From Lentimicrobium sp. L6 (GTDB lineage: Bacteria > Bacteroidota > Bacteroidia > Bacteroidales > UBA12170): a DNA stretch of 64,000 bases. Position 1 is the first letter of the stretch. Each line of letters begins with the position of its first letter. Position numbers and translations under genes: made by a program. The stretch is taken from positions 1 through 64,000 of the forward strand of contig NZ_JABKCA010000008.1 of the NCBI RefSeq assembly GCF_013166655.1, written 5' to 3'. This document shows, one piece after another, positions 1 to 64,000 of the stretch. Under the pieces are notes generated by a model. It did no database searches, had not been told where the DNA came from, and was given only the letters and a program-made list of their open reading frames with translations.

Positions 1-66
1 AAATATTACGATTAACAACTGAATTTCAGATAGTTAAAAACCGAACTCAGGTTTTGAATAAAATAC

Positions 67-1113
67 TTATAATCTGTGTTTATCATCAAGCAATTTTAAG
101 AACCTATCAAAATCAGATTCGAATAATTTATCTTGCACTATTCTAAATTTCTCATATTCATTTTCAGCTTTTAGTTTTGCTTCTAACATCGATATCTTAC
201 CTGTATCTCTTAAGATTGGATAATCAGATAATTCAAGGAATTTCATCAAAAATAATTCCCAATCTTTCATATTCATCACTTGGCGATTTGTAGCTCTTGT
301 TTCAGCTAAGTCAAGATAAGCACTGACGATACGTTCCAAAGATTTTATATGTTCCTTATTCAAATAGTTTTTGGCTATTGAAACATCATTTTTTAAAATT
401 TTCCCTTCGGGGGCTTGTTTCCATGTTTTCAAACCCATGTGTATTTTCAGAGCGTCGGCTTGTGTGTAAATGATTTCAGCAGCGGTTTTTCCTGTTATGG
501 CCCAATGCAATTTATTTTGAACCGACGCAAAAAAGTGTTTGGTAATTTCATCCTTAGAATCATAATCGGCAGATAGTGCAAATATGTCTGTTATTTTCTG
601 GTATAAACGGCGTTCACTCAGTCGGATTTCACGAACACGTTCCAGCATTTCATCGAAATAGTCTTGACCAAAGTGTTTGATTTGCTTTAGGCGTTCATCA
701 TCCATTGCAAAGCCTTTGATGATATACTCATGCAAAATACCAGTTGCCCACTTTCGGAACTCAATAGCCCGATGTGAATTTACTCGATAACCTACTGAAA
801 CAATAGCTCTCAGATTATAATATTTTACTTCTTTTTTTTGTGTCTTACCTTCTATGGCACCATGTTGAGTGGTTAGTGCAAAATTTGCACATACCACTTT
901 CTCATTCAATTCTCCAGATTCAAAAATATTTTTCAAATGCTTACTAACGACACTTCTGTCTTTTTCAAAAAGCACAGAAATTAGTTTTTGAGTAAGCCAG
1001 AGTGTTTCATCTTTAAAGTAAACATCAATGTTTACTTTCCCATCTGATGTCTGGAATATGACAAAATTAGGGAACTTTTGTAAATCATTAGTATGTTGTT
1101 TTCTATCATTCAT
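67..1113 (-). CDS. RhuM-family protein
   Basis: A 348-aa protein that I recognise as the RhuM family by its overall pattern: an N-terminal region with the LWLTQ and VSKHLKNIFESGEL motifs, a YYNLRAIVSVGYRVNS core, an EFRKWAT segment and a long helical C-terminal half. The family was named for a Salmonella pathogenicity-island gene and is common in genomic islands; its molecular function is unresolved, although the first part resembles a phage-antirepressor/KilA-N-like DNA-binding region. No signal peptide or membrane segment is visible. A TATCTTCG -7 box lies 55 bp upstream of the start (1168-1175), so it probably has its own promoter. It is followed by non-coding DNA and an AbiEii remnant, a typical accessory setting. 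The family call is confident, the function is not. Confidence 0.85.
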   Translation of the reverse strand: MNDRKQHTNDLQKFPNFVIFQTSDGKVNIDVYFKDETLWLTQKLISVLFEKDRSVVSKHLKNIFESGELNEKVVCANFALTTQHGAIEGKTQKKEVKYYNLRAIVSVGYRVNSHRAIEFRKWATGILHEYIIKGFAMDDERLKQIKHFGQDYFDEMLERVREIRLSERRLYQKITDIFALSADYDSKDEITKHFFASVQNKLHWAITGKTAAEIIYTQADALKIHMGLKTWKQAPEGKILKNDVSIAKNYLNKEHIKSLERIVSAYLDLAETRATNRQVMNMKDWELFLMKFLELSDYPILRDTGKISMLEAKLKAENEYEKFRIVQDKLFESDFDRFLKLLDDKHRL

Positions 1114-1167
1114 TTTCTTTATTCCTAGTCCATTTGCCTATAAAACTTTTCTTCTATTTAAATGATA

Positions 1168-1175
1168 CGAAGATA
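1168..1175 (-). promoter_or_regulatory. Bacteroidota -7 box (TATCTTCG) for the RhuM gene
   Basis: Matches TAnnTTYG on the minus strand, about 55 bp upstream of the RhuM start codon. Confidence 0.5.
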
Positions 1176-1605
1176 AGATTAAATATCTCTGTATTGAGGG
1201 GATTTTATGATGTAAATAATTTTTGAAATTATGAATTTAGATTTAATGTAATTCTTTAACTATATGAAAACAGACTCCATCTCCACTCATTTTACCATTC
1301 AACTCATCTAACAAAATTAAATTCCTTTTGTGAAGAACGAAACTATAAACCTAGACCAGATTTATAAGATGGCTTCCTCTAATTCTTATGCTATTGATTT
1401 GTCTAAGTAGTCTCTGCAAGAAAAATCCGATAACTGCCTTATGCTTTTACTGAAAATAGTTATTGACAAAAGTCAACTCCTATATTTTTACAAAATGCAA
1501 GCCCTGCCTAGCCATCAGGCAGGCTTGTTCTCGAAGCTTTCTTATGATTGACTCATGGATAATGTATAGTTTTCTTGCAAGCACTAAATAGAAGTACTGT
1601 ATTAG

Positions 1606-1643
1606 GTCGGATTTTCAATCCGACACTGTGGGATTACAAATCC
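1606..1643. repeat. REP-like double hairpin
   Basis: GTCGGATT (1606-1613) pairs with AATCCGAC (1617-1624) around a 3-nt loop, immediately followed by GGATT (1631-1635) pairing with AATCC (1639-1643). Two adjacent short palindromes built on the same GGATT/AATCC core are characteristic of REP/RAYT-mobilised repeats. No RAYT transposase is in this window. Confidence 0.5.
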
Positions 1644-1681
1644 AAGCAAGGGGTTTTACTGTTTATTTAGATTTGAATTTT

Positions 1682-2203
1682 TTATAACAAGTTTTGTTCA
1701 TGGAGAGATTCTTCAATATCCAGTTTAATTAGTTCCCAATATTTATTTTTTAAACAAATGGGATCTAGATCTATATCGACTTGGCTAAAATCTATAAGCT
1801 TTTTAATAATTTCCATTGGTGTATAACTATAGGGAGATCTTAATGTATAAAATCCAATCATGTCCTGCCAAGTAAAATGTTCCATCAATTCATGTAAATC
1901 CCAGAAATCTTTTTTACGACCACTATGACCAATAACCTCTAGCTTCATGGCGGCAACTTCTTGTAATTGAGCTATTCTAATCCTTTTAGATTTTAGCATA
2001 GGAAAAACAAAAGTATCAGTATGAAATAAGTCAATTTTAATAGTATTCTGTTCATTATCTCCTACGAAATAAGACTTTCCCATACTATTATTGACACCAT
2101 ATCCCATATCTACAAAGTTGAAATGATGGAGGAGGAGTTTGTCAGTGATTAGGGTCGACGACCCGTACTCCGTACCTCGAAAGAAAGCATATTTGGATTT
2201 CAA
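1682..2203 (-). pseudogene. 5'-truncated AbiEii/AbiGii-type nucleotidyltransferase
   Basis: The readable 173-aa ORF has the C-terminal half of the AbiEii/AbiGii toxin family: an IKIDLF strand, then EVAAMKLEVIGHSGRKKDFWDL, corresponding to the family's conserved AAMK...KDF.DL segment (given here in pieces: EVAAMKL, SGRKKDFWDL). The N-terminal GG(T)xL...S.D(I/L)D nucleotidyltransferase motif is absent; the corresponding stretch is an unrelated sequence containing a GGGTCGTCGACCC near-palindrome (2153-2166). The only in-frame start is a TTG at 2203, and the same frame stays open a short way upstream without a good ATG. In AbiE systems a cognate antitoxin gene normally precedes the toxin; none is seen. 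I infer a dead fragment of a toxin gene. It could alternatively be a divergent short family member. Confidence 0.6.
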
Positions 2204-2464
2204 TGGCTGTATAAATACAAATAATAATTGCTCATTTTTAGGAATTTGGTGCAGCGCATCAATCTATTTATAGAAAGTAATGACTGTGTTTTTTTAAGCT
2301 GCAGAGCAGCGTACTATAAATACAATTACGCATTGGATTCTAATTTTATTTGAATACTAAATCTGGTTATGCAGCTTTATCGGATTTAAGGTGCAAATTC
2401 GAGCTAGTGGGGTATTAAATTGTTTATTTAAAATTCTCAACAGAATCAAATGCGTGTTAGGGTG

Positions 2465-3169
2465 CTATATATCTTTTTTTATAGGCTTAATTCCATACTT
2501 ATAAAGCTTTTCTCCATCATCAGTTAATTTAAAACCACTAAACCAATCTCCTGGTTCTGTTGCAAATCCTCCACTTATGATCAATGTTTCGTATTCAAAA
2601 TTTCTTGGACCACAACTAGTATGATTATTAGAAGTAATTTCATGACCAAATCTTTCAAGATCTAAGAAACCTTCATAAGCCTTTGGGTTTAATCCATCTA
2701 ATGTTGTTAGAATTTGGATAAACTGGCTGTAAGTTAGTTTCTCATTGACATAAGCTTTAAAAAGATTTGAAATTATAATTGTTTTCCCAATTTCAACATT
2801 TCTATCGATATATATCATCAGTTTCTCTGCAATTCTTTTTGTGAATTTTTCATCACTTTGTACTTTTGTTCTAAATCGTTCTAGTTTCTTCTGATTGATC
2901 GAACCATCGTTAAAGCTAGAAATAAATGTCAATAGCTTTTTTGCAAACCAAAACTGATTGATTGCTATCCCAGTTCTAACTATTCCAACAATTGATTTTA
3001 TTATCGGAATTTCCTTTAAGGTTTCATTTTCTATTAAATCATCAATATAAATTTCAGAATAGTCTATTGACAAATCAAATGTTGGATTAAATAGTTCAGA
3101 AACTAATTCATTGCTAATTCCCTTTTGATCTATAGGTTTGATTTTTTCTTTTGGTGTAATTTCTTCCAT
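2465..3169 (-). CDS. Conserved-looking hypothetical protein, 234 aa
   Basis: I do not assign a function. The ATG start at 3169 is preceded by a near-consensus -7 box (TATCTTTA, 3193-3200). The protein has an acidic N-terminus, a hydrophobic helical stretch around residues 54-85 (IPIIKSIVGIVRTGIAI then FWFAKKLLTFI), then a charged helical middle and a small glycine-rich C-terminal part. The hydrophobic stretch followed by a KKL.TF helix recalls small helical proteins often found in prophage or defence islands, but I cannot name the family. It sits between the AbiEii remnant and the mutase-fragment repeat, on the same strand as both. Confidence 0.7.
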   Translation of the reverse strand: MEEITPKEKIKPIDQKGISNELVSELFNPTFDLSIDYSEIYIDDLIENETLKEIPIIKSIVGIVRTGIAINQFWFAKKLLTFISSFNDGSINQKKLERFRTKVQSDEKFTKRIAEKLMIYIDRNVEIGKTIIISNLFKAYVNEKLTYSQFIQILTTLDGLNPKAYEGFLDLERFGHEITSNNHTSCGPRNFEYETLIISGGFATEPGDWFSGFKLTDDGEKLYKYGIKPIKKDI

Positions 3170-3297
3170 TTTTACTAATGTTTTAAAAAAGGTAAAGATA
3201 CAGCTATTCTACCTTAAAGGAATGTAAAACAGATATTATAAATTATCAAAATTTATTAAATATAGTATTAATGAGATTTTTATTTTTAGTACCAACC

Positions 3298-3327
3298 AAA
3301 AAAAAAGCCCACTCTTACGAGCAGGCT
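3298..3327 (-). terminator. Intrinsic terminator (duplicated copy)
   Basis: AGCCTGCTC/GAGTGGGCT stem with a GTAA loop followed by a T-run in the minus direction. It is the copy of the mutase-gene terminator at 4466-4496, carried along with the duplicated gene end. Confidence 0.8.
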
Positions 3328-3351
3328 TTAATATCATAAAACAAAAATCAA

Positions 3352-3519
3352 CTATTGTTCTTCGTCCAATAGGATTTTTAGCATTTGAATTCCACATTGT
3401 GAAATTACTGTTCCAGGGCCAAATACTGCGGCTGCACCTGCTTCGTAAAGGAAATCATAATCTTGGTGAGGGATTACTCCTCCAACAATTACCATAATGT
3501 CTTCAAGACCTAATGCTTA
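3352..3519 (-). pseudogene. Duplicated 3' end of mutB (methylmalonyl-CoA mutase large subunit)
   Basis: These 168 bp match the last 55 codons plus stop of mutB at 4521-4688 with 8 differences by eye (about 95% identity), at a constant offset of 1169 bp. Seven codons differ; six changes are synonymous and one is Arg to Leu. Seven of the eight differences lie in the 57 bp nearest the junction. The fragment has no start of its own and begins immediately after the stop codon of the upstream lipoprotein gene, in the same frame. It encodes only the C-terminal end of the B12-binding domain, so it cannot be functional alone. With its terminator it forms the distal half of a direct repeat. Confidence 0.9.
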
Positions 3520-3942
3520 TTCAGCATAAATACCAGTCGTGATCTGTGATCCTTTTTTGAATTCTAAGACTGGATGAGTAATGCTTTTAAAGATATAGTT
3601 ATTACCATCTTTTATAAAAGCCTCAAAATATAAGGTCGTGGGATTTACAATATAATCATTCAGGTCAAATTTTGCAATTCCTTCGGAGTTACTAAGTACC
3701 TGCATTTCTATAGTTGGTAATACTTCATTTAGATCAACTTCTTCTGTAAACATCATGATAGTATAGCCCGATTTGAGATTACCTTCTAGGTCTTTTACTG
3801 TGAAAATTACTTGGGTATTGCTTATGGTTGTAGTCGTAGTTGTTGTAGCTGTATTGGAAGTTGAAGTAGAATCTTTGCTACAACTTGAAAGAAATGTTAA
3901 CACTAAAAAGGTTAATAGGAGGAAGGATACGTTCTTTTTCAT
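3517..3942 (-). CDS. Small lipoprotein, 141 aa
   Basis: The N-terminus is a lipoprotein signal peptide (hydrophobic core, lipobox LSSC with Cys near residue 20), then a Ser/Thr-rich linker containing a run of seven Thr, then an approximately 100-aa beta-rich domain. The domain aligns by eye with the neighbouring lipoprotein: both have an N-terminal VK strand, a GIAKF(D/N)L motif and a TT/TxYF strand. This looks like a small carboxypeptidase-regulatory or Ig-like fold, anchored in a cell-envelope membrane. Nineteen bp separate it from the paralogue upstream, so the two are probably co-transcribed. Its stop codon abuts the mutB fragment in frame, so an ancestral read-through or fusion is conceivable. 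No specific function can be given. Confidence 0.8.
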   Translation of the reverse strand: MKKNVSFLLLTFLVLTFLSSCSKDSTSTSNTATTTTTTTISNTQVIFTVKDLEGNLKSGYTIMMFTEEVDLNEVLPTIEMQVLSNSEGIAKFDLNDYIVNPTTLYFEAFIKDGNNYIFKSITHPVLEFKKGSQITTGIYAE

Positions 3943-3960
3943 TTTTTTGATGATTTGAGA

Positions 3961-4335
3961 TTAAAAATTAATAGTAATAGATTTGGTTTGTCCTTTCTCG
4001 ATAGTAACTGCCGAACTGCCAAGAACAACGTCGTTAGTTCCGAATACACCAAAATAGAAGGTGGTTTGAGAATCGATAACATCTAAATCAAATGTATCTT
4101 CTAAATTGAATTTTGCTATGCCACTGGATTCTGTTATTACTTTTTTATCTGAAAAAAACGAGGTGAAAAATGTTGTACTAGGCCCTTTTTGGTCCGAAAA
4201 CATACAAACTGTAACTCCAGCTTGAGGAATAGATGATTCTTTTACAGTTACATTGACAAAGGCATCAGCTTCATCCTTTTTACATCCGGTAAAGAAAAGA
4301 GATAATAATAGCGTTAAAAACAATAATTTTTTCAT
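3961..4335 (-). CDS. Small lipoprotein, 124 aa, paralogue of its neighbour
   Basis: Start chosen at the ATG at 4335, giving MKKLLFLTLL and a lipobox FTGC; the ORF can be extended 13 codons but that would put charged residues before the signal peptide. The mature part has a VTVKESSIPQAGV strand-turn, an SSGIAKFNLED motif and a TTFYFGVF strand, matching the domain of the downstream lipoprotein. A TATTTTTGC -7 box at 4389-4396 gives a leader of roughly 45 nt. It lies just past the mutB terminator, so it is probably transcribed independently of the mutase. Function unknown; likely envelope-anchored. Confidence 0.8.
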   Translation of the reverse strand: MKKLLFLTLLLSLFFTGCKKDEADAFVNVTVKESSIPQAGVTVCMFSDQKGPSTTFFTSFFSDKKVITESSGIAKFNLEDTFDLDVIDSQTTFYFGVFGTNDVVLGSSAVTIEKGQTKSITINF

Positions 4336-4388
4336 TTGATAGGTTATTTTATGTTTAATTTTAAATGATCTCAACTTTTATACGAACG

Positions 4389-4396
4389 CAAAAATA
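4389..4396 (-). promoter_or_regulatory. -7 box TATTTTTG for the lipoprotein pair
   Basis: Exact TAnnTTTG match on the minus strand followed by C, about 54 bp before the lipoprotein start at 4335 and downstream of the mutB terminator. Confidence 0.55.
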
Positions 4397-4465
4397 AGAA
4401 AAATGATTTAAATAGCTAAGTAAAACGTAATAATACTATTTGGTGTCAGAATCAGTTGGTTAAGC

Positions 4466-4496
4466 AAAAAAAAAGCCCACTCAAAATGAGCAGGCT
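4466..4496 (-). terminator. Intrinsic terminator of the mutAB operon
   Basis: AGCCTGCTC/GAGTGGGCT stem with an ATTTT loop and a run of nine T in the minus direction, 25 bp after the mutB stop. Confidence 0.85.
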
Positions 4497-4688
4497 TAAA
4501 TATCATAAAAGAAAAATCAACTATTGTTCTTCGTCCAATAGGATTTTTAGCATCTGAATTCCACATTGTGAAATTACTGTTCCAGGGCCAAATACTGCGG
4601 CTGCACCTGCTTCGTAAAGGAAATCATAGTCTTGGTGAGGAATTACTCCACCCACAATAACCATAATGTCTTCGCGACCTAATGCTTT
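4466..4688. repeat. Direct repeat, copy B (intact mutB 3' end plus terminator)
   Basis: Partner of 3298-3519. This copy belongs to the full-length mutB gene. Confidence 0.85.
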
Positions 4689-6674
4689 TAATTCTGCAAT
4701 GACTTGTGGAACTAAAGTCTTATGTCCTGCTGCTAAACTTGATACACCTAATATATGTACATCGTTTTCAACGGCCTGACGAGCAGCTTCTGCTGGAGTT
4801 TGGAATAGTGGTCCAATGTCTACATCGAATCCGATATCGGCATATCCTGTAGCCACTACTTTGGCTCCTCTATCGTGTCCATCTTGTCCCATCTTCGCAA
4901 TCATAATACGAGGACGACGACCTTCTTGCGTTGCAAATTTCTCTGCTAATCTTGTTGCTTCTTGGAACATCTTATCGTTTTTAGCTTCTGCTGAATAAAC
5001 ACCAGATATAGAACGAATAACGGCGCTATAACGGCCATATTTAGTTTCTAATGCATCAGAAATCTCACCTAAGCTGGCGCGTTTCTGAGCTGCATCTACT
5101 GCCAACTCTAATAGATTACCTTCACCAGTATTTGCTGATGTTACTAAGGCTTGAAGTGAAGCTTGGACTTCTTCTTCGTTTCTATTGTCTCTTAATTTCT
5201 TAAGACGAGCAATTTGAGCCTCTCTTACTGCAGAGTTGTCAATATCTAAGATATCTAATGGATCCTCTTTTTCTAAACGATATTTATTCACTCCAACAAT
5301 AGTATCTTTATGTGAATCGATACGGGCTTGCTTACGTGCTGCAGCCTCCTCAATTCTCATTTTTGGTACACCAGTTTCAATAGCTTTAGCCATTCCGCCT
5401 AGCTCCTGAACTTCTTCGATTAAAGCCCAAGCTTTGTCGGCTATTTCCTTGGTCATCGATTCTACATAATAAGAACCAGCCCATGGGTCGAGAGAACGAC
5501 AAATTTGAGTTTCTTCTTGCAAGTAAATCTGTGTATTACGAGCAATACGAGCAGAGAAGTCGGTAGGTAAAGCAATAGCTTCATCTAAAGCATTGGTATG
5601 TAGAGATTGAGTATGACCTAAAGCCGCACTTAAAGCCTCCACACAAGTTCTTCCCACGTTATTGAAAGGATCTTGTTCTGTTAAACTCCAACCAGAAGTT
5701 TGACTGTGAGTTCTTAAAGCCATTGACTTAGGATTCTTAGGATTGAATTGTTTTACAATCTTAGCCCAAAGCATTCTGGCTGCTCTCATCTTAGCAATTT
5801 CCATGAAGTGATTCATACCAACTGCCCAGAAGAAAGAAAGGCGAGGAGCGAAGGCATCAATATCCATACCTGCATTAATTCCTGCTTTCAAATATTCTAA
5901 ACCATCGGCTAATGTATAAGCCAATTCGATATCTGCTGTGGCACCAGCTTCTTGCATGTGGTAACCAGAGATAGAGATAGAATTGAACTTAGGCATTTTC
6001 TTAGAAGTATATTCAAAGATATCTGCAATAATCTTCATTGAAGGTAGAGGAGGGTAGATATAAGTGTTTCTCACCATGAACTCCTTCAAAATGTCATTCT
6101 GAATAGTTCCACTGAGTTCTTCGAGTTTAACCCCTTGCTCCAATCCTGCAACTATATAAAAGGCCAATACTGGAAGTACCGCACCGTTCATAGTCATAGA
6201 AACAGACATTTTATCCAAAGGAATTTGGTCGAATAAAATCTCCATGTCTAAAATGCTATCTACAGCCACACCTGCTTTTCCCACATCACCAGTCACACGC
6301 TCGTGATCGGAGTCATAACCTCTGTGAGTAGCCAAGTCAAAGGCAATAGATAAACCTTTCTGACCAGCAGCTAAGTTTCTGCGGTAAAAAGCATTAGATT
6401 CTTCAGCAGTAGAGAATCCGGCATACTGACGAACAGTCCAAGGACGCATAGCATACATGCCTGAATAAGGACCTCTTAAAAACGGAGGAAGTCCGGCAGC
6501 ATAATTTAAATGCTCCATGCCTTTTAAATCATCAGCAGAATAAACCGGTTTTACCGAAATTTTCTCTGGTGTATCCCAATAGTTTTCAATCTTATGCTGC
6601 TTTTCCCATTCCTCAGTAGTCTGAGTGGAAGCAGGATTTGATTTAATCTGTATATTCTTAAAATTTGGTTTCAT
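4521..6674 (-). CDS. mutB: Methylmalonyl-CoA mutase large (catalytic) subunit
   Basis: A 717-aa protein of the usual length for the B12-dependent subunit that interconverts (R)-methylmalonyl-CoA and succinyl-CoA. The N-terminal TIM barrel carries [20 protein letters not shown] near residue 90 and the substrate-binding [10 protein letters not shown] segment. The C-terminal cobalamin domain has the base-off DGHDRG (DxHxxG) signature near residue 600 followed by the GPLFQTPAE and GGVIPHQDY loops. Start chosen at 6674 because AAGGAGAAG lies just upstream on the minus strand and the in-frame extension would overlap the preceding gene. It follows mutA by 16 bp, forming an operon. The pathway is propionate/branched-chain amino-acid breakdown or succinate-to-propionate conversion; epimerase and G-protein chaperone genes are not in the window. 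Its 3' end is duplicated at 3352-3519. Confidence 0.97.
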
Positions 6675-6690
6675 CTTTCTTCTCCTTTGA

Positions 6691-8580
6691 TTATTCAATA
6701 ATTCCCAATTCTTTTTGATAAGCGGTAAGCTCCTCAAGAATATTGGATTTCACATGAATCAATTTGCTTAAACCATTAGCCTTAAATTCTTCGATTAGGT
6801 TTTTAGGATATCCAGCAATAACACCAATAGTTGTGTCTTTAGTTGCTTTGGCAAATTCCATACCTACTTCAGCATAATCGTCATCGGAGCTACAAAGAAC
6901 CACGATTTCAGCATTGGCAGCTTTAGCCGCTTTTAATCCTTCTTCGATAGTAGCGAAACCATTATTGTCTTGAACCTCAAAACCAGCAACAGCAAAGAAA
7001 TTACAAGCAAATTGTGCTCTGGCTTTTCTCATGTTTAGGTTTCCTGTAGTCAACATAAATGCCAAAGGACGCTTGTTTTCTTTTGAATACATATCAGTAG
7101 TGAAACGAAGCATTTCGAAGTCTTGAGTCACACGGAATTGTTTCAAAGTTTTAACAGTGGCATTTTTCGATGTTAAATCGAATGGCTTTAAGCTATCAGG
7201 ATTTATCACATGGTCAAAATGCTCAGTGAAGTTAGGATACTGGTTGGTACCTAAATAAATCTCTTTACGCTTAGCAGCAAAGTCTTTTCTTTCTTCAGCA
7301 GATTTTTCAATGTCATCTTGAATAAAGCCTTGTTTGATGGCTTCAGTATATCCACCTAGTTCATCCACTTTAAGGAATAATTCCCAAGTTTTTTCTATCA
7401 ATTCATTGGTTAATGACTCAATATAATAAGAACCGGCAGCTGGGTCAGCCACTTTGTCGATAAAGCTTTCTTCTTTCAATAATAATTGCTGATTACGAGC
7501 TATTCTTTCAGAGAATTCAGTTGGCCATTCGAAATTGGCATTATATGGAAGAACAGTGAAAGAATCAGTACCACCTAATAAAGCAGAAAAAGATTCTGTA
7601 GTTGTTCTTAGCATATTCACATGGGCATCATATACCGTTTTATTCAAACTGATATTAGAAGAGTGGATATGCATTTTAGTTTTCTCGGCATTCTCAGGAC
7701 CATATGCATTCACAATATTAGCCCATAAAGCTCTTGCAGCTCTAAGTTTAGCTATTTCCATGAAATAATTAGAACCAACACCAAAATGGAATTTAATGCG
7801 AGGAGCAATATCATCAACAGATAGGCCTTCGTCAGTTAAGCGAGTGATGTATTCAGCGCCCATGCTTAAACTATAAGCTAATTCCTGAACCACATTAGCT
7901 CCAGCATTTCTCAAATTCAATCCATTTACACTTAGTGTTTTGAATTTAGGAAGGAATTCTGCTGCTTGAATGAGCTGAGCAGCATGTTTGAAAGCATATT
8001 CTTCTGATTGGCAGTAATGGCCTTTGAAAGTTAAGTTGAAGAAAGGATCGAAATCCACAGAACCTTCAATATCCTCAGGTGCTCTATTATATTTCTTCAC
8101 TAACTCTTCGTAAACTGCAATTACTTTGTGAGCACCAGTTCCAATTTTGAAGTTAACTTCTACGCTATCGGCTTGGATGTTCTCCATTAGTTTCTCAATA
8201 TCAGAAACCTTTGCAATATATTTGTCACTAAAGATAAAGCATAATGAATTAACTCCTTTCATTAAAATATCTAAAGCTTTTTTATTCGCTTTTTCAACGT
8301 CGTCAACAAAAATATCTTGTCTTACTAACCAATCGTTATTATGTTTTTTGGTTCCTCTAACATAAGGGAATTGGTCTGGCTTATTATCCAGATAAGTGAT
8401 GTTTTCAAGATCTTCGCTGCGATAAAAAGGTTTAACCTGAATACCTTCGGGACTATTCCAAAATAATCTTCTAAGATAATCGGCACCTTTCAAATCTGTT
8501 TTGATTTTCTCTTCCCACTGTTCAGTCGAAACTGGGGCGAAATCCTCAAACAGGTTTTGATTTGTTTTATCCTGACTCAT
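6691..8580 (-). CDS. mutA: Methylmalonyl-CoA mutase small subunit
   Basis: A 629-aa paralogue of the large subunit with the same two-domain layout, for example [17 protein letters not shown] near residue 75 and [14 protein letters not shown] near residue 380. The C-terminal domain lacks the DxHxxG cobalamin motif ([14 protein letters not shown] stands in its place), as expected for the non-catalytic subunit of the heterodimer. It is the first gene of the pair; a TAAATTTGC -7 box at 8643-8650 suggests a leader of about 50 nt. Together with mutB it forms the AdoCbl-dependent heterodimer found in Bacteroidota and Propionibacterium. Confidence 0.95.
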
Positions 8581-8642
8581 AATTTAATATTTAAAATTCA
8601 AATGGTATTTCTTGAATGTATTTTACTATATTTTTCAATATG

Positions 8643-8650
8643 CAAATTTA
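8643..8650 (-). promoter_or_regulatory. -7 box TAAATTTG for mutAB
   Basis: Exact TAnnTTTG match followed by C, about 63 bp upstream of the mutA start codon. Confidence 0.55.
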
Positions 8651-9345
8651 AAACTTTTATAGCGTCCAAATCAGGTTTTCGTTAAAAGGATAACAATATA
8701 TAATGAGTCTAATTATTAGTTGGTTTTTAATAAATCCAATTTAATGTCTAAGTGGAGTGTAAAGCAATTCAAGTTTCATGTAATCAATGTATTTGAGGCT
8801 ACACTCGAATTAGTATTTTTGTAAACTGAGCTTTTGATTTTTAGAAAATATTAGGCCTACATTCTAAATAAGGAAGGGGAGACTTTTGTTAATGGACTTA
8901 TCCAAAAATTTTAGAAAGTTTTTTTGGCATAAAATTACTATTGTGTTTTTTGGGTAAGAATAGTATGTGCGGTATATATAATATGATGTTCGAATTATAG
9001 ATTAATTATCAATAGCGTCCGAATAATTATTAAAGATTCCTCGCTACCCATCGTAATGAACGAGTGTTTAGGCAAAGAATAGGAAGAAGGGGTTTGCTTT
9101 TGGCATTGAAAAAAGCAAACCCTTTCTTCCTTCCTATCATATTCTAATACGCTGTCATTGGCAACGTAATGTGATGAAATGAAGAATCTTTTTCACTATA
9201 AAAACTTGTATTGGACAGTATTGATTATTTATTGTTTTTTTTTTGATATCATTTGTGAAATAACTCAATCCTTATGGAGTTCTTGTATTTCTATTCCTCC
9301 CAAAAATCAACTCTATATTATATTACATCAATCGCCATAAAATCC
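8651..9345. other. Intergenic region containing a long palindrome
   Basis: About 700 bp with no gene. The left part, to about 9030, shows nothing recognisable; the right part is the long imperfect palindrome annotated at 9031-9192. Confidence 0.6.
9031..9192. repeat. Long imperfect palindrome, about 160 bp
   Basis: The centre is a strong hairpin: GGAAGAAGGGGTTTGCTTTT (from 9082) pairs with AAAAGCAAACCCTTTCTTCC (from 9111) around a short loop. The outer arms also match imperfectly: AAAGATTCCTC at the left end against the complement of GAAGAATCTTT at the right end, with ATCGTAATGAACG opposite CACATTACG further in. This layout fits a non-autonomous hairpin repeat (MITE or large REP), not a simple terminator. 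Confidence 0.6.
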
Positions 9346-9353
9346 TATTTTTG
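9346..9353 (+). promoter_or_regulatory. -7 box TATTTTTG, possibly leaderless
   Basis: Exact TAnnTTTG match followed by C, only 4 bp before the ATG at 9358, so the transcript probably starts at or next to the start codon. Confidence 0.5.
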
Positions 9354-9357
9354 CAGC

Positions 9358-9750
9358 ATGAGTAAAAAGCAAGAGTTAAGCCCAGAGGAAATCGTAGAAT
9401 TTGGATTACGTCATACCTATGGTAAATTGGTAAAAGAAGGTTTCGAAATATTATCTGTAATGCCTGAAGTCAATATGGATCCACAAATTCTAGCCATAAA
9501 AGAAGATCAACTTTATTTTATTGTCATTAGAACTGATGTGTACCCTAATGTAGGTGACCTGCCTTCCATTTCACGAATTTCTCAAGTTAACGAGCATGCC
9601 AAAAAACACAATGCTATCACTAAATTTGTGAGCTTAGGAATTCTTAATGCTAATGCAAAAACCGAAGAAGAAAAATCGAAGCTCTATAAAGGAGGAGAGT
9701 TTTATATTAACTATTCGGGTTTAAAAGAGTTGGTTCGGGTTGTTGGATAG
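9358..9750 (+). CDS. Conserved-looking hypothetical protein, 130 aa
   Basis: Start chosen at 9358 (MSKKQELSPEE): the in-frame extension to 9274 runs through the TATTTTTGC promoter box. It is a soluble alpha/beta protein without signal peptide or membrane segment. It has an EEIVEFGLRHTYGKLVKEGF helix near the N-terminus, a core DPQILAIKEDQLYFIVIRTDVYP strand pair (QILAIKED, YFIVIRTD) and a HAKKHNAITKFVSLGI helix-strand. The strand-strand-helix order with an IxxKxD-like pattern and R/K residues recalls PD-(D/E)XK-fold proteins, but I see no complete catalytic set. Single-gene unit. Function unknown. Confidence 0.75.
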   Translation: MSKKQELSPEEIVEFGLRHTYGKLVKEGFEILSVMPEVNMDPQILAIKEDQLYFIVIRTDVYPNVGDLPSISRISQVNEHAKKHNAITKFVSLGILNANAKTEEEKSKLYKGGEFYINYSGLKELVRVVG

Positions 9751-9805
9751 TAGGCCCAAGTTGACAGAATCTGTTGAAAATTAAATTGGGCTATTCTAAT
9801 TTCAA

Positions 9806-10079
9806 TTATTGAGGTGTTTAGACAAGTACTTATCCAAAATTATAAAATAAATACCTAACATTATAATATTTAGTCTTTTTCATTTGCCAATTGCCGACGC
9901 TTCGGTTAATGACGATATTATCATTATCGCTACATTCATTATAGCTAACAGCATCGTCATATAATGGGAGCGAAAAAAGCATGCTCCAAAACAAATAGTT
10001 CTACAGTTTAGTAAATCACGCTTATAGCATGTTAAATTAGATAATGCTAAGCTAAGTAAGAAATTGAACACCTCAATTA
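9806..10079. mobile_element. Candidate MITE-like element with terminal inverted repeats
   Basis: The left end reads ATTGAGGTGTTTA (about 9808-9820) and the right end is its inverse, GAACACCTCAATTAA (about 10065-10079), with AGTACTTA / TAAGTAAG matching further in. The 270-bp body has no credible gene but contains an inner inverted pair, ATGACGAT (9910-9917) and ATCGTCAT (9953-9960). No transposase of this type is in the window. Extent approximate. Confidence 0.45.
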
Positions 10080-10099
10080 AATTTTGTAAAATAAATAAG

Positions 10100-10756
10100 C
10101 TAATCTTGGGCTTTATTCAAAAGCATAGGTACAAAGCTAAATCTACCATGTTCACTTTTTTCAAACTCACTCTCTGAAACTCTTGTGATACTTGTCATTT
10201 CTTGAATACCCTCTTCAATATCTACAGGGATAACTAATTTACCACCAATTTTTAATTGTAATAAAAGGTCATTGGGAATAAAAGGGGCTCCCGCCGTTAC
10301 AATCGCTTTATCAAAAGGGCCGAATGTGGGAAGTCCTTTATAACCATCCCCATAAAAAGTCTTAATATTTCTATACTTTAATAGAGCGAGGAATTTTTTT
10401 GTTTTCTCGTAAAGTTTTTTTTGGCGTTCTATGGTGAATACTTTAGCTCCCATTTCAGCCAAAACACAAGCTTGGTAGCCAGAGCCTGTTCCTACTTCTA
10501 GTACTTTGTCCCCTTTTTTAATCTCTAATAATTGTGATTGAAAAGCTACAGTATAGGGCTGAGATATAGTTTGCCCACTTCCAATAGGAAAGGCTTGATC
10601 CTGATATGCAAAATTTAAAAAGCTAGAATCCAAGAATTGATGGCGTGGAATATTATTGATGGCTTCTAATACTTCCTCATCATGAATTCCTTTATTTCGT
10701 ACAATTCCGACTAGTTTTTTGCGTAATCCTTTATGTCTGTAGTTGTCCTCTAACAT
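10100..10756 (-). CDS. pcm: Protein-L-isoaspartate O-methyltransferase
   Basis: A 218-aa cytoplasmic enzyme that uses SAM to methylate isoaspartyl residues in damaged proteins so they can revert to Asp. The family hallmarks are present: PRHQFL near residue 38, GSGQTISQPYTVA near 58, the SAM-binding VLEVGTGSGYQACVLAEMG near 85, and GDGYKGLP near 135. Length is typical. A TATTTTCGC box at 10773-10780 precedes it. It is divergent from the Gfo/Idh gene, with 73 bp between the start codons, so both promoters share the gap. Confidence 0.95.
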   Translation of the reverse strand: MLEDNYRHKGLRKKLVGIVRNKGIHDEEVLEAINNIPRHQFLDSSFLNFAYQDQAFPIGSGQTISQPYTVAFQSQLLEIKKGDKVLEVGTGSGYQACVLAEMGAKVFTIERQKKLYEKTKKFLALLKYRNIKTFYGDGYKGLPTFGPFDKAIVTAGAPFIPNDLLLQLKIGGKLVIPVDIEEGIQEMTSITRVSESEFEKSEHGRFSFVPMLLNKAQD

Positions 10757-10772
10757 TTATTAAATTTTTTTG

Positions 10773-10780
10773 CGAAAATA
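10773..10780 (-). promoter_or_regulatory. -7 box TATTTTCG for pcm
   Basis: TAnnTTYG match followed by C, about 17 bp from the pcm start codon. Confidence 0.5.
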
Positions 10781-10806
10781 AGGAATTACTAGTCCATAAA
10801 AAAAAT

Positions 10807-10814
10807 TACTTTTG
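10807..10814 (+). promoter_or_regulatory. -7 box TACTTTTG for the Gfo/Idh gene
   Basis: Exact TAnnTTTG match followed by C. It overlaps the alternative TTG start at 10812, which is why the gene is taken to start at the ATG at 10830. Confidence 0.55.
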
Positions 10815-10829
10815 CAAAAAACAATAAAC

Positions 10830-11807
10830 ATGTCAAAACTAAATATTGGCCTTCTTGGAGCAGGGCATCTTGGTAAAATTCATTTGAAATGTATACGTCA
10901 AGTTGAGGATTTCAATCTCATTGGTTTTTTTGATCCAAATGAAGAGAATGGTAAGAAAGTGGAAGCAGAGCTGGAAGTGAAACGATTCTCAAGTATCAAA
11001 GAATTGATCAATGCTTCAGATGCTATTGATATCGTTACTCCGACTATGAATCATTTTGAATGTGCTGAAATGGCTTTGAAAGCTGGAAAACATGTGTTTA
11101 TTGAAAAGCCAGTGGCCAGTTCTCCAGAGGAAGCAGAGAGATTATTGGAGTTAGAGAGAGAATTTGGAGTTAAGGTTCAGGTTGGTCATGTGGAGCGTTT
11201 CAATCCTGCTTTTGTTGCCGTTCAAAATAAATTTGATTCTCCAATGTTTATTGAAACTCACCGTTTGGCTCAATTTAATCCTCGTGGTACTGATGTGCCA
11301 GTGGTTTTAGACTTGATGATTCACGATTTGGATATTATTTTAAGTACGGTTAAGTCAAAGCTGGTTAATGTAAGTGCAAGTGGTGTAAATGTAGTTAGCG
11401 ATACTCCAGATATTGCCAATGCTCGTTTAGAATTTGAAAACGGTTGTGTAGCCAATCTTACTGCCTCTCGTATCTCGATGAAGAACATGAGAAAGAGCAG
11501 ATTCTTCCAAAAGAATGCATATATATCTGTGGATTTCTTGACAAAAGAATCTGAGATAGTTAGTATGTCGGATGTGGATGAGAATGATGTAGATCCTTTG
11601 GCTATGATTTTAGAACTTGGTGAAGGCAAAACAAGTAAAGAAATCCATTTTGAGAAGCCTGTTGTTGAGGAATCTAATGCTATTGTAGAGGAATTAACAA
11701 GCTTTGCTAAATCAATAATCAATGATATTCCAACAGCTGTTACTTTAAACGATGGATATCAGGCTTTATTGGTAGCTCATCAGATAGTGGAAAAAATTAA
11801 ATCGTAA
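10830..11807 (+). CDS. Gfo/Idh/MocA-family NAD(P)-dependent oxidoreductase
   Basis: A 325-aa protein with an N-terminal Rossmann fold (GLLGAGHLGKIH, residues 7-18), the IDIVTPT strand near 70, and the family's EKPVASS motif near 92 whose Lys is catalytic. The middle VQVGHVERFNPAF and HDLDI segments are the C-terminal domain's substrate-site motifs. Members oxidise or reduce sugars and inositols; the following lipoprotein and sugar-phosphate transferase suggest a nucleotide-sugar role in surface polysaccharide synthesis, but the substrate cannot be read. It is first in a run of three plus-strand genes; 59 bp separate it from the next. Confidence 0.88.
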   Translation: MSKLNIGLLGAGHLGKIHLKCIRQVEDFNLIGFFDPNEENGKKVEAELEVKRFSSIKELINASDAIDIVTPTMNHFECAEMALKAGKHVFIEKPVASSPEEAERLLELEREFGVKVQVGHVERFNPAFVAVQNKFDSPMFIETHRLAQFNPRGTDVPVVLDLMIHDLDIILSTVKSKLVNVSASGVNVVSDTPDIANARLEFENGCVANLTASRISMKNMRKSRFFQKNAYISVDFLTKESEIVSMSDVDENDVDPLAMILELGEGKTSKEIHFEKPVVEESNAIVEELTSFAKSIINDIPTAVTLNDGYQALLVAHQIVEKIKS

Positions 11808-11866
11808 TACTAAAATTCAATTCTAAACGTTAGCAAATTGAGTTCATTAAGTTTTAAAGCATTTTC

Positions 11867-12754
11867 ATGATAAAAATATACCCTAAACTTTTGTTTCTGG
11901 TTTCTGTTCTCATTTTAGCCTCTTGTGTTAAAAAAATGGATGAAACTTACATTCCTTCCTATATTAATATTGATGAAATTAATGTCTTAACATCGAGTTC
12001 GCAAGGATCGTCCTCAAGTTATATTACCGATGCTTGGGTGTATCTAGATGGGGATGATAGAGGAGCCTATCCTTTACCATCTCGTATTCCATTATTGGCA
12101 GAAGGAGAGCATTTGGTGAAAATAGCACCTGGAATTAAATTAAATGGCGTAGTGGGAACTCGAGTTCCTTATCCTCTGATGGAGCCTGTAGAGGTAGATT
12201 TAAACTTGATAAAAGATAGTGTTAAAAACTTGAATATCGATGTTAGATATAGGAGCAATAGTAAGTTTGAGATGATTGAAGATTTTGAAAATTCAAATTT
12301 AAAATTTGAAACTACTACAAATAATAAGGCTACTTTTAGGACAACACATTCTTCCTCTGATCCTTTAGATTATGTTTTTGAAGGCGTGCATAGTGGAGGA
12401 GGCTTTTTAAATGCAGAAAATAGTTATTTTCAGATTATCACCAAGCAATTATTCGAAGAATTACCTAAACAAGGGGTTCCAGTTTTTATTGAACTCGATT
12501 TTAAATGTAATACAACCATTGTGCTTAGTGTGATGTCTTATAGAAATGGAATTGGTGAATCACAAGATTTGATTTATTTGAGTACAACCGATGAATGGAA
12601 GAAAATATATATTAATCTAACAAGCACTATTAGTTACGATACTGATGCTTTTCAATATAAATTTCTTTTAAGTGCCAATCATAATGCCAATCTTGAAGAA
12701 TCAGTGGTTCTAATAGATAATTTTAAACTCATATATAGAGATATAGAAAACTAG
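11867..12754 (+). CDS. Lipoprotein of an envelope polysaccharide cluster, 295 aa
   Basis: Signal peptide with lipobox ILASC (Cys near residue 20). The mature protein begins with a PEGA-like beta segment (DAWVYLDGDDRGAYPLPS, residues 56-73) followed by a longer beta-rich region with a VLIDNFKLIYRD end, reminiscent of a jelly-roll carbohydrate-binding-like domain. I do not recognise a named family. Only 3 bp separate its stop from the glycosylphosphotransferase start, so the two are almost certainly co-transcribed. Likely membrane-anchored and facing the periplasm. Confidence 0.8.
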   Translation: MIKIYPKLLFLVSVLILASCVKKMDETYIPSYINIDEINVLTSSSQGSSSSYITDAWVYLDGDDRGAYPLPSRIPLLAEGEHLVKIAPGIKLNGVVGTRVPYPLMEPVEVDLNLIKDSVKNLNIDVRYRSNSKFEMIEDFENSNLKFETTTNNKATFRTTHSSSDPLDYVFEGVHSGGGFLNAENSYFQIITKQLFEELPKQGVPVFIELDFKCNTTIVLSVMSYRNGIGESQDLIYLSTTDEWKKIYINLTSTISYDTDAFQYKFLLSANHNANLEESVVLIDNFKLIYRDIEN

Positions 12755-12757
12755 CAG

Positions 12758-14176
12758 ATGAATAAATCTTTACAAAAACTTAAGTATATTCTTTGGGATT
12801 TATTGGCTGCAAGTGTAGCTTGGAGTCTTTTTTTTATTTATCGTAAGCTACTCATAGAACCCAATATTTTTGAACATTTAAATTTCGTTTACGAAGATGT
12901 GAACTTTTGGGTGGGATTGATTATCATACCTATATTTTGGAATATCCTATATGTTTCAACTGGAACTTATAGAAAGGTCTACAGAAAGTCAAGATTAAAA
13001 GAACTCAGCCAAACGATAACATCCTCAATTATTGGTGTAGCGGTTATTTTCTTTACACTTATTCTTGATGATCAGATCATTTCTTATAAAAACTATTACG
13101 ATCTCATTTTAGTACTTTTTCTAACTCATTTTATTATTACCTATACTGGTCGTTTATTAATCACATCCAGAACTATTCATCGTATTCATAAAGGAGCAAT
13201 TGGTTTTAATACTTTAATAGTTGGTAGCAATGGAAATGCTGTAAAAGTTTATAATGATTTAATCAATCAAGAATATTCTTCTGGTAACTTCTTTATCGGC
13301 TTCGTGAATGCGAAAGAGTATAAGAAATTCAAAATGAGCTCTATACTTCCTCATTTAGGTACGGTACAAGATATTTCACAAATACTAACTGATTATCATG
13401 TTGAGGAGGTTATTATTGCTATTGAGCGTTCAGAAACGGATTTGATTACTTCTATCATTACTGAATTGGAAATGCACGATGTTGTGATTAAAATCATTCC
13501 ACTATTTCAAGATTATATTTTCGGAAATATTAAAACAAGTGGGATTTTCCAGACTCCTTTGGTTGAGATATCTCCAGATTTAATGCCAGCTTGGCAAATT
13601 ACATTGAAAAGAGTATTCGATATAGTAGTGAGCATCATTGCTATGATTCTTTTGATTCCTGCATATTTAGGAACAGCCATAGCAGTTAAATTAGGAAGTA
13701 AAGGGCCTATCATCTATTCTCAAGAAAGAGTTGGTTTGCATGGTGAGCCTTTCAAAATGCATAAATTCAGATCTATGTATAGCGATGCAGAGAAAAGAGG
13801 AACTCCTCAGCTTTCAAGTAAATCGGATCCTCGTATCACTCCTCAAGGACGTTTTATTCGTAAGGTTCGTTTAGATGAGATTCCTCAGTTCTTTTCTGTG
13901 ATTAAAGGTGATATGTCCATTGTTGGCCCAAGACCTGAGCGACAGTTTTTTATCGATAAAATATCTGAAAGAGCTCCGCATTATAGACTTCTTCATAAAA
14001 TTAAGCCTGGTATTACAAGCTGGGGACAAGTTAAATATGGTTATGCTGAAAATGTAGACGAGATGATTGAGCGCTTGAAGTATGACGTTCTATATCTGGA
14101 AAATATGAGTTTGGCCATGGATATGAAAATTCTTATTTGGACTGTATTAATTGTGGTTCAGGGTAGAGGCAAGTAG
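12758..14176 (+). CDS. Polyprenyl glycosylphosphotransferase (WbaP/EpsE-like)
   Basis: A 472-aa integral membrane enzyme that starts polysaccharide repeat-unit assembly by moving a sugar-1-phosphate from a nucleotide sugar to undecaprenyl phosphate. The N-terminal half has four membrane segments (about residues 10-26, 48-67, 88-106, 115-133) and a Rossmann-like region starting NTLIVGSNGNAVKVYN. A fifth hydrophobic stretch (VFDIVVSIIAMILLIPAYL, near 292) leads into the catalytic domain, with KFRSMYSDAE near 342, RKVRLDEIPQF near 372 and the GPRPERQFF / KPGITSWGQVKYG motifs. Length and order match the family. The sugar is not predictable. Confidence 0.93.
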   Translation: MNKSLQKLKYILWDLLAASVAWSLFFIYRKLLIEPNIFEHLNFVYEDVNFWVGLIIIPIFWNILYVSTGTYRKVYRKSRLKELSQTITSSIIGVAVIFFTLILDDQIISYKNYYDLILVLFLTHFIITYTGRLLITSRTIHRIHKGAIGFNTLIVGSNGNAVKVYNDLINQEYSSGNFFIGFVNAKEYKKFKMSSILPHLGTVQDISQILTDYHVEEVIIAIERSETDLITSIITELEMHDVVIKIIPLFQDYIFGNIKTSGIFQTPLVEISPDLMPAWQITLKRVFDIVVSIIAMILLIPAYLGTAIAVKLGSKGPIIYSQERVGLHGEPFKMHKFRSMYSDAEKRGTPQLSSKSDPRITPQGRFIRKVRLDEIPQFFSVIKGDMSIVGPRPERQFFIDKISERAPHYRLLHKIKPGITSWGQVKYGYAENVDEMIERLKYDVLYLENMSLAMDMKILIWTVLIVVQGRGK

Positions 14177-14730
14177 GATTTAAATATTGACCCTCCAAGA
14201 CTCTTATTTTGAAAAACACACTTAATCAAGAAATACATACATGCATTATCCCTAGCATTAATGAAAAATGTGAGAGTTTTGGTAGACTTATTCATTAAGA
14301 TATGATATATTAATTTCAGGAATCTCTCAGAAAACAGCCTACCTTCGTATCGGTTTATACCGTTTTTTGATTTCAATTAGTAGCTTCTTTATTTTGCTGT
14401 ATAATAATGTATCCTACCACACCAGCAATTGAATTCTTATTGAGTTGCGGATATTTGGGCAGACCTTGTTTTGTTTAAAACAATAGTGAAAAGGGAGATT
14501 TTATAAAAGAACTCAACAACGAAAGTATATAGATTGGAAAAAATTCCCTGATGATAACCTTTATTATAAATTAAGCTGGACTATTTTGGGGCAAAATAAT
14601 TGAAAGCGTAATAAAAATCGCTTACCAGTCGGATAATTAGGAGTTCCCTAGTGGTTCATATTATTTACTATATTTACCCTATCAAATCAATGTAAACAAT
14701 GTATCCATTTATTTTTTAAAGCTATCATGG
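14177..14730. other. Intergenic region, no gene recognised
   Basis: About 550 bp with stops in all frames. A short open stretch around 14490-14600 reads like decayed coding sequence (YIDWKKFPDDNLYYKLSW), but it has no start and matches nothing I know. No clear terminator after the glycosylphosphotransferase gene. Confidence 0.5.
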
Positions 14731-17064
14731 ATGAAAATTAATCAAAAGATAATTCTTATTTCTTTTATTGGGGGTATTAGTGTTTTTTTGTTCTGGAAGA
14801 CTTATAATATTACTTATCATCCTATAATTATTGATATTGAGTTCCAAGCTAATGCTTTAATTGATGATCATTTTCAATTGTTTTACTCAGAAGGCCGATA
14901 TTTCGACGAAACTTTATCAGTTAAAGAAGCATATAGCCCAAATGGTGGTTTTGTTCACCTTACTACAATGCTTCCATCGGGCAATGTTACAAGGCTCAGG
15001 ATAGACCCTGGCAATAAAATTGATACTATTCAGATACATGCCATTAATATTAAAAGTAATAATCAAATATTAAGTTTTAAAGGAACTCAAATATTGTCGC
15101 ATTTTGATTTGATCAATTTACGCGTATTGAATTCTTCTGATTCATCTATTCAACTCGTTCAAAATCAATCACGAGATATTCAATTGATTTATAAACAAAA
15201 GTTGAATGAAAATTTCGATTTGTATGCTACGCAAAATACCAGTCACTTACAAGTATTTATCCTGTTTGTTACAGGTTTTCTATTCCTGATGATTATTTTA
15301 TTTAGCAAGCAAATACTCGTTTTACTCACTAAACTAAGACAATGGTATCAAAATAAATATCATGGATTATTACATATCTGTCTCTCAAACTATAGTATTA
15401 CCCTTCTCGCAATTTTAGGAATAAAATTAATTTTGGTTTCTGCACAACAGATGACATGCTATTCGGCTTTTGGTCATGATGATGGATTATTTGTCAAGCT
15501 GGCCTATTCACTTAGTGCCGGGAATTGGTTGGGTGCTTATAATAATCTGACTTTGGCAAAAGGAATGGTTTATCCAGCATTCATAGCGTTAAATAGTTTT
15601 TTTGGAATCTCCCTGTTTTTATCGCAACACTTATTATTTGGTTTGTCTTGCTATTTAATGCTTAGAGCATTTTATCCCATTATTAAGGGTAATTACTGGA
15701 GAATCCTATTTTTTAGTGTATTGTTGTTTAATCCTGTTTCTTCAGATTGGTTTACCACACGAGTTCTAAGAGATTACTTTTTTCTATCTATATCCATTAT
15801 AGTTGTGGCATCTTTCATTGCTGTTTATTTAAGACGTCAACAAAACCCTAGGTCTTATTTAGGCTGGGTTTTAGTGGCTGGTATTTCATTGTTTTTGCAG
15901 CAAAACACCAGAGAAGAAGGATTTATGTTTTTACCCTTTTTAGCATGGATGAGTTTGTTGAGCCTTTTGGTGTTTTTGAAAAAGCAAAAGGTAGTCTATG
16001 GTTCAGAATATAAGACCAGTAAAAAGGTGTTTGTGAAAGGAGTATTTATCATCGTATTACCGTATTTAATTCTGATCGGCGGAAACCTGACTATAGCTAC
16101 TATAAACTACTTCTCTTATGGTGCTTTTATTAGAAATGAAATAAAAACCGAGGCTTTTACCAAAGCATATGCAGCCCTAACTCAAGTTGAATCAGATAAA
16201 TGGCTTATAGATGTCCCCTATACAACGGAATCACGAATGAAAGCATATCGTGTAAGTTCAGCTTTTGCTGAATTAGAACCCTTCATGGAAAGTGAGGAGA
16301 ATGGCTTCTTAAAGGGGTATCCATCTGGTGGAAAAGAAATTGTTGGAGCTTTCTCCATATGGTCCATCAGATATGCAGCAGAAGAAGCAGGATACCATGA
16401 CAATTTGCCTCAATCACAACAGTTTTATTATCGCATGGCGGGGGAATTAAACACCGCATTTGAGAATGGTGATCTTCAAAAAAACACGAATTTTTCTATG
16501 TTTAGTTTTACTTGGGATTCTCGTTATGCTCAACCTACAATGAACAAAATCATAGATATTATAAAACATATTGCGTTTTTTGAAAACTATCATCCCAAGC
16601 CACTTGCAAATTTTGGTAATTTAGAATCGATTTCTTTATTTCAAAACATGACGAATACTCCCGCTGCTCATTTAACTGGAAACATCAACAATTATACGCC
16701 CGCATCCATAGTTAAAATCTTTCTGTTAAAAGCAATTCAGTGGATTTATGCTGTCTTTCATCCGCTACTTTGGTTATTATCTATATTATCTTTTTTAGCC
16801 CTTAGTGTTAGAATTATAAAGAATGGTTTTAAAGATAAACTAGTAGGATTATGGTGGATTGGAAGCCTATTATTTGCTATTGCAGCAACAAGAGTATTCC
16901 TTATAGCTTTTATTTCTGTTTCACAATGGGATGCTGTAAATATGCAATATTTATCCATTTCGTATCCCTTCCTTTTGACTTTCGAAATTTTATATTTGTA
17001 TACTTTAGTAAACATGCTTAAAGTTACCTCCATCCTAAGAACTAAAAAAAAAGACGATGATTAA
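14731..17064 (+). CDS. Large multi-pass membrane protein, possible GT-C glycosyltransferase
   Basis: A 777-aa protein with one N-terminal membrane segment (residues 6-24), an approximately 150-residue extracytoplasmic beta-rich domain, then many hydrophobic segments from about residue 172, with a soluble loop near 480-610. After the third membrane helix it has an FGHDDGLFVKLAYSL motif; an acidic pair in the first loop is typical of GT-C enzymes that use lipid-linked sugars, which is the basis for the tentative call. It overlaps the following methyltransferase by 8 bp, which in turn overlaps the GT2 gene, so the three form a tight operon in a surface-polysaccharide setting. A flippase/polymerase or a membrane protein of unknown role remains possible. 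Confidence 0.7.
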   Translation: MKINQKIILISFIGGISVFLFWKTYNITYHPIIIDIEFQANALIDDHFQLFYSEGRYFDETLSVKEAYSPNGGFVHLTTMLPSGNVTRLRIDPGNKIDTIQIHAINIKSNNQILSFKGTQILSHFDLINLRVLNSSDSSIQLVQNQSRDIQLIYKQKLNENFDLYATQNTSHLQVFILFVTGFLFLMIILFSKQILVLLTKLRQWYQNKYHGLLHICLSNYSITLLAILGIKLILVSAQQMTCYSAFGHDDGLFVKLAYSLSAGNWLGAYNNLTLAKGMVYPAFIALNSFFGISLFLSQHLLFGLSCYLMLRAFYPIIKGNYWRILFFSVLLFNPVSSDWFTTRVLRDYFFLSISIIVVASFIAVYLRRQQNPRSYLGWVLVAGISLFLQQNTREEGFMFLPFLAWMSLLSLLVFLKKQKVVYGSEYKTSKKVFVKGVFIIVLPYLILIGGNLTIATINYFSYGAFIRNEIKTEAFTKAYAALTQVESDKWLIDVPYTTESRMKAYRVSSAFAELEPFMESEENGFLKGYPSGGKEIVGAFSIWSIRYAAEEAGYHDNLPQSQQFYYRMAGELNTAFENGDLQKNTNFSMFSFTWDSRYAQPTMNKIIDIIKHIAFFENYHPKPLANFGNLESISLFQNMTNTPAAHLTGNINNYTPASIVKIFLLKAIQWIYAVFHPLLWLLSILSFLALSVRIIKNGFKDKLVGLWWIGSLLFAIAATRVFLIAFISVSQWDAVNMQYLSISYPFLLTFEILYLYTLVNMLKVTSILRTKKKDDD

Positions 17065-17842
17065 TGTTGTACGTAAAATGATTACCATCAATGGTTTTTG
17101 GTGGACAGCCCATGTGGTTCCCTATGTTTTATTACGCAAAATCAATAAAAACCTAAGAATAAAATATTTAGATAAAAGAATCAAAGGCATTGAAATTAAG
17201 AACCAACTCCCAGGGATGAATAGCAAAGAAATAAATTCAATTATTTGGGAAAATTGGAATTGGAAGAAATATCACGGGGAAGAATGGACCTATACAGTAA
17301 ATTGGAAGAATTCTATTATCAAAGATATTATGCAAAAACATTTCGATGAAAATAAAACGATTTTAGAAATTGGCCCCGGAGGAGGTAAATGGACCGAATC
17401 CTTGATAAAAATATCTAGAATACTCCATTTAACAGATATATCCAATAGATGCTTAGAAGTCTGTCAGCAAAGATTCAAATCAAATAATCATATTAATTAT
17501 CATTTAACAGATGGTTGTTCTTTGTCTTTTTTAAAAGAGGGTTCCATTGATTATATATGGTCTTTTGATGTGTTTGTACACATTGCACCAGATGATGTGA
17601 ATAATTACATAGATGAATTTAAAAGAGTATTGAAGCCAGGTGGAAAGGCAATTATTCATCATGCTGGAAATGGCGGTATTAGCGGCGGTTGGAGGAGCAA
17701 CTTGACTCAGGAATTGTTTAAAAGTATGGTGGCTCATCACCAATTAAAAATGATTAGTCAGTTCGATAGTTGGGGTGAGAATAATGAGTTTGATGTGAAA
17801 CATTACCAGGATATCATAAGTATTTTTGAAAAAAAACAGTGA
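17057..17842 (+). CDS. SAM-dependent class I methyltransferase
   Basis: A 261-aa soluble protein. The SAM-binding motif I is ILEIGPGGGKWTESL (near residue 103), motif II/post-I LHLTDIS follows, and a SIDYIWSFDVFVHI segment (near 165) plus FKRVLKPGGKAIIHH (near 188) are standard Rossmann methyltransferase elements. The first 90 residues are family-specific and unassigned. It overlaps the upstream membrane-protein gene and the downstream GT2 gene by a few bases each, indicating translational coupling. Likely modifies a sugar or lipid-linked glycan, but the substrate is inferred only from context. Confidence 0.85.
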   Translation: MINVVRKMITINGFWWTAHVVPYVLLRKINKNLRIKYLDKRIKGIEIKNQLPGMNSKEINSIIWENWNWKKYHGEEWTYTVNWKNSIIKDIMQKHFDENKTILEIGPGGGKWTESLIKISRILHLTDISNRCLEVCQQRFKSNNHINYHLTDGCSLSFLKEGSIDYIWSFDVFVHIAPDDVNNYIDEFKRVLKPGGKAIIHHAGNGGISGGWRSNLTQELFKSMVAHHQLKMISQFDSWGENNEFDVKHYQDIISIFEKKQ

Positions 17843-19026
17843 TGATGCAAAATAAAGAAAATATTGAACTTAGTATTTTAATGCCATGTTTGAATGAAGC
17901 AGAAACATTGGCTATTTGTATCCGAAAAGCGATGGGTTTTCTTGCTAAGAATCGAATCGTAGGCGAAGTAGTTATAGCCGATAATGGTAGTACAGATCAG
18001 TCAGTCTCCATTGCCAAACAAGAAGGAGCAAGAGTGATTCATGTAAATCAAAAAGGATATGGAAATGCCCTCATTTCAGGCATACTTGATGCAAATGGGA
18101 AATATATCATTATGGGAGATGCAGATGACAGTTACGATTTTTCTTCTTTAGATGATTTTGTAAAATACTTACGAGAGGGTTATGATTTGGTGATGGGAAA
18201 TAGGTTTAAGGGTGGGGTCAAAAAAGGAGCTATGCCTCCATTGCACAAATATTTAGGCAATCCTGTATTGAGTTTTGTTGGTCGATTGTTTTTCAGATCA
18301 CCGATTAAGGATTTTCATTGTGGATTGAGAGGATTCAACAAGGAAAAGATTTTATCGCTTTCTTTAGTTTCTCAAGGCATGGAATTTGCTTCGGAAATGG
18401 TAGTAAAAGCCAGTATCATGAAGTTGAAAATTAAAGAAGTACCCATTATTCTTTATCCTGATGGAAGAACTAGGAAGCCACATCTTCGAACCTGGCGAGA
18501 CGGTTGGCGTCATTTAGTATTTCTATTGATGTATAGCCCCAAGTGGCTGTTCTTCTTCCCATCCTTGATTTTATTTGGGTTGTCACTATCAGCCATATTT
18601 ATTCTCCTCCCTGGGACTTTGTATTTAAAAGATTTAGGACTAGATATTCATACTTTAACTGTCGCCGGAACTAGCACTGTTCTTTCCTTTCAATTATTCC
18701 TCTTTGCCATATTTATAAGGGTTTTTTCCATAAATCAAGGTTTATATCCTGCAAAAAACAAGCACATCAGGTTTGCCAATTATTTTAGTCTGGAAAAGGG
18801 AATCATATTTGGTATTATCTTCTTTTTATTAGGATTAGGAATGTTGATGCATCTGTTTTATGGTTGGATGATGTCAGACTTTGGTCATATTACTGATGTG
18901 AGTAGTAGTTTCAGAATTCTTATTCCTTCTCTAACTTTTATTTCTTTAGGGATTCAAAGCATATTTGCAAGCTTTTTCTTGAGGATTCTGGATATTAAAC
19001 CCATAGAGAAAGTATTTGTTGAATGA
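17839..19026 (+). CDS. Glycosyltransferase family 2 (polyprenyl-phosphate sugar synthase-like)
   Basis: A 395-aa protein with an N-terminal GT-A domain: LSILMPCLNEAETL (residues 9-22), VVIADNGSTDQS (near 45), the metal-binding GDADDSYDF (DxD, near 93) and MGNRFKGG (near 120). The C-terminal 150 residues carry about four membrane segments. This resembles dolichol/undecaprenyl-phosphate glucose or mannose synthases, which make the lipid-linked sugar donor that GT-C enzymes use; that fits the membrane protein upstream. It is the last gene of the overlapping trio. Confidence 0.9.
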   Translation: MMMQNKENIELSILMPCLNEAETLAICIRKAMGFLAKNRIVGEVVIADNGSTDQSVSIAKQEGARVIHVNQKGYGNALISGILDANGKYIIMGDADDSYDFSSLDDFVKYLREGYDLVMGNRFKGGVKKGAMPPLHKYLGNPVLSFVGRLFFRSPIKDFHCGLRGFNKEKILSLSLVSQGMEFASEMVVKASIMKLKIKEVPIILYPDGRTRKPHLRTWRDGWRHLVFLLMYSPKWLFFFPSLILFGLSLSAIFILLPGTLYLKDLGLDIHTLTVAGTSTVLSFQLFLFAIFIRVFSINQGLYPAKNKHIRFANYFSLEKGIIFGIIFFLLGLGMLMHLFYGWMMSDFGHITDVSSSFRILIPSLTFISLGIQSIFASFFLRILDIKPIEKVFVE

Positions 19027-19456
19027 GTAACTATTGAAGGTATAATGCCAATTGATAGATATTTTTGAGAAGCAAAATTTACTCATATACAGGGTGTACT
19101 CTAATTACCTATGATTTATTCAGCTTTTAGAGAATGAGGCTTCAATTTGTTTTTGATGCTTTGAAGTTCTATATCCTTTATAATTTTCAAGACATCATGA
19201 AGTATATCAGTCCATTGGTTTCTATTGTCTATTATGATTCTACAAAGCTTAGGTTGGTATTATTAGAACATTCATTACTAAAAGGCATATAAATTCTCAT
19301 TCTAAAGCAAGTTTTAAACAAACTTAAGCAATTCGTGATTTATCTAAAGTCTATCAAATTACATTCTAGTACTTACTCTGTTTTTTTATTTGTATTATAA
19401 ATTTGAAACTTAAAATTAGGCAAATCTAATTGCATAAGTACAACATGTTTTTAATC
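19027..19456. other. Intergenic region before the IS element, no gene seen
   Basis: About 430 bp of AT-rich sequence with no convincing ORF or terminator. It ends in the left copy of the IS target duplication (19448-19456). Confidence 0.5.
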
Positions 19457-20793
19457 AATCCCGTCCTAAATAAATTGTAAAAGAATTTTAGGGCTATATT
19501 CTGTCTATAAAACAGAGCTAAAAAGCTGATAAATTGAAAAGTACCCCCTGTACATTTTCATTTGGAGGTTTTTCTTTCTTTAAAAATGGTTTGTCAAGCC
19601 ATTTCTGGAATTCTATTTTAGCAAAAAGATTGATTCTAAGGAAAGCTACTAAATTTGAAAGATACCAATTGTATTTAGCCATAGCTTTAAGGTATTTAAG
19701 GATTAGTATAGTAATCAAAGCGGTCCAGATTTGTATCATAACGGCATTTTGACTGGTACCTATAAATGATTTAACATGTAATAATTGTTTAATATCTCTA
19801 AAGAATATTTCTATATCCCAACGACTTTTATATAGTTCGCTTAATAGGAGGCTAAACCACAAGTCATGTTGTTTGTAATAAGCTCTATTACTTGTTGGTT
19901 TTTCTCATCCCAAATGGCTACTGTTCTTAATCTTTTTGGATATTTCTTATGGGATGCCTTTGTTGTTAGTACCATTATTTCATCCTTAAGTAAATGAGGA
20001 TGTCTGTTTTCTGGTAATTCATTTTCTTTAATGCTCTTGTATTTAATATTGTGTTTGTGCCTTATTACGTAAAACACCCCTGTGCTGTCCCAAACATTCA
20101 AGAGCGAAAAGTCATTATAGAATCGATCTGCAACGATAACACTTCCCTTCACCAATGGAATATCGTAAGCTCCTTTATTATCGGCGGTTTTGCCATCTGT
20201 AATATTTACATAAGCTGGCAGGTTTCCATCAAAATCAAGTAGTGTGTGCATTTTGATAGCTCCTTTTTTTGCTTTGTATTTTGCCCAATCAAATAGCGAT
20301 AAACATAAACTGATTGTGCTTGCATCCAAGAGGAATATTTTAGACTTTATTCTAAACTTTACTTGTTTAAATTTAGCCTGCTGTCCTAAATGTTTTGATA
20401 AAGCTTAGTAATAGTCTCTGAATAATTCCCAACTCCTATGTTTATTCTGATAAGCTAGATTTGATTTAGTTGGAGGGTGAACATTGCCTAGATGATTTAG
20501 ATTGCCTGTTGCTGAGCGTAACCCATTACTAATATCTCTTAAAGATTGACTTTTGGCAAAATGACAGAAAAGCATGGACACAAAATGGGACCAACTGTTA
20601 AAGCCTTTTTGATGTTTGTCTGTTTCATGCTCTTTTACGAATTTATTGAAAATTGAACGTTCCAATTTTTGAATAATCTGCCCAAATAAAGTTATATTTG
20701 TCATGAGAGAATATGTTATTTGTTGTGCAACTCAAAGATAATCGAGATACTTATAACTTATTCTCTTTTTTTTATTCGTTTAGGACGGGATTG
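19457..20793 (-). mobile_element. Degenerate IS4-type insertion sequence
   Basis: A 1337-bp element bounded by 15-bp terminal inverted repeats, CAATCCCGTCCTAAA at 19457-19471 and its complement ending at 20793. The flanks are 9-bp near-identical direct repeats: GTTTTTAAT (19448-19456) and GTTTTGAAT (20794-20802), one mismatch. The single gene inside is a broken transposase. The imperfect target duplication and two disabling mutations indicate an old insertion. Confidence 0.9.
19518..20704 (-). pseudogene. Broken IS4-family transposase (DUF4372 + DDE domain)
   Basis: Three consecutive pieces make one transposase. The N-terminal piece (20704-20405) is the DUF4372-type domain (NSWSHFVSMLFCHFA, SLRDISNGL). 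It ends in an in-frame TAA at 20405-20407, after which the same frame reopens through DASTISLCLSLFDWAKYKA and VIVADRFYNDF, the first two catalytic Asp regions of the DDE nuclease. Near 19855 a 2-bp TG duplication (ACT TG TGG) shifts frame; the remainder (to 19518) has the YKSRWDIEIFFRDIKQ motif with the catalytic Glu. One nonsense mutation plus one frameshift means no active enzyme. Confidence 0.92.
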
Positions 20794-20818
20794 GTTTTGA
20801 ATATGAAATTTCAGGTAT

Positions 20819-20852
20819 AAAAAAAACCACTCTCAAAATTGAGAGTGGTTTT
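20819..20852 (-). terminator. Intrinsic terminator of the OmpA/TPR gene
   Basis: ACCACTCTC/GAGAGTGGT perfect 9-bp stem with T-runs on both sides, 21 bp after the stop of the minus-strand gene. Confidence 0.85.
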
Positions 20853-20872
20853 TCAAAATCATCTGAGAATTT

Positions 20873-23359
20873 TTATTTCACAAGATTCATAAAATCTTCG
20901 TTAGCGAAATACTTTATAAATTCTTTATCAGTAGCAGCTTTAGCTTTCAATTTAGGATTGATTTCAAAAGCTTTAGTTAAATGATTAATAACTAAGTCCG
21001 CTTTATCAGTTCTTGCACCAATAACAGCTTGTAAGTAATTAGTTTTGCAATTTTCATTAGCACAGCTTAAGTTGTTATTAGCTTCGTCATACTTTTCTAA
21101 TAGCATTTGAGCAAGAGCAACATTAAAATCACATTTCTTATTTCCAAAAAGTTTTAATGCTTCAGCATATTCCCCATTTTGAATAGCAACAACTCCTAAG
21201 TTGTAATTTTCATTAGCTCCTAATTTTTTAGCGTTAGTGAAATACTCATTAGCTTTTTCCCAATTTCCTTGCTTAGCATAGACAACACCATAATTATTTA
21301 ATACTGCACCATTATTTGGAGAAGCTGTATTAGCTTTGTCTAAGAAAGAAATAGCAGAACCAAAGTCTCTATTGGAGATAGCGATTACAGCAGCATTGTT
21401 TTGAGCAACCCAACTACCAGTATGCAATTCAGCAGCGGTATTATAAATAGCTTCTTTTGCTTTATCGTCTTCAGTTAATGTAGCAGCATATAATAATTCT
21501 TCAGCTGTTAACTCAGAAGGATTAGTAGTAGCCAATTGTGCAATTTCTTCTGCGCTTCTTTTTGGCTCAAAGCAATTAGCTGTAACTTCAGCTCTTCTTA
21601 AGGTAGAAAGGATATCAGATTCTAATTCAGGATAAATTAAAATCATATTTCTGATTTCTTCTTCTTTCTTTTCAGGAGCAGCACTTCTAATTACATTTAG
21701 CATAGTGTTTTTATCTTCTATGTTAGAAGCTTGAAGTTTAGCCATGAAACCATTCCAGTCAGGACCATTACCAACAGCGTTAAATTTAACGTCAGCACAA
21801 TTTTCCATATTTAATTTAGAATCTTTAGCTTTAATCAGCTTCTTCATATCAGTATGCATGTACTTGTTCGCAGTTTCAGCTCTATTTTCAGAAAGGTTAG
21901 CATTGAATGTTTCTTCACCTTCAGGAGAAGCATAAGCGTTAATTGAGATGTCTTTGATATCCCAACCTTGTGCTAAGAAATCAACTACAGCTTGACGGCT
22001 TGCAGCAGAAGCTTCATCTTTATTAGCACCAAAATTTTTGCTGTAATTATATCTGTTTTGTGGGAAGTAAAGAACAGCAGCTTTGCTTACTACAGTTTCT
22101 AATTCATAACCATGCTCACCATAAACAGTTTCTTCGTTTCCACCTGCAAATGATTGAGAATTACGGATACCATCAGCTAATTTAGTCTCGCACATTTCAA
22201 GATTTGTATACGAAGTTTTAATGTCAATATCACTCATTTTAGCATCAACAGGAGCGCTTGGATCGAAACCTAAAGGAAGAACGAATAATTCAGAACTTGC
22301 CATTTCAGGAGTATAATCGAAACTACCTTTGTAAGTATAAGTTCCACCAGTAGCGAAAGGAACAACATCACCATCACCTTGAACTTTTTCGCCTTTAAAG
22401 AATTTAGGATCTAAAACTTTAGTTTCAGTACCATACTTCACATATGGAGCAAATTTAAGAGCAGATTTCTTAGCGAAATATTTCTCTGGGAAAGTAACTT
22501 TAACAGTGAATTCAACTTTGTCACCAACAACTTCTAAAACATCAGGAGTTACTTCATAAATAACTTCTTCACAATTTTTCTTCATACTCTTTAATCCAGA
22601 ACTAGGCTTGAACTTATAAGTAACACCTAAAGAGGTGTATCCATAAAAGTCATTTTTAACCGCCATTGCTCCGCCTTCTCTCATGTCAATATCGTCTGTT
22701 GTAGTAAACCTCAAAGAACTTTCTAAGTTGATATCAACCTTAGGAGCAACTGAAAAATATAAACCAAGACCAGTAGGTATGGTAATACTTGTTTCAGCAC
22801 CAGCTAAACCACTGCCTTGTTCATCACTATAGCTACCGCTTCTGTATTCAGTTCCATCATCTTTTAATGAAATCCCACCAGTATTGATATCAGATCTCAT
22901 AGAAGAATAATTTAACCAACCAATACCAGCAAAACCATATACGCCGAATCCAGCTTCTTTATTTTTTCTGAAAATATTTGTGAAATCAACAGTTAACTGA
23001 CCTGATATATCCCACATACTACTCTCAAATTTATCCATTAAGTCATAAGATGGTTTGTCTCTTGATGGATCACCAGTAGACTGATATTTACCATTTACGA
23101 AACTTGCTCTAGCTCCAAATACTGGTGAAAATTGGTATCCAATTTTTGCACCATAACCTAATTTCTCGTCGCCGTCAAGTGTCTGTTTCGGATGCATATC
23201 ACCATAAAAGTTGGTGAATCCTACATTTCCATTAATGTACCAGTAATTATCGAAACTGGATTTTTGCTTTGTTTTTTCGCCGTCTTCTTGAGCGAAACTA
23301 GCCGATGAAGCTAGAAATAACACAACAAGTGGTAAAATCAATTTGTAAAATGTTCTCAT
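20873..23359 (-). CDS. Outer-membrane protein: beta-barrel + OmpA-like + TPR repeats
   Basis: An 828-aa exported protein with a cleavable signal peptide (ending SASFAQ, residue 23). Residues 30-260 look like an eight-stranded OmpA-type barrel with the opening WYINGNVGFTNFYGDM. Next come a beta-rich middle region, an OmpA-like peptidoglycan-binding segment (INAYASPEGEETFNANLSENRAETANKYM, quoted in pieces: INAYASPEG, LSENRAETANKYM, near 485) and about six TPR-like helical repeats from 600 to the end. It probably anchors or organises the outer membrane and may serve as a scaffold. A TAATTTTGC -7 box at 23403-23410 gives a short leader. Monocistronic, with its own terminator. Confidence 0.85.
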   Translation of the reverse strand: MRTFYKLILPLVVLFLASSASFAQEDGEKTKQKSSFDNYWYINGNVGFTNFYGDMHPKQTLDGDEKLGYGAKIGYQFSPVFGARASFVNGKYQSTGDPSRDKPSYDLMDKFESSMWDISGQLTVDFTNIFRKNKEAGFGVYGFAGIGWLNYSSMRSDINTGGISLKDDGTEYRSGSYSDEQGSGLAGAETSITIPTGLGLYFSVAPKVDINLESSLRFTTTDDIDMREGGAMAVKNDFYGYTSLGVTYKFKPSSGLKSMKKNCEEVIYEVTPDVLEVVGDKVEFTVKVTFPEKYFAKKSALKFAPYVKYGTETKVLDPKFFKGEKVQGDGDVVPFATGGTYTYKGSFDYTPEMASSELFVLPLGFDPSAPVDAKMSDIDIKTSYTNLEMCETKLADGIRNSQSFAGGNEETVYGEHGYELETVVSKAAVLYFPQNRYNYSKNFGANKDEASAASRQAVVDFLAQGWDIKDISINAYASPEGEETFNANLSENRAETANKYMHTDMKKLIKAKDSKLNMENCADVKFNAVGNGPDWNGFMAKLQASNIEDKNTMLNVIRSAAPEKKEEEIRNMILIYPELESDILSTLRRAEVTANCFEPKRSAEEIAQLATTNPSELTAEELLYAATLTEDDKAKEAIYNTAAELHTGSWVAQNNAAVIAISNRDFGSAISFLDKANTASPNNGAVLNNYGVVYAKQGNWEKANEYFTNAKKLGANENYNLGVVAIQNGEYAEALKLFGNKKCDFNVALAQMLLEKYDEANNNLSCANENCKTNYLQAVIGARTDKADLVINHLTKAFEINPKLKAKAATDKEFIKYFANEDFMNLVK

Positions 23360-23402
23360 AATTTTGAATTTTTATTGATATCTTTTGAATGCTAATTTAT
23401 TG

Positions 23403-23410
23403 CAAAATTA
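23403..23410 (-). promoter_or_regulatory. -7 box TAATTTTG for the OmpA/TPR gene
   Basis: Exact TAnnTTTG match followed by C, about 44 bp before the start codon. Confidence 0.55.
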
Positions 23411-23611
23411 AATCTTTTTGGAAATCTTCCAAAAGACTTATTAATACTAAAAAGTTAATATTTTGTTTTTATTAATTCACTAACTATCATGCGAATATAA
23501 TGATATTTTTTACTCAATTCACAATATTTAGTTGCAAAATTTACGAAAAACCTATTGTCCTGAGTGAAAAAAATGTCAGATTTACCACTTCTGAAATATA
23601 AAGAACTCATT

Positions 23612-24154
23612 TTAAGTATTCATTGAGTTGAAAGCATGCCAAATAACTATACCTGCAGATATTGATATATTTAGACTATGTTTAGTTCCGTATTGGGGTA
23701 TTTCTAGGCAAAAGTCTGATTTGTCAATCACTTCTTGGGCTACTCCTTTCACTTCGTTACCAAAAACAAATGCTATTTTTTGATTCTTATGAGCTGAATA
23801 ATGGTCCAATTTGGTACTGTTTTTAGCTTGTTCCACAGATATTATTTGATATGATTCTTCTTTTAATGATTGAATAGATTCTAAAGTATCTTTAAAGTAC
23901 TTCCATTTGACCGATTCGGTAGCTCCTAATGCCGTTTTATGAATTTCTTTATTAGGAGGGCAGGAGGTGATGCCACAAAGGTGAATTTCTTCAACTAAAA
24001 AGGCATCAGAAGTTCTAAAAACAGAACCAATATTACTCATGCTTCTAATATTATCTAAAACAATAACCATGGGTATTTTTTTCTTTTCGTGGTATTGATC
24101 TAAATCCAATCTGTTTAACTCTTTTAAACTTAGTTTTTTATATTTAGGACTCAT
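23612..24154 (-). CDS. SpoU-family RNA 2'-O-methyltransferase
   Basis: A 180-aa protein that is essentially the SPOUT catalytic domain. Motif 1 is VLDNIRSMSNIGSVFRTSDAF (quoted: DNIRSMSNIGSVFRT, residues 34-48, with the catalytic Arg), motif 2 is FVFGNEVKGV near 130 and motif 3 PQYGTKHSLNISISAGI near 152; the latter two build the SAM-binding trefoil knot. No RNA-binding extension is present, so the RNA target (tRNA or rRNA) cannot be named. A TAATTTTGC box at 24192-24199 precedes it. Confidence 0.9.
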   Translation of the reverse strand: MSPKYKKLSLKELNRLDLDQYHEKKKIPMVIVLDNIRSMSNIGSVFRTSDAFLVEEIHLCGITSCPPNKEIHKTALGATESVKWKYFKDTLESIQSLKEESYQIISVEQAKNSTKLDHYSAHKNQKIAFVFGNEVKGVAQEVIDKSDFCLEIPQYGTKHSLNISISAGIVIWHAFNSMNT

Positions 24155-24191
24155 GATTTGATATTAGGTTTTGTTTGTTTTTAAGCTGCTG

Positions 24192-24199
24192 CAAAATTA
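24192..24199 (-). promoter_or_regulatory. -7 box TAATTTTG for the SpoU gene
   Basis: Exact TAnnTTTG match followed by C, 37 bp before the start codon. Confidence 0.55.
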
Positions 24200-24248
24200 A
24201 ACTTTTAAATATTTTTTATATTATTGTTTGTAAAAAATAAAAAATAGC

Positions 24249-24256
24249 TATCTTTG
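24249..24256 (+). promoter_or_regulatory. -7 box TATCTTTG for tRNA-Arg
   Basis: Exact TAnnTTTG match followed by C, 28 bp before the mature tRNA 5' end. Confidence 0.6.
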
Positions 24257-24284
24257 CACCCGCTTAACCGCAAGGATCAACATT

Positions 24285-24361
24285 GGACCTGTAGCATAAT
24301 TGGATAGTGCACCTGACTACGGATCAGGAGGTTAGGGGTTCGAGTCCCTTCAGGTTCACCA
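24285..24361 (+). tRNA. tRNA-Arg (anticodon ACG)
   Basis: Cloverleaf read by eye: acceptor stem GGACCTG/CAGGTTC with one G-U pair, anticodon arm CCTGA-CTACGGA-TCAGG giving ACG, T arm with the GGTTCGAGTCC loop, discriminator A and an encoded CCA. ACG (read as ICG after deamination) decodes CGN arginine codons. A promoter box lies upstream and an intrinsic terminator downstream, so it is a single transcription unit. Confidence 0.97.
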
Positions 24362-24372
24362 ATGTATTGAAA

Positions 24373-24405
24373 AGCCATCGTAATTTATACGATGGCTTTT
24401 TTTTT
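24373..24405 (+). terminator. Intrinsic terminator after tRNA-Arg
   Basis: AGCCATCGTA/TACGATGGCT perfect 10-bp stem, 5-nt loop, run of nine T. Confidence 0.92.
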
Positions 24406-24496
24406 GTTTATTTAAATTGTCAGTATAATAAATGGACTCAATATTTTCGTAATTTTACAAGCTTTTTAAGAAAACACGGTTATTAGAACAACATCA

Positions 24497-25048
24497 ATGG
24501 GTATCATTGCATTTCTTCAAGATAGAAAGATTCGAAATACGGATATAAAGAATCCTCGACGCAAGGTTTTTATGCCATTGTCAGATATTCATTCAATATT
24601 GGTTTTAGCTTCTTTGTCGAATATAGACGAAAGAGAAAAATGGAAAACTCATTTCAAAAACCTATCAAAAAACAAGGTGAATATTGATTTTTTATGTTTT
24701 GTAAATTCAAAATCAGAAGACAAAGAAAATAATGTAGATCTGGATCAAGTAATATTTCCTTCCCATTTATCGTTTCTTGGAAATATTAAAATGACAGAAT
24801 CAGTATCGGCAATAATAGACAAAAAGTACGATTTGCTTATCGATTTAAATTTTGATGAGCTAAATATCTTAAATTATTTAATTGTAAAAGTTAATACCTC
24901 TCTTAGAGTTGGTGGTGATTTCAATAAAAAAATGGATTCTTATCTCGATTTAAAGATCAAAACTGATGAACCCCGATTAAAACCCAAATTATTTATAGAT
25001 CAAGTATTTTACTATTTAGGAAAAATTAATATAAATGGAAACAAGTAA
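24497..25048 (+). CDS. DUF6913-like conserved protein upstream of dapA
   Basis: A 183-aa soluble protein without signal peptide. It has an N-terminal basic segment (FLQDRKIRN), an ILVLASLSNIDEREKWKTHF strand-helix (residues 36-55), a VNIDFLCFVNSK strand, a KKYDLLIDLNFDELNILNYL segment near 115 and a RVGGDFNKKMDSY motif near 146. The strand-helix pattern and VGGDF motif agree with my memory of a Bacteroidota-specific family placed next to dapA, possibly DUF6913. It overlaps dapA by 14 bp, so it is translationally coupled to lysine/diaminopimelate synthesis. Function unproven. Confidence 0.75.
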   Translation: MGIIAFLQDRKIRNTDIKNPRRKVFMPLSDIHSILVLASLSNIDEREKWKTHFKNLSKNKVNIDFLCFVNSKSEDKENNVDLDQVIFPSHLSFLGNIKMTESVSAIIDKKYDLLIDLNFDELNILNYLIVKVNTSLRVGGDFNKKMDSYLDLKIKTDEPRLKPKLFIDQVFYYLGKININGNK

Positions 25049-25931
25049 ACTAAAAGGAACTGGAGTAGCACTAATCACGCCATTCCATAAATATGGCACC
25101 ATTGATTTTACATCTTTAGGCGAGTTAGTCGAGCATGTTATAAATGGAGGAGTCAATTATTTGGTGGCTTTAGGCACTACTTCTGAAGCAGCCACTTTAA
25201 CAGAAGATGAAAAAATAGCCGTTGTAGAGTTTATTGTAGATAAGGCAGAAGAACGAGTACCCGTTATTGTTGGAGTGGGAGGTAATAACACAATAGCTTT
25301 AGAATCCCTATTAAAGAAATTTCCTTATCAAAATGTTGATGGAATATTATCCGTAACACCTTATTATAATAAGCCAAACCAAAAAGGTTTGTATTATCAT
25401 TTTAAAACTTTAGCAAGTGCAACTGATTTGCCAATCATTTTATATAATGTTCCTAGTAGAACAAGTGTAAATATGGAAGCGGAAACTACCTTAAAGCTTG
25501 CTGAAGAGTTCTCAAATATAGTAGCTATTAAGGAGGCTAGTGGAGATTTGTTTCAGATCACTAAAATTTTAAAAGATAAACCAAAAGATTTTTTAGTTAT
25601 TTCCGGTGATGATGCCCTTACATATAATATGATTGGAGCAGGAGCAAGTGGTGTAATTTCTGTGACAGCAAATGCTTATCCTACTGAATACAGTCAGATG
25701 GTAAACTCAGCATTAAAAAACAATTGGAAAGCGGCTAAGGACTTCAATTTTTCTTTACTGGAATTTATGGAAGCTATTTTTGAGGATGGAAATCCAGCTG
25801 GAATAAAGTCAGCTTTAAATACTATGGGTATAATAAAGCATCATTTAAGGTTGCCTTTGGTGAAAGTAAATGTACAAACAGCCAATAGAATCAAGCAATT
25901 CGTTGATGACTATAAAAGTCCAGTGTCCTAA
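25035..25931 (+). CDS. dapA: 4-hydroxy-tetrahydrodipicolinate synthase
   Basis: A 298-aa TIM-barrel lyase/aldolase condensing pyruvate with aspartate semialdehyde in the diaminopimelate/lysine pathway. Motifs: GTGVALITPF at the N-terminus, ALGTTSEAATL (near 44, pyruvate carboxylate binding), VTPYYNKPNQKG with the proton-relay Tyr (near 110), YNVPSRT (near 137), VAIKEASGD with the Schiff-base Lys (near 165) and ISGDDALTYNMI. Length is standard. The start overlaps the preceding gene. Confidence 0.96.
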   Translation: METSKLKGTGVALITPFHKYGTIDFTSLGELVEHVINGGVNYLVALGTTSEAATLTEDEKIAVVEFIVDKAEERVPVIVGVGGNNTIALESLLKKFPYQNVDGILSVTPYYNKPNQKGLYYHFKTLASATDLPIILYNVPSRTSVNMEAETTLKLAEEFSNIVAIKEASGDLFQITKILKDKPKDFLVISGDDALTYNMIGAGASGVISVTANAYPTEYSQMVNSALKNNWKAAKDFNFSLLEFMEAIFEDGNPAGIKSALNTMGIIKHHLRLPLVKVNVQTANRIKQFVDDYKSPVS

Positions 25932-25990
25932 ACAACCAATTTCAATTAAAACTGTCTAGGAAAACAAAAGACATTAATCGAAAATAAAAT

Positions 25991-28309
25991 ATGATGAAAA
26001 ATTACTTGAGTATCCTTGCATTATTTTTATCGCTAACTGTGTTTGGCCAAAATGATGCATATTATTCCTTAGATAAATATCTCCAAGAAAAAGGAGAAGC
26101 ATTTGTCAAAATTAACACCAATTCCTCTAAAGATATTATCAATTTGGCACCGCTAATGTCAATTGATGAAGTTGATGGAGATGCAGTTTATGCTTATATG
26201 TATGAAAAAGGCTTTGCTGGATTTCAGGAGCTGGGTTTAAGTTTTGAAATTTTACAAAAGCCTGGCGAATTATTTATTCCAAAAATGTATGACGGTATTA
26301 ACAAAGAAGCTTACGAATGGGATGCTTATCCTACTTATGAGGCCTATGTTGAAATGATGTATGAGTTTGCTACAAACTATCCTGATATTTGTGAAGTATT
26401 TAGTATTGGAACTTCAGAGGAAGGTCGTGAAATTCTTTTTGCAAAGATTTCTGATAATGTTTCTACTAGTGAACCTGAAGGGCAATTCATGTATACAGGA
26501 ACTATCCATGGTGATGAAACAGCAGGGTTTGTATTGTTTTTGAGGTTAATAGATTACTTGACTTCAAATTATGGAACTGATGCAGAAGTTACTGAATTAG
26601 TGAATAACTTGGAGATATGGGTTAATCCAGCAGCCAATCCAGATGGAACTTATTATGGCGGAAATAATAGTGTATTCGGTGCAAGAAGAGCCAATGCTAA
26701 TAATGTAGACTTAAATAGAAATTATCATGATCCTAATCCTGCTTATGGTGAACATCCAGATGGTAATGAATATCAGGCAGAAACTGAGGCTTTTATGGCT
26801 TTAGCTGATGAGCAGAATTTTGTTATGGCTGCAACTACACATGGAGGTGCAGAAGTATTAAACTACCCATGGGATACTTGGAATTTACATACGGCAGATG
26901 ATGCGTGGTGGGTTTTTGTATGTCGTGAATATGCTGATACTTGTCATGCTTTTGCTCCTTCTAACTATATGAATCAATTTGATAATGGTATTACTCATGG
27001 TTATTCATGGTATCCAACACATGGTTCTCGTCAAGATTATATGAACTATTTCCATCATTGTAGAGAGGTGACTCTAGAGATATCTGATACTAAATTGATT
27101 CCGGAAAGTCAATTAGAAAATCATTGGGTTTATAATAAAAGATCTATGATTAATTATATGAAGCAAATGTATTATGGTGTTCAAGGTATCATTACTGATA
27201 GTATCACCGAAGAACCTCTAGTAGCAAAAGTAGAAATCCTTGATCATGATGAGTTAAATTCATTCGTGTACTCTAGAGATGGATTAGGAAATTATCACCG
27301 TTTAGTAAAAGCCGGCACCTATGATTTCAAATTTTCTGCTGAAGGATATCTTCCTAAGACATTTATTGGTGTTGAAGCTGAAGACTATGAATCTACCATA
27401 TTGAATGTTCAATTGGTAAGTGCGACTTTAACGGCTGATTTTTCTGCGGATCAAGTTCTAGTAGCAGCTGGTTCAACTGTTCAGTTTTCTGAAGATTGTT
27501 GGGGAGAGCCAGATACCTATTCTTGGACTTTTGAAGGAGGAACACCTGCTACATCCACAGAAGCAAATCCTCAAGTAATCTATAATGAAGTTGGAATATT
27601 TGATGTTTCTTTAGTGATAACTAAGGGTAGTGATATACAATCTATTTCTAAGGAAGAATATATTTCTGTTAACGAAGAATATATAATTGAAGATGGTGGT
27701 GTTACTACTTGTAGTGGTTTGTTTTTGGATAATGGTGGCTTAGACGCTAATTATAGTGCTAACCTAGATTATATCTACACTATTTATGGTTCAGAAGATG
27801 CTGAAACGGCTATCCTTTCTGTTGATTTTACCAGTTTTGCAGTGGAGTATCATGCCAGTTGTAACTATGATTACCTTGAGATTTATGACGGACCTAATAC
27901 CACCTCTGAATTCATTGGTAAATATTGTGGAACTGATAATCCAGGGACAGTGATAAGTACTCATCCTGAAAATGCACTTACATTTGTTTTTCATTCTGAT
28001 GGTTCTCAAGAGGATGCTGGATGGACTGCCGCCATTAGTTGCACTATTATTGACCAGATTAGTTTGGTTGATGCTCAGGATGCCTTAAAGATTTATCCAA
28101 ACCCTGTTAATAATGGATGGTTACATATCGAACTAAACCAAGGTATTAATGAGATCAATATGTATAATTTAAGTGGTCAAGAAATAAAAACTTGGAATAC
28201 TTCAGGAACGAAACAAAACATTAATATTTCAGCAATAGAAGCTGGAGTTTATTTATTAACTGTAAAATCTAATGATGCTGTTTATCATCAGAAGGTCAAG
28301 GTTCAATAA
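25991..28309 (+). CDS. Secreted M14 zinc carboxypeptidase with PKD, CUB and T9SS sorting domain
   Basis: A 772-aa protein with a signal peptide (ending VFGQ). The peptidase domain (about 110-400) contains the zinc ligands HGDE (near 172) and the later THGGAE His (near 284), the substrate-binding NPDGTYY and VDLNRNYH segments, and the catalytic Glu in REVTLEIS (near 363). It is followed by a carboxypeptidase-regulatory-like domain, a PKD domain (SADQVLVAAGSTVQFSE, YSWTFEGGTPA), a CUB-like domain (YDYLEIYDGPN, near 630) and a C-terminal T9SS sorting domain starting IYPNPVNNGWL. So it is exported across the outer membrane and degrades peptides outside the cell. Monocistronic; a hairpin follows. 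Confidence 0.92.
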   Translation: MMKNYLSILALFLSLTVFGQNDAYYSLDKYLQEKGEAFVKINTNSSKDIINLAPLMSIDEVDGDAVYAYMYEKGFAGFQELGLSFEILQKPGELFIPKMYDGINKEAYEWDAYPTYEAYVEMMYEFATNYPDICEVFSIGTSEEGREILFAKISDNVSTSEPEGQFMYTGTIHGDETAGFVLFLRLIDYLTSNYGTDAEVTELVNNLEIWVNPAANPDGTYYGGNNSVFGARRANANNVDLNRNYHDPNPAYGEHPDGNEYQAETEAFMALADEQNFVMAATTHGGAEVLNYPWDTWNLHTADDAWWVFVCREYADTCHAFAPSNYMNQFDNGITHGYSWYPTHGSRQDYMNYFHHCREVTLEISDTKLIPESQLENHWVYNKRSMINYMKQMYYGVQGIITDSITEEPLVAKVEILDHDELNSFVYSRDGLGNYHRLVKAGTYDFKFSAEGYLPKTFIGVEAEDYESTILNVQLVSATLTADFSADQVLVAAGSTVQFSEDCWGEPDTYSWTFEGGTPATSTEANPQVIYNEVGIFDVSLVITKGSDIQSISKEEYISVNEEYIIEDGGVTTCSGLFLDNGGLDANYSANLDYIYTIYGSEDAETAILSVDFTSFAVEYHASCNYDYLEIYDGPNTTSEFIGKYCGTDNPGTVISTHPENALTFVFHSDGSQEDAGWTAAISCTIIDQISLVDAQDALKIYPNPVNNGWLHIELNQGINEINMYNLSGQEIKTWNTSGTKQNINISAIEAGVYLLTVKSNDAVYHQKVKVQ

Positions 28310-28327
28310 TTAGCTTTAATATATTTT

Positions 28328-28363
28328 AAAAGGGGTTTTCTTATCGGAAAGCTCCTTTTTTTT
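28328..28363 (+). terminator. Intrinsic terminator after the M14 carboxypeptidase gene
   Basis: Imperfect AAAAGGGGTTTTC/GGAAAGCTCCTTTT stem followed by a T-run. Confidence 0.7.
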
Positions 28364-28506
28364 GGTTCATGCTATTTCAGAAAAAAGCAGTTTGAATCAA
28401 TATGCTTTATCTTATTTAACATAGAATCTATATTGCCATACATCCCAAAAGCCTCACTCACTAAAACTTTACTGTTTTTTTACTTTTTATTTCGATTCTC
28501 TTAGTA

Positions 28507-28514
28507 TATCTTTG
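28507..28514 (+). promoter_or_regulatory. -7 box TATCTTTG for the tyrosine-degradation operon
   Basis: Exact TAnnTTTG match followed by C, 32 bp before the hmgA start codon. Confidence 0.6.
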
Positions 28515-28546
28515 CTATTCTTAAAGAATCTAAATTAAAATAACAA

Positions 28547-29704
28547 ATGGCACATTATCATAAGCTTGGGTCAATTCCAAAAAAGAGACATGTTACTTAT
28601 TATAAAGATAACGGCGAACTATATGCTGAGCAGTTGATTTCAAGTGAGGGTTTTTCATCGGAATATACATTAACATATCATCATTATCCACCAACTCTTG
28701 TTACTGAAATAGAGGAGGCTGTTGATGTGAGTCCTGACTTTATGGAATTGGATTTAATGGTTAAAAGAAATTTTAGTGGCTTCGATGTGAAGCCCGGAGG
28801 AGATTTCTTAACTAGCAGACAAGTGGTTTTAGGTAATCAAGACCTTTATATTGCTTTGGCTGCTCCAAATATAAAGGCATCCGGTATTTTCTATAAAAAC
28901 TCTCAAGCCCACGAAATGGTATTTATCCACAAGGGAAAAGGAGTGCTAAAAACTATGTTGGGTCATATTGATTTTGTTCCTGGCGATCATTTGATTATCC
29001 CTAAAGGAATTATATATCAAATGGAATTTGAAGGAGATGACAACCGCCTTTTTATTGTAGAATCTTTTAGCCCATTTCATTTTCCAAAGAGATATTTAAG
29101 TAATTCAGGACAATTATTGGAGAATGCACCCATTTATGAACGTGATATTCGCAGACCAGAGCGCTTAGAATCTATTGATGAATTAGGAGATTACAAAGTG
29201 TTGATAAAGAGAGATGATAAACTATATACCTATCACTATGAATCGCATCCCTTTGATGTGGTTGGCTGGGATGGATGTTACTATCCTTATGCTTTATCAA
29301 TACACGAATTTGAGCCCATTACTGGGCGTATTCACCAACCTCCTCCGGTACATCAAACATGGGAAGCTCATAATTTTGTGACTTGTGCTTTTGTACCCCG
29401 CTTATTCGATTATCATCCTCAGGCGATTCCGGCTCCTTATAATCACGCCAATTTAGATTCCGATGAAGTACTTTATTATGTGGATGGCGATTTTATGAGT
29501 CGTAATAATATTGAAAAGGGGCAGATTACTTTGCATCCAATGGGAGTAGCTCATGGTCCTCATCCTGGAGCAGTGCAAAGGAGCATTGGTCAAAAAGAAA
29601 CACAAGAGCTTGCAGTGATGGTCGATACTTTCAAACCTTTGAAAATCACTAAGCAGGCTTTAAATATTGAAGTTAAAGATTATTATAAAAGCTGGAAAAG
29701 CTAA
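28547..29704 (+). CDS. hmgA: Homogentisate 1,2-dioxygenase
   Basis: A 385-aa cupin-fold non-haem iron enzyme opening the ring of homogentisate to maleylacetoacetate. Recognised by the HYHKLGSIPKKRH start, the AHEMVFIHKGKG cupin segment (near 124), PGDHLIIPKGIIYQ (near 145) and the C-terminal PPPVHQTWEAHNFVTCAF and HPMGVAHGPHPGAV metal-ligand regions (near 262 and 325). It is somewhat shorter than mammalian enzymes but normal for the bacterial branch. First gene of a four-gene cluster; 46 bp to hppD. Confidence 0.95.
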   Translation: MAHYHKLGSIPKKRHVTYYKDNGELYAEQLISSEGFSSEYTLTYHHYPPTLVTEIEEAVDVSPDFMELDLMVKRNFSGFDVKPGGDFLTSRQVVLGNQDLYIALAAPNIKASGIFYKNSQAHEMVFIHKGKGVLKTMLGHIDFVPGDHLIIPKGIIYQMEFEGDDNRLFIVESFSPFHFPKRYLSNSGQLLENAPIYERDIRRPERLESIDELGDYKVLIKRDDKLYTYHYESHPFDVVGWDGCYYPYALSIHEFEPITGRIHQPPPVHQTWEAHNFVTCAFVPRLFDYHPQAIPAPYNHANLDSDEVLYYVDGDFMSRNNIEKGQITLHPMGVAHGPHPGAVQRSIGQKETQELAVMVDTFKPLKITKQALNIEVKDYYKSWKS

Positions 29705-29750
29705 GGGCAAAAGCAATAAGCTAAAAACTATTTAAACAAAAACTAAAATA

Positions 29751-30845
29751 ATGGACAATACATGTATTCCTTTGAATGGAACTGATTATGTAGAATTTTA
29801 TGTGGGTAATGCCAAACAAGCTGCTCATTTTTATCAAACGGCCTTTGGCTTTCAGCCAATTGCTTATGCTGGATTGGAAACTGGATTAACCGATCGCTCA
29901 TCTTACGTTTTACGTCAAGGAAAATTAACTATTGTTTTAACTGCTTCACTAAAAAAAGATGGGGAAGTAGCTGAACATCATAAACTTCATGGCGATGGTG
30001 TAAAAGTAATTGCTTTAAATGTAGATAATGCTAGGGTGGCCTTTACCGAAACAATGTATAGGGGAGCTAAAGCACATTATGCACCAAAAGTAGAAAAAGA
30101 TGAGGAGGGTGAAGTAGTACTTTCTGCCATCAAGACCTATGGTGAGACAGTGCATGTTTTTGTTGATCGGACTAAGTATTCTGGACCATTTCTACCTGGA
30201 TATAAGAAATGGGAGCCCAAATATCAACCTAAGGATACAGGATTGCTATATGTAGATCATATTGTAGGTAATGTAAATTGGAATGAGATGGATAAAACAG
30301 CTCGTTATTATGAAGATATTTTTGGATTTACTCAGTTGATTTCTTTTGATGATAAAGACATTTCAACTGAATACACTGCCTTAAAATCTAAGGTGATGAG
30401 TAATGATAATTTCAAAGTGAAATTCCCAATTAATGAGCCAGCTATCGGCTTGAAAAAATCACAGATTGAAGAATTTCTTGATTTCTATTATGGGCCTGGT
30501 CCACAGCATGTCGCTATGGCAACTAATGATATTATTGCAACTATTGCTGATTTAAAAAGTAGAGGGGTGGAATTTCTTCAGGTACCTGATAGCTATTACG
30601 ATACAGTAATGGACAGAGTTGGAGAGATTGAAGAAGATTTAGAAGAATTAAAGAAACTAAACATCCTCATCGACAGAGATGATGAAGGATATTTATTACA
30701 GTTATTCACCAAGCCAGTTCAAGATCGTCCAACTTTCTTCTTTGAGATTATTCAAAGAAAAGGAGCCAAATCTTTCGGAAAAGGAAACTTTAAAGCCCTT
30801 TTTGAATCGATTGAGCTAGAACAAGGAAATAGAGGAACTTTATAA
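29751..30845 (+). CDS. hppD: 4-hydroxyphenylpyruvate dioxygenase
   Basis: A 364-aa enzyme converting 4-hydroxyphenylpyruvate to homogentisate. It consists of two vicinal-oxygen-chelate domains: the first from residue 6 (GTDYVEFYVGNAKQAAHFY) and the second from about 165 (LLYVDHIVGNV). The three iron ligands are visible as the His in VDHIVGNV, the His in GPGPQHVAMAT (near 248) and the Glu in TFFFEIIQRKG (near 337). Length is normal. It acts just before HmgA; the gene follows hmgA in the same direction. Confidence 0.96.
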   Translation: MDNTCIPLNGTDYVEFYVGNAKQAAHFYQTAFGFQPIAYAGLETGLTDRSSYVLRQGKLTIVLTASLKKDGEVAEHHKLHGDGVKVIALNVDNARVAFTETMYRGAKAHYAPKVEKDEEGEVVLSAIKTYGETVHVFVDRTKYSGPFLPGYKKWEPKYQPKDTGLLYVDHIVGNVNWNEMDKTARYYEDIFGFTQLISFDDKDISTEYTALKSKVMSNDNFKVKFPINEPAIGLKKSQIEEFLDFYYGPGPQHVAMATNDIIATIADLKSRGVEFLQVPDSYYDTVMDRVGEIEEDLEELKKLNILIDRDDEGYLLQLFTKPVQDRPTFFFEIIQRKGAKSFGKGNFKALFESIELEQGNRGTL

Positions 30846-30952
30846 ACAATACTCTTTGGAATCTGTTGCCAAGAGAAACTAATGTTTCTAAACTATTTGG
30901 TACTACTGATTTCTGACTTCAAACTTGATTAAAACACAGAAAATAACAAATA

Positions 30953-32227
30953 ATGGAAAATATATTTAATACAAAAGGATTAAGTTCATGGGTAGATATT
31001 CCCGATGATAGTGATTTCAGTATTCACAATATTCCTTTCGGAGTTTTTACTTATCAAGGAGAAACAAGATGTGGAAGTAGGTTAGGAGATTTTGTTCTAG
31101 ATTTAGCACAATTGGGAGAGGATGGATGGTTCAACGATTTGCCACTTGGAAATGGGACAGTATTTCACAAAACTACTTTAAATCCATTTATGGAATTGGG
31201 TAATGAGAGTTGGACAAGTGTGAGAAATAGAGTTATCGAGCTTTTTCAATCGGCTAATACCGAAATAAGAGATGAAGAAGATATTCATGCAAAATATCTA
31301 ATTCCAATTTCAGATGTTCAGATGGAGATGCCAGTTAAAGTTGGAGATTATACCGACTTTTATAGTAGTATTGAGCATGCCACTAATGTGGGCACTATGT
31401 TCCGCGATCCTGCTAATGCACTTTTCCCAAACTGGAAATATCTTCCAGTAGGTTATCATGGTAGAGCAAGTAGTATTGTGGTAAGTGGTACAGATATTCA
31501 TCGCCCAAAAGGACAAACTCGATTAGATCCTGAACAACCACCAAAATTTGGTGCCAGTCAAAGAGTCGATTTCGAATTGGAAATGGCTTTTATCACTGGT
31601 CAAGGAAATAAATTGGGTGACCATATAACAACAGAAGATGCAGAGAAACACATCTTTGGCATGGTAATATTTAACGATTTATCGGCCAGAGATATTCAAA
31701 CATGGGAATATGTTCCCTTAGGTCCCTTTCTTTCTAAAAACTTTGGGTCTGTAATTTCTCCATGGATAGTAACCCTTGATGCTTTGAAAGCTTATCGTGT
31801 AGCTGGTCCTGTGCAAAATCCAAAAGTGTTTCCCTATTTAGAATATGAAGGAGATAAGAATATTGATATTAATCTCCAAGTTGCTATTCAGCCAGAAAGT
31901 GCTGAGGAATCTGTGGTTTGCAATTCTAATTACAAGTATATGTATTGGAATATGAATCAGCAATTGGCTCATCAAACCATTAATGGTTGCAATGTAAAGC
32001 CAGGAGATATGTATGCTTCTGGTACCATAAGTGGGCCTACTGAAGATTCTTATGGCTCCATGTTAGAATTAGCATGGAAAGGAACTAAACCTTTGAAAAT
32101 GAAAGATGGAACAGAACGAAAGTTTATCCACGATCAAGATACCATCATCATGAGAGCTTTCTGTGAAAAAGATGGACGACGAATTGGTTTCGGTGAAAGT
32201 GTATGTAAAATTTTACCAGCTAAATAA
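30953..32227 (+). CDS. fahA: Fumarylacetoacetase
   Basis: A 424-aa hydrolase splitting fumarylacetoacetate into fumarate and acetoacetate, the last step of tyrosine breakdown. Motifs: DYTDFYSSIEHATNVG (near 126, metal Asp and catalytic His), YHGRASSIVVSG (near 163), the FELEMAFITGQGN metal-binding Glu (near 204), FNDLSARDIQTWEY (near 237) and GTISGPTEDSYGSMLEL (near 355). Length agrees with the family. It is separated from hppD by 107 bp without a clear terminator, so probably the same operon or a secondary start. Confidence 0.96.
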   Translation: MENIFNTKGLSSWVDIPDDSDFSIHNIPFGVFTYQGETRCGSRLGDFVLDLAQLGEDGWFNDLPLGNGTVFHKTTLNPFMELGNESWTSVRNRVIELFQSANTEIRDEEDIHAKYLIPISDVQMEMPVKVGDYTDFYSSIEHATNVGTMFRDPANALFPNWKYLPVGYHGRASSIVVSGTDIHRPKGQTRLDPEQPPKFGASQRVDFELEMAFITGQGNKLGDHITTEDAEKHIFGMVIFNDLSARDIQTWEYVPLGPFLSKNFGSVISPWIVTLDALKAYRVAGPVQNPKVFPYLEYEGDKNIDINLQVAIQPESAEESVVCNSNYKYMYWNMNQQLAHQTINGCNVKPGDMYASGTISGPTEDSYGSMLELAWKGTKPLKMKDGTERKFIHDQDTIIMRAFCEKDGRRIGFGESVCKILPAK

Positions 32228-32248
32228 TTTATTTAAAGACGAATTAGA

Positions 32249-33124
32249 ATGATGACAATAAATCCAAAGGAGAGGAGTGTACAAGAGGTTCATCATGGAC
32301 TTTTGGGTGGAATTGCACCTCGACCTATTGCCTTTGCAAGTACTATTGATAGAGATGGAAATCCAAATTTATCACCATTTAGCTTTTTTAATGCTTTTAG
32401 TGCTAATCCTCCTATTCTAATATTTTCACCAGCTAGAGGAGGGAAAGACAATAAAAACAAACATACTTTTTTCAATATTCAAGAAGTTCCTGAAGTGGTC
32501 ATCAATATGGTGACTTTTGATATGGCTCAGCAGATGAGTTTAGCCAGTTCAAACTATCCCAAAGGGGTTAATGAGTTCGATAAAGCAGGGTTTACCATGC
32601 AGGAGTCAGAGACCATAAAACCATTCAGAGTGAAGGAGTCACCCATACAATATGAATGTAAGGTTCAACAAGTTATTGAGACAGGAACAGAAGGTGGAGC
32701 TGGTAATTTAGTAATTTGTGAAGTGACAAGAATCCATATTGATGAGAATATTCTAGATTATAATGGACATGTAGATCCCAACCTTGCAGATTTAGTAGGT
32801 AGAATGGGAGGGAACTATTATGTGAGAACCATTGGAGATGCTCTTTTTGAAATTCCAAAACCTTTAGCTCATATAGGAATAGGTTTTGATCTATTACCTA
32901 GTTTTATTCGTGATTCTAGAGACTGGAGCCAGCCTGAAAAAGCTCAATTAGCTGGTGTGGAACGATTACCCAATAAAGAAGATTTGAAAGACGAGAATCT
33001 TTCAGAATATGTGAATAATGGATTGACACAAAAAGGGTTGAATCCTATTTGTTATTCTAAAGATTTAATAGCCAATGGTAAGGTGTGGGATGCTTTAGTA
33101 TTTTTGATGAAGCAAAGTCAATGA
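32249..33124 (+). CDS. Flavin reductase-like FMN-binding protein
   Basis: A 291-aa protein of the flavin-reductase split-barrel family: GGIAPRPIAFASTIDRDGN (near 20), LSPFSFFNAFSANPP and SPARGGKDNK (near 55) are the FMN-site segments. The family is often larger than classical flavin reductases in Bacteroidota, with a C-terminal extension as seen here. It lies 21 bp after fahA and is probably the fourth gene of the tyrosine operon; it may supply reduced flavin or carry out a redox step there. Its exact role is unknown. It ends at the shared terminator with the convergent subtilase gene. Confidence 0.85.
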   Translation: MMTINPKERSVQEVHHGLLGGIAPRPIAFASTIDRDGNPNLSPFSFFNAFSANPPILIFSPARGGKDNKNKHTFFNIQEVPEVVINMVTFDMAQQMSLASSNYPKGVNEFDKAGFTMQESETIKPFRVKESPIQYECKVQQVIETGTEGGAGNLVICEVTRIHIDENILDYNGHVDPNLADLVGRMGGNYYVRTIGDALFEIPKPLAHIGIGFDLLPSFIRDSRDWSQPEKAQLAGVERLPNKEDLKDENLSEYVNNGLTQKGLNPICYSKDLIANGKVWDALVFLMKQSQ

Positions 33125-33175
33125 TTGAAAAGTATAAAGTTCAATTTATTTTAAATTTTACTTAATATTTATAAA

Positions 33176-33208
33176 AGGAAAAAAAGCGACTGAAAGAGTC
33201 GCTTTTTT
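33176..33208. terminator. Bidirectional intrinsic terminator
   Basis: AAAAGCGACT/AGTCGCTTTT 10-bp stem with A-run before and T-run after, placed between two convergent genes. Confidence 0.9.
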
Positions 33209-33220
33209 CATGTTCACCAA

Positions 33221-36200
33221 TTAGTTGATAATAATTTTCCTATTGAGGAGCTCTTCATTTTGATGTAAGCGTATCATATAGATACCGGATTCTAGTTGAC
33301 TTGTATTGAAAGTATTTTGATAGTCAGAAAGCTTTCTTTTCATGACTAACCTACCTTCCATATCATAAATCATGACTTCAGTATCTAATATTTCGTTCTG
33401 TGAAATGATAAAATAATCTTGAGCAGGATTAGGATATATATTGACTTCATAAGCTATTTGAGAAGCTTCAAACGACAATTCCTCATTACTGGTACTTACA
33501 TTGATGGTATAATCCTCCACTTCACCATAGCTAAACGACTCACAATATGTAGGTATGGCATTCCATTTCATAGAGACGCGCATCCTGGTTTGGCCAGCAA
33601 ATCCAGCTTTGCTATTGAAACTACCAGAAACCAAAGCACTTGTTAATGCAGAAGCAAATACTTCCTCATCAATATCTGCAAAGTCACCATCTCTATTCCA
33701 ATCAATCCAAACTCTCCAAACCTCATTATAAACAGTACTTGAGAATGCTGGACTTAAACTTATGGTATTGCTTCCAGAGTTTAAATCAATAACATCAGCT
33801 GTATAATCAGAATAGCTGCTTCCGGAACTATTTTTTGTAAAAGAGTTAACTGTCACCTTGCTAATCCACTCATAACTGAAGTTATTACCTTGTGAGCTAC
33901 AATAGTTAATTGGTGCAGCATTTACTGTGATATAATTTGTTTTAGTTTCGTTATCATTTCCTGTGGCATTTGTTGCTACTAAGCTTACAGTATAATTGCC
34001 AGGAGTATTATAAGTGATGCTAGGGTTTTGGGCTGTACTAATAGAAGGTGTGCCTCCAGTGAATGACCAGCTCCATGAGCTAGGATTATGGGTAGAAGCA
34101 TCGGTAAATTGTATGCTTTCTCCAGCATTTATTACTGTTGTTGAAGCCGAAAAAGCAGCAATTGGAGCTAATGGAGCACTAAAAGTTACCGTATAATCTT
34201 CTACTTCACCATAGGAGAAGGTTTCACATGAACTTGGGTTGGCATTATACTTCATAGTAACTCTCATTCTCGTGCTTCCCGTTGCACCATTGTCCACTGT
34301 AAAACTCCCTGCAACAACAGCACTACCATTTCCACTGAAAACTTCCTCTCCAGCATCCTCAAAATCGCCATCCTTATTATAGTCAATCCAAATTTTCCAA
34401 TATTCTGCATAAGTACTACTTTTGAAAGATGGAGTTAAAGTAACAGCTACATTTTCTCCTTGGTTCAGGGAAACAATATCACCTGTAAAATCAGAATATC
34501 CTGTAGCTCCAGAGCTTTTTGTAAAACTACCCATCACTACTTTTGAAATCCACTCATAGCTAAAATCATTTCCTTGGGAATTACAATAAGTAATGGGGGC
34601 TTGACTAACAGATATTAAATTGCTTTTAGTTTCAGTATCACTTCCACTAGCATTTGTGGCTGTTAAAGTAACAGAATATGTGCCAGAAGTTTGATAAGTA
34701 ACGGTTGGATTTTGATCAGTTGAGCTTGAAGGTGTTCCACCAGGAAAACTCCAAGACCAAGCGCCTGGGCCATAGGTTGTTTGATCGGTGAAGCTAATGC
34801 TTTGACCAGTATTGATATTTGTTGCACTTTGGGTAAAGTTAGCCACCGGTGGCTGCGTAGATGCAGTTTTAATTCCGCTAATAATGATAGAGAAATCTTG
34901 ATTTCCACCACTTATGGTTCCATCGTGATCTACAGTAATAGTATAAGAAGCATCAGCAGTAGGATTAGCAATGTATACAACTTCCACATTATCTCTATTG
35001 TTTTCTCCGTTATTGGTAGCGGAAGCAGAAGGAGAACTAGCTGTTAATGACCATGGATAATGAGTGGTTCCGCCATTACTTAACCTTAAATCTAAGTCAT
35101 TTACTAGCATTGCAGTTGTTGGATCTAAAGAATTTGAAGTTGGCGTTCCTGCTACATCTGTCCAAACTATAGTCACCTTAATAGGTTCGTTTCCCTTGGC
35201 AATAACTGTTCTTTGGTAATTTGCACCGTTCGCCAGATTTAACTCGTCCAACACATTTAAACTTTGGTCTTCTGTAATGGTTTGAGCTGCTGTTAGTGTG
35301 TTCATTAATCCCCATCCAAATTGGTAGTCAGGTCCAATATTAGTACCAGCTTCATCGGCAGTATTAATGACAAGTGCTTTTAATGTAGCAGCTTTCATGA
35401 AATTGTTTCCTCCTTTTAAATTATTATAGTGCTCCTGTAATAAGAGGAGGGAACCTGTGGTGGATGGAGATGACATTGAAGTTCCACTTAGTGATTGGTA
35501 ATCAGAGTCATTGTCATCATCTGCTGAATATAAACCAACCCCATTAGCTACGATATCAGGTTTAATTCTACTGTCATCGCAAGGTCCCCAAGAACTAAAG
35601 CTACTCATCACTACGTCAGATACTTGGCTATAGCCACTTGAAATATCTTCGACTGCACCAACTGTCAATATATTTTTAGAGACACTAGAGTGTGAAATAC
35701 AATCGTAAGGCCCATCTTGAGGATAACTACCGTTTGTTGGTCCGTCACCGCGATCGTTACCAGCCGATTTTACAATTAAATAATTAGGAGCGTTGTGTGC
35801 GATAATATCCCAATCTCTCGCTTGTGTATCGTAGAACCCAAAGAGATAATCCTCTTGTGAACTGATACTCGTAGTTCCATACCAAACCCAGCTAGATCCA
35901 TTCCAAGACCATCCTCGACCATATCCATAACTATGATTAGAAACCAGAGCTCCATTAGCTGCTTCTGTAGCCATTTCCGACTCATCACTATTCCAATCGA
36001 AAGCACGCAGTTGCGCTTGAGGGGCCATCCCTTTTGCACTAGAAACTACTCCAGAACCAATTAATGTTCCGGCCACGTGCTGTGCATGATAATGAGTGGT
36101 CGTTGCACCATCGACTTGGGTAACTCTTCCTGTCAATTCCTGATGAGAAGTGCGGATGGCTCCACCATCCCATTCATGGACAGTCATTCCAGAGCCATTA

Positions 36201-36529
36201 AGATTTAACCCGGAACCACCTCCAGTATGTACCTTATTTGTAGAGATGGTTTTAGCTGCCACTTCATTTTCAGTCCTATAATACTGAGGGTTTCCATAGA
36301 AATCGATAGACATTAATTCCATAAATACCTCATCATTTTCTATGAAAACTGGAATATCGTTTTTTTTTGCATACCTTAAAGCTTCTGCTTTTTTAACCGT
36401 GAATGACTGAGCCTTTTCGTTGGCAAAATTGAGGAGTGTTGATTTTTGAGTAACATTTTGCGCAAAGGAACCATTAGATAGAATTAAAACTCCTAATACT
36501 ACCATAACATAGTAATTTAAAAACTTCAT
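33221..36529 (-). CDS. Secreted subtilisin-like (S8) protease with PKD and GEVED domains and T9SS signal
   Basis: An 1102-aa protein with a signal peptide (ending GSFAQ). The S8 domain carries the triad Asp in VHEWDGG (near 119), His in HYHAQHVAGT (near 152), the oxyanion Asn in KSAGNDRG (near 257) and Ser in LSGTSMSSP (near 350). After a P-domain-like stretch it has two alternating PKD (SWSFPGGTPSSST; SWSFTGGTPSIST) and GEVED modules (each starting YC.SQGN.FSYEWISKV and ending GEVEDYT), and a T9SS C-terminal sorting domain beginning IYPNPAQDYF. The two PKD-GEVED units are near-duplicates. It acts on extracellular protein. Monocistronic. Confidence 0.93.
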   Translation of the reverse strand: MKFLNYYVMVVLGVLILSNGSFAQNVTQKSTLLNFANEKAQSFTVKKAEALRYAKKNDIPVFIENDEVFMELMSIDFYGNPQYYRTENEVAAKTISTNKVHTGGGSGLNLNGSGMTVHEWDGGAIRTSHQELTGRVTQVDGATTTHYHAQHVAGTLIGSGVVSSAKGMAPQAQLRAFDWNSDESEMATEAANGALVSNHSYGYGRGWSWNGSSWVWYGTTSISSQEDYLFGFYDTQARDWDIIAHNAPNYLIVKSAGNDRGDGPTNGSYPQDGPYDCISHSSVSKNILTVGAVEDISSGYSQVSDVVMSSFSSWGPCDDSRIKPDIVANGVGLYSADDDNDSDYQSLSGTSMSSPSTTGSLLLLQEHYNNLKGGNNFMKAATLKALVINTADEAGTNIGPDYQFGWGLMNTLTAAQTITEDQSLNVLDELNLANGANYQRTVIAKGNEPIKVTIVWTDVAGTPTSNSLDPTTAMLVNDLDLRLSNGGTTHYPWSLTASSPSASATNNGENNRDNVEVVYIANPTADASYTITVDHDGTISGGNQDFSIIISGIKTASTQPPVANFTQSATNINTGQSISFTDQTTYGPGAWSWSFPGGTPSSSTDQNPTVTYQTSGTYSVTLTATNASGSDTETKSNLISVSQAPITYCNSQGNDFSYEWISKVVMGSFTKSSGATGYSDFTGDIVSLNQGENVAVTLTPSFKSSTYAEYWKIWIDYNKDGDFEDAGEEVFSGNGSAVVAGSFTVDNGATGSTRMRVTMKYNANPSSCETFSYGEVEDYTVTFSAPLAPIAAFSASTTVINAGESIQFTDASTHNPSSWSWSFTGGTPSISTAQNPSITYNTPGNYTVSLVATNATGNDNETKTNYITVNAAPINYCSSQGNNFSYEWISKVTVNSFTKNSSGSSYSDYTADVIDLNSGSNTISLSPAFSSTVYNEVWRVWIDWNRDGDFADIDEEVFASALTSALVSGSFNSKAGFAGQTRMRVSMKWNAIPTYCESFSYGEVEDYTINVSTSNEELSFEASQIAYEVNIYPNPAQDYFIISQNEILDTEVMIYDMEGRLVMKRKLSDYQNTFNTSQLESGIYMIRLHQNEELLNRKIIIN

Positions 36530-36993
36530 AATTGTGATTTTAATTAATAAATTGAGTGTTTTGATGTGTTATGGTCAAAGATGGTCGTGATTGGTAAAAG
36601 CAGCAAAAATTGATAATTGCTTGTGTGGGCAATGGCGAATTTTAATAGCGGCTTATCTATTAATACCAGAATTGTCAAAAGCGTACCCCTTTGGTATGAA
36701 TTAGTTATTAACAATTGTTGAAATAATAAAATACTTAAACGTTATATATAAGCAAATGAATAATCTATGGATAAAGTATATATTAATAGCTTTACCTATA
36801 AGGTCATTAAATATTTAATAGGGATTGTATTTGAAAAAGCATGTCTGTTGACAATTGCAGTTATAGCTGCTCAAAATTATGTAAACAATATTTTTTGAAG
36901 AATCGAATTGTATAAATTCAAATGATTGATGTATAATAATTTAGAAAATACATTTCAGAAAAGGAATGGGGCTTTTTATAGAAAAAGTAATTC
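36530..36993. other. Intergenic region between two minus-strand genes, no gene seen
   Basis: About 460 bp, AT-rich, no ORF of note. It must hold the subtilase promoter and the 3' end of the two-component operon; I find only poor matches to the -7 consensus and no clear terminator. Confidence 0.5.
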
Positions 36994-37680
36994 TTACTCC
37001 TGAAGAAACAATCGATACCCACTTCCATGGATATTGATAATCTGCAATCGACTATCAGCTTTTAGGAATTTACGAAGCTTTGTAATATATACATCCATGC
37101 TTCGAGTAGTAAAGTAATTATCATCTCCCCATATTTGCTTTAAGGCTTCTTCCCGTGGTAATACTTCACCCAAATTAAGTAATAATAACCTGAGTAGTTC
37201 AGCTTCCTTAGGACTTAATTTAATACTCTCTTCAGTGCTGGTATTGAGTAATTCTCTAATCATAGAACTAAAATGGAAGATTCCAATCTCAAATTCATGG
37301 CTGTCAGTGGGCTTTTTTAGAGTTTTTCTTCCTAATATCGCTTTGATTTTATAAATTAATACTTCAGAATCAAATGGCTTTTTGATATAATCGTCGGCAC
37401 CAAGTTCATAGCCTTTTACTTCGTCTTCTTTTAAAGTTTTGGCTGTCAGGAAAATGAATGGAATTTCAGGGGCTTGGCTCCTGATACTTTGTGCTACTGA
37501 GAAGCCGTCAACATTAGGGAGCATCACATCGAGTATGCAGAAGTCAAATTTTGACTCGTCGAACTTATCTATAGCTTCTTGTCCGTCTTGGACCCAAAAC
37601 ACCTCAAACTTGTGAATCTCTAAATATGCTTTTAAAACTTCACCAAAACTTTTGTCATCCTCTAATAAAAATATTTTCAT
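36994..37680 (-). CDS. OmpR-family response regulator
   Basis: A 228-aa DNA-binding regulator. The receiver domain (1-115) has the acidic pocket LLEDDKS, the phosphoacceptor Asp in ILDVMLPNVDG (near 53), T in FLTAK and the conserved IKKPF Lys (near 102). The C-terminal winged helix (about 130-225) has LSPKEAELLRLLL and TRSMDVYITKLRKFL. It is encoded 14 bp after the histidine kinase and is its likely partner; the arrangement resembles Bacteroides RprX/RprY. Candidate binding repeats lie upstream of the operon at 39373-39394. Confidence 0.93.
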   Translation of the reverse strand: MKIFLLEDDKSFGEVLKAYLEIHKFEVFWVQDGQEAIDKFDESKFDFCILDVMLPNVDGFSVAQSIRSQAPEIPFIFLTAKTLKEDEVKGYELGADDYIKKPFDSEVLIYKIKAILGRKTLKKPTDSHEFEIGIFHFSSMIRELLNTSTEESIKLSPKEAELLRLLLLNLGEVLPREEALKQIWGDDNYFTTRSMDVYITKLRKFLKADSRLQIINIHGSGYRLFLQE

Positions 37681-37694
37681 TTTTTTCCTTTCTC

Positions 37695-39329
37695 TTATTT
37701 CTTAATGGGTAGTCGAATTTCAAAACTACTACCTATGCCCAATTCACTTTTCACATGAATACTTCCACCATGTTTTTCTATTATAGCTTTTACATAGGTG
37801 AGTCCCAATCCATATCCTTTAATATTATGTACATTTCCCGCTTCAATTCTATAAAACCTATCGAAAATATACTGTAACTCTTTTTTATTCATCCCTTTAC
37901 CCTTATCACTAATATTGATAGAAAGGTGATATTTTGTATTCGAAGTGGCTATTTTTATCTGAACAGGCTCTTCAGAATATTTGATGGCATTGTCCAATAA
38001 ATTATAGAATACATTTATTAGGTGTACTTGGTCTGCTAATACTTCAAAGGTATTTGCTTGGAAATCAGAAGAAATATTCCCTTTGTCCTCAAGTTTTATT
38101 TGTGTGTTTTCCACTATATTCTGCAAAACTTCATGAACATCAATGGTTTGTTTTTCGAGTTTCAACTCTTTGCTTTCTAATCTAGCCATTTGTAATATCT
38201 TCTCCACCAGCCTATTCATCCTCCTGTTTTCTTTTTTTATCATGCCTGTGAAATAGCTGACTTTATCTTTGTTACCTAAAATAATAGGATTTAATATTGA
38301 ATCAGAAGCCAATGAAATGGTAGCGATTGGTGTTTTAAATTCATGTGTCATATTATTAATGAAATCACTTTGAACTTCAGATATTTTCCGATGGTGAAGT
38401 AGATTTTTAATTATAAGTAATAAACCTATTGTCAGCATCAGTGTGAAAGCAATAGATAAAGTAATAGGAGTAGAGAGGTTTAAATACAGCTGTTTACGAT
38501 TAACCTGTAATGCTAATAGTTGTTTTCTAGGAATCAGTTCATAAGGATATAAATTGGAAAAATAACTAAAGGAATTCTTGTCAAAATCATGGCTAGAATA
38601 AAGCACCGTCTCTTCACTTAGACTATCTAATATAGCAAAGTTAAATTGATTGGGGATATTATATTCTATTAAGCTTTTTTCAATCACTTCCTGTATTAAT
38701 TTTTTTGGGATGCTATCCATAAAAGGCTTACTCCACTCATCCATCTCCCAAACCAATTGGTCTATAGTAGTTTCGATATTGTCTTTTTCATCTCTTAGGG
38801 CAATAGTTTTGTATTCTAGAACTTGTATCAGGCTATCAGCTTTAGCTTCAAAACTTTGGTAAATAGAGTCGTTTTTGAGTTTGATATGAATCTTAGTTTC
38901 TATGTTATTACCATTTCCATTTACAAATTCCCAATCCGCCTTTTCGTCATAAAACTCTAATTCCCTTTCTACATTAGCATTGACTATAATCATATTATTA
39001 CTCATACTATCCAGCATTTGCGAAATCACTACTTCTTGAAAATGTTCAAATTCATTATCTGCAAAAATGATAGCATTCTCTTCAATTTCATGTTCAATAC
39101 TAATTCGGTGAATGTTGCGTGTATTGAGATGACTTCTTTGAATATGATAGAGTTTTTCTTGTTGGTCAAGTGCATCTATTGCAAACTTTAATGCCCTATT
39201 TACATTCTGATCAAATAGTACTCTATTTTGTTCATAAAGCATATTAATCCAATAATATTGAATACCAATGGAACCCAATAAAGCAAAAATGCTAAAAATG
39301 ATGACGATTTGTATTTTTCTTTTATTCAT
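37695..39329 (-). CDS. Membrane sensor histidine kinase (RprX-like)
   Basis: Start taken at the ATG at 39329 (MNKRKIQIVI); an upstream in-frame TTG would add 7 residues and overlaps a TAATTTTG box. The 544-aa protein has membrane segments at about 7-25 and 295-315 flanking a periplasmic sensor region of about 270 residues. HisKA follows with FINNMTHEFKTPIA (phospho-His near 328), then HATPase motifs: N box FYNLLDNAIKYS, G1 ISDKGKGMNKKEL and G2 GYGLGLTYVKAII. The signal sensed is unknown. Operon with the response regulator. Confidence 0.93.
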   Translation of the reverse strand: MNKRKIQIVIIFSIFALLGSIGIQYYWINMLYEQNRVLFDQNVNRALKFAIDALDQQEKLYHIQRSHLNTRNIHRISIEHEIEENAIIFADNEFEHFQEVVISQMLDSMSNNMIIVNANVERELEFYDEKADWEFVNGNGNNIETKIHIKLKNDSIYQSFEAKADSLIQVLEYKTIALRDEKDNIETTIDQLVWEMDEWSKPFMDSIPKKLIQEVIEKSLIEYNIPNQFNFAILDSLSEETVLYSSHDFDKNSFSYFSNLYPYELIPRKQLLALQVNRKQLYLNLSTPITLSIAFTLMLTIGLLLIIKNLLHHRKISEVQSDFINNMTHEFKTPIATISLASDSILNPIILGNKDKVSYFTGMIKKENRRMNRLVEKILQMARLESKELKLEKQTIDVHEVLQNIVENTQIKLEDKGNISSDFQANTFEVLADQVHLINVFYNLLDNAIKYSEEPVQIKIATSNTKYHLSINISDKGKGMNKKELQYIFDRFYRIEAGNVHNIKGYGLGLTYVKAIIEKHGGSIHVKSELGIGSSFEIRLPIKK

Positions 39330-39372
39330 AGGAAAGCCAAAATTAGCCAATTAAATATAAGGTTGAGAGTAC

Positions 39373-39394
39373 TTTAACCTAAGTTTAACCTTTG
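39373..39394. promoter_or_regulatory. Tandem 11-bp repeat, candidate response-regulator binding site
   Basis: TTTAACCTAAG followed directly by TTTAACCTTTG, then a third partial TTAA. One-turn spacing of TTTAACC half-sites is the usual form of OmpR-family operators. It lies about 44 bp upstream of the kinase start, in the gap shared with the divergent pfkA gene. Confidence 0.4.
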
Positions 39395-39584
39395 TTAATA
39401 GCAAAGATTAACATATTTTCAAATTTACAATAATTATAAATTACCTATAAAGTAGATTGAGTTTCAGAGCCTACGATTTACACCTAAAATTAAGATATCC
39501 CTCTTCAATCGTTTGCGGTTGAAAATACTTGATAAAAAATGAGTTGAAGATGCCAACTAAGTGATTCATGTATTTAAATATTAT

Positions 39585-39592
39585 TACTTTTG
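39585..39592 (+). promoter_or_regulatory. -7 box TACTTTTG for pfkA
   Basis: Exact TAnnTTTG match followed by C, 46 bp before the start codon. Confidence 0.6.
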
Positions 39593-39638
39593 CGCTACTA
39601 TTTAACCGAAAATAGATTAATTAAACAAGATATCAGAG

Positions 39639-40739
39639 ATGAAAAGAGTTTTAGTATTAACGGGAGGTGGAGATTGCCCCGGACTGAATGCAGTAATAAG
39701 AGCCATTGTTAAAAGAGCAGCACAAGAGAAAGATTGGGAAGTTGTTGGAAGTATTCAAGCTTTTAATGGTGTTTTATGGGAGCCTACACAAATTAAAGTG
39801 TTAGACCAAGCCGCTGTAAAAGGAATTCACTATCAAGGTGGAACCATCATTGAAACAACAAATAAAGGAGGACCATTTGCTTGGCCTATTAAAGATAAAA
39901 AAGGAAATTGGATTAGTGTAGATCGTTCAGAAGAAATGCTTCGTAAGCTACAGTTCATGGGTATTGATGCAGTTATCAATATTGGTGGAGATGGTAGTCA
40001 GGTTATTTCTCAGAAACTTTTCGAAATGGGGTTGAATGTTATTGGTGTTCCAAAAACTATTGATAATGACCTTTCTGCTACCGATTCTACTTTTGGTTAT
40101 CAGACAGCTGTTCAAATTGCTACTGAAGCACTAGATAAATTAGTAACTACGGCTGCTTCACATAACCGTGTTTTCGGTATGGAGGTGATGGGACGTTATG
40201 CCGGTTGGATTGCATTAAATGCTGCAATTGCTGGTGGTGCCGATGTATGTTTGATTCCTGAAATTCCTTATGATATTAAATTAGTTAAGGAAAAATTAGA
40301 AAGCCGTTTCTATAAGGATAGAGGCTTCGGAATTATGGTGGTTTCTGAAGGAGCAAGACCTGCTGAAGGAACTATGCACTACGAAAGAAGCCAAGAAGTA
40401 GGATACGAAAACCTTAAATTAGGCGGTATTGTTCACCAGGTTCTTAGAGAATTAAAAGATGCTGGAATGAAAGCTGATATGAGAGATGTCATGCTAGGAC
40501 ACTTACAAAGAGGTGGTGTACCTGTAGCTTACGATAGAGTTTTAGCAGCCCAGTTTGGTGTTAAAGCATTCGAGATGGTCTTAGAAGAAGAATTTGGAAA
40601 AATGGTTTCTTACCAGCATCCAGACATTGTTTCAGTTCCATTGAAAGATGCTATAGACAAACCTAACTTTGTTACTCTTGACAATAGAATTATCCAAACT
40701 GTTAAAGGATTAGATATATGCTTAGGAGCTGAAGTTTAA
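39639..40739 (+). CDS. pfkA: 6-phosphofructokinase, mixed-signature type
   Basis: A 366-aa glycolytic kinase making fructose-1,6-bisphosphate. N-terminal TGGGDCPGLNAVIRA (9-23), NIGGDGSQ near 106, PKTIDNDLSATDSTFG near 127, MEVMGRYAGWIAL near 175 and a C-terminal GHLQRGG. The phosphoryl-donor signature is mixed: Gly at the GGDG position (ATP-type) together with Lys in PKTIDND (usual in PPi-type enzymes). Such a pair is known in the ATP-using actinobacterial branch, so ATP is the likelier donor, but PPi use cannot be excluded by eye. Own promoter and terminator. Length is longer than the E. coli enzyme by about 45 residues. Confidence 0.93.
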   Translation: MKRVLVLTGGGDCPGLNAVIRAIVKRAAQEKDWEVVGSIQAFNGVLWEPTQIKVLDQAAVKGIHYQGGTIIETTNKGGPFAWPIKDKKGNWISVDRSEEMLRKLQFMGIDAVINIGGDGSQVISQKLFEMGLNVIGVPKTIDNDLSATDSTFGYQTAVQIATEALDKLVTTAASHNRVFGMEVMGRYAGWIALNAAIAGGADVCLIPEIPYDIKLVKEKLESRFYKDRGFGIMVVSEGARPAEGTMHYERSQEVGYENLKLGGIVHQVLRELKDAGMKADMRDVMLGHLQRGGVPVAYDRVLAAQFGVKAFEMVLEEEFGKMVSYQHPDIVSVPLKDAIDKPNFVTLDNRIIQTVKGLDICLGAEV

Positions 40740-40770
40740 AATAATAAATTTACAATCATACCATATTTAT

Positions 40771-40803
40771 ATCCTGTATCACTAGTGATGCAGGATTTTT
40801 TTT
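40771..40803 (+). terminator. Intrinsic terminator of pfkA
   Basis: ATCCTGTATCAC/(T)AGTGATGCAGGAT stem, run of eight T. Confidence 0.88.
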
Positions 40804-40895
40804 GCCTTGTATTTGTAAATGTTGGTGTAAATTTTTTAAAACAATAGAGTTTTACTTAATTTTAGAATAACTAGATATGAAAATCATTTTTTTTG

Positions 40896-40903
40896 TAAAT
40901 TTG
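40896..40903 (+). promoter_or_regulatory. -7 box TAAATTTG for the tnaA transcript
   Basis: Exact TAnnTTTG match followed by C. It predicts a start near 40910 and an approximately 245-nt leader, unusually long for this window. Confidence 0.55.
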
Positions 40904-40922
40904 CAATTCTTCAAAACAGAAA

Positions 40923-41006
40923 ATGACAAAACTATTTTTGAAATACTTAATTCTAAATCGCTTTTTAAATATTAAGAATCGCGATAACTTTCATTACTCT
41001 TTTTAA
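40923..41006 (+). CDS. Candidate 27-aa leader peptide upstream of tnaA
   Basis: An ATG ORF starting about 13 nt after the predicted transcription start: MTKLFLKYLIL... ending ...NFHYSF and TAA. It has no Trp, unlike E. coli TnaC, but ends in an aromatic-rich FHYSF. A hairpin AAAACCAT/ATGGTTTT (41004-41026) begins at its stop codon. Position, size and hairpin argue for a regulatory leader; there is no direct proof of translation and no strong ribosome-binding sequence, which is common in this phylum. Confidence 0.4.
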   Translation: MTKLFLKYLILNRFLNIKNRDNFHYSF

Positions 41007-41026
41007 AACCATAGTAAAATGGTTTT
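41004..41026 (+). promoter_or_regulatory. Hairpin in the tnaA leader
   Basis: AAAACCAT pairs with ATGGTTTT around a short loop, overlapping the stop of the leader ORF. It lacks a proper T-run, so it is not a convincing terminator. Confidence 0.4.
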
Positions 41027-41155
41027 ACTTATAGTATTTTGATGATTCAAATGCTATTTTTTCTAAATAACATCTTTTAGATACTTATCGGTATCACATT
41101 AGATGACCAATTATTTCTCATTATTATTTTATTTCATTAAAAAAAGAATTTTGTT

Positions 41156-42532
41156 ATGCAATTACCTTACGCAGAACCATTTAAAATTAAAATGGTTGAA
41201 ACTATAAAAAGAAGTACACGCGAAGAACGTGAAAAGTGGATCAAAGACGCAAAATATAATTTATTCAATCTTAAAAGTGAACAGGTTTTTATTGACCTTT
41301 TAACTGATAGTGGTACTGGAGCTATGAGTGATAAACAGTGGTCAGAAATGATGATTGGTGATGAGAGTTATGCTGGTGCTAGCTCTTTCTATAAAATGAA
41401 AGCTGCCATCAAAAATATTTTAGGCTTCGATTATTTCTTACCAACACACCAAGGAAGAGCAGCTGAGAATGTATTATTTTCTGTTTTGGTAAAAGAAGGA
41501 AACATTATTCCTGGCAACAGCCATTTTGATACTACAAAAGGTCATATCGAATTTAGAAAGGCAAAGGCAGTAGATTGTACTATTGATGAAGCTTTTGATA
41601 CTACTGTACAACACGATTTTAAAGGAAATATAGACTTAGCCAAGTTGGAAAAAACTTTCAATGATTATCCTATGGCTCAGATTCCTATGGTTATTATTAC
41701 AGTAACATGTAATTCATCTGGAGGACAGCCTGTAAGCATGCAAAATATTAAAGATGTTCACGCCCTTTGTAAGAAATATGGAACACTAGTGATGTTTGAT
41801 TCTGCTCGTTTTGCTGAAAATGCATATTTCATCAAAACAAGAGAACCTGGTTATGCTGACAAAACTATCAAAGAGATTGTGAAGGAAATGTATACCTACG
41901 CTGATGCCATGACCATGAGTTCTAAAAAAGATGCCATTGTAAATATGGGAGGATTCATAGGATTTAAAGATGAAGATTTATATAAGCAAGCTAGTGTTTT
42001 TGGAATCATTTTTGAAGGCTATATTACATACGGAGGAATGTCGGGAAGAGATATGAATGCTTTAGCTCAAGGATTAGATGAAGGTACTGAGTTTCCGTTC
42101 TTAGAATCTAGAGTTGGACAAGTAGCCTATTTAGGTAGCAAGTTAAAAGAATATGGTATTCCTATTCAAGAACCATTTGGAGGGCATGCTATTTTTGTGG
42201 ATGCCAAAAGATTCCTTCCTGAATTGCCCAAAGAAGATTTCGTTGCTCAAACACTTGCAGTGGAATTGTATATAGAAGGTGGAGTAAGAGGAGTAGAGAT
42301 CGGAGCGATTTTAGCTGATAGAGATCCTATTACAAGAGAAAATAGATATCCTGAATTAGAGTTATTAAGATTAGCTATTCCTAGAAGAACTTATACCAAT
42401 AACCATATGGAATATATCGCAGCCGCTCTGAAGAATGTTTTCGATCGCCGCGAAGAAATCACTTCTGGCGTGAAAATCACTAAAGAAGCTCCAATCATGC
42501 GCCACTTTACTGTGGAATTGGAAAGACTCTAG
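41156..42532 (+). CDS. tnaA: Tryptophanase
   Basis: A 458-aa PLP enzyme splitting tryptophan to indole, pyruvate and ammonia. Motifs: IDLLTDSGTGAMSDKQW (near 48), PTHQGRAAEN (near 98), FDTTKGHIE (near 122), FDSARFAENAYFI (near 211) and the PLP Lys in MTMSSKKDAIVNMGG (near 258). The C-terminal GVEIGAILADRDP has EIG where tyrosine phenol-lyase has ERG with its substrate Arg, which separates the two; overall it closely follows the Bacteroides tryptophanases I know. Convergent with trpB, with a terminator between. Confidence 0.95.
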   Translation: MQLPYAEPFKIKMVETIKRSTREEREKWIKDAKYNLFNLKSEQVFIDLLTDSGTGAMSDKQWSEMMIGDESYAGASSFYKMKAAIKNILGFDYFLPTHQGRAAENVLFSVLVKEGNIIPGNSHFDTTKGHIEFRKAKAVDCTIDEAFDTTVQHDFKGNIDLAKLEKTFNDYPMAQIPMVIITVTCNSSGGQPVSMQNIKDVHALCKKYGTLVMFDSARFAENAYFIKTREPGYADKTIKEIVKEMYTYADAMTMSSKKDAIVNMGGFIGFKDEDLYKQASVFGIIFEGYITYGGMSGRDMNALAQGLDEGTEFPFLESRVGQVAYLGSKLKEYGIPIQEPFGGHAIFVDAKRFLPELPKEDFVAQTLAVELYIEGGVRGVEIGAILADRDPITRENRYPELELLRLAIPRRTYTNNHMEYIAAALKNVFDRREEITSGVKITKEAPIMRHFTVELERL

Positions 42533-42556
42533 TTCTAACCTCTAGATGAAATCAAA

Positions 42557-42594
42557 AGAGATGTTGTTGCCCTGGCAGTAACATCTCTTTTTTT
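42557..42594 (+). terminator. Intrinsic terminator of tnaA
   Basis: AGAGATGTT/AACATCTCT 9-bp stem, 14-nt loop, run of seven T. Confidence 0.88.
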
Positions 42595-42713
42595 GTTTTC
42601 GGGATTGAAGAAAGAAACACGAAGTTAAAGCTTGTCCATATTTGGAAAATCTATTCAATCTCATATATCTTCCAACTACTAAATGTTGCCATCCAGCATC
42701 CAGCATCCGTCTT

Positions 42714-43904
42714 CTACATCAAATCACGCTCCACATCTTTATCTCCACGACCCGAAAGATTGATCACACTCACCTGACCAGTTTTTCCTTTGAGTAGTTT
42801 AGCTGCAAGAGCAATAGCATGAGAGGATTCAATGGCAGGAATTATACCTTCTAATTTACTTAATAGTTTAAATCCTTCAATGGCTTCATCGTCGGTAACA
42901 ATATGATAATGAGCACGACCAGTATCTTTGAGTAAAGCATGTTGTGGGCTCACCCCGGGATAATCTAATCCTGCAGCAATGCTATGCGATGGGTATATCT
43001 CATCATTCTCATCAGTTAATGCATAGCTAAATGTTCCTTGAAATACGCCTGGTTTTCCGAGGCTAAGTGTAGCAGCCGTATCCCCTAATACTCCATTTCC
43101 TCCACCTTCTGCAGCATGAATGGCAACTTCACGGTCTTTTAAGAAATCACCGAAGAGTCCTATTGCGTTTGAGCCTCCTCCAATGCATGCAAATAGATTA
43201 TCTGGCAATCTTCCTTCTTTCTCAATAAACTGCTTTTTGGTTTCCTTACCAATCACCGATTGAAAAAAACCAACCATAGTAGGATAGGGATGGGGTCCAA
43301 CCTGCGACCCTAATAAATAAAATACATGTGGATTCTCAATATAATAACCTAAGGCTGCGTCAACTGCATCTTTCAATGTAGCTGTTCCTGATTCAGTTAA
43401 TACCATTTCAGCACCTAGAAGCTTTATTCTACTCACATTCATCTTTTGGCGCTCGGCATCTTTGGCACCCATAAATACCTTGCATTTCATACCGAATAAT
43501 GCAGCTGCAGTCGCGGTGGCTACACCATGTTGACCTGCACCTGTTTCCGCAACTATTTCAGTTGCCCCCATTCTTTTGGCTAGTAAAATCTGCCCAATTG
43601 TATTATTGATTTTATGCGAACCAGTATGATTTAAATCTTCTCTTTTTAAATATACCTTAGAACCAATATGTTGGCTCAAGCGATGGGCATAATATAGGGG
43701 AGAAGGTCTTCCCACAAAATTCTTCAAGTAATAGATATATTCTTGTTCGAAACTACTGTCTTTACTGTATTTCTCGAATTGCTCAGCCAACTCTAATAAT
43801 TTCCCCTCTAAAACAGGTGGTACAAACATTCCCCCATAATCTCCAAATTTACCATTAACTGATGCGAAATCTTGTTCTGTTTGTTTTGTTGTAATATTTT
43901 CCAT
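42714..43904 (-). CDS. trpB: Tryptophan synthase beta chain (stand-alone)
   Basis: A 396-aa PLP enzyme joining indole and serine into tryptophan. Motifs: GKFGDYGGMFVPP at the N-terminus, the PLP Lys in KREDLNHTGSHKINN (near 98), ETGAGQHGVATATA (near 120, catalytic Glu), CIGGGSNAIGLF (near 243) and the C-terminal NLSGRGDKDV. This is the classical TrpB1 type. No trpA or other trp gene is next to it; instead it faces tnaA. About 260 nt upstream lies a Trp-rich leader ORF with an intrinsic terminator in between, so it is almost certainly controlled by attenuation. Confidence 0.96.
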   Translation of the reverse strand: MENITTKQTEQDFASVNGKFGDYGGMFVPPVLEGKLLELAEQFEKYSKDSSFEQEYIYYLKNFVGRPSPLYYAHRLSQHIGSKVYLKREDLNHTGSHKINNTIGQILLAKRMGATEIVAETGAGQHGVATATAAALFGMKCKVFMGAKDAERQKMNVSRIKLLGAEMVLTESGTATLKDAVDAALGYYIENPHVFYLLGSQVGPHPYPTMVGFFQSVIGKETKKQFIEKEGRLPDNLFACIGGGSNAIGLFGDFLKDREVAIHAAEGGGNGVLGDTAATLSLGKPGVFQGTFSYALTDENDEIYPSHSIAAGLDYPGVSPQHALLKDTGRAHYHIVTDDEAIEGFKLLSKLEGIIPAIESSHAIALAAKLLKGKTGQVSVINLSGRGDKDVERDLM

Positions 43905-44051
43905 TTTAAGCTATATTTTTTGAATTAATCATTATTTTTTTTCGATAATTGGTTGTCTATTTAATGATAAACGGATGCCATCGAAATATGATTTTTTCTA
44001 TCCAAAAGGAGAATTTAGTTTTCATTTATTATAATTTAAAAATTAATGCAC

Positions 44052-44081
44052 AAAAAAAGCCGAAGGTTTTCACCTTCGGCT
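44052..44081 (-). terminator. Attenuator terminator in the trpB leader
   Basis: AGCCGAAGG/CCTTCGGCT perfect 9-bp stem with a 6-nt loop and a run of seven T in the minus direction. It lies 28 nt after the leader-ORF stop and about 150 nt before trpB. The stretch 44123-44132 (TTTCAATTCG on the minus strand) could pair with CGAAGGTGAAA of the stem and loop, a possible alternative fold. Confidence 0.9.
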
Positions 44082-44108
44082 GTATATTTTAAATATAGAT
44101 ATACTGGG

Positions 44109-44162
44109 TTACTTTCCTATTTCGAATTGAAATGAAAGCCACCACCAAAATCTATTATTCAT
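44109..44162 (-). CDS. trpL: trp leader peptide, 17 aa
   Basis: An ATG ORF reading MNNRFWWWLSFQFEIGK then TAA. Three consecutive TGG codons (44139-44147) in a 17-codon ORF, directly ahead of a perfect intrinsic terminator and an intact trpB, is the classical arrangement by which ribosome stalling at Trp codons prevents termination when charged tRNA-Trp is scarce. A TAGTTTTG -7 box lies 17 bp before the ATG. I see the parts directly; the mechanism is inferred from the well-known proteobacterial trp attenuator. Confidence 0.85.
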   Translation of the reverse strand: MNNRFWWWLSFQFEIGK

Positions 44163-44178
44163 CGCTATAATCATGTTA

Positions 44179-44186
44179 CAAAACTA
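44179..44186 (-). promoter_or_regulatory. -7 box TAGTTTTG for the trpL-trpB transcript
   Basis: Exact TAnnTTTG match, placing the transcript start about 10 nt before the leader ATG. Confidence 0.55.
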
Positions 44187-44382
44187 GTATTTATTTTTAT
44201 TTGGCAAATACTTTTTTTGATATTTATTCAAGTAAATTTATTATTTCTGAGCAATGTTATTGATAAACAATGCGTTGTGATTTTAAATTTTTTACTATAA
44301 AGATGAATAAGGAAGCCATTACTTTATGATATAATTTATACATTTGAGAAAAATATGACTCTAAGAATAAAACATCCTTATC

Positions 44383-45000
44383 ATGAAAAAATGCATTTTT
44401 CTAATCTTGACAGTAATTGTTTTCCTTCCTCAGGTTTTTGCCCAGTATGATGTTCAGACAAGGAATAATATATCTTGGAATTTAATAGATATGGGGTTAC
44501 AGCGTTTTACCATAGATTATGAACGAATGACTAAAAATGGAAATATGTCTGTAATTATTCCATTATCTTATCGTTTTGGTGAGATTCATCGTTCTGCGGA
44601 TGATTATAGTTATAACTATTCTCCAATTGGAGATTTAGATGATTTTAAAGATGAATCAGATTGGTATGTAGGATTTGGATTTATGTTTCACCCCATTGCT
44701 AAACCCACTAAAGTTAAATTCTTTTTCGGTCCTGAAATCAGGTTTGGTGGTGCTACCCATAGAAATGATTATTATTACTATGAGGAGTATGACTATATTT
44801 CATCAGATTTTTCTCCAAGTGAGGAAGTTCAAGAAATCAAATACGCCTATGCAGCTTTTTTAGTGGATGTAGGAATTAAATATTATCCCATCAAGCAATT
44901 GTTTATGGGTGTTAAGATAGGAGTTGGAGCCTATGGCAATCATGAGAATAGTATAAATGCAATTGTTTCTCCAGCGTTTAAAATGGGTTATAGCTTCTAA
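44383..45000 (+). CDS. Outer-membrane beta-barrel protein, 205 aa
   Basis: Signal peptide ending VFAQ (residue 21). The mature part alternates hydrophobic/polar strands: NISWNLIDMGLQRFTIDYER, GNMSVIIPLSYRFGE, DWYVGFGFMFHPIA, KVKFFFGPEIRFGG and a C-terminal MGYSF with terminal Phe, typical for an 8-stranded barrel inserted by BAM. It has acidic/Tyr-rich loops (YYYYEEYDY). The next gene is a paralogue with the same strand layout (NMSINIPFSIAIGE, YFVGPEVRV, RMGFRF). Function unknown; possibly a small structural or adhesion-type outer-membrane protein. Confidence 0.82.
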   Translation: MKKCIFLILTVIVFLPQVFAQYDVQTRNNISWNLIDMGLQRFTIDYERMTKNGNMSVIIPLSYRFGEIHRSADDYSYNYSPIGDLDDFKDESDWYVGFGFMFHPIAKPTKVKFFFGPEIRFGGATHRNDYYYYEEYDYISSDFSPSEEVQEIKYAYAAFLVDVGIKYYPIKQLFMGVKIGVGAYGNHENSINAIVSPAFKMGYSF

Positions 45001-45109
45001 ATTGAAATTATTACAAAGTCTTTAATAAATTTCTGATATTTGCTCAATCAAGCAACTCCAATATTTGATATTGGTCTATGTATTTATAAGAAACAAAAAA
45101 ATAAACAAT

Positions 45110-45691
45110 ATGAAAAAGTATTCTCTATTATTAATGATGGTTTTTTCAGTATTGAGCATTCATGCTCAGAAACACGATTCTGATAAAGAGCAGGATGAAG
45201 CTGCTTTTGGAAGAAATAATATCTCTATTATGTTATCAGATGTGGTATTAAAACGAGTAAGTTTCGAATATGAGCATATATTTGGAGATGAAGGAAATAT
45301 GTCGATCAATATTCCATTTTCAATTGCTATTGGTGAAGCCGATGATGTTTATGGAGACCAAGTGAATTGGTGGGGTGGTTTAGGTATGAAATTATATCCT
45401 ACAGGTCAAGGTAAAATTAGATATTTCGTGGGACCAGAAGTAAGAGTGATTTCAGCTCACTATGAAGGCATTGATTATTCTTATTATGACGGCTATACTG
45501 AAGAAAAAGATGTGAAAGAGGAATACATTCACACAGCTTTTTTACTGAATAATGGATTTATCTATGAGCCCACTAAAAACTTTATCTTTTCTGTGAATTT
45601 AGGAGTGGGTTTCATGTCGCGAGATCAAAAAACTGGTGATGGAGTGCAACCTATGGCCACACCAAGTGTTCGTATGGGTTTCCGATTCTAA
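45110..45691 (+). CDS. Outer-membrane beta-barrel protein, paralogue, 193 aa
   Basis: Start chosen at 45110 (MKKYSLLLMM), which gives a proper signal peptide ending IHAQ; the longer reading would add 15 residues before it. Strand pattern and key motifs match the upstream 205-aa protein (EDEGNMSINIP versus KNGNMSVIIP; GPEVRV versus GPEIRF), so the two arose by tandem duplication. C-terminal residue Phe. Only 9 bp separate it from apbE, suggesting co-transcription. Confidence 0.82.
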   Translation: MKKYSLLLMMVFSVLSIHAQKHDSDKEQDEAAFGRNNISIMLSDVVLKRVSFEYEHIFGDEGNMSINIPFSIAIGEADDVYGDQVNWWGGLGMKLYPTGQGKIRYFVGPEVRVISAHYEGIDYSYYDGYTEEKDVKEEYIHTAFLLNNGFIYEPTKNFIFSVNLGVGFMSRDQKTGDGVQPMATPSVRMGFRF

Positions 45692-45700
45692 ATAATTTCT

Positions 45701-46708
45701 ATGAAAAAATATTATTTCGTAATTTCCTTACTTAGTTTTGGATTACTATTTGGTTGCCAAGAAAAACCGTTAAAAAAGGTGCATTTTACTGGTACAGCTC
45801 AAGGAACTTATTATGCCATTAACTATTACGAGACTGATTCTCGCGATTTCCAAAATGAGGTGGATAGCCTATTAAATGCTTTTGATCAATCTGTTTCTGT
45901 TTATCAGCCCAATAGTATTGTAAGTAAAATAAACAGGAACGAAGAGGTGGAATTAGACGATTGGTTCATTGAGAACTTTAACCTTTCTCAAAAAATATCA
46001 GGAGAAACAGAAGGCAGCTTTGATATGACTATTGCTCCTTTGGCCAACGTTTGGGGGTTTGGAACCTTTGAGAAGCCCGATTCTGTAAATCATGCGCTAA
46101 TTGATAGTCTAAAACAATATGTGGACTATCATCAAATCTCTATTATAAATGGAAAGCTGATTAAGCAGAATCCACATATTCAACTTAACTTTAATGCCAT
46201 TGCACAAGGGTATGCAGTTGATGTTTTAGCTAAATATTTCAAATCTAATGGGATTAATGATTTCCTGATCGACCTTGGAGGTGAAATTTATGCAAGTGGA
46301 CAAAAGCCCAATGGTGATCATTGGAAAATTGGCATAGAGATTCCTGAAGATGGTGCTGAGGAGCGCTTTTATAATAGAATCATTAGCCTAAAAGATGCAG
46401 CTGTAGCCACATCAGGAAATTATAGAAAGTTTTATGAGCTAGACGGGAAAAAATATGCACATAGCTTGGATCCAAAAACAGGATTCCCTGTTACACATAG
46501 TCTTTTAAGTACAACCGTCATTGCTCCCTCAGCTGGAGAAGCCGATGCCTACGCTACTGCTTTTATGGTGTTAGGAGTGGAAAAAACCTTAAAATATGCA
46601 GAAATTCATCCTCATATCAAGGTATACTTAATGTATGATGAAGATGGGGAACTAAAAACAGCTATGAGTAAAAGTTTTGAGGAATATATTTCGGTTGGCA
46701 GTGAGTAA
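45701..46708 (+). CDS. apbE: FAD:protein FMN transferase (lipoprotein)
   Basis: A 335-aa protein with a lipoprotein signal (LLFGC) that covalently attaches FMN to Thr residues of exported proteins, such as subunits of Na+-pumping NADH:quinone reductase or Rnf. Family motifs: HFTGTAQGTYYAI (near 29), GSFDMTIAPLANVWGFG (near 107), LNFNAIAQGYAVD (near 166), FLIDLGGEIYASG (near 188), SGNYRKF and HSLDPKTGFPV (near 250-265), and the C-terminal DAYATAFMVLG metal/FAD site. It follows the two beta-barrel genes; no obvious target protein is in the window. Confidence 0.94.
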   Translation: MKKYYFVISLLSFGLLFGCQEKPLKKVHFTGTAQGTYYAINYYETDSRDFQNEVDSLLNAFDQSVSVYQPNSIVSKINRNEEVELDDWFIENFNLSQKISGETEGSFDMTIAPLANVWGFGTFEKPDSVNHALIDSLKQYVDYHQISIINGKLIKQNPHIQLNFNAIAQGYAVDVLAKYFKSNGINDFLIDLGGEIYASGQKPNGDHWKIGIEIPEDGAEERFYNRIISLKDAAVATSGNYRKFYELDGKKYAHSLDPKTGFPVTHSLLSTTVIAPSAGEADAYATAFMVLGVEKTLKYAEIHPHIKVYLMYDEDGELKTAMSKSFEEYISVGSE

Positions 46709-46728
46709 ACTAGAAAAACAAATAATAA

Positions 46729-46762
46729 AAAATCCCCTTTTCAAGCGAACAGGGGATTTTTT
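46729..46762. terminator. Bidirectional terminator between apbE and clpC
   Basis: AATCCCC/GGGGATT stem, 14-nt loop, A-run before and T-run after. Confidence 0.85.
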
Positions 46763-46783
46763 GCATTTTATAGAAAAGAATTA

Positions 46784-49330
46784 TTATTTCTTTTTCTTAG
46801 TAATCTTAATCACAATCTTTTCCAGCTTTTTACTGTAGTCGATTGCAATAGTATCGCCTTCTTCCAATTTAGTTTTGATAATCTCTTCTGCCAACTCATC
46901 TTCAATATATTTTTGAATAGCACGCTTTAAGGGTCTTGCACCAAAATGAGGATCCCAGCCTTTTTCAGCTAAGAAATCTTTAGCCTTCTCAGTCACTCTA
47001 ATCTTATATCCTAAATCGTGGATACGCTGATAAAGTCCCTTGAGCTCAATGTCGATAATCTTATGAATATCATCTCTTTCTAAATTATTGAACACAATGA
47101 CATCATCAATTCTGTTTAAGAATTCAGGTGCAAAAGCTTTCTTCAAAGCATTTTCTATAACACCTTGTGTATGTGCCGACTTATTGCCTTGACGAGCTTG
47201 GGTATTAAATCCAACACCAGTACCGAAGTCTTTCAACTGACGACTACCAATATTAGAAGTCATAATGATAATGGTATTTTTAAAATCTACCTTTCTTCCA
47301 AAACTATCAGTGAGTTGCCCATCATCCAATACTTGTAGCATCATGTGGAAAACATCGGGATGTGCTTTCTCAATTTCATCAAGTAAGATGATAGAGTAGG
47401 GTTTGCGGCGAACTTTCTCGGTTAACTGGCCTCCTTCTTCGTAGCCCACATAGCCAGGAGGAGCGCCCACCAATCTACTTACTGCAAATTTCTCCATATA
47501 CTCACTCATATCGATACGGATTAAGGTGTCGGCGGAGTCGAACATATATTCTGCGAGTATTTTTGCTAGATAAGTTTTACCCACACCAGTAGGGCCTAAA
47601 AATATAAAAGTTCCAATGGGTTTGCTAGGGTCTTTTAATCCTGCACGATTCCTTCTAATAGCCTTTGTAACTTTCTGTATAGCATCGAATTGACCAATAA
47701 CTGATTCGGCCAAGTCATCTTCCATTTTCTGCAGTTTATCACCTTCTTTTTGGGCAATTCTTTGTACAGGAACACCGGTCATCATAGCAACCACTTCAGC
47801 CACATCTTGCTCAGTAACTTCCTCTCTATTTATCTGAGTTTCTTGTTCCCATTTGCGTTTGGCTAAGTCTAATTCTTCTTGTAATTCTCGTTCATTATCC
47901 CTTAACTGAGCAGCTTGTTCAAATTGTTGCTTTTTAATAGCATTTTTCTTTCTCTGAATAGCCTCCTCAATTTTTCCTTCTATTTTAATGATACCATCAG
48001 GCACATTCATATGAGTGATATGAACACGAGCTCCAGCTTCATCTAAAGCATCAATAGCTTTGTCTGGTAAGAATCGATCACTCATATATCTGTTGGTTAA
48101 CTGAACGCATGCTTTTAAAGCTTCGTCAGAATAACGCACTAAGTGATGATCTTCATATCGTTCTTTAATATTAGATAGAATGGTTTCTGTTTCTTCAGGA
48201 GAGGTGGCATCCACAATGATTTTCTGGAATCTTCTTTCTAAAGCACCGTCTTTTTCAATGGTTTGGCGATATTCATCTAAAGTGGTTGCACCAATACATT
48301 GGAGTTCTCCACGAGCCAAGGCTGGTTTAAACATATTTGAGGCATCTAAAGAACCTGAAGCATTACCTGCACCAACGATAGTATGAATTTCATCTATAAA
48401 TAATATGATATTGGGATTTTTCTCCAATTCATTTAAAATAGCTTTCATTCTTTCCTCAAATTGACCTCTATATTTCGTTCCTGCGACAATAGATGCTAAG
48501 TCTAGGGTAAATATTCTTTTATTAAATAAAGCTCGGCTTACCTGACGACTCACAATTCTAATGGCCAAACCTTCGGCTATAGCAGACTTGCCAACACCTG
48601 GTTCCCCAATTAAAATTGGATTGTTTTTTTTACGACGGCTTAGAATTTGAGCAATACGTTCCAACTCACTTTCTCTTCCAACAATGGGGTCTAATCTATT
48701 CTCCTCGGCTAATCGGGTTAAATCACGACCGAAATTATCTAAAACTGGAGTTGAAGATTTAGGATCCCCATCTTTTTTGCTAGGCTTATTGGTTTTTTGG
48801 GATTTCCCACTACCTTCATCTGGCTCTGGAGGAAATCCTCCAGGATATTGGTCTTCTATAGGATCTATTTTATCTTGTGTCTCTTCTTCTTTTCCACTAC
48901 TATATTCTTGCACAAGAGTAGTAATTTTAGAATAATCAATCTGGTTCTTATCCAACATCTGAGTAACAATATTATCTGGGTCTTTTAAAATAGCCAATAA
49001 TAAATGTTCAGTACCCACTTGTTGAGACTGAAAACGGCGAGCTTCCAAATATGTGAGTTTAATTATTCTTTCGGCTTGACGGACAAAAGGAATATTTTGT
49101 GATGAAGAATAAGTTTCGCTTTCTGAAGCAATTGTTTTTTCTATTTTTAATCTTAGTGTATCAATGGGTAATCCCAAGTCGGATAACATCTTATAGGCCA
49201 TCCCATTTCCTTCTTTTATGATACCAAGAAAGAGATGCTCAACACCTATATAGTTGTTTTTGAGGCGAATAGCCTCTTGCCGACTGAGTGATAGTACTTC
49301 CCTAACTCGGGCGGAGAATTTTGCTTCCAT
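46784..49330 (-). CDS. clpC: Clp protease ATP-binding subunit ClpC
   Basis: An 848-aa class I Clp/Hsp100 unfoldase that feeds substrates to ClpP. Two N-terminal Clp_N repeats (1-145, [11 protein letters not shown] and [10 protein letters not shown]), the first AAA+ module with Walker A GEPGVGKS (near 245), a UVR-type middle coiled coil ([15 protein letters not shown], near 440), the second AAA+ module with GPTGVGKT (near 580) and the C-terminal ClpB-D2 region. The short middle domain separates it from ClpB. The sequence between Clp_N and AAA1 is a low-complexity Pro/Lys/Ser linker (about 150-195). A TATTTTTG box at 49374-49381 precedes it; it is divergent from gyrA. Confidence 0.95.
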
Positions 49331-49373
49331 AAAGCTCTTTTTAGAATAATATTAAGTCAATCAAAACTATTGA

Positions 49374-49381
49374 CAAAAATA
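49374..49381 (-). promoter_or_regulatory. -7 box TATTTTTG for clpC
   Basis: Exact TAnnTTTG match, 43 bp before the start codon. Confidence 0.5.
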
Positions 49382-49481
49382 GAGGTAATTTGATTGTGAT
49401 GTTCTATTTTTTCAACAAGAACTTGTTAAAATTGTTCATTCTTTACTTCATCATTTCAAAGGTATTTTGAAAGAATTTAAC

Positions 49482-49489
49482 TATCTTCG
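49482..49489 (+). promoter_or_regulatory. -7 box TATCTTCG for gyrA
   Basis: TAnnTTYG match followed by C, 61 bp before the start codon. Confidence 0.5.
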
Positions 49490-49550
49490 CGTCCTTATAT
49501 AAGATATGAAATCTTATGTTTAAATACTACTCAAATTACAATTTAATTCT

Positions 49551-52139
49551 ATGCACGAAGGAGAAAGAATAATTAAGGTAGGGATATCTGATCAAATGAA
49601 AGCTGCATACATAGATTACTCTATGTCTGTTATTGTTTCCAGAGCTCTACCTGATGTTCGTGATGGTTTAAAACCAGTTCACAGACGAGTATTGTATGGT
49701 ATGCTTGATTTGGGCGTTTTATCTAATAGACCGTATAAAAAATCAGCGAGAATCGTGGGAGAGGTGCTTGGTAAGTATCACCCACATGGTGATTCTTCAG
49801 TATATGATGCAATGGTAAGAATGGCTCAGGAATGGTCTTTAAGATACCCTGTAGTTGATGGCCAAGGTAACTTTGGTTCTATTGATGGTGATAGCCCTGC
49901 TGCTATGCGTTATACAGAAGCTCGATTAAGAAAGATATCAGAAGATATGCTTATCGATATCGATAAAGAAACTGTTGATTTTCAATTAAACTTTGATGAT
50001 TCATTAAAGGAACCTACGGTTTTACCTACACGTATACCCAATTTGCTTGTTAATGGTACTAGCGGTATTGCTGTTGGTATGGCCACAAATATGCCCCCTC
50101 ATAATTTAACAGAAGTGGTAAATGGTACCTTAGCTTATATTGATAATAATGATATCGATATTAAAGGGTTAATGGAATACATTAAAGCTCCTGATTTCCC
50201 AACCGGTGGTATCATCTATGGATACGATGGCGTAATTAATGCCTTTGAAACTGGTAAGGGTAGAATAGTCATGAGAGGCGAAACCACCATAGAAGAAACC
50301 AAGTCTGGAAAAGAAATGATTATAGCTCACAGTATTCCTTATCAAGTGAATAAAGCAGATATGATCAAAAAAACTGCTGATTTGGTTAACGATAAAAAAA
50401 TTGAAGGCATTAGTGATATTAGAGACGAATCCGATAGAGATGGTATTCGTGTAGTATATGAATTGAAGAGAGACGCCAATACTAACGTAGTTCTCAATAA
50501 ATTATACCAATATACAGCCCTACAATCCTCATTTTCTGTAAACAATATTGCTTTAGTTCATGGGCGACCTGAGGTACTGAACCTTAAAGACCAAATATAT
50601 CATTTTGTTGAACATAGGCATGATGTGGTTGTCAAAAGGACTCAATATGAATTAAAACAAGCAGAGAAAAGAGCTCATATCTTAGAAGGTTTGATTATTG
50701 CTTCTGATAATATTGATGAGGTAATTAAAATTATTCGTGGCTCAAAAAGTCCAGAAGAAGCTAGAGAAGCTTTAATTGTTCGTTTTGAATTAAGCGATAT
50801 ACAATCTCGTGCTATTGTTGAAATGAGATTACGTCAACTGACCGGTCTTGAACAAGATAAGTTAAGAGCAGAATATGAAGCTATAATGAAAACCATAGAA
50901 TACTTGAAAGCCATCTTGGAAAGCAAGGAGATGAGAATGGATATCATTAAAGAAGAGCTTAATGAGATTAGAGATAAATATGGTGATGAGCGCATGAGTA
51001 GAATCGAATACAGCGCTGCGGATTTCCGTATTGAAGATACTATTCCTGATGACGACGTAGTAATTACTATTTCACATGCTGGATATATTAAAAGGACAAA
51101 TTTAACAGAATACCGTCGCCAAAATAGAGGTGGAAGAGGATCAAAGGGAAGTAGCACCAGAAATGAAGATTTCTTAGAGCACCTTTTTGTTGCGAGTATG
51201 CACGATTATATGTTATTCTTCACCGAGAAAGGAAAAGTATTCTGGTTGAGGGTATTTGAAATTCCTGAAGGAACTAGAACAACCAAGGGTAGAGCCATTC
51301 AAAATATAATCAATATTCCTCCCGATGATAAAGTGAGAGCTTATATCAATACTAAGGATTTAAAGAATGAAGATTATATAAAGAATAACTTCATCATTCT
51401 AGCAACAAAAAAAGGTGTAATCAAGAAAACTTCTCTTGAGTTATATAGTCGTCCAAGAGCCAATGGTATCAATGCCATTACTGTTCGAGATGGTGATACC
51501 TTATTAGAAGCCAGATTAACCAATGGCGAAAACGAAGTTATTTTAGCTGTGAAGAGCGGTAGAGCTATTCGTTTTAATGAGCGCCATGTTCGTCCGATGG
51601 GAAGAAATGCATCTGGAGTAAGAGGTATTAAACTCGATAATGATAAGGATGAAGTTATAGGTATGATTTGCCTAGAAACTCATGACTATGATATCTTAGT
51701 TGTTTCTGAAAAAGGTTATGGTAAACGTTCTAAATTAGAGGATTATAGAGAGACCAATAGAGGTGGTAAAGGAGTTCGTACTCTTAATATCACCGATAAA
51801 ACTGGTAAATTAATCTCAATTAAGAATGTAACCGACGATAATGATTTAATGATCATCAATAAAAGTGGTATTCTCATTAGAATTCCTGTAGGAGGAGAGT
51901 CTAATCCACTAAGAGTGATGGGAAGAAATACTCAAGGTGTTCGATTAATCAAAATCCAGGAAGGTGATAGTATCGCCTCTGTAGCTAAAGTTGATGTGGA
52001 AGAAGAGGAGGAAGAATTGGTGGTTATAGAGGATGGCACAGTTCTTGATGTTGAAACTTTAGAAGAAGCTTCGGAAGATGAAGCCACAGAAAACGAAACA
52101 ACTGCAGATGAAGCTGATGAGAATGTAACTGAAGAATAA
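49551..52139 (+). CDS. gyrA: DNA gyrase subunit A
   Basis: An 862-aa subunit that breaks and rejoins DNA in the A2B2 gyrase. [22 protein letters not shown] near residue 25 (quoted: [17 protein letters not shown]), [17 protein letters not shown] near 80 (quinolone-determining region with Ser at the usual Ser83 site), the catalytic Tyr in AMRYTEARL (near 122), then the C-terminal beta-pinwheel with the GyrA box-like [10 protein letters not shown] (near 523), which identifies gyrase rather than topo IV. The last 45 residues are a very acidic, Glu-rich tail. Followed at once by a palindrome (52180-52215). Confidence 0.97.
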
Positions 52140-52179
52140 TTTAGTATATATTCAAATAAGCATCTAAAAAAAAAAAAAG

Positions 52180-52215
52180 ACTGCAAATATGATTTCTAAT
52201 AAGCATATTTGCAGT
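52180..52215. repeat. 12-bp perfect palindrome between gyrA and the TPR gene
   Basis: ACTGCAAATATG (52180-52191) pairs with CATATTTGCAGT (52204-52215). A run of A precedes it (52166-52178) but no T-run follows, so as a terminator it works better in the minus direction, where no gene needs it. The right arm includes CATATTTGC, close to the promoter -7 box, ahead of the TPR gene. Confidence 0.6.
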
Positions 52216-52250
52216 TCTAATATAAAGAGAAATTTATAAAATCAATAAAG

Positions 52251-53384
52251 ATGAAGAAGATAACATTTTTAGCGCTATTATTTCTATCAGTAACTATGAT
52301 GGCCAGCGCACAAAAGAGCACAAGAACCACTGCTTATAATTATCTAAGAAAAGGTAAGTTAGACTTAGCCAAAGAAAATATAGATAAGGCAGTAGGTCAT
52401 GAAAAAACAATGAACGATCCTAAAACTTGGTTTTACTATGGTAATACCTATATTCAATTGGCTACTACACCATTAGATGCATTTAAAGCTTTAGATCCTG
52501 ATGCTTTACAAAAAGCTTATGATGGATATATGAAATGTATAGAGTTAGATGAAAAAGGAACTTATACTGAACAAGTAGAGGCCGATTTAAAAATTATTGC
52601 CAATAATTATTATGCTAGAGGTTTAGAGCATTATAATGCTAATGATTATCCAGCAGCATATAAAGAATTTAAAGAAGCGATTTCTGTTAATAATTCTATC
52701 AATAGTGTGGATTCATTAGCTGTTTATGCTTCCGCAATGTCTGCTTTTTCTGGTGAAATGTACCCAGAAGCTATAGAAGGATATGAGAGTTTAATTGCTA
52801 TGGAGTATAACAATTCTGGTATTTATGGAGATTTAGCTAATATCTACAAGACTACAGAAAACATAGACAGAGCTAAAGAAGTTTTGGAAATGGGAATTAC
52901 AAAATATCCAAACGATGCTAATATTGTATTTGCTAAAATCAATATTCTTTTAACTGAAGAGAAATATGAAGAAGTAGTTAATTATTTAGAATCTGCTATA
53001 CAATTAGCTCCAGAAAATTATACATTATATTTTGTTCAAGGACAGTCTTACGAGCAAATGGGAGATCTTGAAAATGCTAAATTAGGCTACGAAAAAGCTT
53101 TGGAAGTAAATCCAGAGTATTCAGATGCACTTTATAATATGGGTGCTTTATATTATAATAAAGGTGTTGAGATTTCTGTGAAAGCTAATGATTTACCTTA
53201 TGATGCTGAAGAGGAATTCAATAGGTTAAAAGAAGAAGCCAGCAAAGAATTTTTACTTGCTCAGCCATATTTTGAGAAAGCATTAGAAATTATGCCAGAC
53301 GACCAGGGATTAGTTAAATCCTTAATGCAGATTTACAATTCAACAAATCAGTCGGATAAAGTTGCTGAATTAAAAAATAGATAA
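52251..53384 (+). CDS. Exported TPR-repeat protein, 377 aa
   Basis: Signal peptide ending MASAQ (residue 21), then tetratricopeptide repeats along the whole mature chain: for example GKLDLAKENIDKAVG (near 34), ARGLEHYNANDYPAAYKEFKEAI (quoted: AYKEFKEAI, near 138), NYLESAIQLAPENYTLYF (near 245) and LGYEKALEVNPEYSDALYNMGALYY (quoted: EVNPEYSDALYNMG, near 282). Probably periplasmic, a protein-protein interaction scaffold. Specific role unknown. It is followed by an intrinsic terminator. Confidence 0.85.
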   Translation: MKKITFLALLFLSVTMMASAQKSTRTTAYNYLRKGKLDLAKENIDKAVGHEKTMNDPKTWFYYGNTYIQLATTPLDAFKALDPDALQKAYDGYMKCIELDEKGTYTEQVEADLKIIANNYYARGLEHYNANDYPAAYKEFKEAISVNNSINSVDSLAVYASAMSAFSGEMYPEAIEGYESLIAMEYNNSGIYGDLANIYKTTENIDRAKEVLEMGITKYPNDANIVFAKINILLTEEKYEEVVNYLESAIQLAPENYTLYFVQGQSYEQMGDLENAKLGYEKALEVNPEYSDALYNMGALYYNKGVEISVKANDLPYDAEEEFNRLKEEASKEFLLAQPYFEKALEIMPDDQGLVKSLMQIYNSTNQSDKVAELKNR

Positions 53385-53409
53385 TTTTTCTTTAGATAGT
53401 TGATTAAAA

Positions 53410-53439
53410 AGCAATTCTCGTTTGAGAATTGCTTTTTTT
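53410..53439 (+). terminator. Intrinsic terminator of the TPR gene
   Basis: AGCAATTCTC/GAGAATTGCT 10-bp stem, 4-nt loop, run of seven T. Confidence 0.9.
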
Positions 53440-53751
53440 ATGTCTATACCATACATATATAATTCCACTAAATATGCTGCATAGGGTAGTTTATTTGTTT
53501 TATATTTAACATAATATTAATTATGTGCCTTTTTATGATCTTAATAAACAAAACCATTCTAGAGATCCCATTAAAATTTGTAATTATATTTTATAATGAC
53601 AACAAAAATGTAAAATAATTAAGAGCGTTTTAAATGGAACTTGGCAAGATTTAATATTCTTTGACAAGAGTCTAAATACAAGCTAAGGAAGAAATATAGA
53701 GAAATGGCGAGCTGATTGGTTTACAAATAAAATCAAGAAACTTCAGGGCAC
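53440..53751. other. Intergenic region between convergent genes, nothing seen
   Basis: About 310 bp of AT-rich sequence with no ORF, repeat or structured RNA that I can support. Confidence 0.5.
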
Positions 53752-53778
53752 AAAAAAAGCCAATCAAAATGACCAGCT
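53752..53778 (-). terminator. Intrinsic terminator of cspA
   Basis: AGCTGGTC/GATTGGCT stem including G-U pairs, followed by a run of seven T in the minus direction. Confidence 0.7.
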
Positions 53779-53803
53779 AATTCTTTTTATTAAAAGAAGA
53801 CTA

Positions 53804-53995
53804 CTACAGAATAGATACATTTACTGCATTTAAACCTTTTTTACCTTCTTCTACTTCGTAGCTGACTTTGTCACCTTCATTAATTTCGTCGATTAAACCA
53901 TTTGCATGTACAAAAACATCTTTGCCACCTTCGTCAGGTGTAATGAATCCATATCCTTTAGAATCGTTGAAAAACTTAACTGTTCCGTTACTCAT
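53804..53995 (-). CDS. cspA: Cold-shock domain protein
   Basis: A 63-aa single cold-shock domain that binds single-stranded nucleic acids. Both RNP motifs are clear: KGYGFITP (residues 13-20) and DVFVHANG (near 26). It is slightly short of the E. coli CspA length but normal for this phylum. Its -7 box TATCTTTG at 54021-54028 suggests a short 5' leader of about 20 nt, so the long thermosensing leader known for E. coli cspA is not visible here. Confidence 0.94.
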
Positions 53996-54020
53996 AATAC
54001 TTATATTTAAAAATTTGATG

Positions 54021-54028
54021 CAAAGATA
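54021..54028 (-). promoter_or_regulatory. -7 box TATCTTTG for cspA
   Basis: Exact TAnnTTTG match followed by C, 25 bp before the start codon. Confidence 0.55.
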
Positions 54029-54324
54029 ATATAATGCAGCTTACAAGAACAATTTATTTTCATTTATTTTATTATTTCTTGTGTTTTTTAATACTTCTTT
54101 CAATAATCACATTTTCAATAAACTAAGTTAATACTTATTCGTCTAATTTGTCTCAATTAATTTTTTATTAAAGAAATTTCAATTTCTTTTTCACAAATTT
54201 CATCTTTTTTAGCCTCTATCCTCTTGACATTTAAAAAATTTTCATTTTGTAAAAAGTAGGTTATTGACTGGCTTTTTTTATGAGTATTTCTTCTAAAACC
54301 TTAAGTGAGTTTTAGGTATTCAAC
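54029..54324. other. Intergenic region, nothing seen
   Basis: About 300 bp of very AT-rich sequence upstream of cspA with no convincing ORF or structure. Confidence 0.5.
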
Positions 54325-54360
54325 AAAAAAAATGCCATCGGACTAAAAGCTAAATGGCAT
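54325..54360 (-). terminator. Intrinsic terminator of the THX gene
   Basis: ATGCCAT/ATGGCAT stem with a 15-nt loop and a run of eight T in the minus direction. Confidence 0.75.
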
Positions 54361-54396
54361 CCTATTAGAACATGTATGAATTTGAAATCCTCTATA

Positions 54397-54687
54397 TTAT
54401 TCTTCTTTATTATCGACTGCTTTTTTTACGGTTTTTTTAGACGTAGTGGGCTTCATTTCAACAACTGCCTTCTTCTCTGTTATGACTTTTTTTACAGCTT
54501 CTTTTTTTTCTACTGCTTTTTTAGGGGGGGCTTTCTTTGGTTTATCAACTATCACTTCTTCTTCCACCACTTTTTTAATAGGCTTTTTAGGAGCAATAAT
54601 TTTATTTTTGACTTTTTTAAGTCTTTTTTTTCCGTAAGAGTTTTTATTGATCTTACCACGTTTGGTCTTTTTATCTCCTTTACCCAT
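54397..54687 (-). CDS. Ribosomal protein THX with long charged tail
   Basis: The first 25 residues (MGKGDKKTKRGKINKNSYGKK) match the small-subunit protein THX, with the invariant MGKGDKKTK start and SYGKKR motif. THX is usually well under 60 aa; here a 70-residue tail rich in Lys, Val, Glu and Ala (KKAVEKKEAVKKV, KPKKAPPKKAV) extends it to 96 aa, resembling histone-H1-like low-complexity tails. The reading frame is intact and ends at a proper terminator, so the extension looks real. It may add RNA/DNA contacts, but that is inference. Monocistronic. Confidence 0.82.
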   Translation of the reverse strand: MGKGDKKTKRGKINKNSYGKKRLKKVKNKIIAPKKPIKKVVEEEVIVDKPKKAPPKKAVEKKEAVKKVITEKKAVVEMKPTTSKKTVKKAVDNKEE

Positions 54688-54917
54688 AGTTTTTATAGTT
54701 TAATTTAATTTACTGATGGGTAAAATTAACAAAAATGCTCAATAAATCAAAGTGTTAAGAAAAAATACATTGAGGTACCAATGAACAATTAAATGATAAA
54801 CCTATTTCTGAAATGCAGCCAAATGAGTATAAGATTGAGAAAACGATGAATATTTTTCTGCTTATATGTAAAAGAATGAATTAATACTCGAAAATTTAGA
54901 ATTTAAACAAATAAGAA

Positions 54918-55634
54918 TTAATATCTGCCCCATGTTGCGGAGCTTCTTCTGCCGCCAAAACCACCACTGAAAGAATAACTAAACCCAATACTCATAAATA
55001 TGTAGGAGTCGTTGGCAGCGCCAATTACTTTAGCATCAATTTCATCACTATTTAAAACGTGATAGTCAACACCAATATGTAAACTGGCTTCTTCTGTCAT
55101 GTAATATTGAATTCCGAGCCCCATATTCATACTTGTGGCTTTGCCAATAGCAGCGTACCCGACATTATTAATTAAGTTATCTTCTGTTATATCGGTTAAG
55201 TATGCACTAAAACGCATCATTCCTAAGCCAGCTTGAGTATAAAAATGCCATTTATCAACACGGTACCTTTTTCCAAGAAGGATTTGATTCATATTCAACC
55301 TCAATTTTCCAGCATATTCATAAAAATTGTTTCTGAACATTTGGTCTTTTGTGTAATCACGACTCTGAAGCCTTCCTAGGTTCATCTGTAATACAAAAGT
55401 AATTGGACCAAAGCCTTTTGAAAACCATCCTGTTCCCGCAAAACTAAGCGATTGAGGAATAACAAGGAATCTATTATCGTTATGTTCATTTAAATCTCCA
55501 ATATAAGAAGTGGGCCCCAAGCCTACTCCAATTCCCCATGGACCACTCCAATCGGTACCACGCTGGGCTTCCACAAATTTGGAAGGTGCGAATAGAATAA
55601 GTATGCCTACAATATAGAATAATAATTTTTTCAC
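54918..55634 (-). CDS. Outer-membrane beta-barrel protein (DUF6089-like), 238 aa
   Basis: Signal peptide ending VEAQ (residue 24). The mature protein has the GPWGIGVGLGPTSYIGDL opening (near 31) that I associate with the Bacteroidota DUF6089 barrel family, then alternating strands (FVLQMNLGRLQSRDY, WHFYTQAGLGMMRF, MNMGLGIQYYMTEEASLHIGVDY quoted in part). A Gly/Ser/Arg-rich C-terminal tail (GGFGGRRSSATWGRY) follows the last strand. Outer-membrane location inferred. It is related in style to PorT/OmpH-type barrels but I cannot assign a role. Confidence 0.82.
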   Translation of the reverse strand: MKKLLFYIVGILILFAPSKFVEAQRGTDWSGPWGIGVGLGPTSYIGDLNEHNDNRFLVIPQSLSFAGTGWFSKGFGPITFVLQMNLGRLQSRDYTKDQMFRNNFYEYAGKLRLNMNQILLGKRYRVDKWHFYTQAGLGMMRFSAYLTDITEDNLINNVGYAAIGKATSMNMGLGIQYYMTEEASLHIGVDYHVLNSDEIDAKVIGAANDSYIFMSIGFSYSFSGGFGGRRSSATWGRY

Positions 55635-55704
55635 AATTAGGGTGTGGTTATTTATAAGTCATTAATTAAACGCTGTTTGATAAAAATTGTTTCAAAAAAG
55701 AGAA

Positions 55705-57354
55705 TTATTTCCTTTTTTTTACACTTTTCAAAACCATAAGATTCATAGAATTCGGTTTAAATCCATGTATATCAGAGCTTATGAATCTTATTACTTCATC
55801 ATAAAACAGTGGAATGACTGATGCGTTTGCCATTATAATACTATCTAATACTCTGTAGGAATTGAATTTCTCATCAATATTTTGGTCAAAATTAAGCATT
55901 TTTAGCTTACGATCGTAGTCACCTAGATGAAAATGAGTATAGTTAGGTCCTTTGGGTGAGAATAATTGGCTATTGAATAATAAAAGATAATTTTCAGCAT
56001 CTGGGTAATCAGCAATCCAAGAAGCTCTGAAAAGGTTGGTTTTAGAGTTGGCCACCATCTCTCTTAAGGCTGCCCATTGATTGAGCTCAATATGTGTTTC
56101 GATTCCATATTGAGACCATTCATGCTGCAAATATTTACAAATATCAACCGATTTACTGGTGGCAGAAATACCAATTGCTGGAAATACTGAAATCCCTAAA
56201 TCATTTTTGGCTTGCTCAAATAATTCTCGAGCTTTTTGGGGTTGATAATCATAACCCTTGGCCCTAGGGTATTGGTTGGGCCATAATCCAGTTGGGATAA
56301 ATCCATATTCAGCAGCCTCCCCTATGTTCTTCTGAATGTACTTGAGCATTTTCTTTCTATCGATAGCATAGTTAAGCGCTTTTCTGAAAGCTAAACTTCT
56401 GAGAGGAGAGTTTTGCGTAATGGCTAAAGAAGTATCCATAAGAATGCCAATATACTCTGTATTAAGGTAGGGCGTTTTAAGCATTTGAAATTTCCCATGG
56501 TATTTGGGATTCAAATCTCCTGTACTTGTTATTAGTTCTTCACTTAATGCAGGAGATATTCCACTAATATAATCTATTTTACCTTGTAGAAAGAATAAAA
56601 ATTCAGATTGCTTGTCCACCAAGAAGCTCACATTTACTGCATCAAGAATGGGCAGTCCTTCCTCAAAATAATTTTCATTCTTGATCAATACCAATTTCAA
56701 GCCCTCCTCCCAATATTTAAACTGGAAGGGACCAGTTCCCACTGGATGGTTCCTAAATTCATCTTGATAATAATCAATAGCTTCAATGGGGATAACACTA
56801 CAATACTTGGTAGTCAACAGGGAAAGAAATGGTGAATAGGGTTCTTTCAATTTGATTTGTAAAGTAGAATCATTCAGTGCATGGAACCCATTTGAATTCC
56901 AAGTTTGGTCTACCTTATCAAAAATCCAGAGCCCTGGTGATGCAACCTTGGGATCCAAGACTCTTGAAAGAGAATATACAAAATCTTCCGCTAACACTCT
57001 CCTTCCTTCTATTTGCTCAAAGCATTCATTATCATGAAAATAGACTTCAGTATTCAAATAAAAGGTATAAAGTAAGAAGTCAGAGGAAATATTCCAGCTT
57101 TTGGCAATAGAAGGAATGGTCAACAAGTTGGAGTCAAGCTGAACAAGTCCATTATAGATTTGCTCGCAAACATTGATACAGGCTAAGTCTTTTGAGAAAA
57201 CCGGATCTAAACTTGCAAGCCCATTGGATTCATTATACTTAAATATACTTTTGTTCTCTTCAAGAGGATCTAGTCCGCATGAGACAAAAAAAATCAGGCC
57301 TAAAACATATAGGCCTGATTTTAGTTTAAACTTAAGATTTCTAATCCTCATCAT
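55705..57354 (-). CDS. ABC-type peptide-binding lipoprotein (SBP family 5)
   Basis: A 549-aa extracytoplasmic solute-binding protein of the DppA/OppA family. Start chosen at 57354 (MMRIRNLKFKL), giving a lipobox VSCG. Motifs: LDPVFSKDLA, VCEQIYNGLVQLD (near 60), EGRRVLAEDFVYSLSRVLDP (near 120), HPVGTGPFQF (near 203) and AFRKALNYAIDRKKML (near 325). Such proteins deliver oligopeptides to an ABC permease; no permease or ATPase genes adjoin it, so it is an orphan here. The 5' end overlaps the HNH gene by 14 bp and contains an intrinsic terminator within codons 12-24 (57286-57321). Confidence 0.9.
   Translation of the reverse strand: MMRIRNLKFKLKSGLYVLGLIFFVSCGLDPLEENKSIFKYNESNGLASLDPVFSKDLACINVCEQIYNGLVQLDSNLLTIPSIAKSWNISSDFLLYTFYLNTEVYFHDNECFEQIEGRRVLAEDFVYSLSRVLDPKVASPGLWIFDKVDQTWNSNGFHALNDSTLQIKLKEPYSPFLSLLTTKYCSVIPIEAIDYYQDEFRNHPVGTGPFQFKYWEEGLKLVLIKNENYFEEGLPILDAVNVSFLVDKQSEFLFFLQGKIDYISGISPALSEELITSTGDLNPKYHGKFQMLKTPYLNTEYIGILMDTSLAITQNSPLRSLAFRKALNYAIDRKKMLKYIQKNIGEAAEYGFIPTGLWPNQYPRAKGYDYQPQKARELFEQAKNDLGISVFPAIGISATSKSVDICKYLQHEWSQYGIETHIELNQWAALREMVANSKTNLFRASWIADYPDAENYLLLFNSQLFSPKGPNYTHFHLGDYDRKLKMLNFDQNIDEKFNSYRVLDSIIMANASVIPLFYDEVIRFISSDIHGFKPNSMNLMVLKSVKKRK
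57286..57321 (-). terminator. Intragenic intrinsic terminator in the SBP gene
   Basis: AAATCAGGCCTA/TAGGCCTGATTT perfect 12-bp stem, 7-nt loop and eight T in the minus direction. It is 20 bp after the HNH stop codon but inside the signal-peptide codons of the SBP gene (encoding SGLYVLGLIFF). Either it is the HNH terminator absorbed into the next gene or an attenuator controlled by translation. Confidence 0.85.
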
Positions 57355-57931
57355 CCTCAAGTACAACATGCGCCCAGTTTTGACCTTTGCGAATTCTGTT
57401 TAATTGAGTATGAGTAATTCCGAATTCCTTAGCCAATTGATAAAGTCTTACTTTACCACGCTTGATTTTCTTCTTTAAACGTAAAACATCAGCTTCCGTT
57501 AATTTAGAATTATTGATTCTACCTTTACGTGCAGCATGAGCAGCCATAACTCTAGGATTAGTCTGGTTATGTTCTGTCATTTGCATTCTGGTTACCCATT
57601 TCAGGTTTTTATAATAATTATTCCCTTTTTCGTGATCCAAGTGGATAACAAAATCATAGTCTTCATCAACTTTCTCACAGAAAGCATCAGCCACTAAACG
57701 GTGAACAATTTTTTTGATTTTATTATCCCAACCTTCGTTTGATTTAAACCACATGAAATATTTATATCCACGTACTGTAGATTGCTTCATGATTTTAAAA
57801 TCATCCATTTTGGGGTACCAATGGCGTAGTCTACCATAATTTGAAATTTCATAAATTTCATCTTCCTTTAGCCCTTCGAATTTGAGTCTTTTCCATACCT
57901 CAGGACCGTGTTCAAATTTTTCCTCAGTCAT
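57341..57931 (-). CDS. NUMOD4/HNH endonuclease-like protein with C-terminal HTH
   Basis: Start chosen at 57931 (MTEEKFEHGPEVW): the longer frame adds 16 residues with no support. The 196-aa protein has a NUMOD4 segment (EIYEISNYGRLRHW, near 26), an HNH region (IVHRLVADAF near 73, VIHLDHEKGNNYYKNLKWVT near 92), and a helix-turn-helix (LYQLAKEFGITHTQLNRIRKG, quoted in part, near 160). This is the layout of free-standing homing-endonuclease-like proteins. The HNH triad is at least partly kept (His and Asn of HLDHEKGNN). It is encoded singly, not inside an intron, which suggests domestication or a regulatory role; that is inference. -7 box TATATTTG at 58023-58030. Confidence 0.82.
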   Translation of the reverse strand: MTEEKFEHGPEVWKRLKFEGLKEDEIYEISNYGRLRHWYPKMDDFKIMKQSTVRGYKYFMWFKSNEGWDNKIKKIVHRLVADAFCEKVDEDYDFVIHLDHEKGNNYYKNLKWVTRMQMTEHNQTNPRVMAAHAARKGRINNSKLTEADVLRLKKKIKRGKVRLYQLAKEFGITHTQLNRIRKGQNWAHVVLEDDED

Positions 57932-58022
57932 AATATAAAATTTTAGTTGTACTTTCGCTTTTAGTAAACGTTTGAGCACAGGGAGAACAGATCTCCGTTT
58001 TTTGATGTAAGCACTAACGGAA

Positions 58023-58030
58023 CAAATATA
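58023..58030 (-). promoter_or_regulatory. -7 box TATATTTG for the HNH-SBP pair
   Basis: Exact TAnnTTTG match, about 90 bp before the HNH start at 57931, in the gap shared with the divergent CDF gene. Confidence 0.5.
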
Positions 58031-58051
58031 GGTAATATTTTTAAATAAATT

Positions 58052-58918
58052 ATGGATATTAAAGTTAAAACAGCACGGCTGAGTATTTTCTCGAATATTT
58101 TCCTAATTATTATTAAGGTTTTTGCTGGGTTTATGAGTGGATCAGTAAGTATTTTGTCTGAAGCTATACATAGTGGAATAGACTTAATTGCCTCAGCTAT
58201 TGCTTTTTTTGCCGTTAAAATTTCATCAAAAGCACCTGATAAAAGGCATCCTTATGGGCATGGTAAATTTGAAAATATTTCAGGTGTTATAGAAGGATTA
58301 TTAATATTTATTGCTGCATTCTGGATAATATTTGAAGCGGTACATAAGATAACACAGCCAAGTGAAGTTTCTTATTTTATACTTGCTGGAAGTGTGATGT
58401 TAATTTCTGCCACAGTTAACTTTTTTGTTAGCAGAAGGCTATATAAAGTGGCAAAAGATACTGATTCTATTGCTCTAGAAGCAGATGCCTTGCATTTAAA
58501 AACAGATGTATACTCCTCGCTTGGTGTTGCTGCTGGAATGCTATTTATCTGGCTAACAGGTTGGCATATATTCGACCCTATTTTCGCCATTATTGTCGCT
58601 CTTTTTATCATGAAAGAGTCCTTTGATTTGGTTAGCAATGCATTTAGTCCACTTCTTGATTCTCAAGTAAGCGAGGACGAATACCAACTTCTATATGATG
58701 AAATCCTTGAATTGACTTCTATGAAAAAGGTAAAGTTCACTAGATTACGAAGTCGGAAAAGTGGGCCAAGCCATATGATTGATTTTATTTTACTAGTTCC
58801 TCCTAATATGACGGTTATGGACTCGCATAAAATTTGTGACTCTATAGAAGACAAAATTCAAAAACTATATACTGAATCCGATATCTCGATACACGTTGAA
58901 CCACTGAAAATTAATTAA
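58052..58918 (+). CDS. Cation diffusion facilitator (CDF) transporter
   Basis: A 288-aa inner-membrane cation/proton antiporter exporting Zn2+, Fe2+ or Mn2+. Six membrane segments in the first 200 residues; metal-site HxxxD pairs are visible in SEAIHSGIDLIAS (helix 2, near 39) and ADALHLKTDVYSS (helix 5, near 150). KAPDKRHPYGHGKFEN is the conserved loop. The C-terminal 80 residues form the cytoplasmic ferredoxin-like domain (KFTRLRSRKSGPSHMIDFIL). The metal cannot be decided from sequence by eye. It ends one base into the ORF frame of the following gene, whose true start is later. Confidence 0.92.
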   Translation: MDIKVKTARLSIFSNIFLIIIKVFAGFMSGSVSILSEAIHSGIDLIASAIAFFAVKISSKAPDKRHPYGHGKFENISGVIEGLLIFIAAFWIIFEAVHKITQPSEVSYFILAGSVMLISATVNFFVSRRLYKVAKDTDSIALEADALHLKTDVYSSLGVAAGMLFIWLTGWHIFDPIFAIIVALFIMKESFDLVSNAFSPLLDSQVSEDEYQLLYDEILELTSMKKVKFTRLRSRKSGPSHMIDFILLVPPNMTVMDSHKICDSIEDKIQKLYTESDISIHVEPLKIN

Positions 58919-58959
58919 TGATATTTGAGTTAAAGAATTGTAATTTTCATTCTCCTTGG

Positions 58960-58967
58960 TATATTTG
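58960..58967 (+). promoter_or_regulatory. -7 box TATATTTG for the GH3 fusion gene
   Basis: Exact TAnnTTTG match followed by C, 16 bp before the ATG at 58984; it lies inside the possible longer ORF and so argues for the later start. Confidence 0.6.
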
Positions 58968-58983
58968 CATCAAATTATTATTT

Positions 58984-61911
58984 ATGAAAAAACTGTTGAT
59001 ATTAGCCTTATCGCTATTTTCTATTATACTTTCCTATTCTCAAACTACACCAAAACAACAATGGGTTGATTCTGTTTATCAATCATTAAATAATTCAGAA
59101 AGGTTTGGACAATTACTGATGATTAGAGCAAATCAGGAATCCAATAAGTATATCAAAAGTATAGATCAATATATTAAAGATTATAGTATTGGAGGAGTCT
59201 GCTTTTTTGCAGGTTATCCTGGTGAACAATTACAGCAAACTGAAGAATGGCAGAGAATAGCCAAAATACCATTGCTTATTGGTATAGATGGAGAATGGGG
59301 ATTAGGAATGCGCTTAAAAGAAACCATCTCCTACCCTTTTCAAATGACTTTAGGCTCAATTTATAATGACAGTTTAATATATGATATGGGTTATCAAATA
59401 GGATTAGAATGTAAGAGGATGGGTATCCATATGAATTTTGCTCCCGTAGTGGATATAAATAATAATCCAAACAATCCGGTGATTAACTCAAGAAGCTTTG
59501 GCGATCAACCCAAAAATGTAGCAACAAAAGCAAGCATGTATATGAGCGGTTTGCAGGATGCTGGAATTATAGCCACAGCAAAGCATTTTCCGGGACATGG
59601 TGATACTGGTACCGATTCTCATTATACTTTGCCTGTAGTATCTCATGACAAATCCCGCTTAGATTCTGTTGAATTATTTCCTTTTTATGAATTAATAGAA
59701 AATGGTTTAGGCGGGATTATGGTAGCTCATCTTTATGTTCCGGTATACGAAGCTGAAGAAAATGTAGCTTCTACTCTTTCAAAAAATATCATTACGGGCT
59801 TATTACGTGAGAATATGGGATTTGATGGATTAATAGTTACAGATGCCCTAGATATGAAAGGAGTCACTAAATATTTTCCTCCTGGAGAAATAGAAGTGAG
59901 AGCCCTTTTAGCTGGAAATGATATTTTATTATTGCCAGAGAATATTCCAGCGGCTATTGATGGCTTATTAGAAGCTTTGTCCTCAGGGAGAATTAGTAAA
60001 TCACTATTAGAACTCAGTTGCAAGAAAATATTGAGCTATAAGTACGATGCTGGACTGTATGAAAAACCTGAATTTGATTTCGATCACCTAATAGAAGATT
60101 TAAACACTCCAAAAGGATTGGCCCTAAAAGAAAAACTTCATGAGGAATCTATCACATTAATTACGAACCATGAAAATATTTTACCATTATCTTGTCAGAA
60201 ACCAGTGCAATTAGCTATAGTTAGTTATGGTTTTGAGGAGGGTAATACCTTTGAAAATACAGCATATAGATATAGTGATGCCAGCTATTTTTATCCTTCA
60301 AAAGCACTTACAAAAACTCAAAATGATTCCCTCTTCCAAATCCTCGAAAAATTTGAAACCATCATCTTTAATATTGGAAATACGACCATATTTCCTCAAC
60401 GTTCTTTTGGAATTACATCGGCAATGATGGAGTTGATTGAAAAGACGAATTCTGAAAAAACATGTATTATCAATCTTTTAGGAAGTCCTTTAGCTATTAA
60501 AAAGTTCTTTATTAATATATCAGATTATGAGGGTTTTATATTAGGTCACCAAGATAACAAGATGACTAGAAGCCTTAGTGCTCAAATGATTTTTGGTGCA
60601 TTATCGTTTAAAGGAAAGCTTCCTGTTCAAATTAATGAGAAATATCCTGCAGGTTTTGGGATTCAAACTGCAGAAAAAGGAATAATAAAATTTGGAAAAG
60701 CCGAGAATCAAGGTATTAACACTATTCAGCTAAATAAGAATATAGACAGTATCGTTAAAGCAGGAATTAATATGAAAGCTTTTCCGGGCTGTCAAATTGT
60801 AATAGCCAAAAATGGTTATATTATATTTCAAGAGAATTATGGATTTCAAACCTATGATTCATTAATAGCTGTCAATGGTGAAACCATTTACGATATTGCT
60901 TCTATCACCAAAGTCACTTCCAGTATTCCAAGTATTATGTATTTGCAGGATAAAAAAAAAGTCCACCCAGATACAGCCATTTCTAAATACTTGACGTTTT
61001 TAGAAAACACCAATAAGCAAAATCTAACATTCCGAAGCATCCTCAGTCATAATGCTCAATTAAAGTCTTGGATTCCATTCTATTGGTATAATGCCGATAG
61101 CACTGGATTATTAAACCACGAGGTTTTTCAAAATGAGCAAAGTGATGAATTTAAGACTCGTGTGGCAGAAAATCTTTATATCACATCTGAATATGCTTAT
61201 GAGATGTATGATACTATCAGTAATAGTGACTTAAGGAAAAGAAAAGGCTATAAATACAGTGACTTAGGCTATTATTGGGTTCCTAAAATTGTGGAACAAA
61301 ATTATAATATGCCTTTTGAAAACTTTGTTTATGAGCATTTCTATAAGCCTTTAAACCTAAATCATACCCGGTTTCATCCACGCCAATATTTTGACCTAGA
61401 GAAAATTGCTCCTACGGAAAACGATACCCTTTTTCGAAAGCAGATTATAAGAGGCGATGTTCACGATCCTGGAGCAGCCATGCTTGGTGGTGTTTGTGGT
61501 CATGCTGGGTTGTTTTCTAATGCTGAAGATATTGCTGTCATCTTTCAAATGTATTTGCAGAATGGGTATTATGGAGGAATCCAGTTTTTTGATACTACGA
61601 CGATAAATGAATATACCAGCTATCAGCATGATGGTATTGAGAACCGAAGAGCCATGGGTTTTGACAAGCCTTTTAAAAAATACGATGCCTATGGACCTGT
61701 CTGTGAGTCTGCTAGTTTGAGTAGTTTTGGTCACAGTGGTTTTACAGGAACTTATGTTTGGGCTGACCCAGAAGAGAATTTAGTTTATGTTTTTCTTTCC
61801 AATAGAGTTTATCCTAGAAGCGATAATTATAAAATTAGCAAATTCGATATTCGCACAAATATTCAACAAGCTATATATGATGCCATAATAAATCGTAACT
61901 TTGAAAAATAA
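58984..61911 (+). CDS. Glycoside hydrolase family 3 fused to a serine beta-lactamase-like hydrolase
   Basis: A 975-aa exported protein (signal peptide ending SYSQ). Residues 25-380 are a NagZ-type GH3 beta-N-acetylglucosaminidase: AKHFPGHGDTGTDSH with the general-acid His (near 211) and VTDALDMKGV with the nucleophile Asp (near 286). A GH3 C-terminal-like domain follows. Residues about 600-975 are a penicillin-binding/beta-lactamase fold with SITK (Ser near 639), a YSDLGY second motif and HSGFTG as the third. Both parts suggest muropeptide or peptidoglycan turnover outside the inner membrane. This fusion occurs in other Bacteroidota. Start placed after the promoter box. Followed by prohibitin after 20 bp. 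Confidence 0.92.
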   Translation: MKKLLILALSLFSIILSYSQTTPKQQWVDSVYQSLNNSERFGQLLMIRANQESNKYIKSIDQYIKDYSIGGVCFFAGYPGEQLQQTEEWQRIAKIPLLIGIDGEWGLGMRLKETISYPFQMTLGSIYNDSLIYDMGYQIGLECKRMGIHMNFAPVVDINNNPNNPVINSRSFGDQPKNVATKASMYMSGLQDAGIIATAKHFPGHGDTGTDSHYTLPVVSHDKSRLDSVELFPFYELIENGLGGIMVAHLYVPVYEAEENVASTLSKNIITGLLRENMGFDGLIVTDALDMKGVTKYFPPGEIEVRALLAGNDILLLPENIPAAIDGLLEALSSGRISKSLLELSCKKILSYKYDAGLYEKPEFDFDHLIEDLNTPKGLALKEKLHEESITLITNHENILPLSCQKPVQLAIVSYGFEEGNTFENTAYRYSDASYFYPSKALTKTQNDSLFQILEKFETIIFNIGNTTIFPQRSFGITSAMMELIEKTNSEKTCIINLLGSPLAIKKFFINISDYEGFILGHQDNKMTRSLSAQMIFGALSFKGKLPVQINEKYPAGFGIQTAEKGIIKFGKAENQGINTIQLNKNIDSIVKAGINMKAFPGCQIVIAKNGYIIFQENYGFQTYDSLIAVNGETIYDIASITKVTSSIPSIMYLQDKKKVHPDTAISKYLTFLENTNKQNLTFRSILSHNAQLKSWIPFYWYNADSTGLLNHEVFQNEQSDEFKTRVAENLYITSEYAYEMYDTISNSDLRKRKGYKYSDLGYYWVPKIVEQNYNMPFENFVYEHFYKPLNLNHTRFHPRQYFDLEKIAPTENDTLFRKQIIRGDVHDPGAAMLGGVCGHAGLFSNAEDIAVIFQMYLQNGYYGGIQFFDTTTINEYTSYQHDGIENRRAMGFDKPFKKYDAYGPVCESASLSSFGHSGFTGTYVWADPEENLVYVFLSNRVYPRSDNYKISKFDIRTNIQQAIYDAIINRNFEK

Positions 61912-61931
61912 ATCACATTAAAAATTATAAC

Positions 61932-62768
61932 ATGCAACAACAGCAACCTGAATTAAATTTAAAAAAGATTATACCTATCGCAGTCATCGTGTTTTCTGTC
62001 ATACTTGTCATCGCATTATGGAGTAGAATGACAGTGAGCATTGAATCTGGAGAAGGTGGTGTGGAATTTCGATTTTTCACTGGTGTAAATACAGATGTCA
62101 CCTATGGTGAAGGATTCCATTTTATCAATCCTTTAAATAAAATGTTTATTTATGATGTTCGACAGCAAGAAGTTTCAGAAAAGATGAGCGTTCTTTCTTC
62201 AAATGGATTGGAAATATCATTGGATATCTCCATGTGGTACCAGCCTGTTCATGAAAAACTAAGTGAACTTCATCAAGAAAAAGGCCAAGGGTACCTAAAC
62301 TCTATTGTTCGTCCTTCTATTCGCTCAGCAACTAGATCAGTCATTGGTCGTTATACACCAGAGCAGATTTATTCGACTAAGAGAGATGCAATTCAAGAGG
62401 AAATTTATATTGAAACAAGAGATATCTTAGTCGATCAGTATGTGCAGTTAAATGAGGTATTGGTGAGAGACGTCACTCTTCCTCCCACCATTAAAACTGC
62501 CATTGAAAAGAAACTAAAACAAGAGCAAGAGTCTTTAGAATATGAATTTAAATTGATAAAAGAGTCTAAAGAAGCTGAAAGAAGAAAAATTGATGCAGAA
62601 GGAAAAGCAGAAGCTAATAGAATTCTAAACGCTAGTTTAACTTCAAATATTCTTAAAGAAAAAGGAATTGAAGCTACAGTTAGATTAGCTGAATCTCCTA
62701 ATGCTAAAGTAGTTATCATTGGTAATTCTGCAGATGGAATGCCTATCATTTTAGGTGATAGTAAATAG
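61932..62768 (+). CDS. Prohibitin/SPFH-domain membrane protein
   Basis: A 278-aa protein with one N-terminal membrane segment (IIPIAVIVFSVILVIALW, residues 14-31), the SPFH domain (GEGGVEFRFF, GEGFHFINPLN, DVRQQEV, 37-210) and a C-terminal Lys/Glu-rich coiled coil (ESKEAERRKIDAEGKAEANRI quoted in part). Such proteins form large membrane rings that hold or restrain proteases like FtsH and organise membrane domains. Close spacing to the GH3 fusion gene suggests co-expression. Length matches bacterial prohibitins. Confidence 0.92.
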   Translation: MQQQQPELNLKKIIPIAVIVFSVILVIALWSRMTVSIESGEGGVEFRFFTGVNTDVTYGEGFHFINPLNKMFIYDVRQQEVSEKMSVLSSNGLEISLDISMWYQPVHEKLSELHQEKGQGYLNSIVRPSIRSATRSVIGRYTPEQIYSTKRDAIQEEIYIETRDILVDQYVQLNEVLVRDVTLPPTIKTAIEKKLKQEQESLEYEFKLIKESKEAERRKIDAEGKAEANRILNASLTSNILKEKGIEATVRLAESPNAKVVIIGNSADGMPIILGDSK

Positions 62769-62833
62769 TATTTTATACAAGATATTTTATGTAATTTCGT
62801 GGGTGAGAATAATTCTCACTCACGATTTTTTTT

Positions 62834-63688
62834 ATGGTAAAAATTATAGAAACTCCTAGGGATGCCATGCAAGGCATCGAAGAATTCATTCCAACGACGA
62901 AAAAAATTGCATTTATTAATGCATTACTCAAAGTTGGCTTTGATACTTTAGACTTTGGAAGCTTTGTGTCTCCCAAAGCCATTCCCCAATTGGCTGATAC
63001 TAGAGATGTGGTTGAGCAGCTTGAATTCGCAAATACAAAAACAGAACTTCTTGCTATTATTGGTAATAAAAGAGGTGCTGAAGACGCCAGTCAATTCTCC
63101 CAAATCAAATATTTGGGCTATCCCTACTCTATTTCTGAGACTTTTTTAAAAGTAAATATCAATAGTAATTTCGAGAAAGCTTATCACGATGTCTCTGAAA
63201 TACAAAATATTTGTCAGAGGAATCAACAGGAGTTGGTAGTCTATATTTCAAATGCATTTGGTAATATTTATGGAGATGACTGGTCACCAGAAATTGTTCA
63301 CGAGCATGTAAGTAAACTTAATAAGATTGGCGTAAAGATTATTCCATTATCTGACACCTCTGGAGTTGGACAAGAAGATACTATTTCCAATGCATTTAAA
63401 GCAGTTGTAAATGAATTTACTCAAATAGAATTTGGAGCACATTTACATACACATATCGGAAATTGGAAAGCCAATGTAAATGCTGCTTTTGAAGCTGGCT
63501 GCAGAAGATTCGATACCGTAATGAATGGACTTGGAGGCTGCCCGATGACTGCTAAAAAGCTAGTTGGAAACTTACCTACCATGGATTTTCTGAACTATCT
63601 AGAAGATAGAAACGAAGAGCATCATTTAAATATGACCGCACTAAATGAAGCCTTTTTCTTGGAAGCTCAAACTTTTCCTACTCGCTAA
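62834..63688 (+). CDS. Hydroxymethylglutaryl-CoA lyase
   Basis: A 284-aa DRE-TIM enzyme splitting HMG-CoA into acetyl-CoA and acetoacetate, the last step of leucine breakdown. Motifs: IIETPRDAMQGIEEFIPT (metal Asp, near 6), FDTLDFGSFVSPKAIPQ (near 36), the metal HLHTHIGNWKANV (near 200) and the mobile catalytic-Cys loop GLGGCPMT (near 234). All catalytic residues seem present. A possible TAATTTCG box lies near 62791. It is convergent with the trmH gene at the window edge. Confidence 0.9.
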   Translation: MVKIIETPRDAMQGIEEFIPTTKKIAFINALLKVGFDTLDFGSFVSPKAIPQLADTRDVVEQLEFANTKTELLAIIGNKRGAEDASQFSQIKYLGYPYSISETFLKVNINSNFEKAYHDVSEIQNICQRNQQELVVYISNAFGNIYGDDWSPEIVHEHVSKLNKIGVKIIPLSDTSGVGQEDTISNAFKAVVNEFTQIEFGAHLHTHIGNWKANVNAAFEAGCRRFDTVMNGLGGCPMTAKKLVGNLPTMDFLNYLEDRNEEHHLNMTALNEAFFLEAQTFPTR

Positions 63689-63701
63689 TAGATTTCTCTT
63701 C

Positions 63702-64000
63702 TTATACAGTCCCAAACAATCTATTTTCAATTTGTTCAGAACTCTTCACTACCGATTTTGCCCAAGTTACTAATACATCTATTTTTTCTTCTTCAGAAAG
63801 TTTCCAATCTAATTCGGAAGCTCTCATCTTCTCACTCAAATGATGCATGCAAAGTGCAGCAGAAACAGAAATATTAAAGCTTTCTGTAAAACCATACATG
63901 GGTATTTTCATATGCACATCGGCATGATTAATGGCATCCTCTGATAAACCTTCCATTTCAGTTCCAAAGACTAATGCAGTCTTTTTTGAGATGTCTAATT
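63702..64000 (-). CDS. trmH: tRNA (guanosine-2'-O-)-methyltransferase TrmH, partial
   Basis: The 3' portion of a SPOUT methylase; the gene continues beyond the right end of the window and the frame is open to base 64000 (...LDISKKTALVFGTEMEGLS). Motif 2 is FGTEMEGLSEDAI and motif 3 IPMYGFTESFNISVSAAL, the latter matching the TrmH-type IPM.G..ES.N.SV.AAL. The C-terminal helical extension fits TrmH, which methylates G18 of tRNA. It differs from the SpoU protein at 23612-24154 (PQYGTKHSLNIS), so the genome has at least two paralogues. Confidence 0.85.
   Translation of the reverse strand, partial: LDISKKTALVFGTEMEGLSEDAINHADVHMKIPMYGFTESFNISVSAALCMHHLSEKMRASELDWKLSEEEKIDVLVTWAKSVVKSSEQIENRLFGTV

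Follow-up and report, generated by a model that had tools for sequence, protein, structure and literature searches.

The trpB gene described here lies on the minus strand of the window, the whole 64,000-nt stretch of Lentimicrobium sp. L6 DNA that was analyzed. In the direction of transcription it is preceded by a putative promoter, a short leader ORF with a run of Trp codons (uORF1), an intrinsic terminator, and a second micro-ORF (uORF2) (Table 1). The encoded protein scores 532.6 bits against the TIGR00263 trpB equivalog, passing the cut-off of 392.45, and 172.3 bits against the TrpB2 profile TIGR01415, which is under its cut-off of 518.85. The convergent neighbor, tnaA, reaches 868.7 bits against the tryptophanase equivalog NF053783 (cut-off 750). 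A first-pass annotation of this DNA had described a lone trpB with no other trp gene. Indeed, no other trp gene adjoins it, but the same genome carries another trpB on a different contig, as part of a complete trp operon (trpE, glutamine amidotransferase, trpD, trpC, trpF, trpB, and trpA, where names other than trpE, trpC, trpB, and trpA have been assigned by position and sequence appearance). The lone and the operon TrpB are 50% identical.

Two adjacent ORFs divergent from trpB (44383-45000 and 45065-45691, plus strand) encode similar-looking secreted or outer-membrane-like proteins with no NCBIfam match, and ORFs resembling this pair are found beside trpB in several members of the genus. Elsewhere in the window, inspection by eye suggests a 997-aa fusion of a glycoside hydrolase family 3 and a serine beta-lactamase-like domain (58918-61911, plus strand) and a free-standing NUMOD4/HNH endonuclease-like ORF (57341-57979, minus strand).

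Table 1. Features of the trpB locus, in window coordinates.
Feature	Coordinates	Strand	Basis
Putative Bacteroidota sigma-ABfr promoter: TTTG (44208-44205), 18 nt, TAGTTTTG (44186-44179)	44179..44208	-	direct reading
uORF1 (leader peptide 1): MIIAMNNRFWWWLSFQFEIGK, with UGGUGGUGG (44147-44139)	44109..44174	-	reading and homologous loci
Intrinsic terminator: AGCCGAAGGUGAAAACCUUCGGCU stem and T7	44051..44081	-	scan, alignment covariation, spacing
uORF2: MKTKFSFWIEKIIFRWHPFIIK, Trp codons 44004-44002 and 43980-43978 (W-x7-W, FRW core)	43957..44025	-	
trpB paralog, 396 aa, putative salvage-type lone tryptophan synthase beta chain	42714..43904	-	TIGR00263, tree, gene absences
tnaA, tryptophanase, convergent neighbor of trpB	41156..42532	+	NF053783 equivalog, gene order

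The Trp-codon leader and its terminator

The promoter box claimed earlier on the minus strand is present, with a TTTG element upstream of it. The promoter has been named after the sigma-ABfr consensus, and strict -7-like boxes occur 5' of 12 of 33 homologous leaders, where shuffles give an expectation of 2.9. Reading of uORF1 from the in-frame ATG at 44174 yields 21 codons with a stop ending at 44109, while the ATG at 44162 yields the 17 codons proposed previously. The three TGG codons of that proposal stand; its length is less favored, given that homologous leaders most commonly span 21 codons and carry the Trp run at codon 10, their stop typically lying 36 nt past the first Trp codon. The relatives thus suggest that 21 codons is the more likely length. 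Just a few bases separate the first ATG from the predicted start of transcription, and uORF1 may therefore be translated in an almost leaderless manner. The TGG run TGGTGGTGG has a single occurrence in the window, against 0.11 expected.

The terminator had been described as a perfect, GC-rich stem followed by seven T, and this is what is found. The stem (44081-44058) has 10 uninterrupted pairs, six of them G-C, with T7 directly after it. Two terminator-like sites are counted, a single hairpin read on each of the two strands, against 0.1 expected, and the 133-nt leader folds with z = -5.1 relative to shuffles.

The leader has been compared across 39 trpB loci of the lone-trpB clade, among which L029/L032/L033, L034/L035, and L036/L115 are near-duplicates. 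A Trp-run leader and a terminator are present in 34 of the 39, the terminator being imperfect in three. The scan detects a terminator in 31 loci, all with a WW or WWW leader (one WQW), and leaders of these types occur in 35 loci. In L003, L030, and L031 a WWW leader is paired with an imperfect hairpin, and L037 has a WW leader and no terminator. Neither element was detected in L107, L108, and L113, and L118 is truncated by a contig end. In an alignment of 26 sequences the terminator is the sole consensus structure, and seven of its 10 pairs show double-sided compensatory changes. The Trp run precedes the terminator by 65.1 +/- 5.8 nt in the 31 loci, and the intervening stretch folds more stably than its shuffles do (mean z -1.59). 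Little else of leader 1 is kept across loci. The two checks that had been suggested, conservation of the TGG run and hairpin in relatives and compensatory changes in the stem, thus both turn out in favor of a Trp-codon attenuator in front of trpB, with the leader and hairpin kept across the order. Rfam adds nothing relevant. Between 42600 and 45200 there is no match to the T-box model, nor to Trp_leader (RF00513) up to E = 10, a model built on other phyla; a BSnc120 match of 24 bits is far under the cut-off of 114.

A competing pairing with the terminator stem or loop had also been proposed. A pairing of UUUCA.UUCG with CGAA..UGAAA is present at -6.6 kcal/mol, but 31% of shuffles are equally good. 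Over the 31 loci, the leader segment pairs with the 5' arm of the terminator no better than by chance (mean z -0.10; by a separate measure, 0.515 versus 0.511 in shuffles), and this pairing, which a classical, mutually exclusive antiterminator would need, has been set aside on this ground. As a result, the way in which a stalled ribosome would block the terminator is drawn from analogy. Under a shortage of Trp-tRNA, the leading ribosome would stall on the UGG run, the terminator would not form, and RNA polymerase would go on to trpB. With plentiful Trp, the ribosome would get to the stop codon and transcription would end at the terminator.

The idea that attenuation is exceptional in the Bacteroidota finds no support. 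The trpE of the L6 genome (L068, on G000:C45, 5' of trpE at 14632) has two complete tandem attenuators, as does that of G002 (L069), in the order leader 1, terminator, leader 2, second terminator, trpE. Leader 1 reads MNNNMNINNWWLLDL and leader 2 reads MTTTMTISAKYWWRYSGIQT or MTRTMTNTAKFWWHNSGTRT. A third genome of the comparison, G009, has a single WWW attenuator at trpE. WW, WWW, or WRW leaders with a terminator also occur 5' of trpB in Bacteroides oleiciplenus, Coprobacter, and Prevotellaceae, and operons that begin with trpB in Bacteroides, Prevotella, and Coprobacter have a Trp attenuator. Judged from their leaders and terminators, these loci document Trp-codon attenuation as standard in the Bacteroidales. 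Earlier work has suggested attenuation by leader peptides in this phylum (PMC9723704, PMC7366714).

A second micro-ORF past the terminator

The micro-ORF uORF2 is a new element that the earlier description lacked. Its versions in relatives include MKNEILSWLQKVIFRWHR, MNQNIINWLKRVLFRWQR, MYVIEWWRNVIFRW, MTTKIFSWYKKTFFPWRS..., MNRYILKWLNEITRFW, and MQYIIRWFNKIDFLWRKS. The W-x7-W core occurs in 17 of the 31 terminator-bearing loci, where shuffles give 0.02, and in 21 of the 39 loci overall (L003, L030, L031, and L037 being outside the shuffle test), counts that are inflated by near-identical loci. The seven-residue gap between the Trp residues is fixed across 60-94% TrpB identity. The pN/pS of the core is 0.35, calculated from few substitutions in related pairs. 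The presence of uORF2 in both deep branches of the TrpB tree suggests that it is probably ancestral to the clade. There are exceptions to the pattern: L110 and L112, from one family, have APWWWRG in place of W-x7-W, and the first Trp is absent in L005-L008. At L117 (1375-2673), uORF2 and trpB share one unbroken reading frame, and uORF2 may be an N-terminal extension there.

A second Trp-dependent step at uORF2 is plausible from these patterns. On transcripts that read through the terminator, the W-x7-W(R) sequence would make ribosome progress Trp-dependent and thereby provide a second, translation-dependent step. Access of Rho to the C-rich spacer behind the uORF2 stop would be one possible route, for which the base composition gives a faint hint. 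A further reading, of fairly low probability, is that uORF2 is a new kind of Trp-responsive regulatory micropeptide, ancestral to the clade and acting through W-x7-W/FRW arrest or as a translation-coupled checkpoint, so that control would pass from the terminator to uORF2.

Two other readings of uORF2 have to be weighed. It is a real possibility that uORF2 is a degenerate second attenuator that has lost its terminator, or a ribosome "antenna" on a long 5' region, with leader 1 alone in charge of regulation. The complete second leader and second terminator at the trpE of the same genome agree with the former. A ribosome-bearing filler is plausible as well, since loci without uORF2 often have a short gap (five have just 29-40 nt from terminator to trpB). 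On the other hand, the purifying selection, the fixed W-x7-W spacing, and the occurrence in both deep branches argue against decay, and the distance from the uORF2 stop to trpB, 24-124 nt across loci, is mostly too long for simple re-initiation.

A rather doubtful reading is that uORF2 is a TnaC-like nascent-peptide arrest sequence that senses free tryptophan or indole through its own residues (W-x7-W, FRW/FPW-R) and tunes either trpB translation or Rho access to the spacer. It would account for the conservation of the non-Trp residues, which is unlike leader 1, and for the fixed Trp-Trp gap. Also in its favor, CGA encodes the Arg before the second Trp (43983-43978 in the window) in 15 of 19 cases, a count uncorrected for shared ancestry, although across the window CGA is a minority choice that makes up 58 of 625 Arg codons. 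The spacer past uORF2 is C-rich and G-poor as well, with a C/G of 2.6 versus 1.2 in control upstream regions, a difference dominated by few loci. However, a test of uORF2 for TnaC-type leaders found no TnaC motif, and the gene downstream is trpB rather than tnaA. APWWWRG resembles plain codon sensing, and the loci without the first Trp and the inflated counts further weaken this reading.

Searches for an RNA partner or a wider distribution of the motif gave little. No second terminator was seen past uORF2 in the lone-trpB loci. Pairing of the FRW codons with the message has a mean z of -0.47 downstream and -0.02 upstream, and only L034 and L035 stand out. In these two loci UUUCGAUGG of uORF2 and CCAUCGAAA near the start of trpB are perfect complements, perhaps by chance, since the complementarity is absent from other loci. 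In a class-wide pattern search, FRW matches outside the clade were chance-like, with neither trpB nor tnaA nearby, and they were discarded.

The lone trpB and its probable role in indole salvage

The lone TrpBs of some twenty Bacteroidales families form one monophyletic clade (support 100/99). In the genus, nearly all 11 genomes keep the lone trpB, while trpE and trpC are found together in three, and the other eight are without both, five of them being 94-99% complete. A search for trpA, trpC, and trpE failed to find them in most members of the genus. Outside the genus, IGPS (trpC) is present in three of 22 lone-trpB carriers and absent from 19, and the three are exactly those that also have an operon-type trpB. 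Genomes with only the operon-type trpB have IGPS in 12 of 14 cases. Because trpC is missing from most carriers, the lone trpB is best read as an indole salvage gene, making Trp from indole and serine under Trp-codon control.

The indole for such salvage or recapture could be, for example, that freed by tryptophanase. In the genus, tnaA is convergent with the adjacent trpB in L002-L006 and is present in 10 of 11 genomes; the exception, G009, is also without the lone trpB. Outside the genus, tnaA passes the cut-off in 20 of 22 carriers versus 16 of 28 non-carriers. This pairing is a modest association only, since tnaA is widespread among these bacteria in any case. By eye, no Trp-run leader ORF was seen upstream of the tnaA of the window.

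Taken together, these comparisons of sequences make it very probable that the second, trpA-less TrpB forms Trp out of indole and serine and that its expression is under a ribosome-mediated Trp attenuator. That the gene encodes an ordinary biosynthetic TrpB, isolated by accident and partnering the operon TrpA, is improbable: the genome does have trpA on another contig and the protein scores as a trpB equivalog, but the operon has its own trpB, most carriers in the clade are without trpC, and most genus members are without trpA and trpE. Least credible of all is an ordinary terminator of upstream transcription with a chance WWW ORF and a trpB promoter downstream of 44051, for which there is a weak sigma70-like match at 43959-43931 (minus strand) of a kind found near shuffle level, because the leader, spacing, and stem are kept in tens of loci and the upstream gene at 44383 points the other way, leaving nothing for the hairpin to terminate. 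On the salvage reading, Bacteroidales that have no Trp pathway can probably regenerate Trp from indole by means of this widespread TrpB, a point of relevance to how indole is exchanged in microbial communities.

Comparison with known systems

In the E. coli trpL system, tandem Trp codons lie ~60 nt before an intrinsic terminator with a Trp gene downstream. The lone-trpB leader resembles this proteobacterial attenuator (trpL, RF00513) in its Trp-codon leader, intrinsic terminator, and downstream Trp gene. It differs in its Bacteroidota promoter, near-leaderless uORF1, lack of a demonstrable antiterminator pairing, and lack of an Rfam match. Furthermore, a lone trpB rather than an operon is controlled, and beyond the terminator lies another conserved micro-ORF with Trp codons.

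Within the phylum, leader-peptide attenuators have been reported for amino-acid operons of Flavobacterium psychrophilum (PMC9723704) and unvalidated sORFs in long 5' UTRs for B. thetaiotaomicron (PMC7366714). The presumed principle is the same, but these are biosynthetic operons or unvalidated sORFs, and tryptophan is unmentioned in the main texts of both papers.

The proposed salvage has parallels elsewhere. In Chlamydia trachomatis trpRBA, trpB likewise salvages indole under Trp control where the upper pathway is lacking, but the control is by TrpR and YtgR, and the annotated TrpL has no Trp run and is doubted by the authors (PMC7755916). TrpB enzymes of Thermococcus and Bifidobacterium are known to use free indole (PMC11085991), and the conversion of free indole to Trp proposed here is like that of the Bifidobacterium TrpB and the Thermococcus kodakarensis TrpB2. 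Those enzymes are TrpC-fused or TrpB2-type, and the parts of PMC11085991 drawn on here describe no such leader.

Two short ORFs per leader are also found in Salmonella mgtCBR (PMC3641672) and in ermB with its two leader peptides (PMC8274638). The signals differ there, and the lone-trpB loci have a terminator for the first ORF only. The classical attenuation model gives no role for a conserved micro-ORF past the terminator. The lone-trpB leader is thus a known attenuation principle in a new setting, the putative salvage trpB of Bacteroidales, with uORF2 as an unfamiliar extra part.
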